DNA of 32,224 nucleotides from an uncultured Alphaproteobacteria bacterium. Its GTDB lineage: Bacteria; Pseudomonadota; Alphaproteobacteria; CAAHEQ01; UBA3637. Both the position numbers and the translations under genes were made by a program. Shown piece after piece: positions 1 through 32,224 of this stretch. Positions within the stretch are counted from its first letter, which is position 1. Each line of letters begins with the position of its first letter. The stretch lies in contig CALXXA010000020.1 in NCBI GenBank assembly GCA_944392585.1, forward strand, positions 1 through 32,224. Direction: 5' to 3'. The notes beneath the pieces were generated by a model. It did no database searches. It was not told the origin of the DNA and saw only the letters and a list, made by a program, of their open reading frames with translations.

Positions 1-380
1 GTGTTTTAGCCATCATCGGTGTTTTATCCATCGGTGGTTTGGCTGGGTATACAATGGCGATGAATCGTCACCGCGCCAATACAATTTTAGACTATGCCTC
101 ACGTTGTGTTGTCGTCGCTCAAACCAATGGGGATGGGTCAAGTATAGACACAGGCTCTTGCAGCGATATTTTAGATGATGAACCTGTTCCAGGGGGTGCG
201 TCTGATATCAAAGTCTCAACTACTTCAACGGTAGATCAACCTGTTGTTACAGTACATAATATAACTGATAAAGTTACAGAAGCTTTAGTCAATCGCAGCG
301 GAGGAACTGTTTATATTGACAAAGGGGGTTCTGAGTCCGGAACCAATGCCACCATTAGATTTAATTACAAGCCATCATAA
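1..380 (+). CDS. Type IV pilin / pseudopilin-like protein, 5' end outside the window
   Basis: The open frame runs in from the left edge and starts with a hydrophobic helix (VLAIIGVLSIGGLAGYTMAM) followed by a short polar stretch. This is the usual N-terminal alpha-helix of type IV pilins and type II secretion pseudopilins just after the prepilin-peptidase site; the GFTLIE-like cleavage motif would lie upstream. The rest is a short globular domain of roughly 100 residues with two cysteines (SRC and GSC, about 21 residues apart) that could form a disulfide, and it ends in a basic, hydrophilic tail. The Met and Leu codons inside the helix are not the true start. No pilus assembly gene is in the window, so major pilin versus minor pseudopilin cannot be decided. 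A terminator follows 21 bases after the stop. Confidence 0.72.
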   Translation, partial: VLAIIGVLSIGGLAGYTMAMNRHRANTILDYASRCVVVAQTNGDGSSIDTGSCSDILDDEPVPGGASDIKVSTTSTVDQPVVTVHNITDKVTEALVNRSGGTVYIDKGGSESGTNATIRFNYKPS

Positions 381-400
381 TTTTGCAAGATTAAATAAAA

Positions 401-429
401 AAGCTCTCTGTTTTAGAGAGCTTTTTTTT
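401..429. terminator. Bidirectional rho-independent terminator
   Basis: A 9-bp stem (AAGCTCTCT / AGAGAGCTT) closes a 5-base loop and is followed by a run of T on the plus strand; an A run on the other side gives a T run on the minus strand. It lies between the convergent pilin and porin genes and can serve both. Confidence 0.85.
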
Positions 430-435
430 ATTTTA

Positions 436-1701
436 TTAAAACATAAATGTCGCTCTAATACTCGCCACTGTTGCTGTTTTATTATTTGTGTCTAATCCCG
501 GATTTAAATAAAATTGAACATCTGGAGTAATTGTTATAAAATTTGATATTCCCCATGCCCAATATCCTTCAAAAACAGTTTCAAAAGAACGAGTTCCAGG
601 ACCATTCACTGTTTTATTTAGTTTATTAAAAGCAGTTGCCAAGCCAATTTGATCTAAAGGATTCCTATTTAAAGGATTATTATACACTCCTCCAATGACA
701 TATGATTGTTTAATAGGCTCGACATGAGTGCTTCCATTAAACCTTGCGAAAACGCTCCATTTCTTCCCAATATTTTGAGCTAAATTAACAGACCATCCGT
801 TACTATTCTCTGGTTGCAAAGCCACTCCCGGTTGATTATAGAGCAAAATAGAATACTGCCCCTCCCCTAAATTCTCAATCATTGGAGTATATGAAATTGA
901 AACGAAACTTGTAAATCTTTTATTATGTAAATGATGGGTATCTATTTTAGAACCTGAAATATTTGTTGCATCTTGAGCTCCGACAACGAAAGTCCACTCG
1001 GAATTTGGAGCGATGGTTAAATAGCCCCCTAAACTTGCCGAGGGATAACTTGAACTTGCATTTTGAGATAAAGCGTAATTAATAAAATTTATTTGTTGAT
1101 TACTATTATATTGACTTCCGTCAAATGAATATATAGGAAATTGCCCGATAGTAAAAGAAAGAAAATCAGCTTTTCCGGGCATTTGATGTGTATAACTCAA
1201 CTGATCGAAATAATGCGCATTAGAAGTATAATCATTCACAGAGCTAACAACGCCTAATCGATTATCTAAATCATTCCCGCTTTTTCCCCAATATTGAACG
1301 TTCGTATAGGCCAATTGCAAAGAGCCAGATCCTAGTTCATTTGAAAACATATCCCAATTAGCAGAACCATAATACTGCGTTTGCCATGGCGTCCCCTTCC
1401 CATTAGGAGCTCCTCTCTGTCCTAGAATTGAAACATCAGCGGAATAAGATAATCCTATTTTCTCTTGTAGTTTATTTTTAAAATCAGCATATACTTTGGC
1501 AAAGCTCTCAGCCGGAGCTAATCTCTGTCTTTTGGAAGCTTGATCCAAACGTTCTTGAACACTTTTTGGTTTATTTGTTTGTAGAATTACAACTTCTTCT
1601 ATATCAATGCTAATCTGATCTATTTGTGTTTTTGTTTGAGCAGAAACTTCAAAGGGACAAACAAACATTATACAAAAGCTAGTTAAAAGAATTTTTCTCA
1701 T
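436..1701 (-). CDS. OprB-type carbohydrate-selective porin
   Basis: This is a 421-residue outer-membrane beta-barrel protein resembling the OprB/carbohydrate-selective porin family. The N-terminus is a signal peptide (MRKILLTSFCIMF, then cleavage near VSAQ). The mature part has alternating polar and aromatic beta strands, a family-like segment around FTIGQFPIYSFDGSQYN, and a C-terminal strand ending in Phe (IRATFMF), the barrel-assembly signal. The Met at 1701 is preferred over one 10 codons upstream because GGGGAG sits 8 bases before it and the signal peptide starts there. OprB porins admit sugars; the actual substrate here is unknown. The gene has its own promoter and shares a terminator with the pilin gene. 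The family is fairly confident, specificity is not. Confidence 0.75.
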   Translation of the reverse strand: MRKILLTSFCIMFVCPFEVSAQTKTQIDQISIDIEEVVILQTNKPKSVQERLDQASKRQRLAPAESFAKVYADFKNKLQEKIGLSYSADVSILGQRGAPNGKGTPWQTQYYGSANWDMFSNELGSGSLQLAYTNVQYWGKSGNDLDNRLGVVSSVNDYTSNAHYFDQLSYTHQMPGKADFLSFTIGQFPIYSFDGSQYNSNQQINFINYALSQNASSSYPSASLGGYLTIAPNSEWTFVVGAQDATNISGSKIDTHHLHNKRFTSFVSISYTPMIENLGEGQYSILLYNQPGVALQPENSNGWSVNLAQNIGKKWSVFARFNGSTHVEPIKQSYVIGGVYNNPLNRNPLDQIGLATAFNKLNKTVNGPGTRSFETVFEGYWAWGISNFITITPDVQFYLNPGLDTNNKTATVASIRATFMF

Positions 1702-1737
1702 AATTTTCTCCCCTTTATAAATTTTCAACACTTGTAT

Positions 1738-1765
1738 ATAATAAAGAGAAAAATAATTTTGTAAA
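1738..1765 (-). promoter_or_regulatory. Putative promoter of the porin gene
   Basis: On the minus strand TTTACA (1765-1760) is followed after 16 bases by TATTAT (1743-1738). This is close to the consensus seen at the tRNA genes of the window and lies about 37 bases upstream of the porin start. Confidence 0.5.
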
Positions 1766-1801
1766 CAACTTTTAATTGAATATAAAGATTTAGATATTTA
1801 A

Positions 1802-2668
1802 CTATTTATATATATTGTTTTTTTTGAGTATGTTTATAACATTTTTAAGAGTCGTTTCACGTTCATTATCTGTTAAAACATAATGCCATGTTATTTGACT
1901 GGGGTTAATATTTTTAAATTGTTCCTTAACAGCTTTCATAGTTTTCACATCCGAAGGATTTTTCTGTCTCTTTTGAACACGTTTAGACCGAACGGACAAA
2001 GGAGCCTCCATCCACAAACCAACAAACGGGATGTTGTTTTTATGGGCTAATTTTTGAATCAATAAACGTTCATTTTTATTGTAAAAAAGAGCATCTAAAA
2101 TAACCGGATGCCCATTTTTCAAAACGTGTTTAGCCAAGCGTCTCATTTCTTTATAAACTTTTTTTTCATATTCAGTAGTATAATATTCCGGCCCCAAGAC
2201 CGTATCAAACGAAACTTTTGCTAACTGTTTTCTAACGATATCATCTCGGATAACAACAGCTCCGAAAGGAGAACCTATGAATGGGGAAATTTCCCGAGCG
2301 ATGCGTGATTTTCCACTACCAGACAAACCTCCGCAAGCCGTAATAAAAGGCTTTACTCTACTCCGAGGAAAGAACTTAAAAAAGCTTGTATTCCCTTGAC
2401 ATGCCAAATAATGATTCATAAAAATAGATGCAAGTCTTTTATTCGTTATCGTTTGAATACCCGTTACCAATAAAGAAAAATAAAATAAGACTTCTTTCTT
2501 TTTTATATGAATAATATCATCAAATAAAAAATCCCCCTTCAAATAAGTGATATTTTTCAATGTTGAAACATGTTTGTTTTTAAAATTTAAATCACTTATT
2601 CGTTGAGCTAATAACATCATCTCAAAACGATCAATTTTACCAGCCTGATAAGCTTCTCCCAAATCCAT
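1802..2668 (-). CDS. P-loop kinase (AAA_33 / zeta-like) with shortened N-terminal domain
   Basis: A 288-residue protein with a Walker A motif GGLSGSGKS (113-121) and a C-terminal half of the AAA_33/zeta-like P-loop kinase type; VIRDDIVRKQL (about 138-148) and VILDALFYNK resemble the substrate-binding and Walker-B regions. Many alphaproteobacteria carry about 500-residue proteins that fuse an aminoglycoside-phosphotransferase-like domain to this kinase. Residues 1-95 look like two ends of that domain (GKIDRFEMMLLAQRISDL; later LASIFMNHYLACQGN) with the central catalytic part (the HGD loop) missing. The substrate is unknown. The stop abuts the position from which yqgE is read, so the gene probably follows yqgE in one transcript. 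It could also be a free-standing kinase whose N-terminal similarity is superficial. Confidence 0.65.
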   Translation of the reverse strand: MDLGEAYQAGKIDRFEMMLLAQRISDLNFKNKHVSTLKNITYLKGDFLFDDIIHIKKKEVLFYFSLLVTGIQTITNKRLASIFMNHYLACQGNTSFFKFFPRSRVKPFITACGGLSGSGKSRIAREISPFIGSPFGAVVIRDDIVRKQLAKVSFDTVLGPEYYTTEYEKKVYKEMRRLAKHVLKNGHPVILDALFYNKNERLLIQKLAHKNNIPFVGLWMEAPLSVRSKRVQKRQKNPSDVKTMKAVKEQFKNINPSQITWHYVLTDNERETTLKNVINILKKNNIYK

Positions 2669-3253
2669 TTAAACACTTCCTTGATCTGCAGATAACATAG
2701 AAGGGTTGACGATACCCAACAAAGCAAGTGCCTGCCCCCATTTTTGAATATTTGGACATTCAAATAATAGAAATTTATTTACAGGAGCAACCAACCAACA
2801 ATTTCCAGCTATTTCCGCTTCTAATTGTCCCTCTTTCCAAGAAGAATATCCTAGTAAAAATAACGCTTTTTTGGGTCCTATTCCTGTTGCAATATCTGCT
2901 AAGATATCCATTGTGGCGGTTAAAGAAATATCCTTTCCAATACACGTAGAACTCTCATGCTGATATTCACTGGAATGTACGACGAATCCTCGTATATTTT
3001 CCATAGGACCTCCAGATAAAACGGTGGGATAATTTTTATTATCCCCTAAAGGTAATCCTAATTGCAATAATATTTCGGAATAACTTATATTTGCAGCCGG
3101 TTTGTTAATAATAAATCCCATAGCTCCTTCTTCAGGAACATGCGTGCATATAAAAACAACAGATTTTTCAAACCTTGGGTCCGCCAACCCCCTCATGGAG
3201 ATTAAACACTTACCCGCCAAAGATCCTGTTAAAGAAAAATCTTTATTCTTCAT
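2669..3253 (-). CDS. yqgE: YqgE/AlgH family protein (UPF0301)
   Basis: A 194-residue protein of the YqgE/AlgH (DUF179) family. It shows the family sequence near the N-terminus (LAGKCLISMRGLADPRFEKS), then GAMGFIINKPA, LGLPLG, VLSGGPM and GYSSWKEGQLE, in the usual order and at full length. The biochemical role is not established. The Met at 3253 is chosen, not the one 18 codons upstream, because family members begin shortly before the LTGxLL segment and the upstream codons lie within the coding region of the preceding gene. The start overlaps the 3' end of the zinc-ribbon gene by 11 bases, which implies translational coupling. No strong ribosome site is seen. Confidence 0.85.
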   Translation of the reverse strand: MKNKDFSLTGSLAGKCLISMRGLADPRFEKSVVFICTHVPEEGAMGFIINKPAANISYSEILLQLGLPLGDNKNYPTVLSGGPMENIRGFVVHSSEYQHESSTCIGKDISLTATMDILADIATGIGPKKALFLLGYSSWKEGQLEAEIAGNCWLVAPVNKFLLFECPNIQKWGQALALLGIVNPSMLSADQGSV

Positions 3254-3593
3254 CTCGTTTTGATCCAATATTATCAAAAACCTCCGCCATATCATGATTA
3301 TCGTCACTTAATTCAGAAGCATCTTCCAAAACATCTAAAGATGTATCCCCCTCTTCTTCAAATAACTCATCTCCGACGACTGTTTCTATTAATTCTTCTT
3401 CATTCATATCTTTGTCAACATTTTTATTTTTCTTTGCATTTTTCAAGATTGCTTTGGCATGGGCTTGAGCAAATTCTCCCTTATCATAAGTATTACCGCA
3501 TTTTGGACATGTAAAAGTTTCTTTACACATATCATAAAAAAATGTTCCGCATTCTACACATTTGCGTTTAGTTCCCCATTCTGGTTTGGTCAT
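3243..3593 (-). CDS. FYDLN-type zinc-ribbon protein (TIGR02300 family)
   Basis: A 116-residue acidic protein whose first 33 residues hold two CxxC pairs (CVEC, CPKC) flanking FYDMC, with the N-terminal MTKPEWGTKRKC. This matches the alphaproteobacterial TIGR02300 family, named for FYDLN at this position. The usual LN is MC here, which adds a fifth cysteine next to the presumed zinc site. The C-terminal 70 residues are low-complexity and rich in Asp and Glu. Function is unknown; by structure it probably binds zinc and perhaps nucleic acid or a protein. AGGAG lies 8 bases before the start. It leads a reverse unit with yqgE and the kinase. Confidence 0.8.
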   Translation of the reverse strand: MTKPEWGTKRKCVECGTFFYDMCKETFTCPKCGNTYDKGEFAQAHAKAILKNAKKNKNVDKDMNEEELIETVVGDELFEEEGDTSLDVLEDASELSDDNHDMAEVFDNIGSKRDEE

Positions 3594-3621
3594 AACAAAT
3601 CTCCTTTTTTAAAAACCACTC

Positions 3622-3649
3622 CATATATAACTTCTAAAAGCGTATGCAA
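3622..3649 (-). promoter_or_regulatory. Putative promoter for the zinc-ribbon/yqgE/kinase unit
   Basis: On the minus strand TTGCAT (3649-3644) is followed after 16 bases by TATATG (3627-3622), about 30 bases before the start of the zinc-ribbon gene. A second TTGACA occurs slightly upstream with a poorer -10, so the exact start is uncertain. Confidence 0.4.
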
Positions 3650-3782
3650 CTATTATTGCTTATTGTCAACAAAAATCTTCAAAAAATTAAAAATATGTTT
3701 ACACATGAAAAAAGAAACTGTTTTTTTCTCTAAATATAATTATAATGTTTTTTAACGTTTATCATAAGATAAAGAGGATAAA

Positions 3783-4445
3783 ATGATCATAGCTATTGAT
3801 GGTTTTTCTGCCGCGGGGAAAGGGACTTTAGCCCAAAGACTCGCGGACTATTTAAACTATGCGTATCTTGACACAGGAGCTTTGTATAGAACTGTCGGGT
3901 TAAAATTATACGAGAACAAACAAAACCCAACAGATATCAAAGCCGCACAAAAAGCAGCTTTTGAATTAAAAGAAGAAGAAATATTAAGTCTTCAAACAAA
4001 TCCAGCGATTCGAACTGAAGAAATCGGAACTTACGCTTCTAAAATAGCGCCTATTCCAGAAATTCGCCAAGCTCTGTTAGAATTCCAACGAAAGTTTGCT
4101 TTTCATCCAAGATTTAAAGATGGAACTCCTGCGCCAGGGGCTGTTTTAGACGGGCGAGACATAGGAACAGTCGTTTGTCCGGAGGCGAAAATAAAGCTGT
4201 TTTTAAAAGCACGCTCGGAGGTCAGAGCCACCAGACGATTAAAAGACTTGCAATTAAGAGGTTTTTATGCTATATACGACACCGTTCTTTCGGATATCAA
4301 TAAAAGAGATGAAAGCGATTCGCAAAGAGGTCTTTCTCCTTTAAAGCCAGCGCCGGATGCGTTGGTAATAGATACTTCCGAAATGACTCAAGATGACGTT
4401 TTTGCCGCCGCCATCGATTTTATCAAAGGCAAAGGATTTATTTAA
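3783..4445 (+). CDS. cmk: Cytidylate kinase
   Basis: A 220-residue CMP/dCMP kinase that uses ATP to make CDP/dCDP for nucleotide synthesis in the cytoplasm. The P-loop reads GFSAAGKGT (7-15). Further family signatures are LDTGALYRTVGL (the CMK nucleotide-binding YLDTGALYR motif), LDGRDIGTVVCPEA, and the LID-region RDESDSQRGLSPLKPA. Length is normal. The weak ribosome site GAGG lies just upstream. It precedes rpsA by 59 bases, the widely conserved cmk-rpsA order; aroA, often before cmk in alphaproteobacteria, is absent. Confidence 0.95.
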   Translation: MIIAIDGFSAAGKGTLAQRLADYLNYAYLDTGALYRTVGLKLYENKQNPTDIKAAQKAAFELKEEEILSLQTNPAIRTEEIGTYASKIAPIPEIRQALLEFQRKFAFHPRFKDGTPAPGAVLDGRDIGTVVCPEAKIKLFLKARSEVRATRRLKDLQLRGFYAIYDTVLSDINKRDESDSQRGLSPLKPAPDALVIDTSEMTQDDVFAAAIDFIKGKGFI

Positions 4446-4504
4446 AAAGACCGTCGGAAACAACCGACTGGCATACATTGACAAGGAAAAGGAATAAATT
4501 TTAT

Positions 4505-6310
4505 ATGACGAATGTAAATACAAACGCACCTGTTTCTACAGAAGATTTTGCAGCTTTATTGGATGAATACATGGGTGCAGACAAAGGTCTTCAGGGAACA
4601 GTAGTCAAAGGAACAATTGTTGCTGTAAACGAAGATTTTATTACTGTTGACGTTGGCTTAAAATCCGAAGGGAGAATCGATATCCGTGAATTCGGAGCCA
4701 ACACAGATTTAAAAGTAGGAGACAAAGTTGATGTTTTCGTAGATAAATATGAAGACAAAGATGGTCAAGTCGTTTTATCTCGAGAAAAAGCTCGCCGTGA
4801 AGAATCATGGGCGGAACTTGAAAAGTCTTTAGAAAAAGGAGAACATGTCATCGGAACAATATTTGGACGCGTCAAAGGTGGATTTACCGTTGATTTAAAC
4901 GGAGCTATTGCATTTTTACCTGGTTCTCAAATAGATGTTCGCCCAATTCGGGATGTTACTCCGTTAATGGGAGTCGCACAGCCTTTCCAAATTTTAAAAA
5001 TGGATAAAATCAGGGGGAATATTGTTGTCTCCAGGCGCTCTGTTTTAGAAGAAACAAGATCAGAACAACGTTCAGAAATTATCAAGAATCTCTCCGAAGG
5101 TCAGATTGTCGACGGAGTCGTTAAAAATATTACAGATTATGGCGCCTTTATAGATTTGGGCGGTGTGGATGGCTTGTTACATGTCACAGATATTTCATGG
5201 AAACGTATAAATCATCCTAGCGAAGCTTTAACAGTCGGACAAAATGTTAAAGTTCAAATCATTAAGTTTAATCAAGATACTCAACGTATCTCGTTAGGAA
5301 TGAAACAGTTGGAAGTTGATCCTTGGGAAGGCGTCGATGCTAAATATCCTGTTGGGACACGCTTAAAAGGTCGCATAACAAACATTACGGATTATGGCGC
5401 TTTTGTTGAATTAGATCAGGGAATCGAAGGATTAGTTCATGTTTCTGAAATGAGCTGGACTAAGAAGAATATTCATCCCTCTAAATTAGTCTCTACAAGC
5501 CAAGAAGTAGATGTCATCGTTTTAGATGTTGATCAAAGTAAAAGACGAATCTCATTAGGCATCAAACAATGTCAAGAAAATCCATGGAAGACTTTTGCAG
5601 ATGCTCACAAAGTCGGAGATGTTATTGAAGGAGATATTCGCAATATCACAGAATTCGGTTTATTCCTTGGATTAAATTCCGAAATAGACGGTATGATTCA
5701 TATGTCCGATCTATCTTGGGATAAAACCGGCGAAGAAGCTATTAAAGACTATAAAAAAGGACAAACCATTCAAGCCAAAATTTTGGATATTGACGTCGAT
5801 AAAGAGCGTGTCAGTTTAGGAGTCAAACAATTAACGACTGATCCTTTTGAAGGGGCGGTAAGTTCTATTAAAAAAGGCGATATTGTTACAGCTATCGTTT
5901 CTGGAATCGAAGAAACGGGAATCAATGTAGATGTTAACGGAATGAAAGGCTTTATCAAAAAAACAGATTTAGCCAAAGAACGTTCCGAGCAAAAACCTGA
6001 TAGATTTGCTGTCGGTGAAAAAATTGATGCGAAAGTTACAACTATTGACGCAAAAAATCATAAGTTGACTCTTTCTATAAAGGCTCGTGAAGTTCAAGAA
6101 GAAAAACAGGCTCTAGAAGAATTCGGTTCAACAGATTCAGGTGCTTCTTTAGGAGATATTTTAGGCGTTGCTTTAAAAAATGCTAAAAAAGCCAAAGAAG
6201 AAAAAACAGAAGAAAAATCAGCTAAAAAGAAAACAACAAAGAAAAAAGCTGAAAAAAAAGAAGAGAAAGAACCTGAAAAAGAAGAGACCTCTGAAGAAAA
6301 AACTGAATAA
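4505..6310 (+). CDS. rpsA: 30S ribosomal protein S1
   Basis: A 601-residue S1 protein that helps the 30S subunit bind and unfold mRNA. It contains six S1/OB-fold repeats from about residue 30 to 545; the middle repeats carry the clear signatures NITDYGAFIDLGGVDGLLHV, NITDYGAFVELDQGIEGLVH and NITEFGLFLGLNSEIDGMIH. The start at 4505 (MTNVNTN) is preferred over a TTG nine codons upstream because AAGGAAAAGG lies about 10 bases before it. The last 40 or so residues form a Lys/Glu-rich, almost purely charged tail, longer than the tail in most S1 proteins. It follows cmk and ends at a strong terminator. Confidence 0.96.
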   Translation: MTNVNTNAPVSTEDFAALLDEYMGADKGLQGTVVKGTIVAVNEDFITVDVGLKSEGRIDIREFGANTDLKVGDKVDVFVDKYEDKDGQVVLSREKARREESWAELEKSLEKGEHVIGTIFGRVKGGFTVDLNGAIAFLPGSQIDVRPIRDVTPLMGVAQPFQILKMDKIRGNIVVSRRSVLEETRSEQRSEIIKNLSEGQIVDGVVKNITDYGAFIDLGGVDGLLHVTDISWKRINHPSEALTVGQNVKVQIIKFNQDTQRISLGMKQLEVDPWEGVDAKYPVGTRLKGRITNITDYGAFVELDQGIEGLVHVSEMSWTKKNIHPSKLVSTSQEVDVIVLDVDQSKRRISLGIKQCQENPWKTFADAHKVGDVIEGDIRNITEFGLFLGLNSEIDGMIHMSDLSWDKTGEEAIKDYKKGQTIQAKILDIDVDKERVSLGVKQLTTDPFEGAVSSIKKGDIVTAIVSGIEETGINVDVNGMKGFIKKTDLAKERSEQKPDRFAVGEKIDAKVTTIDAKNHKLTLSIKAREVQEEKQALEEFGSTDSGASLGDILGVALKNAKKAKEEKTEEKSAKKKTTKKKAEKKEEKEPEKEETSEEKTE

Positions 6311-6330
6311 TTTTTGTACTTCTTCTATAA

Positions 6331-6358
6331 AAAGGAGAGTTAAAACTCTCCTTTTTTT
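6331..6358. terminator. rpsA terminator
   Basis: A 10-bp stem (AAAGGAGAGT / ACTCTCCTTT) with a 4-base loop is followed by a T run to 6358. On the minus strand it also has a short T run, so it could end the tRNA-Val transcript. Confidence 0.9.
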
Positions 6359-6398
6359 ACAAACTTATTTGACTGTAAAATTTATTCGACTTTAAATC

Positions 6399-6530
6399 AT
6401 GAATAAAAGGGGACAGTCTATTGAAATGAAAAATTCTTTTCTATTAGTTATTCTATTTTCTGTATTAATAATTTTTATATATTTCAAAGGGGAACGTATA
6501 TATCCCTACGGTTTTATAGCATTTAAATGA
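6399..6530 (+). CDS. Possible 43-residue single-pass membrane protein
   Basis: This short open frame has a Met start at 6399 and an internal Met at 6426 preceded by AAGGGG (6407-6412, 13 bases away). The product would be a short polar N-terminus, one hydrophobic segment (FLLVILFSVLIIFIYF) and a basic, aromatic tail (KGERIYPYGFIAFK). A promoter-like TTGACT-N17-TTAAAT occurs at 6369-6397. It ends exactly at the 3' end of the opposite-strand tRNA-Val gene, so its transcript would run antisense to that tRNA. In such AT-rich DNA a hydrophobic open frame of this size can arise by chance. No family is recognised. Confidence 0.28.
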   Translation: MNKRGQSIEMKNSFLLVILFSVLIIFIYFKGERIYPYGFIAFK

Positions 6531-6605
6531 TGGTGGGTGTGACAGGGATTGAACCTGTGACCCCTACCGTGTGAAGGTAGTGCTCTCCCGCTGAGCTACA
6601 CACCC
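6531..6605 (-). tRNA. tRNA-Val (anticodon CAC)
   Basis: A complete 75-base cloverleaf read on the minus strand: acceptor GGGTGTG/CACACCC, D-arm AGCTCAGCGGGAGAGC, anticodon stem CTACC/GGTAG around loop TTCACAC (anticodon CAC, reading GUG), T-arm with GGTTCAATCCC, and an encoded CCA end. Confidence 0.96.
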
Positions 6606-6618
6606 GAAATCGGCTTTT

Positions 6619-6647
6619 TTTATAACTCTATTCCATTTTTCTGTCAA
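6619..6647 (-). promoter_or_regulatory. tRNA-Val promoter
   Basis: On the minus strand a perfect TTGACA (6647-6642), a 17-base spacer and TATAAA (6624-6619) lie 13 bases before the tRNA 5' end. Confidence 0.8.
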
Positions 6648-6695
6648 GGGAAATTTAGTCTTTAAAAATAAAATCTGATATAAAAATCTTTCTTA

Positions 6696-6724
6696 TTGAC
6701 AAATAAAATAAATTCTATTATGGT
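6696..6724 (+). promoter_or_regulatory. leuA leader promoter
   Basis: TTGACA (6696-6701), a 17-base spacer and TATGGT (6719-6724). Six bases later comes the A of the leader-peptide ATG at 6731, which would be the expected transcription start, so the leader mRNA is probably leaderless. A better hexamer TATTAT overlaps at 6716-6721 but with only a 14-base spacer. Confidence 0.7.
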
Positions 6725-6730
6725 TAAGTT

Positions 6731-6799
6731 ATGAAAAATTATGTGTTAACATCTTTGCTTCTTTTATTGGGAAATGATTTTCATCTCCTAAAGGGGTAA
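6731..6799 (+). CDS. leu operon leader peptide (LeuL-like)
   Basis: A 22-codon open frame that begins MKNYVL, contains TSLLLLLG (five consecutive Leu codons at 6755-6769), and has two more adjacent Leu codons at 6785-6790, with its stop at 6797. Eight of 22 residues are Leu. It sits between a promoter and an intrinsic terminator directly in front of leuA, which is the arrangement of an amino-acid attenuator leader. No Shine-Dalgarno site is present; the start codon coincides with the predicted transcript start. A leaderless leader peptide is known for trpL of Sinorhizobium meliloti, another alphaproteobacterium. The peptide itself probably has no function beyond sensing charged tRNA-Leu. Confidence 0.85.
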   Translation: MKNYVLTSLLLLLGNDFHLLKG

Positions 6800-6843
6800 T
6801 ATTGTTGACAAGTGTTAAGGCGCCCTTTTAGGAAGGGCGCCTT
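6767..6843 (+). promoter_or_regulatory. leu attenuator: competing protector, antiterminator and terminator hairpins
   Basis: Three mutually exclusive structures can be drawn. (1) A protector hairpin 6767-6791, with core ATGA/TCAT around a TTT loop. (2) An antiterminator pairing 6786-6796 (TCCTAAAGGGG) with 6823-6833 (CCCTTTTAGGA), 11 pairs including one G-U. (3) The terminator 6817-6843. The antiterminator uses the 5' arm of the terminator. A ribosome stalled on the Leu run (6755-6769) would leave 6786 onwards free and favour the antiterminator; a ribosome that reaches the stop at 6797 would cover it and favour termination. The geometry matches classical ribosome-mediated attenuation of leucine biosynthesis. 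Structures were folded by eye. Confidence 0.82.
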
Positions 6844-6848
6844 TTTTT
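6817..6848 (+). terminator. leu attenuator terminator
   Basis: An 11-bp GC-rich stem (AAGGCGCCCTT / AAGGGCGCCTT) with loop TTAGG and seven T residues, 18 bases before the leuA start. There is no gene between it and the leader peptide, so it acts as an attenuator and not as the end of an upstream gene. Confidence 0.9.
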
Positions 6849-6866
6849 ATGAAAGGAAGAAAATTA

Positions 6867-8375
6867 ATGAAAGAACCATTTTTTTATGACACCACATTAA
6901 GAGACGGGAATCAAGCTTTAAAAAAACCGTGGAATACAGATGAGAATCAAATAATTTTTAATGAATTGATTGAACTCGGCGTTCAAGGGATTGAAGTCGG
7001 TTTCCCCATAGCCAGCGAAATGGATTTCAATGCCTGTAAATTACTGGCGAAAAAGACTCCGGGAACAGTTGTTGCCAGTGTATTGGCACGAGCAAATAAA
7101 AAAGATATAGAAGCTGCTGCGGAAGCAGTAAAATATGCAAAAAAGCCGCGTATTCATACATTTATTACAATGAATCCTTTAGGATTAAAATATGTATTAA
7201 AAAAAGATCTTCCGACAGTAACACAAATGGCAGTTGATTCTGTCAAATATGCCAAGAAATTACTACCGAAAGGGGAAGTTGAATTTTCTGTTGAACATTT
7301 CGGAGATTGCCGAGAAAATTTACCTCAAGTTATAGAGGCTCTTGAGAAAATTGTTAAAGCCGGAGCAGATGTTATCAACTTACCGAACACCGTAGAACGC
7401 TTTCGACCGAGAGAATTTACATCTATGGTTGAGCAAGTTTATTCTGCATTAAGAGAGAAAGCAGTTCTGTCTATTCATTGCCATAACGATTTAGGGATGG
7501 CAACAGCTACGACGGTTGAAGGATTTTTCAGTGGAGCAGCTCAATTAGAAACGACGTTAAATGGGATCGGAGAAAGAGCTGGAAATACAAATATGTACGA
7601 AGTCGCCGTCGCTCTGTATAACACAGGCGTAAAAGTACCTTTAAAAATGAACCGATTCTATAATTCATCTAAATTAGTTTCAAATATGAGCAAAATTCCT
7701 GTCTGGGAAAAGGCTCCCATCATAGGTTCTGATGTTTTAGCTCATCGTAGCGGGATTCATCAAGACGGTGCAAATAAAACAAAAGGTCTATCAAAAGGAC
7801 AATATATTGCTTTTGATCCCCGCCTTATCGGGAGAGAAGATGGAGAACAGCTTTCTTTCACAAGTCAATCTGGAAAATCCGCTCTTTACACAATCTACCA
7901 AGAACGAGGTTATCAAATTACTCATGAAGAAATAGAATATTTAATGCCTTTTGCGAAAACAATGGCTGAAAAACATGGTGAATTATCATTCAAACATCTT
8001 GATAATTTATATCGGCACCATTTATGTACAGTTAAAGGAAATTATAAATTCAGCTCTTTTAATCAAATATCCAATGATAAATATGCTGTATCATTTAGTT
8101 ACAAAGATCAACAAATCGACACAATAGGAAAAGGGAAAGGGCCGGTTGAAAGTTGTATTAATGCGTTATTATCACTCGGCGTTGCTATTTCTGTAATGAA
8201 ATATGAACAACACATGATGAATGAAAAAGAAAAAGAAGCCGCGGAAGCGATGACAGTTATGATACTAGCGAAAGGAGATAAAAAAATTGTCGCTCGTGCT
8301 ATCGACAGGTCAACAAATCAATCTAATATAAAAGCCATTTTCAATGGACTAAATCGTTTAGAAAATGGTTGTTAA
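6867..8375 (+). CDS. leuA: 2-isopropylmalate synthase
   Basis: A 502-residue enzyme condensing acetyl-CoA with 2-oxoisovalerate, the first committed step of leucine synthesis. The TIM-barrel catalytic domain (about 1-280) has DTTLRDGNQ (catalytic R12, metal ligand D13) and metal ligands H204 and H206 in IHCHND. The segment HRSGIHQDGA follows, and the C-terminal roughly 130 residues form the leucine-binding regulatory (LeuA dimer) domain with GKGPVESC. The start at 6867 is chosen over an ATG six codons upstream because that one lies against the terminator T run, while AAAGGAAG precedes 6867. The attenuator structure upstream implies control by leucine. Members of this family also include citramalate synthases, but the leader argues for LeuA. 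leuB/C/D are not adjacent. Confidence 0.93.
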   Translation: MKEPFFYDTTLRDGNQALKKPWNTDENQIIFNELIELGVQGIEVGFPIASEMDFNACKLLAKKTPGTVVASVLARANKKDIEAAAEAVKYAKKPRIHTFITMNPLGLKYVLKKDLPTVTQMAVDSVKYAKKLLPKGEVEFSVEHFGDCRENLPQVIEALEKIVKAGADVINLPNTVERFRPREFTSMVEQVYSALREKAVLSIHCHNDLGMATATTVEGFFSGAAQLETTLNGIGERAGNTNMYEVAVALYNTGVKVPLKMNRFYNSSKLVSNMSKIPVWEKAPIIGSDVLAHRSGIHQDGANKTKGLSKGQYIAFDPRLIGREDGEQLSFTSQSGKSALYTIYQERGYQITHEEIEYLMPFAKTMAEKHGELSFKHLDNLYRHHLCTVKGNYKFSSFNQISNDKYAVSFSYKDQQIDTIGKGKGPVESCINALLSLGVAISVMKYEQHMMNEKEKEAAEAMTVMILAKGDKKIVARAIDRSTNQSNIKAIFNGLNRLENGC

Positions 8376-8400
8376 AGATTACTTCTAAAAAATCATTATA

Positions 8401-8437
8401 AAAAACAGACTTGAGAAAATTCTCTGGTCTGTTTTTT
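8401..8437. terminator. leuA terminator (shared with convergent glycosyltransferase)
   Basis: A 10-bp outer stem (AAAAACAGAC / GTCTGTTTTT) with an inner GAGA/TCTC pairing, followed by T residues to 8437; the reverse strand also ends in a T run. Confidence 0.82.
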
Positions 8438-8466
8438 CCAATATAAAAGTTTCCTTTTGATTATTC

Positions 8467-9204
8467 TCAGAACAGACTTAAGAAAATTCTGATTATTTTC
8501 CTTGAGAATCTATAATACTTCCTTTGAGGATATTTTTTTAATAATTGAGCTTTCAATACTGCCTTATGATGTTTTTGTTGTTGCTTGTTTCTTGATTCCG
8601 TTTCATTTTTTATTCTATAGAAAAATAAAAGCTCCGAGACTTTATAAATTTTAAGATTATGCCTTAAAACCATATTTAACCATAAGTCATAATCCTCAAG
8701 TCCGAGTAAAAAATTTTCATCATATCCCCCTGCTTTCATAAAATCGGATTTTCTAAATAAAGCAGAATTTATTAAACAATTATTTATAGCTAAATGATAT
8801 TTAGACGGAGATTTTAAAAATAATTCTCCCTTCTCTTCTCCAAATTTCATAACTCTGGAAGTTATAATATCCCCTTTATTGTTAATGATCGCCTCAAAAA
8901 GCTTTTCTAAACAGTTCGGAGATATTTTATCATCTGCATCCAATGGGTAGATATATTGTCCGGATGCCTGTCTTATCGCATTATTTCTAGAAAAAATGAC
9001 CCCTTTATTTTCCTGATTAATTAACTTAGAATTCTTATATTTATCTACATACCTTTGAATAAGCTCTAAAGAATTATCTTCCGATCCATCATTGACAATA
9101 ATAACTTCATAATCCTTAAATGTTTGCATTAAAACAGAACCCAGGCATTCTCTGATATATTGAGCTTGATTATAGCAAGGTATAATAATAGAAATCATAG
9201 ACAT
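8467..9204 (-). CDS. Family 2 glycosyltransferase (GT-A)
   Basis: A 245-residue GT2 enzyme. It starts with SIIIPCYNQAQYIRECLGSV, has the nucleotide-binding NDGS (38-41), the metal-binding DxD-type motif DADD (89-92) and the acceptor-side ED motif in GLEDYDLW. These enzymes transfer a sugar from a nucleotide-sugar donor; donor and acceptor cannot be read from the sequence, but capsule, lipopolysaccharide or glycan synthesis is likely. It lacks a membrane segment. AAGGAAAAA lies about 10 bases before the start. It follows the next glycosyltransferase by 3 bases, so the two are co-transcribed. Its last codons contain a near copy of part of the leuA terminator (see findings). Confidence 0.87.
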   Translation of the reverse strand: MSMISIIIPCYNQAQYIRECLGSVLMQTFKDYEVIIVNDGSEDNSLELIQRYVDKYKNSKLINQENKGVIFSRNNAIRQASGQYIYPLDADDKISPNCLEKLFEAIINNKGDIITSRVMKFGEEKGELFLKSPSKYHLAINNCLINSALFRKSDFMKAGGYDENFLLGLEDYDLWLNMVLRHNLKIYKVSELLFFYRIKNETESRNKQQQKHHKAVLKAQLLKKYPQRKYYRFSRKIIRIFLSLF

Positions 9205-9207
9205 ATT

Positions 9208-10068
9208 TTACTTTTTCCTTATCAAGAAAACAGGGATGATCGCCAAAAGAAGAACTATTATTTTATCTCGAACAATCTTAAATTTGATAAATGGAATTTT
9301 TGGAAAAATATTAATATCCACAAATCTATTCCCTCCTAAAAGGCTTCCTTTAAAATATAAATATGGATATTTATTCGCCGCGAAGCATTTACATAATATG
9401 TCAGCATTTATCATTTTCGCCTTTTGAAGATGAGAAGTATTCCTTTCATGACTTCTATATTTTACCAACACTTTTTGAATGTTATGAAACATTGTAACTT
9501 CAGCCAATTTTAGAAACAACATATAATCTTCCGCCGGAGAATACGCTTCCTCATATTTTATATGAAAAGCATCAAGCACAGATTTTCTTATCATCGCAGC
9601 CGTATGAGCAATGGCACAGCATTTCACCAAATCAATTTTGATATCTAAATTATTTTCAGGATGGCGTGAAATTTTCTTTTTCGGGAAAAATTCCAGCCAT
9701 CCACTTACCACTCCAACTTCCGGATGTGAATCCAAATATGCGACTTCATCTTCTAATCTTGTTGGCAAAGATATGTCATCATGATCAAAAACAGCTAAAT
9801 ATTCTCCTTTTGCCAAGTCTATTAGTTTATTACGAGATTGAGTAATCCCAATATTTACCTTGTTTTTAAAATAAATAATACGATTATCCCGATAAGACAT
9901 AACAATCTTCTCACGATTGTCATCAGGCGCATCATCTAAAATCAAGAACTCAAAATCGGAAAAAGTCTGTTTTAAGATACTTTCAATGGCTTCACGTAAA
10001 TAAATCTCCTGTGTTTTATAAACGGGCATTAGAACAGAAACTTTAGGACAACAATCTGATTTCATCAT
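9208..10068 (-). CDS. Family 2 glycosyltransferase with hydrophobic C-terminus
   Basis: A 286-residue GT2 enzyme with VSVLMPVYKTQEIYLREAIE, an LDDAPDD donor-site segment (44-50), DHDD (95-98) as the metal-binding motif and SPAEDYMLFLKLAE as the ED region. The C-terminus is hydrophobic (IIVLLLAIIPVFLI) and then basic, suggesting membrane anchoring. The start at 10068 (ATGATG) is chosen over a TTG six codons upstream because GAGGAG lies 10 bases before it. It is the first gene of a two-gene unit. A structured region of about 290 bases ends 7 bases upstream and overlaps the ribosome-binding site, so expression may depend on it. The acceptor sugar is unknown. Confidence 0.86.
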   Translation of the reverse strand: MMKSDCCPKVSVLMPVYKTQEIYLREAIESILKQTFSDFEFLILDDAPDDNREKIVMSYRDNRIIYFKNKVNIGITQSRNKLIDLAKGEYLAVFDHDDISLPTRLEDEVAYLDSHPEVGVVSGWLEFFPKKKISRHPENNLDIKIDLVKCCAIAHTAAMIRKSVLDAFHIKYEEAYSPAEDYMLFLKLAEVTMFHNIQKVLVKYRSHERNTSHLQKAKMINADILCKCFAANKYPYLYFKGSLLGGNRFVDINIFPKIPFIKFKIVRDKIIVLLLAIIPVFLIRKK

Positions 10069-10074
10069 AGTTTT

Positions 10075-10361
10075 AACTCTCCTCAAGTAAAAGAACCACC
10101 TGAGAAGGTGGTCGGGAGAGTTCGTAAACTACTACATACCTAGTCCCTTAAGTCTTTAAAAATTATCTCAAAAGATAATTTTCTGAACATACACTTAAAG
10201 CTCCCCGACCTTAAAAGCGGGGATATATTGTCAAAGTGCTTTTTCAGCACATTAACTTATGGCGTTATATCAAACACCAGTATGTAGTCAGGACTTACGA
10301 CAGCCCCGTACCTTAACAGGCACTTAGCTTGAACCTTATTGTTCAAACCTACTTAAGAGTT
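10075..10361 (-). ncRNA. Putative structured RNA upstream of the glycosyltransferases, family not recognised
   Basis: No open frame explains this stretch, yet it is more GC-rich than its flank and full of paired segments. Read on the minus strand, in order: near-terminal repeat AACTCTTAAGTA (10361-10350); hairpins at 10346-10329, 10323-10308, 10278-10261, 10250-10236, 10222-10203 and 10182-10159; and a final 7-bp hairpin ACCACCT/AGGTGGT at 10112-10095 followed by TTCTTTT. ACTACATACT (10288-10279) can pair with GGTATGTAGT (10140-10131). AGTCC (10295-10291) with GGACT (10146-10142) would form a pseudoknot across it. The end (10089-10075) pairs imperfectly with the beginning and includes the GAGGAG ribosome site. 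It could be a trans-acting RNA, a cis-regulatory leader, or an orphan transposon-associated guide RNA (HEARO/omega type). 6S, tmRNA, SRP and RNase P RNA signatures were not seen. Confidence 0.62.
10089..10112 (-). terminator. Terminator-like hairpin at the 3' end of the structured RNA
   Basis: On the minus strand ACCACCT, loop TCTC, AGGTGGT, then TTCTTTT. It lies just before the ribosome site of the glycosyltransferase gene, so it may end the RNA or act as an attenuator. Confidence 0.5.
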
Positions 10362-10572
10362 ATCATAATAATATCGTAAAAGCAAGAGATTTTATTTTAA
10401 GAATCAAAATATTATTTGTATTAAAATGAATTTTAAATGTATTTTCAAAATATATATGTATTTCTCTATTTATAAAAATACCGCGACTATTGAAACAAGA
10501 CAGAGACTCCGATTTAAAATTTAGGAGACAAATTATCTTAAAGAAGAAAGAATTATAAATTTCTTAGATTCG

Positions 10573-10598
10573 AAGAGAAAAGCTTTCTTTTCAGAAAG
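10573..10598 (-). terminator. Weak terminator of tRNA-Lys
   Basis: On the minus strand a 6-bp hairpin CTTTCT-GAAA-AGAAAG followed by CTTTTCTCTT, 12 bases after the tRNA. The rest of 10362-10609 is very AT-rich with no gene or strong structure that I can see. Confidence 0.35.
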
Positions 10599-10609
10599 AG
10601 TTTCACAAA

Positions 10610-10685
10610 TGGTGAGCGTGCTGGGACTCGAACCCAGGACCCTCTGATTAAAAGTCAGATGCTCTACCGACTGAGCTACACACTC
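10610..10685 (-). tRNA. tRNA-Lys (anticodon TTT)
   Basis: A complete 76-base cloverleaf on the minus strand: acceptor GAGTGTG/CACGCTC, D-arm AGCTCAGTCGGTAGAGC, anticodon stem TCTGA/TCAGA with loop CTTTTAA (anticodon TTT), T-arm GGTTCGAGTCC, encoded CCA. Confidence 0.97.
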
Positions 10686-10704
10686 TCTATTATGAATGAT
10701 AGCG

Positions 10705-10733
10705 AATATACATAAATACAATTTAGACGTCAA
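10705..10733 (-). promoter_or_regulatory. tRNA-Lys promoter
   Basis: On the minus strand TTGACG (10733-10728), a 17-base spacer and TATATT (10710-10705), 19 bases before the tRNA. Confidence 0.72.
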
Positions 10734-10775
10734 GTCTTTTTTTAAAAAAAATAAATATCCTACAAAATTTTTATT

Positions 10776-12059
10776 TCAAAATAAAACCACAATATCCGGG
10801 AAACATTCCATAAGCTGATTAAAAGAACTCTCCGGCATAGAGACTTCGATTTCAATACAATCATCTGTATCTTTTCTGTTTAGTACAGACCCTTTTTGAT
10901 AAATCTTAGCCAGAATAATCCCTTTATCTATAGGGATACGCATCTTAAAAACACGTTGTGTTAGACTTAGAGATTGATCTATATGAAGCAATAAATTCTC
11001 AATCCCCTCCCCTGTCAGAGCCGAGACTGGGCAGAAAAAACTTTTCCCCTTGGCTTTTTGAAATAATATATTTCTATCCGAAAGATTAAGTAAATCAATT
11101 TTATTTAGGACTTCTTTAACTCCTTCATCAACTTCTGTTTTCAAGCCAAGATCTATTAAAACTTTTTCCACATCTTTCTTCTGGGCCTCTGAATCCGGAT
11201 GAGAACAATCTCTCACGTGAAGGATAATATCAGCCTCCGAAACTTCTTCTAAAGTTGCTCTGAAAGCCGCAATCAACTCATGGGGAAGATCAGAAATAAA
11301 TCCAACTGTATCAGATAAAATAATTCTTCTTCCACTTGGGAGGCGAATTTCTCGAAGAGTTGGATCTAAAGTAGCGAACAATAAGTTTTTAACGAAAACA
11401 TGAGCGTTTGTCAGTTTATTAAAAAGGGTTGATTTTCCAGCATTTGTATATCCGACCAAAGCGACGACGGGGTATGGAACTTTTTTCCGTGCCATCCGCT
11501 GAAGAGAGCGTGTTTTTTTGACTTGGTTCAATTCTTTTTTAATTCGAACAATTTTATCGTCAATAATACGTCGATCTATTTCTATTTGAGTTTCTCCGGG
11601 ACCTCCGAGAAATCCCATCCCACCTCTTTGTCGTTCCAAATGAGTCCAAGAACGGACCAACCGACTCCGTTGATAAGTCAAATGAGCCAATTCAACTTGT
11701 AATCTGCCTTCTTTGGTTCTAGCTCTCTCTCCGAAAATCTCCAGAATCAATGCTGTTCTGTCAATAACTTTTGTATTCCATTTTTTTTCTAAGTTCCGTT
11801 GTTGAACAGGAGTTAACGCACAATCCATAATAACAAGATCAACTTTTTCTTCATAAAAAACATTTGTTAAACGCAGGACAACTCCTTGTCTTAAATAAGT
11901 TGAAGGCTGAATTTTTTTTAAAGCAACAATCTCTGCTCCAATAATTCTCAAATTAATCGCCGAGGCTAAGGAAACAGCCTCTTGCAATCTTGCTTGAGGA
12001 AGTCTGAATTTATTTTTTTCTTTTAAATCCGGATAAATAATATATGCTTTTACATTCAT
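10776..12059 (-). CDS. hflX: Ribosome-associated GTPase HflX
   Basis: A 427-residue GTPase of the HflX family, which binds the large ribosomal subunit and in other bacteria splits stalled ribosomes. The N-terminal HflX domain ends in a coiled linker with GGMGFLGGPGETQIE (146-160). The G domain has G1 GYTNAGKS (203-210), the threonine switch in FATLDPTLRE, G3 DTVGF (250-254) and G4 NKID (319-322). A C-terminal domain of about 75 residues follows. The ATG overlaps the hfq stop as ATGA, which indicates translational coupling; hfq-hflX is a widely conserved pair. Confidence 0.95.
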   Translation of the reverse strand: MNVKAYIIYPDLKEKNKFRLPQARLQEAVSLASAINLRIIGAEIVALKKIQPSTYLRQGVVLRLTNVFYEEKVDLVIMDCALTPVQQRNLEKKWNTKVIDRTALILEIFGERARTKEGRLQVELAHLTYQRSRLVRSWTHLERQRGGMGFLGGPGETQIEIDRRIIDDKIVRIKKELNQVKKTRSLQRMARKKVPYPVVALVGYTNAGKSTLFNKLTNAHVFVKNLLFATLDPTLREIRLPSGRRIILSDTVGFISDLPHELIAAFRATLEEVSEADIILHVRDCSHPDSEAQKKDVEKVLIDLGLKTEVDEGVKEVLNKIDLLNLSDRNILFQKAKGKSFFCPVSALTGEGIENLLLHIDQSLSLTQRVFKMRIPIDKGIILAKIYQKGSVLNRKDTDDCIEIEVSMPESSFNQLMECFPDIVVLF

Positions 12060-12286
12060 GAAAAAGAAGTATCCTCAAAATCATGAATTCCTGCCGGGGC
12101 AAGAATTGTAGAAATAGCATGCTTATAAATAAATTGAGTATGATGATCACGCTGTAACAGAAAACCTTCGGCATCCAATCCAACGATCACCCCTTGCAAT
12201 TTAACGCCACATTGCAAAAAGACCGTCACGAGTTCTTTATGTTTCCACAAATATGTTAAAAAAAGTTCTTGAGCGTTTTTTCCCAT
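12056..12286 (-). CDS. hfq: RNA chaperone Hfq
   Basis: A 76-residue Sm-like protein that forms hexamers and pairs small RNAs with mRNAs. The Sm1 region reads KNAQELFLTYLWKHKELVTV, then FLQCGVKLQGVIVGLD, and Sm2 carries the YKHAIST signature. The short C-terminal tail (GIHDFEDTSFS) is acidic, as is common in alphaproteobacteria. Its normally conserved NG in the YLxNGxxLxG turn is CG here. The gene lies 39 bases after trkA and overlaps hflX by 4. Its presence makes small-RNA regulation, possibly by the structured RNA nearby, plausible. Confidence 0.95.
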   Translation of the reverse strand: MGKNAQELFLTYLWKHKELVTVFLQCGVKLQGVIVGLDAEGFLLQRDHHTQFIYKHAISTILAPAGIHDFEDTSFS

Positions 12287-12325
12287 TTTGACCTTCTTAA
12301 AAGAGATGTTTTATATACCACAAAA

Positions 12326-13696
12326 TTAAAAGAAAAACAAGCCGGCTGCAAAAAACCTATCAATTTCCTTAGAATGGCCTTTATCCGCAAAGACAATAAC
12401 AGAATCACCTTTTTGTATTTCGAAATCTTTTGACAAGTCCATTATTTCCCCATCCCGAATGACCGCGCATATACGGACACCTACGGGCATTTTTAATTTT
12501 CCGAAAGGAACTCCAACGACCTTAGAGGTTTCCATAGCCGTAATTTCCATTACGTCTCCAACTTCACCCCCCAAAGAATAAACAGATTTTATTTGTCCTT
12601 TTCTGATCTGTGCAATGATTGTTGATATCGTAATAGAACTTGGATCAATAATAACATCAACTCCTAAATCTGATATTAACCCATTATAAATTGATTTGTT
12701 AATAAGAGCGAACGTTTTTTTCACTTTTTTCCGTTTCGAAAGCAAAGAAAGAAGTATATTATCTTCATCTTCTCCAGTTAAAGCTATGGACACATCCATA
12801 TCATTAATTTGCCCTTCTGCTAATATCTCATTATTTAGAGCATCCCCCTTAATAATTAAAGTATTAGGTAGCTGTTTTGCCAAAAAATTAGCTCGTCTCT
12901 CATCTTTTTCAATTAATGTAATATTATGAGCAATTTTCTCTTCCTCCAAGAGTTTTGCTGTTCTTAGTCCGACTCGTCCTCCTCCGAATAGAATCAGATT
13001 TCTGGCCTCATCTGTTTCATGTCCCAACAAAGATAATACCTTAGACAACCCCTTAGTTTTTGTCACAAAATAGATATTATCATCTTTTTTAAATATCAAT
13101 CCCGCAGTAATAGGAACAGATTTACCATTTCGCATAACACGCCCTATTGCCATTACGCAATCAGGTGACATACTTTTAATTTCATCGACTCGTTTCCCGA
13201 TTAATGGAGCGTTTTCATTTAAAGGAATTCCGATGAGGACAATTTTTTGATCGTTAAGTTTGATATAATCCAAAGCTCCAGGTATTCTTAAATTTCTAAT
13301 AATTCTTTTTGCTATTTCCTGTTCTGGGGCAATAATAACATTCATATGCAAAGCTTGCCGCAGTTTCTCCCAGTCCGGATCCAAATAAAATCCGGAACGT
13401 AAACGTGCCATTTTTAAAGGGACATGGAACAAGGATTCTGCTGCTAAACACGTAATCATATTAACTTCATCATTATTTGTCACAGCGATCAACATATCTG
13501 CTTCATTGGCTCCTGCTGTTTCCAAAATTGCCGGATTTGCTGCGTTTCCTTGAATTGTTTGAATATCTAGGTTATTTTCTAAAGCAGCTAACTTACGTCC
13601 ATCCATATCAATTAAGACAACTTCATGTTTTTCATCAGAAAGATATTGAGTAATCACAGATCCGATTTGCCCTGCGCCGCAAACAAGCACTTTCAT
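12326..13696 (-). CDS. trkA: Trk potassium uptake regulatory protein TrkA
   Basis: A 456-residue cytoplasmic protein that gates the TrkH/TrkG potassium channel. It is a tandem duplication: RCK_N with NAD-binding GAGQIGS (7-13) and RCK_C up to about residue 230, then a second RCK_N starting FGGGRVGLRTAKLLEE and a second RCK_C ending in the TrkA_C motif with KGDSVIVFA. The length is standard. It lies 13 bases after dusB and before hfq-hflX, an order typical for alphaproteobacteria, where ntrBC/YX often sit between dusB and trkA; those regulators are missing here. The membrane subunit TrkH is not in the window. Confidence 0.95.
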   Translation of the reverse strand: MKVLVCGAGQIGSVITQYLSDEKHEVVLIDMDGRKLAALENNLDIQTIQGNAANPAILETAGANEADMLIAVTNNDEVNMITCLAAESLFHVPLKMARLRSGFYLDPDWEKLRQALHMNVIIAPEQEIAKRIIRNLRIPGALDYIKLNDQKIVLIGIPLNENAPLIGKRVDEIKSMSPDCVMAIGRVMRNGKSVPITAGLIFKKDDNIYFVTKTKGLSKVLSLLGHETDEARNLILFGGGRVGLRTAKLLEEEKIAHNITLIEKDERRANFLAKQLPNTLIIKGDALNNEILAEGQINDMDVSIALTGEDEDNILLSLLSKRKKVKKTFALINKSIYNGLISDLGVDVIIDPSSITISTIIAQIRKGQIKSVYSLGGEVGDVMEITAMETSKVVGVPFGKLKMPVGVRICAVIRDGEIMDLSKDFEIQKGDSVIVFADKGHSKEIDRFFAAGLFFF

Positions 13697-13709
13697 AAGA
13701 AACTCCTTT

Positions 13710-14618
13710 TTAAAAAAAATCCTTTATCAATGATCGCATTTGATTTTCATCAGTTTCAGCATAGACTTTGCGACGGAAATTAGCAACAAAACTTTTTTCT
13801 CTAGCATACCACGCCAAATGTTTTCTTGCTATAAATAATCCTTTATGTCCATAATAAGCCATTAATCTATCAAAATGTTCTTCTATAAAATATTTTAAAT
13901 TAATGTTCATTGTTTCCCCGGAAATTTCAGCAAGAACCCATGGTTTTCCCATTGCTGCACGAGCGATCATAATTCCATCTGATCTCGTTTGTTCCATACA
14001 AGCCGAAGCTGTTTTTTGATCCGTTACGTCTCCATTTGCGATAATAGGAATAGAGACAACTTCTTTTACTTTTCGGATCCAAGACCAATCTACCTTTCTG
14101 CGATATCCTTGTGCTTTTGTCCGAGCATGAATAGTCAAACTATCTGCTCCGGCATTTTGTAATTTTTTTGCAAACTTCACAATATCAATTGTTGTTTCAT
14201 CCCATCCTAGGCGTGTTTTCACCGTAACCGGAATAGAAATAACTTTTTTAATGTTTTCAACAATCTGACACGCGAGATACGGATCTTTTATTAAGGCAGC
14301 TCCGCTACTGTTTTTTATCAATTTTTTCACCGGACATCCCATATTAATATCAAGTACTGCGGCTCCTGCTTGTTCGGCCATTTGAGCTGCTTGAGACATT
14401 TCTTTAAGATTAGAACCGACCAACTGTACACCAATAGGTCCTGTTTCATTTGATAAATCCAGCATTTTGGCAGTTTCTTTAGAGTGGTAACATAAAGCGG
14501 TTGCGGAAATCATTTCCGTGAACAATAATTCATTTGAAAAATGCCGAACCATTTGACGGAAAGGTTTATCCGTTACGCCAGCCATTGGAGCTAATATAAT
14601 TTTATTTTTTAAGAACAT
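13710..14618 (-). CDS. dusB: tRNA-dihydrouridine synthase (DusB / NifR3 type)
   Basis: A 302-residue FMN enzyme that reduces uridines in the tRNA D-loop to dihydrouridine. The TIM barrel begins ILAPMAGVTDKPFR, has the catalytic cysteine C95 in INMGCPVKKL, the phosphate-binding KTRLGWDE and IHARTKAQGY segments, and IANGDV for the FMN phosphate. It is slightly shorter than most DusB proteins (about 320-330). The start overlaps the end of the upstream Sel1 gene by 17 bases, so the two are co-transcribed. Confidence 0.93.
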   Translation of the reverse strand: MFLKNKIILAPMAGVTDKPFRQMVRHFSNELLFTEMISATALCYHSKETAKMLDLSNETGPIGVQLVGSNLKEMSQAAQMAEQAGAAVLDINMGCPVKKLIKNSSGAALIKDPYLACQIVENIKKVISIPVTVKTRLGWDETTIDIVKFAKKLQNAGADSLTIHARTKAQGYRRKVDWSWIRKVKEVVSIPIIANGDVTDQKTASACMEQTRSDGIMIARAAMGKPWVLAEISGETMNINLKYFIEEHFDRLMAYYGHKGLFIARKHLAWYAREKSFVANFRRKVYAETDENQMRSLIKDFF

Positions 14619-15555
14619 ACGGACGTTTTTCTTTCAAAAATTGTTGAATAAATATCATCGCCTGTTTCTTTTCCTCTTGAGACAAGCGTTTATCTAAAGC
14701 TGCCAATTCAGGAGAGTTGTTTAAAACATTCTTACTGTCAGGAAACATAAACAGCATTGACAAATAAAGCCATTGATAAGCTTTAATTAAATTGTAATTA
14801 TCGCTTTTATCGGAAAGATAAATTTCATACAGCTTACGCTGAGCAGGTATATAATCTTGCATGGCAGCTTTTTCATACCAATAAAGAGCTTTATTCAAAT
14901 CAACAGATCCTCCTTTCCCTTCTAAGTACATATAGGCCAGAGCACATATTGCTTCCAACTGGTTTTGAGTAGCAGCTTTTTCATACCAATAAAGAGCTTT
15001 TTTATAATCTTTAGGAACTTTTATCCCGTTTTCAAACAATCTCGCTAAATCATATTGACTGACAGCGTCTCCATAACTTGCTGTTTTTAACAACCATTGA
15101 ATTTCCCATTTTTCATCTATATCCGGAGCACTTTGAATTTTATAGCTTGAAGAACGCCTTAAAACATCCAAAGCTCTTAAGGCTTGTTTATCTCCTTTTT
15201 TGGCTGCCATTTCATAATAAGTTTCGGATAATTCTGGATCCGGCAGGATACCCGGCTTCCCGTATTGATAGATTCGTCCCAAAGCGAATTGAGCCTCTAA
15301 ATTACCTTTATTTGCAGACTTTGTTAACCACATAACAATTGTTTGATAATCTTTTTTTTCTTGCTTTTGATAGAAACAAGCTAATTTAAATTGAGCGTCT
15401 GCATACCCATCGTCGGCTTTAGCATACAAATCTGTTTGTTGTATATTTTCAAGAGTAATATCATCTGAAAAAGGGATTAAAAATGAAGGCCCTGCTAAGA
15501 CAGGTAGAATCATGCCTACAAAAATAGCCCCGAAAGCAAGTTGACTTTTAATCAT
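14602..15555 (-). CDS. Exported Sel1-repeat protein
   Basis: A 317-residue protein with an N-terminal signal peptide (IKSQLAFGAIFVGMILPVLA) and at least four Sel1-like repeats (SLR). Examples are KSANKGNLEAQFALGRIYQYG, DAVSQYDLARLFENGIKVPK, and two near-identical KALYWYEKAA segments. SLR proteins are periplasmic or secreted scaffolds in protein complexes or host interaction; the partner is unknown. It is the first gene of the operon leading to dusB, trkA, hfq and hflX, and its start lies 46 bases from the divergent trmFO start. Confidence 0.8.
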   Translation of the reverse strand: MIKSQLAFGAIFVGMILPVLAGPSFLIPFSDDITLENIQQTDLYAKADDGYADAQFKLACFYQKQEKKDYQTIVMWLTKSANKGNLEAQFALGRIYQYGKPGILPDPELSETYYEMAAKKGDKQALRALDVLRRSSSYKIQSAPDIDEKWEIQWLLKTASYGDAVSQYDLARLFENGIKVPKDYKKALYWYEKAATQNQLEAICALAYMYLEGKGGSVDLNKALYWYEKAAMQDYIPAQRKLYEIYLSDKSDNYNLIKAYQWLYLSMLFMFPDSKNVLNNSPELAALDKRLSQEEKKQAMIFIQQFLKEKRPYVLKK

Positions 15556-15601
15556 GATTTTTTATACTGTATTTTTATTTAAATTGCAAAGGGAAAATAA
15601 A

Positions 15602-16927
15602 ATGTCTCATCCTAAAATACGTATTATTGGAGCCGGCTTAGCCGGTTCGGAAGCTGCTTGGCAAATAGCTCAAAGAGGACATGAAGTAGAGTTAATTGAA
15701 ATGAGACCGAAAGTAATGACACCCGCTCATACGACAGGTTATTACGCCGAACTTGTTTGTTCAAACTCTTTTCGTTCAGATAATCCGCAAAACAGTGCCA
15801 TCGGCCTACTCCACGAAGAATTACGACAGATGGGATCTTTGATTATGGAAGTCGCTGATAAAACATCCGTTCCCGCCGGCGGCGCTTTAGCAGTTAATCG
15901 TCATGAGTTCTCTCAAATAATCACAGAAAAATTAAAAAGCCACCCTCTTATTCATTTTAAAAATGAAGAAATGAACCTTCCTAAAGATAATACTCCGACC
16001 ATTATCGCAACAGGACCTTTAACTTCCGAAAAAATGGCAGCCGACATCCAAGAATTAACAGGAACAAAATCTTTTCATTTTTTTGATGCTATAGCTCCAA
16101 TTGTTTATACAGAATCTATTAACATAGAAAAAGCATGGTACCAATCCCGCTATGATAAAGGCAATAAATTTGATTATCTTAATTTAGCTCTAACAAAAGA
16201 ACAATATGAACAATTTGTATATAATTTAATAAACGGAGAAAAAATCGCTTTTAAAGAATGGGAAAAAAACACTCCTTATTTTGAAGGATGTTTACCAATA
16301 GAAATCATGGCAGAAAGAGGAATAAACACTCTCTCTTTCGGTCCTATGAAACCCGTCGGACTGACAAGCCCGTATCTTATTGAAAAACCCAAAGCCATTG
16401 TTCAACTGCGTAAGGAAAATAAAGAAGGAACTCTTATGAATATGGTCGGATTTCAAACAAAACTGACTTACAAAGAGCAAATCCGTATTTTTAGAACTAT
16501 TCCTGGGCTTGAAAACGCTGTTTTCGCACGCCTGGGAGGGATACATCGAAATACATTTATATGCGGACCTTGTGTCTTAGATGAACGATTAGCATTAAAA
16601 AACCGACCCACCATACGTTTAGCCGGACAACTTTGCGGATGTGAGGGATATATAGAAAGCACCTCCATAGGTCTATTAGCGGGATTATTCACACTCTTCC
16701 CCGATATGCCGCTGCCTCCGACTACAACCGCATTAGGAGCTATGTTGAATCACATTACTCATGGGAATCCGGAAACTTATCAACCTATGAACATTAATTT
16801 TGGATTATTCCCGGAACCACAACAACCCACCTTTCGAAAACTCAAAGGTTCTGAACGTAAAAAATTCTATATGACTCGTGCGTTCAAAGATTTAATACAG
16901 TGGAAAATACAGCTTAATCTTGAATAA
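15602..16927 (+). CDS. trmFO: tRNA (uracil-54) methyltransferase, folate-dependent
   Basis: A 441-residue FAD enzyme that makes 5-methyluridine at position 54 of tRNA using methylenetetrahydrofolate. The Rossmann motif is IIGAGLAGSEAAW; family signatures are ELVCSNSFRSDN, LLHEELRQMGSL, VPAGGALAVNRHEFS and, near the C-terminus, GQLCGCEGYIEST. Length is normal. The start at 15602 is preferred over one 16 codons upstream because AAAGGGAA precedes it and family members begin just before the GAGLAG motif. It is divergent from the Sel1/dusB operon, another tRNA-modifying unit. Confidence 0.95.
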   Translation: MSHPKIRIIGAGLAGSEAAWQIAQRGHEVELIEMRPKVMTPAHTTGYYAELVCSNSFRSDNPQNSAIGLLHEELRQMGSLIMEVADKTSVPAGGALAVNRHEFSQIITEKLKSHPLIHFKNEEMNLPKDNTPTIIATGPLTSEKMAADIQELTGTKSFHFFDAIAPIVYTESINIEKAWYQSRYDKGNKFDYLNLALTKEQYEQFVYNLINGEKIAFKEWEKNTPYFEGCLPIEIMAERGINTLSFGPMKPVGLTSPYLIEKPKAIVQLRKENKEGTLMNMVGFQTKLTYKEQIRIFRTIPGLENAVFARLGGIHRNTFICGPCVLDERLALKNRPTIRLAGQLCGCEGYIESTSIGLLAGLFTLFPDMPLPPTTTALGAMLNHITHGNPETYQPMNINFGLFPEPQQPTFRKLKGSERKKFYMTRAFKDLIQWKIQLNLE

Positions 16928-16945
16928 CAGTTTTTTGTTCTGATT

Positions 16946-17524
16946 TTATTCGATACAACAATCAACAGCCTTTCGAATAACTGTTTTCATTTTCCCGAAT
17001 AATGATTGATTCTCAACTGTTTTAGCTTTATTGTTCTTATCCTCCAGCTCATTCATTTTAACAGTCAAGGCTTGAACTTTTTCTTCATCATCATGAACCC
17101 ATTTTACATCTTTCATATCGACCAGGTTCATATTTAATCCCCAAAACAAACAATATAAATCATATGATTGATTAAAAAGCTTATAAGCTTCTCCAACATT
17201 TCCCATACTTTGCTGTTTTGTCCCAACTTCCATTAGTCGCATAGAAGCAGATAATAAATGTTTTGAAATGCACCAAACTTCCCCTTCATAAGCCGGAATA
17301 ACTTTTTGAAGTAAGTTTTTACGCAATTCGCGAATATCCTGAACCATATCATAAAACGAATTTTTCCCAGTTTTAGCTCCTGAAAAAACTAAATGTTCTT
17401 CAATAGAGATGAGATTCATAATCGCTATCGTTAAATCCTGATCAGATGATAAATCTTTTGGATTCTTCTTTTTAAGAGCATCGACACGTTCAACAAATTC
17501 TTTGACTGATTCTGCTTTTTTCAT
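16946..17524 (-). CDS. Conserved protein of unknown function, linked to redox cassette
   Basis: A 192-residue, mostly alpha-helical soluble protein with no signal peptide. Notable segments are KKNPKDLSSDQDLTIAIMNL, EGEVWCISKHLLSASMRLME, and YKLFNQSYDLYCLFWGLNMN, followed by a charged coil-like C-terminus ending DCCIE. From memory, similar proteins occur in candidate-phyla (Patescibacteria) genomes; I could not check this. No catalytic motif is recognised. It is the last gene of the reverse unit, 9 bases after the CPVC membrane protein, and converges with trmFO across 18 bases. The linkage suggests it serves the same process as its two upstream neighbours. Confidence 0.6.
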   Translation of the reverse strand: MKKAESVKEFVERVDALKKKNPKDLSSDQDLTIAIMNLISIEEHLVFSGAKTGKNSFYDMVQDIRELRKNLLQKVIPAYEGEVWCISKHLLSASMRLMEVGTKQQSMGNVGEAYKLFNQSYDLYCLFWGLNMNLVDMKDVKWVHDDEEKVQALTVKMNELEDKNNKAKTVENQSLFGKMKTVIRKAVDCCIE

Positions 17525-17533
17525 TTTTCCTCC

Positions 17534-18097
17534 TTAATCAAAACTAGGGATAACATCTTCGGACACAGGCGTAATGCCACTACTTCTAGAACAATTACAT
17601 ACTGGGAAATAAGCTATTAAAACACTTGTAATCAAAACCAACAAAACAGGAACGACAACCTTTTCGAATGGGAAATGCGCATGTCCTCCGTTTCTTGCTT
17701 TCATCCACTGATACAAATGCATTGATAAAATAAGAACCCCTGCTCCTAAAAAGGTCGTAAATAAAAAAGAGTCAATAAAGAAAACTCCCCAAATAATGCT
17801 TGGCTCATATGTTAGCTCACGAACGTACATTAACCCGATCATAGAAATTGACAATGTCATTAAAACTTGTTTATAGCCTGGGAAAGTCCATTTTTTCTTG
17901 TCACATAATCGGATCATCCAGTATCCTATCATCGCCAACATTGCTCCGGCCCAAATCCCTATGACACAATCATCAACCCCTAAATGTCTTGCAATACCCA
18001 AAGAGGCTCCTATTGCCACGGTACATACGGGACATGCAGGACCGGCTAAAACTTTTGTTGAAAAAAAACTCATTAACAACATAAATAAAAATTTCAT
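17534..18097 (-). CDS. Membrane protein with periplasm-facing CPVC motif
   Basis: A 187-residue protein. A signal peptide (MKFLFMLLMSFFSTKVLAG) is followed at once by a CPVC pair (C22, C25) in PACPVCTVAIGASLGIARHL. Four or five hydrophobic segments follow (roughly 45-62, 76-92, 102-126, 147-165), with CNC (C167, C169) at the end of the last. Two more cysteines lie at 44 and 65. The cysteine pairs near membrane boundaries suggest thiol-disulfide or metal chemistry on the outer face of the inner membrane. The start at 18097 is chosen because AAGGATGG precedes it and it begins the signal peptide. No named family is recognised, though I recall CPVCTVAVGAG-type proteins from candidate-phyla genomes. 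Confidence 0.6.
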   Translation of the reverse strand: MKFLFMLLMSFFSTKVLAGPACPVCTVAIGASLGIARHLGVDDCVIGIWAGAMLAMIGYWMIRLCDKKKWTFPGYKQVLMTLSISMIGLMYVRELTYEPSIIWGVFFIDSFLFTTFLGAGVLILSMHLYQWMKARNGGHAHFPFEKVVVPVLLVLITSVLIAYFPVCNCSRSSGITPVSEDVIPSFD

Positions 18098-18157
18098 TTT
18101 AAATCCATCCTTTTTGTATGTCAGTCGTATCTTATATAAAAGCAACAAACATAGCAA

Positions 18158-19114
18158 CTATTTTTTCCCATCTGCGATAAATATACGTTTTTTCCCTTTC
18201 ATCATTAAGTATTTTTCTATTGGTAGATACAAATAGATTTTCTGAAAAATCCACGTACCGATCCAAAAACCAGCAAAAAAAGCAACCCATTCCAATAAAA
18301 AATATAAAACAGATCCTAGAAAAGCAAAAAAAACTGTCGCCAAAAACCAACTACAAACGGCTCCGAATACCCCAAATCCAATTCCTATCCACGAAATATC
18401 TATTGCCGACACAGGACATGTATTGACACATCTAAAACAACCGGTACAATTTTTATGCCATGATGGTCTGTCTTTAAAAATCCGAATCGTTTGACAAGGG
18501 CAGTCTCGTTCACACTTGCCGCAATGAATACATTTTGATGTCGAAATAAAACAATATGATAAAACATATCTCAAATAATATAAATAAGGGAAATAAAGTA
18601 ATGCAGATAAAATAGCCGTTCTCTTTTTTTCTCCCGGAGAAGTAGTGTTATGATCTATTTCATTTAGTCCCATGTCTATTTGATCTATTGCTTTTTGGAA
18701 AATAAGTTGTTTTTGTTCTTCGGAAACTTGAGAAATAGACAACGGTAAATAAGTATCCGGCATGCGTATTAAAAGAGTTGTCATAACATTATACCCTCTG
18801 TCTTTTAAAAGGAAACTTCCGAAACGACGTCCTATTCCTGAAAATTGTCCGGCCACCGTCCAAAAAACAGCTTTTTTATTACCGGTTATCGGCATCAATT
18901 TTAACTTTTCAACAACCAAAGAAGGAACCCCGGCATAATAGATTGGAGACAAAAACATATCTATATCTGTTTTGGGCAAATCCATAGGCAAGGCTGTTTC
19001 AAGATTATGGCAAAAAGCAACTTCATGCCCTCTTCTTTCCAAAGCCTCTATAGTCCTTTGAGCGACCCAAAACGTATTTCCACATCCGGAAAAATAATAA
19101 ATTCCAAACCGCAT
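18158..19114 (-). CDS. EFR1-like flavodoxin/ferredoxin fusion with membrane tail
   Basis: A 318-residue electron-transfer protein. An N-terminal flavodoxin-like domain (FGIYYFSGCGNTFWVAQRT) is followed by a ferredoxin domain with two complete 4Fe-4S motifs (C195, C198, C201, C205 and C223, C226, C229, C233). Two or three hydrophobic segments then follow (about 243-297). This matches EFR1-type flavodoxin-ferredoxin proteins except for the added membrane anchor. It should move low-potential electrons on the cytoplasmic side of the inner membrane. AGGAG precedes the start. It lies 9 bases after the Sel1-protein gene and 60 bases before the CPVC membrane protein, the likely electron acceptor. The reaction is unknown. 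Confidence 0.78.
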   Translation of the reverse strand: MRFGIYYFSGCGNTFWVAQRTIEALERRGHEVAFCHNLETALPMDLPKTDIDMFLSPIYYAGVPSLVVEKLKLMPITGNKKAVFWTVAGQFSGIGRRFGSFLLKDRGYNVMTTLLIRMPDTYLPLSISQVSEEQKQLIFQKAIDQIDMGLNEIDHNTTSPGEKKRTAILSALLYFPYLYYLRYVLSYCFISTSKCIHCGKCERDCPCQTIRIFKDRPSWHKNCTGCFRCVNTCPVSAIDISWIGIGFGVFGAVCSWFLATVFFAFLGSVLYFLLEWVAFFAGFWIGTWIFQKIYLYLPIEKYLMMKGKKRIFIADGKK

Positions 19115-19123
19115 TATTTTCTC

Positions 19124-20902
19124 CTACTCATATAAACGAACAACTTCTTCTTCAGAAGGATAAACAGGTTCTATGATTTCTCGACACTTTCCTAAACGAA
19201 ACGCGTCAAAAAGAGTATTTGATTTTAAAATATTATAATTATATCGCGCATCAACAAACGGATACGACATTATTTCATCTGCTTTTAAAAAATATTGGGC
19301 AGCTTTTTCAGTATCTTTTTGAACTCCGGTCCCGGTCGCATATAAAATCCCCAACATATTCATAGAATATGGATAGCCTAAATCCGCTCCGGCTTTTGCC
19401 CAAGAAAAAGCTAATTCATCATTTTTAGTATCTCCAGTCATATAATAATACGACCGAATACAAAACGCCTGCTCTTTTTTTTCAAAAGATAGCTTATCTA
19501 CCGGTTTCTGAGTACTAATGTATGTGAATAAGTTTTTAACTAAAATATCATCTCCAACACTTCTGGAATTATAATATCTTTCTATTTCTTCCATTTGAGA
19601 TGGGATATAATCAGATTGTTGGTAATTTCCAAGCAAGTAGAGCAATTTATTTTTTTTGTTATTTAGAGCCCACTGCCCCCAAGTGCTCCAATTTTTTAAA
19701 GAACATTCTTTTAACCCTTTAAAATCAATAGAAGGATCCTCCAACATTTCTACATTTCCCGCTATTTTTCTGCATACCTCTGGAGTAAATTGCAGTGAAT
19801 ATCTTACATTATCAGAACGAGTTTGTACCAGATTTGGATTTTGGCAGATATCAAGGCATTCTCTATCAGGACTTTTTAACAAAACATATCTTTCCGGTCC
19901 TTTTGTCAAAATCACGGCCGATGGACGAATTTCTCGTACGAAATAGCCGGCGGAAGTTAATTCCATAGGAGTAACAGTTTCTTCGTCCCCATTTTTATCC
20001 TGCAAAACAGCATTTTTAGAAGAAATACTCAATATGACATATGGCTTATCAGCTTGAGACTTATTCCAAGCTAAAACCCCTGGGCAATCACACATTTGAA
20101 TAGATTTTGTATAATTGCTTTTGGGAGGATCGGAAGCTTCACAACTATACATTTTTTCCTGAAATTTCTCTTTCATTTTTTCCGGAGATAATTTTGAAGA
20201 CAAATACAGACTTAAAACTCCATATGTCTCTTCAGCGGCGGGACATCCTTTCATTATAGCTTTCCACCAATAGGAATCAGCTAAAGCTTTCTGGTTATCA
20301 CCCCCATTTAAGTACAGTAAAATTGCGACGGCATGAGCAGCTTCTACATTTCCTAAATCAGCCGCAGTTTTTAAATATTGTAGAGCTTTTTCCAAGTTTT
20401 TCTCAACCCATTTCCCGTTTAGAAAAGAAAATCCTAATTCTTGATAAGCTTTTAAAGCTATTTTTTCTTCTGGGGTTTTTAAGATTAATTTATCGGATAA
20501 ATGAATTTTATCTACAATTTTCTGAAGATTTTCAATATATTTCTGATAATCTTCCTTATGTTTAAATTCTTGAGCTATTTCATAAACAGCCGGAATGTAG
20601 CCTGCTTGAGCCGCTTTTTCACAATAGAGGGAACTGTATTCATGAGTCGGATATTTCTGACATAAAATATACATTCCTTTTTTATAGTTATTTTTTGTCA
20701 AGAAAGGAGCCCAATTTTGCCATGCTTCGACCTCATCATCAAAGCCACACATGTCATAGATCCAATCCATTTCTTTGTTTTCTGCGATTTTTATTAAGTC
20801 TCTGCATCTGTCTTTTTGAAGAAGATTTTTTGCAAAAGTCTCTTGAACACAGATAAACCCGCAAAAGATTATTCCATAAAAAACATATACAAAAGCACGC
20901 AT
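19124..20902 (-). CDS. Large exported Sel1-repeat protein
   Basis: A 592-residue exported protein. The signal peptide (RAFVYVFYGIIFCGFICVQ, cleavage near TFA) is followed by a cysteine-containing segment. Sel1-like repeats appear near residues 160-220 (LEKALQYLKTAADLGNVEAA) and 500-545 (AGADLGYPYSMNMLGILYAT), separated by a middle domain of about 180 residues that I do not recognise (about 250-430). It has at least twelve cysteines, fitting a periplasmic location with disulfides. It opens the unit that continues with the flavodoxin/ferredoxin and CPVC proteins, so it may be a scaffold or thiol substrate of that system. AGGGAGAG lies before the start. Confidence 0.65.
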   Translation of the reverse strand: MRAFVYVFYGIIFCGFICVQETFAKNLLQKDRCRDLIKIAENKEMDWIYDMCGFDDEVEAWQNWAPFLTKNNYKKGMYILCQKYPTHEYSSLYCEKAAQAGYIPAVYEIAQEFKHKEDYQKYIENLQKIVDKIHLSDKLILKTPEEKIALKAYQELGFSFLNGKWVEKNLEKALQYLKTAADLGNVEAAHAVAILLYLNGGDNQKALADSYWWKAIMKGCPAAEETYGVLSLYLSSKLSPEKMKEKFQEKMYSCEASDPPKSNYTKSIQMCDCPGVLAWNKSQADKPYVILSISSKNAVLQDKNGDEETVTPMELTSAGYFVREIRPSAVILTKGPERYVLLKSPDRECLDICQNPNLVQTRSDNVRYSLQFTPEVCRKIAGNVEMLEDPSIDFKGLKECSLKNWSTWGQWALNNKKNKLLYLLGNYQQSDYIPSQMEEIERYYNSRSVGDDILVKNLFTYISTQKPVDKLSFEKKEQAFCIRSYYYMTGDTKNDELAFSWAKAGADLGYPYSMNMLGILYATGTGVQKDTEKAAQYFLKADEIMSYPFVDARYNYNILKSNTLFDAFRLGKCREIIEPVYPSEEEVVRLYE

Positions 20903-20936
20903 ATAACTCTCCCTAAGGTTTTCTCCTTATTTTTAC

Positions 20937-20964
20937 AATTTAGCACAATTTTCCGAAAGAACAA
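20937..20964 (-). promoter_or_regulatory. Putative promoter of the Sel1/redox unit
   Basis: On the minus strand TTGTTC (20964-20959), a 16-base spacer and TAAATT (20942-20937), about 35 bases before the start codon. Confidence 0.4.
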
Positions 20965-20995
20965 CTAAAATATCTCGGAAGATATTATTTTTTTC

Positions 20996-21024
20996 TTGAT
21001 TTTGAAGAAAAAAATAGATACGAT
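20996..21024 (+). promoter_or_regulatory. Promoter of the PAS/GGDEF-like gene
   Basis: TTGATT (20996-21001), a 17-base spacer and TACGAT (21019-21024), 20 bases before the start codon. Confidence 0.55.
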
Positions 21025-21044
21025 TTTCTGTTAGGACGTGAAAA

Positions 21045-21926
21045 ATGGCGGAACAAAACATATTGCCTCCTCATTTGGGGGATTATTTTGTAGAAATTAC
21101 AGACACTTTTTTTACAGTTGTAAAAGACGATGTCATTATTGAGATAAATCCGGCGGGACTTAAGCTATTAAATCTTACTCATGACGAGGCGATAGACAAA
21201 CCTGTTCTAGAGATTGTGGCCGACAATGACCAAGAAATTTTTCAACGTGCTTTATCTTGTAAAAAGCGCATAGATTACATGAGCGTTCGTTTTAAAAATA
21301 AATCGGGTTTTCTTATTGATATGTTGGTTCGCGTCTTTCCTGTTTTTGTCAATAACGAAAAATTATGTCTTATTGAAGCGCAAAATCAAATGCCGCTTAT
21401 AAATTTAGAAAAAAAATGCAAATCATTAGAAGAACGTTTAATTAATATCTCTCCGATTGATGTTCAAACAAACCTTCCTTCTCCCGTTTTATTCAATGAT
21501 CGTGTTGAACAAGCGATTCTAAGGGCTTTGCGTGAAGCCAAAGGAGTCTTCGCAGACATTAAAGCTTATTTTATGGTCGTCATTGTGACGATTAAAGGAT
21601 TAGATGAAATTGAAACCCTTTATGGGAACGAAGCAAAAAGATTTGTTATAGAAACGCTTATTTCCCGTTTTAAGTCCAGTATTCGTAGTGTAGATACGAT
21701 AGCTAAGGCGCCTGGTAATTCTTTTTACTTTCTATTTGAAAATGTACGAGACAAACAAAACATTTATATTATAACCAGCAGATTACGTAATTGTATTAAT
21801 TTACCCATTGTTTTTAAAGATAATCAACTACATGTTGATTTAGAAATAAGCTTTTCGACCTATCCAGATAATGGAACAAGTCCGATGGCTTTAATTAAAT
21901 GGGCTAAACTTAATAATAAGTCCTAG
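21045..21926 (+). CDS. PAS domain protein with degenerate GGDEF domain
   Basis: A 293-residue soluble protein. Residues 10-115 look like a PAS sensor domain (VEITDTFFTVVKDDVIIEIN, FKNKSGFLIDMLVRVFPV). A short coiled linker follows, then a GGDEF-like domain from about 137 (DVQTNLPSPVLFNDRVEQAI, the usual D-LTGLPNR-LF-DR motif). The signature GGDEF is replaced by PGNSF (223-227), and the C-terminus stops at the final helix. The catalytic and metal-binding residues are therefore absent and diguanylate cyclase activity is unlikely. It may act as a GTP or protein-binding sensor. AGGA lies before the start. The 3' end overlaps the convergent lipoprotein gene by 17 bases. Confidence 0.72.
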   Translation: MAEQNILPPHLGDYFVEITDTFFTVVKDDVIIEINPAGLKLLNLTHDEAIDKPVLEIVADNDQEIFQRALSCKKRIDYMSVRFKNKSGFLIDMLVRVFPVFVNNEKLCLIEAQNQMPLINLEKKCKSLEERLINISPIDVQTNLPSPVLFNDRVEQAILRALREAKGVFADIKAYFMVVIVTIKGLDEIETLYGNEAKRFVIETLISRFKSSIRSVDTIAKAPGNSFYFLFENVRDKQNIYIITSRLRNCINLPIVFKDNQLHVDLEISFSTYPDNGTSPMALIKWAKLNNKS

Positions 21927-22026
21927 GATAAACACTCCCTTCTGGAGCGATGGGAGTGCTCTGTCTTCCACAAGCCGTCAAAAGCACACTCATAAATAAA
22001 ATAATAAAAAAAAGTTTTGTTTTCAT
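21910..22026 (-). CDS. Small LptM-like lipoprotein (38 residues)
   Basis: A short gene with a lipoprotein signal peptide: a basic start MKTK, a hydrophobic core and the lipobox LLTAC, with C19 as the lipidated residue. The mature part GRQSTPIAPEGSVYPRTYY fits the pattern of small alphaproteobacterial lipoproteins next to lysA/tlpA (LPAM_2, related to LptM/YifL), with Pro-rich sequence and a YPR motif near the end. LptM helps mature the LptD lipopolysaccharide translocon in Escherichia coli; the role here is inferred. AAAGGA lies 9 bases before the start. It is divergent from tlpA, whose promoter lies partly inside this gene; argH and lysA, the usual neighbours, are missing from the window. 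Confidence 0.75.
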   Translation of the reverse strand: MKTKLFFIILFMSVLLTACGRQSTPIAPEGSVYPRTYY

Positions 22027-22045
22027 ATTCAGAATCCTTTATTAT
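22017..22045 (+). promoter_or_regulatory. tlpA promoter, leaderless transcript
   Basis: TTGTTT (22017-22022), a 17-base spacer and TATTAT (22040-22045), followed after 6 bases by the tlpA ATG at 22052. The start of transcription is expected at the A of the ATG. The -35 overlaps the first codons of the divergent lipoprotein gene. Confidence 0.6.
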
Positions 22046-22051
22046 TTTGAC

Positions 22052-22579
22052 ATGGTAAAATATATTTTTCTTTTAACTGTATTAGCTTATTTTTCTTGTT
22101 TTGGCAATTTAAAAGCGCAAGAAGAAATAAAATCTGAAAAATTCATCATATATTCAACGCCTAAACCAATTCCTAATACCATTTACTATGATTTACAGAA
22201 TCGACAGCAAACATTAAGCGCTTTTCATGGGAAAGTTTTACTTATTAATTTTTGGAGACCAAATTGTCGTCTTTGTTTAATGGAGCTCCCTTCACTAGAT
22301 CAACTTCAAAAAGATTATGCTTCAAATCTTCAGGTTTTAGTAATTGCCGAAGAAACAGATATTAAATCTATTAAGGAAGCCTTATACACACGCCGGCTCA
22401 CAAACTTTTCTGTTTTTTACGACAAGAATAAGAAACTACTCACAGCCTTCGGAGGACAAAAAGTTCCTCGCACTATTTTAGTTGATAAGACTGGGAAAGA
22501 AATCGGATACATTCAAGGATTAGCTGACTTTAACGCTCTTTCTCTAAGAGAACAAATAGACAAATTATTGTCTCAATAA
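22052..22579 (+). CDS. tlpA: TlpA/ResA-like thiol-disulfide oxidoreductase
   Basis: A 175-residue exported thioredoxin-fold protein. The signal peptide (VKYIFLLTVLAYFSCFGNLKA) is followed by a TlpA-like domain with LSAFHGKVLLINFWRPNC. The active site is C72-R-L-C75, where TlpA usually has WCxPC, and the cis-proline is P139 in VPRTILVD. It should reduce periplasmic disulfides, in alphaproteobacteria often for cytochrome oxidase copper-site assembly. The start at 22052 is preferred over an upstream ATG because the signal peptide begins there and a promoter ends 6 bases before; there is no ribosome site. The neighbour lipoprotein supports the orthology. Confidence 0.85.
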   Translation: MVKYIFLLTVLAYFSCFGNLKAQEEIKSEKFIIYSTPKPIPNTIYYDLQNRQQTLSAFHGKVLLINFWRPNCRLCLMELPSLDQLQKDYASNLQVLVIAEETDIKSIKEALYTRRLTNFSVFYDKNKKLLTAFGGQKVPRTILVDKTGKEIGYIQGLADFNALSLREQIDKLLSQ

Positions 22580-22644
22580 ATCTCCTAAAGAATAAAAAAA
22601 TTTTATTTTTACAAAAGATGTCACAAAATCGTCATGAAAAAAAG

Positions 22645-22673
22645 TTTGCTTTTTTTATGAAATCTGTTATCTT
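22645..22673 (+). promoter_or_regulatory. fabI promoter
   Basis: TTTGCT (22645-22650), a 17-base spacer and TATCTT (22668-22673), about 36 bases before fabI. The -35 is only moderate. Confidence 0.42.
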
Positions 22674-22708
22674 TTGCTCATTTAGGCAATAAAAGAAAAG
22701 GGAAAAAA

Positions 22709-23536
22709 ATGACTGAAGGATTAATGAAAAACAAACGTGGTTTAATCATGGGCGTGGCAAATGACCACTCTATCGCTTGGGGAATCGCTAAAGCCGTGGC
22801 GGATCAAGGGGCAAAGTTAGCTTTTACTTTTCAAGGAGAAGCCTTGGAAAAAAGAGTCCGTCCTTTAGCCGAATCAATTGACAGTCATTTACTAATGCCT
22901 TGTGATGTCACAGATTCCTCCAGCATGGACTCTGTTTTCAAAACATTAAAAGATACATGGGGAAGTATTGATTTTGTTGTTCATGCCATTGCTTTTTCCG
23001 ATAAGAATGAACTTAAAGGTCGATATGTTGATACGACGCCAGAAAACTTTTCTAAAAGCATGCTCATATCGGCATATTCTTTTACAGATGTTTGCAGACG
23101 CGCCTCAGAGTTAATGCCGAACGGAGGTTCTTGTTTAACCTTAACTTACCTGGGCGCCGAAAAATATATTCCTAATTATAATGTTATGGGAGTCGCCAAA
23201 GCTGCCTTAGAGGCCTCCATACACTTTATTGCCTACGACTTAGGTGAGAAAAACATCCGTGTCAATGCTATTTCCGCAGGACCTATTCGAACTTTAGCTG
23301 CCGCGGGAATCGGAGACTTTAAACATATATTATCATGGAATGAATTAAATACACCATTGCAAAGGAATGTTACAATAGAAGATGTTGGAGGAACCGGTCT
23401 ATATTTACTAAGTGATTTGTCTTCAGGAGTTACCAGTGAGATTATTCATGTGGATGCCGGATATCACAAGCTTGGAATGATTAATCCTAGAAATGCTCAT
23501 AAAACGGCTGAATTGCTTGCGAACTTTAATATCTAA
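22709..23536 (+). CDS. fabI: Enoyl-[acyl-carrier-protein] reductase (NADH)
   Basis: A 275-residue short-chain-dehydrogenase enzyme that reduces the enoyl-ACP double bond in the last step of each fatty-acid elongation cycle. The NAD-binding segment is GLIMGVANDHSIAWGIAKA. The catalytic pair is Y157 and K164 in YNVMGVAK, with the additional conserved Y147 in YLGAEKYIPN. SAGPIRTLAAAGIGDF and the C-terminal helix are typical. GGGA precedes the start; a second Met five codons in is also possible. It stands alone between promoter and terminator. The NPD-like protein at 29427 could be a FabK-type isofunctional enzyme, but FabI makes that unnecessary. Confidence 0.96.
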   Translation: MTEGLMKNKRGLIMGVANDHSIAWGIAKAVADQGAKLAFTFQGEALEKRVRPLAESIDSHLLMPCDVTDSSSMDSVFKTLKDTWGSIDFVVHAIAFSDKNELKGRYVDTTPENFSKSMLISAYSFTDVCRRASELMPNGGSCLTLTYLGAEKYIPNYNVMGVAKAALEASIHFIAYDLGEKNIRVNAISAGPIRTLAAAGIGDFKHILSWNELNTPLQRNVTIEDVGGTGLYLLSDLSSGVTSEIIHVDAGYHKLGMINPRNAHKTAELLANFNI

Positions 23537-23554
23537 CGACATACTTTTCATTTT

Positions 23555-23582
23555 AAAAAGCTCCTTTAATAAGGAGCTTTTT
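23555..23582. terminator. fabI terminator, bidirectional
   Basis: A 12-bp stem (AAAAAGCTCCTT / AAGGAGCTTTTT) with a TAAT loop and a T run, between convergent genes. Confidence 0.9.
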
Positions 23583-23598
23583 CTTTTTACAAAATTTT

Positions 23599-24255
23599 TT
23601 ACTCTTTTTTCTCTTTATTTTGTAACTGTACGGCCTGTAACTGATCGATATACGCTGCCAACACGTCCATACATTGCATTAGTAAGTTAGGATTATGCTC
23701 TTTATTAGCATCTTCAACTCCTTTTAGATAAGCGTCTTCTTCCATAAGGCGCCGAGATCCCTCCCCTTGCGTCTGATCGCTCACTAAAGTTGAAAAGGTT
23801 TCCCCTCTTCCTGAGGCTGTCGCGTAATATCCCAAACAATAAGATAAATTTATATCTATTGAATTTTTCTGTTCCGGAGAATCAGAAAATTGTTTCTCTG
23901 TTGTTTTATTTTCCTGGATAATTTGCATCGCCTCCACGGTTCCTTGAACCAGCCCGGTACAAAATAACTGCGTTTGAACGGAATTCCCCTGATTTAAAGC
24001 ATCTTGTTGCCCTTCTTTAAAAGAAGGCATTTTAGAGAAAGGCTGTTTTGCTCCCAAACTCTTGCTATTATCATCAAGGAACTGAATTAAATCTGAATTT
24101 TCAACATCTTTTGTTGTTGCGTCATAATATCCTAAGCAATAAGCGAAACTGATTGAACTGTCCGTTTGCGACAATGTCATTAAATCCGAAGGAGATTTCT
24201 CTGCTTGACCCATTGTTGCTGTAAATAAAAAAATGAATAAAATAAATTTTCTCAT
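23599..24255 (-). CDS. Exported protein with two YCLGYY repeats, unknown function
   Basis: A 218-residue protein with a signal peptide (RKFILFIFLFTATMGQA). The mature part holds two homologous halves. The first has YCLGYY at about 39-44 and a Cys in LFCTGLVQ near 98; the second has YCLGYY at about 139-144 and a Cys in LMQCMDVLAA near 195. Each half thus has two cysteines that could pair, and a Glu/Lys-rich tail ends the protein. The repeats suggest internal duplication. I do not recognise a family. AGGAGG lies 4-9 bases before the start. It is transcribed alone, converging on fabI. Confidence 0.6.
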   Translation of the reverse strand: MRKFILFIFLFTATMGQAEKSPSDLMTLSQTDSSISFAYCLGYYDATTKDVENSDLIQFLDDNSKSLGAKQPFSKMPSFKEGQQDALNQGNSVQTQLFCTGLVQGTVEAMQIIQENKTTEKQFSDSPEQKNSIDINLSYCLGYYATASGRGETFSTLVSDQTQGEGSRRLMEEDAYLKGVEDANKEHNPNLLMQCMDVLAAYIDQLQAVQLQNKEKKE

Positions 24256-24474
24256 AATCCCTCCTTATTTATCAAAGGATAAGACAAAGAATTTCTTTTG
24301 TAAAGGAATGTTTTGTTGAGTTCATTATTTTTTAATTTTAGTAAAAACATATATTTTACATAAATAAAAATTAACTATTAATAAGATTAAAGAAAATTAA
24401 GTTATAAGAGCTTATATAAGAGAAAATAGATTTCAAGAGAAGAAGTGAATTTTTTAAGAGAGCGAAATTTTTAA

Positions 24475-24551
24475 TGGCGGGAGTGAAGGGGCTCGAACCC
24501 TCGACCTTCTGCGTGACAGGCAGACGCTCTAACCAACTGAGCTACACCCCC
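24475..24551 (-). tRNA. tRNA-Asp (anticodon GTC)
   Basis: A complete 77-base cloverleaf on the minus strand: acceptor GGGGGTG/CACTCCC, D-arm AGCTCAGTTGGTTAGAGC, anticodon stem TCTGC/GCAGA with loop CTGTCAC (anticodon GTC), T-arm GGTTCGAGCCC, encoded CCA. The flanking 24256-24474 is AT-rich DNA in which I see no gene, repeat or strong hairpin. Confidence 0.97.
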
Positions 24552-24564
24552 AATCTGATGGGTA

Positions 24565-24593
24565 TTTTTATCAGATTTTAAAAACAAATGCAA
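24565..24593 (-). promoter_or_regulatory. tRNA-Asp promoter
   Basis: On the minus strand TTGCAT (24593-24588), a 17-base spacer and TAAAAA (24570-24565), 13 bases before the tRNA. Confidence 0.6.
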
Positions 24594-24632
24594 GATTTTT
24601 TTTAAAAAAAGAATAATTTTTTTTAAATTCTT

Positions 24633-25070
24633 TTAAAATCCGAATTCTGAATACACTTTACCGAGCTTCCAATTTTCAATAAGATTTTTTTGAGAAGGAA
24701 CAATAGAAGAAGGCAAGCTATCTAAATTAAAAAATTTCCATTCTTGACACTTATACGGTTCTCTATTTATTACTTCTCCCTGCCATTTTTCTGCTAAGAA
24801 AATAAAATTTACAAACTCATCTCGGCACTCTTTTGTATGCAAGTATAACACCCCTACAAATTCTAAAGATTCTAAACGAAAAGTTATTCCGATTTCTTCT
24901 TTAGCCTCTCGGATTATACCAGACAAAGGAGTTTCCCCTTTTTCCACATGCCCTCCTGGAAGAGCCCATAAACCATCCATCATCCCTGTGTTTTGACGTT
25001 TTCCCAAACAAATTTTCCCTTCTTTGAGTAATAAAAGAAGAGAAACAGATCGAATTTTATTTCTTCCCAT
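24633..25070 (-). CDS. Nudix hydrolase (MutT-like)
   Basis: A 145-residue Nudix protein. The Nudix box is complete at 40-62 (GHVEKGETPLSGIIREAKEE followed by IGI), with the REAKEEIG metal-binding helix. The preceding LWALPGG is typical of MutT/ADP-ribose-type members that hydrolyse nucleoside-diphosphate derivatives. The exact substrate is unknown. It overlaps the end of the glucokinase gene by 14 bases, so it ends the long reverse operon. Confidence 0.86.
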   Translation of the reverse strand: MGRNKIRSVSLLLLLKEGKICLGKRQNTGMMDGLWALPGGHVEKGETPLSGIIREAKEEIGITFRLESLEFVGVLYLHTKECRDEFVNFIFLAEKWQGEVINREPYKCQEWKFFNLDSLPSSIVPSQKNLIENWKLGKVYSEFGF

Positions 25071-26016
25071 TCGTCCCTCCCATGATATGTTGTAATCCGA
25101 TGAAGGCCCTATGATGGGTTATGACTACATAAGTCGGCATTTTTTGCATAAATTCGGTTCTACGCCCTTTCTCTTCAAAACGTTCCCTGAAATGAGATTC
25201 CTTAAATATATCTAAAACCCCTTTTTGACGAATAATTCCGCCGGTAATATATGTTCCTCCGAAAGCGCTTAAAATCATAGCCATATTTCCGGCAACGACT
25301 CCCAACCAATCAAACATTTGAATAACAGCCTTATATGGAAGGACTTTTTTTTCTAAAGCCTCTCCCATAATTTCCTCTGGCGTCAAGGCCTCTTTTGAAG
25401 TACCATGCAAAGCACATAATGCTTCATAAATTAAGCTTAACCCTTTTCCGCAAATCACTCGTTCTGCCGAAATATGATTATATTGATGCCGTAAATAAGA
25501 ATATATTTCAAACTCTTCTTCCGTTTGAATTGGAATACTGACATGTCCTCCTTCTGTTGCGATACTCCGCCAACCGTCTCCTATAGGAATTAAATATGTT
25601 GCCCCCAAACCCGTTCCCGGTCCTAATACGGCTTTTGGATATTCATCAATAACTTCACCATCTCCTATTTTTAACAAATCCGCCGAAGAAAGATATGGAA
25701 TTGCCATTGCCTGAGGCTCAAAATCATTAACAACTTTAAGTTCTTTTAACCCAAGGCGTTGAATTAATTCCGCTTTTGAAAAAGACCATTTATTATTTAA
25801 AAACACAAACCTATCAGAGATAACCGGACCGGGAACTCCCATAACTATCCGACGTGGCAATGGTTGACTTATTTGTTTTTTATATTCTTCCATAACCGCA
25901 TATAAATCAACGTAATCTTGTGTTTGGAAACTCCTCACAGGAGACATTTCCCCGTCAAAAACAGAAAACCGAATATTTGTTCCCCCCATATCAATCATTA
26001 AAAACGGTTCTGCCAT
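25057..26016 (-). CDS. glk: Glucokinase
   Basis: A 319-residue ROK-unrelated, Escherichia coli Glk-type glucokinase phosphorylating glucose with ATP. Signatures are MIDMGGTNIRFSVFDG (phosphate 1), VVNDFEPQAMAIP (catalytic Asp), LGPGTGLGATYL (phosphate 2), EGGHVSIPIQTEEE (glucose binding) and GGTYITGGI (adenosine). Length is standard. It abuts the 75-residue membrane-protein gene with no spacer and overlaps the Nudix gene. Free glucose phosphorylation fits a bacterium that lacks a sugar PTS permease but has a regulatory PTS (ptsP upstream in the same operon) and an OprB-type porin. Confidence 0.93.
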   Translation of the reverse strand: MAEPFLMIDMGGTNIRFSVFDGEMSPVRSFQTQDYVDLYAVMEEYKKQISQPLPRRIVMGVPGPVISDRFVFLNNKWSFSKAELIQRLGLKELKVVNDFEPQAMAIPYLSSADLLKIGDGEVIDEYPKAVLGPGTGLGATYLIPIGDGWRSIATEGGHVSIPIQTEEEFEIYSYLRHQYNHISAERVICGKGLSLIYEALCALHGTSKEALTPEEIMGEALEKKVLPYKAVIQMFDWLGVVAGNMAMILSAFGGTYITGGIIRQKGVLDIFKESHFRERFEEKGRRTEFMQKMPTYVVITHHRAFIGLQHIMGGTNGKK

Positions 26017-26244
26017 TTAAAACCCCTCCGGTATTCTTGAAAAAACACACATCAAATTATTAATCATACAACCGAATCCACCCCTAAATTTATTCCAACC
26101 TTCTTTTATCGCCGCTTCCTGAATACAATTTATCATCATATCAGAACATTTATCTGTAATTTCTTTATTTGAAAAAACCCATATCATAAAACCCATTACG
26201 AATAAAACAAATCCTGTTAACAGAGCCCCTTTTTTAATTTTCAT
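26017..26244 (-). CDS. Small single-pass membrane protein with four cysteines
   Basis: A 75-residue protein: basic N-terminus, one hydrophobic segment (about 6-24), then a soluble part with C33, C40, C59 and C66, two pairs spaced by 6 residues (CSDMMINC, CMINNLMC). In the likely topology the cysteines face the periplasm and could form two disulfides, or bind metal. It overlaps the GlmU-like gene by 11 bases and abuts glk, so translation is coupled within the operon. I recognise no family. The coding assignment rests on the tight operon packing. Confidence 0.62.
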   Translation of the reverse strand: MKIKKGALLTGFVLFVMGFMIWVFSNKEITDKCSDMMINCIQEAAIKEGWNKFRGGFGCMINNLMCVFSRIPEGF

Positions 26245-27148
26245 TTTTTCCTCTTACTCTTTTATCTTTCAGCCTTGAAAAAGCCGGTATCAAAGCTCCC
26301 TTTTCAACATATACGCCGGTTCCGAAGAAAACACAAGGTTCGACTACGACATCTTTTTCTATTTGAGTATCAAAAGAAAAATATGTTGTCTCCGGATCCT
26401 TTAATGTAACCCCTCTCTCCATAAAAAACAGGCGTTTTCTTTTTTGGAAAACCTTCTCTGCTTCAGCTAATTCTTTTCTTGAGTTAATGCCTGCAACTTC
26501 TTCTTTGTCTCCTAATATATATCCGACCTTTAAACCTTTCTTTTTAGCGATACCTACAATATCCGTCAAATAAAACTCTCCGGAAGCTGTCTGATTTTTC
26601 ACCTGCTTTAATAGTTCTAATAAAACCCGCCCATTAACGCACATTACGCCTGAGTTACATAATCGAATCCGCCGCTGTTCCATTGTAGCGTCTTTAAATT
26701 CCACTATAGCATTTAGTTCTCCATCATTAATCAGCAATCTTCCATAACATCCTGGATTATCCGGTTCAAAGCCAATAACGACAACATCAGTTCCTTCTTC
26801 ACAAACTTTTTGAGTTTTTTCCAAAGTCTCTTTTGTGAACAACGGATGATCTCCGAATAAAATAAAGCATGTACCATCAAAAGGAGCTATCATATCCGCC
26901 GCAGCCAATGTCGCATGAGCTGTTCCCAGAGCTTGTTCTTGAATAAATATCTTATAAGGTTTCACAGCCTCTTGAATGACAGACATTTCTTTTGATATAA
27001 CAAACGCAATTTCATCTAATTTCATTTGTTCAAGAGTATAAAGTATTTCTTTAATAATAGGTCTCCCCCCTATTTCATGCATAACTTTAAATATATTTGA
27101 ATTCATACGCACACCGTTACCGGCAGCCAAGACAATAGCTTTTTTCAT
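26234..27148 (-). CDS. GlmU-type UDP-GlcNAc pyrophosphorylase lacking most of the acetyltransferase domain
   Basis: A 304-residue protein whose first 230 residues match the GlmU uridylyltransferase domain: VLAAGNGVRMNSNIFKVMHE, EQALGTAHATLAAADM, FGDHPLF, CNSGVMCVNG and GEFYLTDIV. GlmU then normally continues as a left-handed beta-helix acetyltransferase to about 450 residues. Here the helix starts normally (GVTLKDPETTYFSFDTQI) but stops after roughly two coils in a basic tail (KDKRVRGKNEN). The conserved Pro of the PKVMH motif is Phe. It should make UDP-sugar from a sugar 1-phosphate but not acetylate glucosamine 1-phosphate. It lies 9 bases after ptsP. Alternatively it may use another sugar. 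Confidence 0.78.
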   Translation of the reverse strand: MKKAIVLAAGNGVRMNSNIFKVMHEIGGRPIIKEILYTLEQMKLDEIAFVISKEMSVIQEAVKPYKIFIQEQALGTAHATLAAADMIAPFDGTCFILFGDHPLFTKETLEKTQKVCEEGTDVVVIGFEPDNPGCYGRLLINDGELNAIVEFKDATMEQRRIRLCNSGVMCVNGRVLLELLKQVKNQTASGEFYLTDIVGIAKKKGLKVGYILGDKEEVAGINSRKELAEAEKVFQKRKRLFFMERGVTLKDPETTYFSFDTQIEKDVVVEPCVFFGTGVYVEKGALIPAFSRLKDKRVRGKNEN

Positions 27149-27157
27149 TTATTCTCC

Positions 27158-29425
27158 TTAAATAACAATTCCATGATCGACCGCAAAATTTCGTAATTTT
27201 TCTCTTAAAGAATGAGATTTTGAAGACAATATAGACAACAAATACTCTCGTACTTCCGCAGCATTCATAGATAAGACCATTGCCTTTACAGCGCCTAAAG
27301 AGGAAGCATTCATTGACAATCGTCTAATTCCTAAAGCCACTAAAGCCATCGCGTCAAGAGGTTTACCTGCCATTTCTCCACAGACGGAACATGGAACGTT
27401 AAATTCTTCACAAGTATCCGCAATATACTTTAGAGCTCTTAACATAGGAGCCGATAAAGCATCATATCTTTCCCAAATTGTAGGATCACTTCTATCGGTA
27501 GCAAATAAAAATTGAGACAAATCATTACTTCCAATTGATATAAAATCAACCAGCGGTAACAATTCTCGCAACTGAAAAGTTAAAGAAGGAACTTCCAACA
27601 TTGTTCCAACTTTAATTGTCTTAGGTAAAGTTCTTCCTTTTTCACTTTCTCTTTGCAATTCAATTTCAAGTGTTTTTTTAGCATCAATAAACTCATCAAT
27701 ATCAGCAATCATAGGGAACATAATATATAAATCAGCACCATTAACCGCTCGAATAAAAGCTCTGAGTTGAGCTCTAAGAATAGAGCGTCTATCTAAAGAG
27801 ATACGAATAGAACGCCATCCCATCGCCGGATTCTCTTCTGCTCGATGCTGTAAGTAGGGTAGGACCTTATCAGATCCTATATCTAAGGTTCTAAAAACGA
27901 CCGGCTTTCCATTTGCATTAATCAGCGCACGTTTATATATTTCTGTTTGTGTTTGAGTATCAGGAAGTTGAGCTGTTGACATAAAAGGTAGCTCTGTTCT
28001 GTATAATCCTATACCATCTGCCATCCCGTCTCCTAAGGTTAACATATCGACTGCTAGTCCAGCGTTAATATTAAGAGAAATAGGAATACCATCCAGAGTC
28101 TGACACTTTACATCCTTTAATTTCTCATATTTTTTCCTTAATTTTTTCAACAAATCTAACCGAGCATTGAAATCCGTTAAAACATCTTCTGCCGGATTAA
28201 CAAAAACGAATCCATTATCGCCGTCGACAGCGATTGTATCTCCTTTTTGAATAAAAGAATCAATCCCCGGAAGGCTCCCTATAACAGGAATGCCCAAAGA
28301 TTTTGCGACAATAACAGCATGCATCGTCGGCGATCCTTCTTCCAACAAGACAGCTTTTATTTTTGTTCTGTCATAATCTAAGAATTCCGCCGGCCCCATG
28401 GACTTAGCAACTAAAATTGTATTTTGATTTAACCTCTTATTTTTTTCTATAATATTTCTACCAGCTAAATGTTGACGTAATCTATCCGCCAGGTCTTGGA
28501 AATCATGTATCCGTTCTTTTAAATAAGGATCCGCAATCATACTCATTCTCTCTGCGATATCGTCGGCTACTTTTTGGACAGATGCTTCTGCAGTTAATCC
28601 GGAGTGAATATAATCTGTGATTTTTTGTATCCACCCTTTATCTTTAGTGAACATACGATAGGTTTCAAATATCTCCGCATTTTCATCATTAATGTCCGGA
28701 GAAGCTAACATTTCTCCTAATTCCTTATCCATTTTTTCCAGAGCTATATTAAGACGTTTTAACTCTGTTCCTTCATTCGAAGAGACAACGTCTGTTACTC
28801 TTGCAACGCGGTTATGAATATACGCTTTCCCGACAGCCATCCCGGACACTAGGCGTACACCCTCTAATCTCGACTGCAAATCTTTTTTAGGTTTGACTAT
28901 ATGATCTGACTTGGATTCGAAATCAGCAGAGACAAGCATTTGTGCTAAAAGCATCGCGACTGTTTCCAATATATCTATCTCATCTTCTTCATAATCATGA
29001 GATTCTTCTGTTTGAACGGCTAAGACACCTAGTAACTGACTTCCCTTCAAAACCGGGACACCCATTAAAGATTTAAATAATTTTTCACCTGTTTCTGGTC
29101 TATATACAAAGCTCGGATGATCCCAAACATCTGGGAATGACAAAGCTTTCTTTTGTACAGCTATTTCGCCAATTAGACCTTCCCCCATACGCAGCATAGT
29201 CTCATGAACAGCATTTGCTTTCAGTCCGTAACTTGCAAATAATTCCAAAATATCTCCAGGTTGGAGAAAATAAAAAGAGCAAACGTGCGTATGAAGTTCT
29301 TCAGCGACAATTTCAACAATTTTATTCAATTTCTCTTGAACAGAAGTTTCTTGGATCATGACATCTCTTAACCGTTTCAGTAGACGGCGCGCAGAAATTT
29401 CTTGTTGAGTTTTCGTTTGCTCCAT
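27158..29425 (-). CDS. ptsP: PTS-Ntr enzyme I, phosphoenolpyruvate-protein phosphotransferase
   Basis: A 755-residue enzyme that starts the nitrogen-related phosphotransferase relay (PtsP to NPr to PtsN). An N-terminal GAF domain (about 15-165) is followed by the HPr-binding helical domain, the phosphohistidine domain with H369 in GSPTMHAVIVAKSLGIP, and a PEP-binding barrel. The barrel includes GIGLYRTELPFM, FRTLDIGSDK, SIGSNDLSQF and the catalytic C682 in CSVCGEMAGKP. The GAF domain in homologues senses glutamine. Partners ptsO/ptsN are not in the window. It lies one gene after the nitronate monooxygenase-like protein and in an operon with glk, so PTS-Ntr may co-vary with carbon supply. Confidence 0.95.
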   Translation of the reverse strand: MEQTKTQQEISARRLLKRLRDVMIQETSVQEKLNKIVEIVAEELHTHVCSFYFLQPGDILELFASYGLKANAVHETMLRMGEGLIGEIAVQKKALSFPDVWDHPSFVYRPETGEKLFKSLMGVPVLKGSQLLGVLAVQTEESHDYEEDEIDILETVAMLLAQMLVSADFESKSDHIVKPKKDLQSRLEGVRLVSGMAVGKAYIHNRVARVTDVVSSNEGTELKRLNIALEKMDKELGEMLASPDINDENAEIFETYRMFTKDKGWIQKITDYIHSGLTAEASVQKVADDIAERMSMIADPYLKERIHDFQDLADRLRQHLAGRNIIEKNKRLNQNTILVAKSMGPAEFLDYDRTKIKAVLLEEGSPTMHAVIVAKSLGIPVIGSLPGIDSFIQKGDTIAVDGDNGFVFVNPAEDVLTDFNARLDLLKKLRKKYEKLKDVKCQTLDGIPISLNINAGLAVDMLTLGDGMADGIGLYRTELPFMSTAQLPDTQTQTEIYKRALINANGKPVVFRTLDIGSDKVLPYLQHRAEENPAMGWRSIRISLDRRSILRAQLRAFIRAVNGADLYIMFPMIADIDEFIDAKKTLEIELQRESEKGRTLPKTIKVGTMLEVPSLTFQLRELLPLVDFISIGSNDLSQFLFATDRSDPTIWERYDALSAPMLRALKYIADTCEEFNVPCSVCGEMAGKPLDAMALVALGIRRLSMNASSLGAVKAMVLSMNAAEVREYLLSILSSKSHSLREKLRNFAVDHGIVI

Positions 29426-29426
29426 T

Positions 29427-30455
29427 TTAACCCTCGTTCAAGCGACTTTTCATTTTTTCAAGTGCTTTTTGTGTTTCGGTCACAAGCCGTTCAACTATTT
29501 TTTGCGCTGTTGTTTCCTCTTTGACAAGCCCTACAATTTGTCCAGCCATCACAGATCCATTATCAATATCTCCCTCTATTACTGCTTTTTTTAAAGCTCC
29601 TGCCCAAAACGTTTCGATTTTAGTACGAGCTTCTTCAATTGTCAATTGTTCATTCTCATAATCTTTTACAACATGTAACTGATATGATTCGAAGTCTTCA
29701 TGTGCTTTATTGTATACAGATCGAACAGGAATAACAGGAAAAGTTGAAGATATTTGTTTTGTTGTAACGGCATCTCTTGATGTAGATCGTATGTAAGCTT
29801 TTTTAAAAGCTTGATGTACAGAACTTTCTTCTATACAAATAAAACTAGTCCCCATTTGACAGCCGGCAGCCCCTAATAATAAACACATGGCAATTATTTC
29901 TCCTGTTCCTATACCTCCCGCCACAAAAACAGGTACTTTTTGAACAAACGGCAAGACTTCTTGCATTAGAACTATTGTACTGACGGGACCGACATGACCT
30001 CCGGACTCATGACCTTCTATCACCAATGCATCCACTCCGTTTCTTATAAGCCACTTCCCTACGGCCGCAGTCGAAGAAAATGCCATGACTTTAATCCCTC
30101 CTTCTTTTAGTTTCTTTATCATTTCAACAGTCGGAACGCCCCCTGCCAAAATAACATGCGTTACTTTTTTCTTTACACAAACTTCTATTAATTCCATTAT
30201 CTGCGGATGTAAAATAATTAAATTAACGCCAAATGCTTTTTGCGTTTTCCCCTGGGTCAGTTCTATCTCATTCGCCAACTGTTGCGGAGTAAAAGAACCG
30301 CAGGACAAAAAGGCAAACGCTCCGGCGTTTACCATGCCCGACACCCACTTAGAATCTGAAATAGAAGCCATCGCTCCACCGATAATCGGATATTTACTTC
30401 CTAGAAAATCCGTCCCTTTTTTTGATAACTTTTCTAATAAACTCAATTCAGTCAT
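29427..30455 (-). CDS. Nitronate monooxygenase / NPD-like FMN oxidoreductase
   Basis: A 342-residue FMN-dependent TIM-barrel protein of the 2-nitropropane dioxygenase/FabK superfamily. Signatures are YPIIGGAMASISDSKWV at the N-terminus, VIEGHESGGHVGP (flavin site), VFVAGGIGTGEIIAMCLLLG and AAGCQMGTSFI. Members include nitronate monooxygenases and FabK enoyl reductases; a separate FabI in this window makes FabK unlikely. The final 60 residues (GSVMAGQIVGLVKEETTAQKI) are typical. GAGGGAG precedes the start. It is the first gene of the reverse operon, one base before ptsP. Its substrate is uncertain. Confidence 0.82.
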   Translation of the reverse strand: MTELSLLEKLSKKGTDFLGSKYPIIGGAMASISDSKWVSGMVNAGAFAFLSCGSFTPQQLANEIELTQGKTQKAFGVNLIILHPQIMELIEVCVKKKVTHVILAGGVPTVEMIKKLKEGGIKVMAFSSTAAVGKWLIRNGVDALVIEGHESGGHVGPVSTIVLMQEVLPFVQKVPVFVAGGIGTGEIIAMCLLLGAAGCQMGTSFICIEESSVHQAFKKAYIRSTSRDAVTTKQISSTFPVIPVRSVYNKAHEDFESYQLHVVKDYENEQLTIEEARTKIETFWAGALKKAVIEGDIDNGSVMAGQIVGLVKEETTAQKIVERLVTETQKALEKMKSRLNEG

Positions 30456-30519
30456 AATCTCCCTCTTTTAAATTTCCTTTATCAATACACTTTTTTATTT
30501 AAAAAGAAAAGAATTTTTC

Positions 30520-30548
30520 TTGACTATTTTTTAAAAAAACAATTAAAT
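30520..30548 (+). promoter_or_regulatory. Promoter of the cupin gene
   Basis: TTGACT (30520-30525), a 17-base spacer and TTAAAT (30543-30548), with AAAGGA as ribosome site before the start at 30572. Confidence 0.5.
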
Positions 30549-30571
30549 ACATCATATATAAAGGATATATC

Positions 30572-30934
30572 ATGACAGTAGTTTATAAAATCGGAGAAAA
30601 AGACCTTCGCCCTTGGGGAGAATGGGAAGTGATTGATGCTGGAACAAACTACATTGTAAAAAAAATTTGTGTTTTACCACATAAGAAGCTCTCGCTCCAA
30701 TTTCATTCTCATCGAAATGAACATTGGATTATCGTTCAAGGAAATCCCTTAATTACTGTTGGAGAAAGAGTATTTACAGCGTCTCAAAATTCGACTATTT
30801 TTATTCCTGTGGGAGAAAAACACAGAATTGAGAATCAATCCGATTACTCGGTTCTTTTCATTGAAATCCAAACTGGAAATATATTAGATGAAAACGATAT
30901 TATTCGTTTAGAGGATTCTTATGGACGTTTATAA
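30572..30934 (+). CDS. Stand-alone mannose-6-phosphate isomerase-type cupin
   Basis: A 120-residue single cupin. The order is RPWGEWEVIDAG, then KKICVLPHKKLSLQFHSHRN, EHWIIVQG and FIPVGEKHRIEN. This is the C-terminal isomerase domain of type II phosphomannose isomerase/ManC, present here without the guanylyltransferase half. The His residues in QFHSHRNEHW and the later KHR fit the metal site. It may interconvert fructose 6-phosphate and mannose 6-phosphate for GDP-mannose supply, possibly for surface glycans. The gene has its own promoter and is convergent with the VirB8-like gene. Other sugar-phosphate cupins cannot be excluded. Confidence 0.78.
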   Translation: MTVVYKIGEKDLRPWGEWEVIDAGTNYIVKKICVLPHKKLSLQFHSHRNEHWIIVQGNPLITVGERVFTASQNSTIFIPVGEKHRIENQSDYSVLFIEIQTGNILDENDIIRLEDSYGRL

Positions 30935-30969
30935 ATAAAATTGTTTTCTCTTCATATTTAACTATTACT

Positions 30970-31851
30970 TTACCTCTCCAAAGAGTTCTCAATATCATTC
31001 CATGGATCTCCTTCTCGTGTAATGATGGGTAAAAGAGAATATGTAACGATGTTAAAAAAATACGGATTTTGCATTATATCTTCCAAAGAGCTTAAATTGG
31101 CATTAAAATTAACTCGTAAGAAAGCTTTATATCTTTGAATATAAGAAGCTTTCTCTCGTAAGCATTTTAGGCACTCTTCATCTTTAGTCAAACAATGGCA
31201 CATATTTTGATCTGTTTTTTTATTGTCAAAAAGGAACCAATCAAAGACAACTTCAAACAAATTTGTATTCACGTTATTAATAAAATAAATGTACACTTCT
31301 CCTGTTATCCCATTATTAAACAAAGTCAGAAGTTGATTTTCAGCTTGTTCTAAATCCTGTTGTAGGTTTTTATGAAGGAGTAAATAAAGTTTACTTCCTT
31401 CTGCCATTCTCATTTTCATTGTTTCATAGCTAGGCACAATTGTATATCGGAGCGTAATATACTCTTCAATTAAGTTCTCGGCAACCAACACTTGAGCAGA
31501 ATAAATCGTCCGAGATAATTCAATAGGTTTGATAGCTTTATTAAACATGTCTAAGCGATATAAACCTGTTGAATAAAGATAGCGTTGATCAGCGGACACA
31601 TTTTGAGGGGGAGGAGAATAAATAGAAGATGAAACAGAAGAAGCCATCTTTATATAAACAAATGCAAAGCCAAAGTTAAAAGAGATACTAATAAAAGCAA
31701 TAATTGCCATGACACGAGAAGTTTTTAAATATCTTCTTTCTGGAAGAGCCTGAACATGCATTCGTTCAGGATACACCCCAATTACATCATTTGTTTGTTG
31801 TTTTTTATACCTTAAAACTTTAGAAAAGATAATTGAAAAAATGGGTGGCAT
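30970..31851 (-). CDS. Possible VirB8/IcmL-like bitopic membrane protein
   Basis: A 293-residue protein with a cytoplasmic N-terminus (about 45 residues, with VYPERMHVQALPERRYLK), one transmembrane segment (about 46-68) and a periplasmic domain of about 220 residues. The helical start of that domain (LVAENLIEEYITLRYTIVPS) and its size resemble the NTF2-like VirB8/IcmL periplasmic domains of type IV secretion systems. An unusual CHCLTKDEECLKC cluster lies near residues 225-240. Similarity is by topology only. No other secretion gene follows within the window. AGGAGGAG precedes the start. Confidence 0.45.
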   Translation of the reverse strand: MPPIFSIIFSKVLRYKKQQTNDVIGVYPERMHVQALPERRYLKTSRVMAIIAFISISFNFGFAFVYIKMASSVSSSIYSPPPQNVSADQRYLYSTGLYRLDMFNKAIKPIELSRTIYSAQVLVAENLIEEYITLRYTIVPSYETMKMRMAEGSKLYLLLHKNLQQDLEQAENQLLTLFNNGITGEVYIYFINNVNTNLFEVVFDWFLFDNKKTDQNMCHCLTKDEECLKCLREKASYIQRYKAFLRVNFNANLSSLEDIMQNPYFFNIVTYSLLPIITREGDPWNDIENSLER

Positions 31852-31872
31852 ATACTCCTCCTTTTGATTTTC

Positions 31873-31900
31873 ATATTATCACAGGAAAAGAAAAAAACAA
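31873..31900 (-). promoter_or_regulatory. Promoter of the VirB8-like gene
   Basis: On the minus strand TTGTTT (31900-31895), a 16-base spacer and TAATAT (31878-31873), about 21 bases before the start codon. Confidence 0.5.
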
Positions 31901-32053
31901 CATGAAACTTTTTTAATAAAAAGAGCTTATTTTAAAATCAGTTGGATCAATTTTTATACTCTACTTATTCTAAAAGAAAGATTTTAAAAAGACTTTTTTT
32001 ATTTAAGAGAAATTCTTCTATAAAAAATTTTTTACAAAAAGGAAAAAAAACGA

Positions 32054-32082
32054 TTGATTTTTTCTTATGGATAAGTTATAAA
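32054..32082 (+). promoter_or_regulatory. tRNA-Thr promoter
   Basis: TTGATT (32054-32059), a 17-base spacer and TATAAA (32077-32082), 17 bases before the tRNA. Confidence 0.78.
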
Positions 32083-32099
32083 CATCTCATTATGTCATT

Positions 32100-32175
32100 G
32101 CCGACATAGCTCAGTTGGTAGAGCTACTGATTTGTAATCAGTGGGTCCGCGGTTCGAGTCCGTGTGTCGGCACCA
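32100..32175 (+). tRNA. tRNA-Thr (anticodon TGT)
   Basis: A complete 76-base cloverleaf: acceptor GCCGACA/TGTCGGC, D-arm AGCTCAGTTGGTAGAGC, anticodon stem ACTGA/TCAGT with loop TTTGTAA (anticodon TGT), T-arm GGTTCGAGTCC, encoded CCA. Confidence 0.97.
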
Positions 32176-32181
32176 GTTTCC

Positions 32182-32207
32182 AAGCCCTTGAAATTCAAGG
32201 GCTTTTT
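32182..32207 (+). terminator. tRNA-Thr terminator
   Basis: A 9-bp stem (AAGCCCTTG / CAAGGGCTT) with loop AAATT and a T run, 6 bases after the tRNA. Confidence 0.88.
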
Positions 32208-32224
32208 CTTTTATTTAGCCTATT

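Follow-up and report, generated by a model that had tools for sequence, protein, structure and literature searches.

In Streptomyces lividans, leaderless leucine leader peptides lie upstream of leuA (leuL1) and of leuS (leuL2), and leuL1 is without a typical Rho-independent terminator (PMC8079986). The actinobacterial LEU element also precedes leuA and may form a pseudoknot (PMC1262725). In Sinorhizobium meliloti, transcription of trpL begins at the leader ATG, and both the leader RNA and the leader peptide act in trans (PMC7298713). Here we describe a leader directly in front of a leuA gene in an uncultured alphaproteobacterium, within a stretch of 32,224 nucleotides (the whole of which we refer to as the window, and to which all coordinates refer). 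This leader is very probably a ribosome-mediated leucine attenuator with a leaderless leader open-reading frame, controlling a lone LeuA that is kept by selection in a genome which seems unable to complete leucine synthesis.

Architecture of the leader

A consensus scan and the homologous promoters both place a sigma-70 type promoter on the forward strand at 6696-6724, with a -35 TTGACA at 6696-6701, a 17-nt spacer and a -10 TATGGT at 6719-6724. Six bases further on, an ATG at 6731 opens a 22-codon frame without a Shine-Dalgarno sequence (6731-6799, forward strand, predicted leaderless start), which encodes the leader peptide MKNYVLTSLLLLLGNDFHLLKG and ends with a TAA stop at 6797-6799. Five consecutive Leu codons (TTG CTT CTT TTA TTG, 6755-6769, forward strand) form the predicted ribosome stall site. 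All of these elements were read where the original prediction had placed them.

The competing structures follow on the same strand. Segment 2, the 5′ half of the antiterminator (6786-6796, TCCTAAAGGGG), contains the last codons of the leader frame and pairs with segment 3, the 3′ half (6823-6833, CCCTTTTAGGA), which overlaps the 5′ arm and loop of the terminator; the 11 antiterminator pairs that had been predicted were confirmed, one of them G-U. The intrinsic terminator (6817-6848) has its stem at 6817-6843, as predicted, although with 12 pairs rather than 11, closed by a 3-nt loop and followed by T7. The predicted 17 bases from the Leu run to the antiterminator hold for the distance to the CCTAA core of segment 2, whilst the distance to its first base at 6786 is sixteen. 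Folding also joins segment 2 to the last part of the Leu run, so that the 3′ end of 6755-6769 doubles as arm 1 of a 1:2 hairpin; this hairpin did not figure in the original prediction, and it completes the classical set of segments 1 to 4. The leader combines a run of codons for one amino acid with a mutually exclusive antiterminator and terminator ahead of a structural gene, spaced such that the predicted stall site would free segment 2 and the stop codon, directly 3′ of segment 2, would mask it.

The gene that follows, leuA (6867-8375, forward strand), encodes a LeuA2-type 2-isopropylmalate synthase with a LeuA_dimer domain, is preceded by an AGGAAG Shine-Dalgarno sequence and is monocistronic, its downstream neighbour being a convergent gene at 8467. 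On the other side, a minus-strand tRNA gene (6534-6605) separates rpsA from the leuA promoter and points away from leuA.

The fold of the leader (6731-6850) has a z-score of -6.6, with none of 200 shuffles as good, and of 2000 dinucleotide shuffles, 1 matched the antiterminator energy for the leader of the window and 0-16 did so for the homologous leaders described below, more than would be expected of chance sequence. Only one other frame of 12-40 codons in the window contains LLLLL, a minus-strand GTG frame at 31715. Rfam covariance models found no attenuator, T-box or riboswitch in the window, where four tRNAs alone reached threshold.

Homologous leaders in the family

A protein search recovered orthologous leuA genes in 7 of 43 family genomes, spread over three genera, and each of them is preceded by a leader; an order-level search yielded the same 43 genomes. 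Apart from the window, the carriers are G028, G030, G057 and G058 in one genus and G018 and G024 in another, with leuA identities of 64-70%. The seven genomes hold six distinct leaders, the homologous peptides being MKNLTLNLLSSLLLGYDVHLLKG, MNNKKLHLLLCLLGNNNHLLRG (alike in G018 and G024), MLRKVNELLLLCLLGNDSHFLKG, MKNVTLLLLLNLLLGHEVHFLRG and MKNVTLLLLLNLLLGLELHFLRG. These contain 8-11 Leu in 22-23 codons, and the Leu positions are kept through synonymous TTA, TTG, CTA, CTC and CTT codons. All six distinct leaders, which come from three genera, have the Leu run and the four segments, and in each the run ends 17 nt before the CCTAA core. Ten of the 11 pairs of the antiterminator keep standard pairing throughout, varying solely between A-U and G-U. 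Each feature is carried by one to seven genomes, all of them drafts.

A covariance model built from the six distinct leaders and run on the 43 family genomes scored 106-129 bits at the seven leaders and at most 39.5 bits elsewhere. The weaker matches were set aside as chance terminator-like sequences; a short frame with a Leu run was found in just two of the nine such loci inspected. The gene neighbourhoods differ between genera, which indicates that leader and leuA stayed together while their surroundings changed.

This comparison bears on the predicted leucine attenuator, its leaderless layout and its control of leuA, all of which are supported by the homologous leaders in all seven genomes. 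Relatives lacking the Leu codons or the competing pairing would have spoken against it, and both are kept in every one. The expectation that stems would covary was borne out thinly: the covariation term is +0.53 and the upper parts of the helices hardly vary, a weak support that reflects the few and conserved rows of the alignment.

Predicted leaderless start

The leader ATG lies 36 nt from the first T of TTGAC in the homologous leaders and 35 nt from it in that of the window, which puts the predicted +1 on the A of the ATG or beside it. A Shine-Dalgarno sequence is absent before every leader ATG and present before every leuA ATG. From these features the leader frame is probably leaderless and translated without a ribosome-binding site. 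The window promoter matches the consensus at 10 of 12 positions, a level of match that is common in this AT-rich DNA (shuffles average 3.0), so that transcription could instead begin at an upstream promoter and give a classical attenuator with a longer 5′ UTR. We consider this improbable, since the TTGAC-ATG distance is fixed at 35-36 nt in all leaders despite differing flanking genes, and since the leader ATGs differ from every leuA in having no Shine-Dalgarno sequence.

Predicted switching

With a leaderless start, we infer the following course of events from the arrangement of the segments. Transcription would begin on or beside the first base of the leader frame, and a ribosome would follow the polymerase along the leader. 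Where charged tRNA-Leu is plentiful, the ribosome would reach the stop at 6797-6799 and cover segment 2, allowing the terminator to form before leuA. Where it is scarce, the ribosome would stall at 6755-6769 and cover segment 1 only; segment 2 could then pair with segment 3, no terminator would form and leuA would be transcribed. Without translation, segment 1 would pair with segment 2, giving termination by default.

Fold models agree with much of this scheme. When the RNA reaches the terminator loop and the ribosome is halted at the final Leu codon of the run, the antiterminator forms in all six leaders, and with the ribosome at the stop codon the terminator forms in all six; together with the constant 17-nt spacing, this upholds the prediction that the Leu run lies at the right distance to free the antiterminator. 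For the full transcript with a stalled ribosome the antiterminator is preferred in five of six, the exception being the leader of the window, which prefers the terminator. Its terminator is stronger and wins at full length, and in these models antitermination there would have to be kinetic, decided during transcription. In half of the leaders, Leu is also encoded by both of two further codons (CTC CTA) that lie in or beside segment 2, and a stall at these would block the antiterminator, which counts against the attenuator reading.

LeuA and the rest of the pathway

The LeuA of the window scores 529.6 bits against the LeuA2-type isopropylmalate synthase model NF042434 (cut-off 500) and 44.4 bits for the LeuA_dimer domain PF08502, and falls below the cut-off of the canonical bacterial model TIGR00973. 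In the tree, the seven family LeuA proteins form one group (support 96/100), whose sister is that of an uncultured bacterium (L031), where leuA comes after two genes taken as leuB (isocitrate/isopropylmalate dehydrogenase) and leuC (aconitase family). The next relatives are from Gastranaerophilales, a Dependentiae bin and Fibrobacter, whilst other alphaproteobacterial LeuA proteins are far off, those of same-class genomes grouping with Bradyrhizobium and Salinarimonas. A horizontal origin of the family leuA is likely. A leader common to the Gastranaerophilales-type relatives was considered and dropped, no frame with a Leu run being found upstream of their leuA.

We searched eleven family genomes for the remaining enzymes: six leuA carriers including the genome of the window, two with another LeuA (G003 and G015) and three with neither. 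Ten of the eleven, all six carriers among them, are within limits of 90% completeness and 5% contamination (G002 has 6% contamination). No match was found in the eleven for leuB (TIGR00169), leuC or aconitase (PF00330), leuD (PF00694), ilvD (PF00920) or an ilvE-type aminotransferase (PF01063), the families that the search covered. Each of the pathway-family searches matched 13-14 of 14 control genomes, and within the genomes PF00682 recovered LeuA and a second member of the superfamily in all of the carriers searched, including G024. LeuA catalyses step one of leucine synthesis and the enzymes of later steps were not found in the searched genomes, so leuA stands alone. The original description of a lone leuA was correct in that the gene is monocistronic, and understated in that the genome yielded no match for the remaining enzymes either. 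Judged by these gene families, the lineage (G000 with ten relatives) seems to be a branched-chain amino acid auxotroph without aconitase.

This raises the question of whether the leader is a relic, with the leucine pathway lost and both attenuator and leuA on their way out. The lack of matches for leuB, leuC, leuD, ilvD and ilvE fits such decay, as does the absence of this leuA from most family genomes, including two of the same genus. However, dN/dS of leuA is 0.03-0.21 in the six pairs for which it was computable (synonymous sites are saturated in the L001-L003 pair), the frame and motifs are intact, and every part of the switch is kept in three genera in different neighbourhoods. The gene thus appears intact and under strong purifying selection, and decay is an unlikely account of it.

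Other leucine leaders

One relative without the orthologous leuA, G003, has a different, shorter, canonical-type and non-orthologous LeuA without the dimer domain (L015, 1250-1450). It too is directly preceded by a Leu leader that looks leaderless, MMQQLNLQNLLLLCLLLLGIEKPNRRALL; the spacing is again 36 nt, a terminator is present (AACACCCTTCGGGGTGTT), and no match for leuB, leuC or leuD was found in this genome.

Leu-rich leader frames also occur ca. 220-245 bases upstream of leuA in Fibrobacter (L036-L039). They resemble the leader of the window in being Leu-rich, with the ATG ca. 7 nt after a TATATT-like -10, a terminator before leuA and the same LeuA subfamily, but have no leader sequence in common with the window family and may be independent. 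From this layout, they are possibly leaderless leucine attenuators in another phylum; we found nothing in the literature on Fibrobacter leucine leaders.

Candidate Leu leaders lie upstream of leuA at four Rhizobiales loci (L073, L085, L087 and L012), where a simple scan found no terminator. Like that of the window they belong to the same class of bacteria and have LLLL near the end of the peptide, yet they differ in sequence, are longer, end in LLLLSCP or LLLLIGP and precede a canonical LeuA. The DNA around their Leu runs is similar, and the peptides are reminiscent of S. lividans LeuL1 (LLLLSCRGEGL).

Discussion

The leader and its homologues extend leaderless leucine attenuators to small-genome alphaproteobacteria and provide a compact set of homologues for study. 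The gene behind the leader encodes the first enzyme of a pathway that otherwise seems to be absent, an enzyme which is under selection and apparently under the control of leucine. This raises a testable question, the role of isopropylmalate synthase in an auxotroph. We tentatively suggest, as a reading that is plausible yet short of probable, that the attenuator is kept for an isolated LeuA in leucine auxotrophs, where leucine scarcity would induce an enzyme whose product could not be converted to leucine and would serve another end (export, an exchange with neighbouring cells, or some other reaction), and that a switch of the same kind persisted or arose anew before an unrelated LeuA in one relative. 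Literature searches found nothing evidently relevant on orphan leuA, judged from titles and abstracts, and nothing on auxotrophy in RF32-type gut alphaproteobacteria. As a caution, leuA with an attenuator is not proof of leucine prototrophy.

Proteobacterial attenuators were reportedly surveyed by Vitreschak et al. in 2004, a study that PMC1262725 cites, and leuA attenuators in Alphaproteobacteria may already be described in the full survey. The idea that the combination is new as a kind does not stand, as a leaderless Leu leader before leuA is already known in S. lividans (PMC8079986) and candidate Leu leaders precede leuA in Rhizobiales as well. The S. lividans leader, leuL1, is likewise a short leaderless frame that carries a Leu run and immediately precedes leuA, but lacks a typical Rho-independent terminator, whereas the leader of the window has a full terminator/antiterminator pair, a pair that also sets it apart from the actinobacterial LEU element with its possible pseudoknot. 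In leuL2, the leaderless Leu leader is followed by a hairpin and a T stretch, as here, but controls leucyl-tRNA ligase (leuS) rather than leuA. The trpL of S. meliloti is likewise an alphaproteobacterial ribosome-mediated attenuator with a transcript from the leader ATG (here predicted), but has Trp codons and controls trpE(G). The same layout, with a 5′ end at the ATG and a terminated leader, gives a precedent (PMC7298713) for a main product acting in trans, a ca. 118-nt attenuated RNA or Leu-rich peptide comparable to rnTrpL and peTrpL, but this is most improbable here, as the leader was always directly before a leuA and never found alone in the 43 family genomes. Set beside S. meliloti trpL and Streptomyces leuL1 and leuL2, the predicted leaderless leucine attenuator is a switch of a known type, and the surprising part is the orphan leuA, not the switch itself.

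Follow-up and report, generated by a model that had tools for sequence, protein, structure and literature searches.

The closest described system is the c4-icd-ant leader of phages P1 and P7 (C4, RF01695; its a1-b1 flank, RF03163). The phage P1 record annotates, in this order, a1, b1, C4 RNA (77 nt), a2 and b2, and then icd/ant, and P1 C4 folds into a GGU...ACC junction that carries b' in the P3 loop and a' in the joining strand J3/1. For C4, processing by RNase P at the GGW start of helix P1, masking of the ribosome binding site (RBS) and the roles of the a' and b' loops have been described (PMC5320573). The isrK model (RF01394) scores 35 bits on the phage P1 c4 leader; in IsrK-orf45-anrP of Gifsy-1, a leader holds the antirepressor mRNA inactive and a 5' piece relieves this in trans (PMC4825925), an arrangement that resembles the leaders described below, although IsrK activates in trans and its model does not match them. 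The C4-like Group 1 sRNAs of Acinetobacter baumannii share with our leaders the many copies per genome, the variable recognition loop and the GGW processing start, but they are of the Rfam C4 type, belong to another lineage and have targets reported as unknown (PMC5320573). Another RNA, sRNA-Xcc1 (RF02221), was identified as an 88-nt RNA by Northern/RACE (PMC2996969). In Rfam, clan CL00128 includes C4, and sRNA-Xcc1 is placed in no clan. We looked in the literature for a C4-like leader in Alphaproteobacteria and found none.

The window, that is, the whole 32,224-nt stretch of DNA analysed, comes from an uncultured alphaproteobacterium of lineage UBA3637. A preliminary description had placed a structured RNA, beyond what chance would produce, at 10075-10361, and this was borne out: the minus strand (10361-10075) has a minimum free energy of -106 kcal/mol, compared with -68.7 ± 4.6 for dinucleotide shuffles (z -8.1, 0/200), and the plus strand folds less strongly (z -4.6). 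The stretch is a genuine structured RNA, the 5' leader of a glycosyltransferase mRNA, and the option of a cis-regulatory leader raised in that description is supported. Its parts are collected in Table 1, where it can be seen that the 5' strand of P1 has a second partner just upstream of itself (Palt). The two glycosyltransferase ORFs are likely co-transcribed. Elsewhere in the window, positions 3-380 hold a pilin-like N-terminal fragment; in relatives, pilin-like genes bear such leaders.

Table 1. Features of the leader and of the genes that follow it (window coordinates).
Feature	Position	Strand	Basis or remark
-10-like box TATGAT	10362..10367	-	sequence; at leader's edge
5' terminal segment AACTCTTAAGTA	10350..10361	-	alternative pairing with RBS region, pair probability 0.4-0.5; window-specific
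5' hairpin Pa	10327..10349	-	folding of minus strand
Hairpin Pb (GUGCC..GGUAC)	10308..10323	-	conserved in class A
Hairpin Pc, loop = a1 (CGUAA 10295-10299), complementary to J3/1	10290..10307	-	
b1, 10-bp partner of P3 loop	10279..10288	-	pair probability ~0.95
Palt 5' strand UCCCCG, alternative hairpin sequestering P1 5'	10218..10223	-	pair probability 0.86-1.0
P1 5' strand GGUCGGGGAG	10201..10210	-	alignment; GGW = predicted RNase P cut at 10210
P2 stem with conserved internal loop GUAUGUUCAG / UUAAAGA	10146..10200	-	covariation
P3 loop, b' (GGUAUGUAGU)	10131..10140	-	hypervariable in relatives
J3/1, a' (UUACG)	10123..10127	-	complementary to a1
P1 3' strand CUCUCCCGACC	10110..10120	-	with 10115-10122 AACUCUCC = anti-RBS
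ACC overhang and terminator-like hairpin ACCACCU-UCUC-AGGUGGU	10089..10112	-	short U run
Predicted mature C4-like antisense RNA (inferred)	10108..10210	-	R1 match
Antisense target, RBS GGAGAGUU to start codon	10067..10086	-	18 bp with 10132-10112, -18.8 kcal/mol
Glycosyltransferase family 2, controlled gene	9208..10068	-	PF00535, E 8e-26; ATG at 10068 or 10065
Second glycosyltransferase-like ORF	8467..9204	-	same direction, 3 bp after first gene

Two of the checks recommended in the preliminary description concern matches to Rfam families and copies elsewhere. Rfam 15 gave nothing at gathering score for the window and nothing of note at E ≤ 10; the C4 model (RF01695) has no match in 9990-10450 at E ≤ 10, and the sRNA-Xcc1 model has none in the window and none above its cut-off of 53 bits in any genome of the family. 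Blastn reveals no other full copy in the genome from which the window comes; in its family, 17 of 43 genomes have homologues. Eighteen sequences from this family search and one faecal scaffold were aligned over the conserved 3' domain, and a covariance model, R1, was made from these 19 sequences. R1 matches the window at 10092-10210 (90 bits) and gives 72 matches in 32/43 family genomes, with up to 18 in one; across the class Alphaproteobacteria it matches 32 of the 385 genomes sampled, a lower bound given the strict filters.

The genome with 18 leaders (G030, UBA3637; e.g., L027, L034, L040, L045, L054, and L077) measures 1.1 Mb, and many of its copies lie within a few hundred bases of contig ends, so they lie in or beside repeats; the b1/P3-loop sequences differ among those of the copies that were compared. 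The gut genomes that carry leaders of class A also carry a subclass, class B (weak RF02221 matches, e.g., L184 and L188), which has the same design and precedes lipoprotein and pilin genes. One of these, L188 (G000:C46:39341-39427), belongs to the same genome as the window and precedes a lipoprotein-like gene, and there GAACATCC faces GGATGTTC at the RBS. A pattern scan of GTDB contigs returned, among the matches listed, gut alphaproteobacterial MAGs, Rickettsiales MAGs, and Paracoccus, and 188 plasmids, of which 152 are typed as conjugative, carry relatives of the Paracoccus copy; most of them belong to Agrobacterium and Rhizobium. Class A leaders L067 and L090 are in MAGs labelled Gastranaerophilales and Erysipelotrichaceae, and these are probably mis-binned alphaproteobacterial contigs. 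An IMG/VR scan for the class A core had 0 matches, and class A is therefore not a common phage element. An unannotated faecal scaffold named 'Bacteriophage sp.' (L003, MT835859.1) has an XRE regulator preceded by a class A leader; since IMG/VR has no exact match to the core, this scaffold may be bacterial rather than phage.

At the leader's edge, relatives carry TTGACA-17-TATACT/TACACT where the window has TATGAT, and the -35 is weak in the window copy; promoter scoring across the leaders shows a modest excess (7.3 vs 5.8), clustered 150-160 nt before P1. The ATGA that had been taken for an IS-type tetramer is simply the end of this -10-like box (10367-10362). The associated proposal, that the stretch is an orphan IS200/IS605 or IscB element with a HEARO/omega RNA, is highly implausible. 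Such an element would suit the richness in hairpins, the many copies in UBA3637 and the apparent portability of the leader: family homologues of the window glycosyltransferase (49-55% identical) are without it, and R1 has no match at 11 other loci with homologues of this gene, so that the leader is a separable module. However, a promoter occupies the left edge, base pairs covary with the RBS, blastn finds no second copy, and HEARO/omega RNA was rejected as a candidate on finding no RF02033 match at E ≤ 10 and no IscB/TnpB ORF in the window. A search for RRXRR (IscB-type) proteins found none in the 43 family genomes, the controls of the same search being also without a match.

The third recommended check, covariation, supports the fold. 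Over 79 distinct sequences, 95.7% of P1-P2 cells are paired, 19/27 pairs have changed on both sides, and double-change cells number 297, compared with 76 after shuffling (0/500), and slid-partner controls collapse; this alignment was fitted to the model and favours it, whereas the P3-loop and permutation tests are independent of it. GGW stands at the start of P1 in 121/122 elements. The 10-bp long-range helix described earlier (10288-10279 with 10140-10131) is the pairing of b1 with the P3 loop, and an equivalent of at least 7 bp, formed with a segment ~50-100 nt upstream of P1, exists in 108 of 122 elements with 98 different sequences; the pairing has therefore been kept while its sequence has almost wholly changed. 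The suspected crossing 5-bp helix corresponds to CGUAA of the 5' flank (10299-10295) with UUACG (10127-10123), and this block a covaries in relatives. Only the near-terminal repeat AACTCTTAAGTA / TACTTGAGGAGAGTT fared less well: it is present in the sequence, but pairing of the leader's 5' end with the RBS has no significant signal across relatives and looks specific to the window.

For the permutation tests, partners were exchanged among leaders (5000 permutations), with the 98 leaders dereplicated to 52. The pairing of b1 with the P3 loop averages -12.4 kcal/mol vs -8.0 ± 0.3 permuted, and that of a1 with J3/1 -7.9 vs -5.8 ± 0.2 (0/5000 for both). The antisense strand pairs with the RBS at -10.4 vs -8.8 ± 0.3 kcal/mol (0/5000), or -11.0 vs -9.2 ± 0.2 among the 98 leaders before dereplication (0/5000). 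Part of this signal is generic, as CUCUCC fits any Shine-Dalgarno sequence; with CUCUCC removed, the 52 leaders still give -6.5 vs -5.5 ± 0.3 (0/5000). The full antisense fits its own RBS better than it fits neighbouring genes at the locus (p 5e-13). Complementarity between the P3 loop and the RBS is marginal in gut class A (z -2.3 to -2.9), the RBS being matched instead by the 3' side of P3, J3/1 and the 3' strand of P1. The P3 loop has no signal against the gene's coding start or 5' UTR. In the window, the pairing with the RBS extends into the start codon by two bases, pairing of the antisense strand with the 5' flank is worth -32.4 kcal/mol, and a search for a third b1 copy with a role found only scattered one-mismatch matches. 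In the 13-member plasmid set, pairing with the RBS passes the permutation test and pairing with the 5' flank is no better than permuted, perhaps as a result of a wrong slice or of high relatedness.

The same double complementarity can be found around sRNA-Xcc1. A Bosea plasmid copy of our leaders scores 32 bits with the sRNA-Xcc1 model (E 0.0012), below the cut-off of 53, and R1 matches sRNA-Xcc1 loci L226 (E 3e-5) and L223 (0.009). At most of the ~30 RF02221-positive loci, the 5' flank and the downstream RBS region each have complementarity to the strand that runs from the P3 loop to J3/1; L221, for instance, reads CUAAGAAAC..CACACAG before the RNA, CUGUGUG..GUUUCUUA within it, and CUAAGAAAG..CACACAGAGG after it, beside ATG. 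For bona fide sRNA-Xcc1 loci, permutation gives -27.2 vs -20.1 ± 0.7 for the 5' flank and -19.3 vs -14.1 ± 0.6 for the RBS (0/5000 each). The genes that follow include Bro-N, KilA-N, P22-type antirepressor, Rha, and SymE. Across L217-L246, an sRNA-Xcc1 locus is often the leader of a phage antirepressor or SymE gene and shows dual complementarity of the C4 kind. No isrK or c4-a1b1 modules were found at sRNA-Xcc1 loci; the link between C4 and sRNA-Xcc1 is therefore one of anatomy and not of model. The junction, the leader layout and the 5' and RBS pairings are common to sRNA-Xcc1 and the leaders here, but sRNA-Xcc1 has been described as a trans-acting sRNA, and the genes that follow it are for the most part phage antirepressors, SymE or unknown.

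One should then ask whether our leaders are also trans-acting sRNAs with unlinked targets, their proximity to genes being incidental. We find this rather unlikely. The 88-nt species of sRNA-Xcc1 would be a precedent, and 60/107 gut copies have a terminator-like hairpin of their own, overlapping P1 by ACC; yet a Shine-Dalgarno sequence and ORF start follow within 160 nt of P1 in 101/118 elements (median distance 44 nt), and the complementarity is directed at the RBS of that very gene. Trans action may be an extra role beside cis control rather than an alternative to it.

The genes downstream in gut genomes encode OMP barrels, opacity-type porins, surface antigens, lipoproteins, pilins, glycosyltransferases, and HTH regulators. 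By a simple heuristic, 48 of 86 have signal-peptide or lipobox-like starts and 6 more are pilin-like, compared with 61/348 signal/lipobox-like starts for other ORFs of the same loci. On plasmids, the leaders precede TraM, HTH regulators, DUF2285, and small ORFs beside repC or relaxase genes, and also operons or regions leading to AHL synthase; the position of L163, L164, L170, and L174 before TraM or AHL-synthase operons suggests antisense-type control of quorum sensing or conjugation. This range of genes, which have no metabolite or pathway in common, bears on whether the leader is a ligand-sensing riboswitch, with P1-P2-P3 as the aptamer and Palt, the terminator and the anti-RBS as the expression platform. 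The conserved unpaired GUAUGUUCAG/UUAAAGA, the mutually exclusive Palt and P1 helices and the presence of a terminator-like hairpin together with an anti-RBS are what one would look for in such a device, but the helix, hypervariable and particular to each element, and the C4/antirepressor setting in which relatives occur fit antisense rather than ligand binding, and we regard a riboswitch as quite improbable.

Compared with C4, the leaders have the same order of promoter, a1, b1, antisense, target RBS and gene, and the same GGW...ACC three-way junction of P1, P2, and P3. Their P3 loop (b') and J3/1 (a') are complementary to a1-b1 in the 5' flank, though no better than permuted in the small plasmid set, and through J3/1 and the P1 3' strand their antisense can pair with the RBS of the gene that follows. 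They differ in that sequence models match in neither direction (R1 has no match to phage P1 C4), in a longer 5' domain, Palt and the overlapping terminator-like hairpin, and, in the window, in a glycosyltransferase gene (PF00535) with no downstream antirepressor operon. The sequences show the conserved fold and the complementarities of P3 loop with b1, J3/1 with a1, and antisense with RBS and start codon, the partners being matched within each element. The leaders are best read as an alphaproteobacterial form of the C4-type self-antisense leader that has been put to use on non-phage genes, and since the Rfam models of C4 and sRNA-Xcc1 both miss the window copy, it is best to call the variant new. 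It is likely that the leader works like that of c4-icd-ant, as a self-antisense silencer of its own gene. The preliminary description was thus partly supported: its leader option stands, its HEARO option does not, and the C4-type antisense design was missed.

We infer transcription, RNase P processing, and repression as the sign of regulation, as follows. A promoter at the edge would give a single transcript of a1, b1, antisense RNA (P1-P2-P3), RBS, and gene, in which RNase P would cut at the GGU that begins P1 and a terminator or nuclease would make the 3' end near ACC. The antisense strand, whether released or still attached, would pair with the RBS and repress translation, unless kept from it by a1-b1 pairing or by the folding of Palt. 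In gut copies, the hairpin overlapping P1 would add premature termination. An RNA ending near the 10095-10112 hairpin, as once proposed, is compatible with this, since a short antisense RNA is what C4-type leaders set free; the hairpin is intact, though its U run is short. Each leader would be a gene-specific, self-made silencer, and its state might be flipped by RNA from other copies, by helicases or RNA chaperones, or by read-through.

More broadly, and more tentatively, C4-type self-antisense leaders, familiar from phage immunity, could form one broad superfamily that takes in C4, sRNA-Xcc1 and the alphaproteobacterial leaders. In Alphaproteobacteria they would have been captured repeatedly as gene-specific silencers of surface genes and of conjugation and quorum-sensing regulators, and as many as 18 copies per cell would be insulated or cross-wired by their hypervariable address helices. 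If true, an orphan 'sRNA' family and a curiosity of phage immunity would become widespread single-gene silencing, with gut-bacterial surface antigens and the plasmid transfer regulators of Agrobacterium and Rhizobium among the silenced genes. As the rule (address helix plus anti-RBS) is legible in the sequence, it yields testable predictions for hundreds of loci, and it may also offer a design for orthogonal RNA switches.
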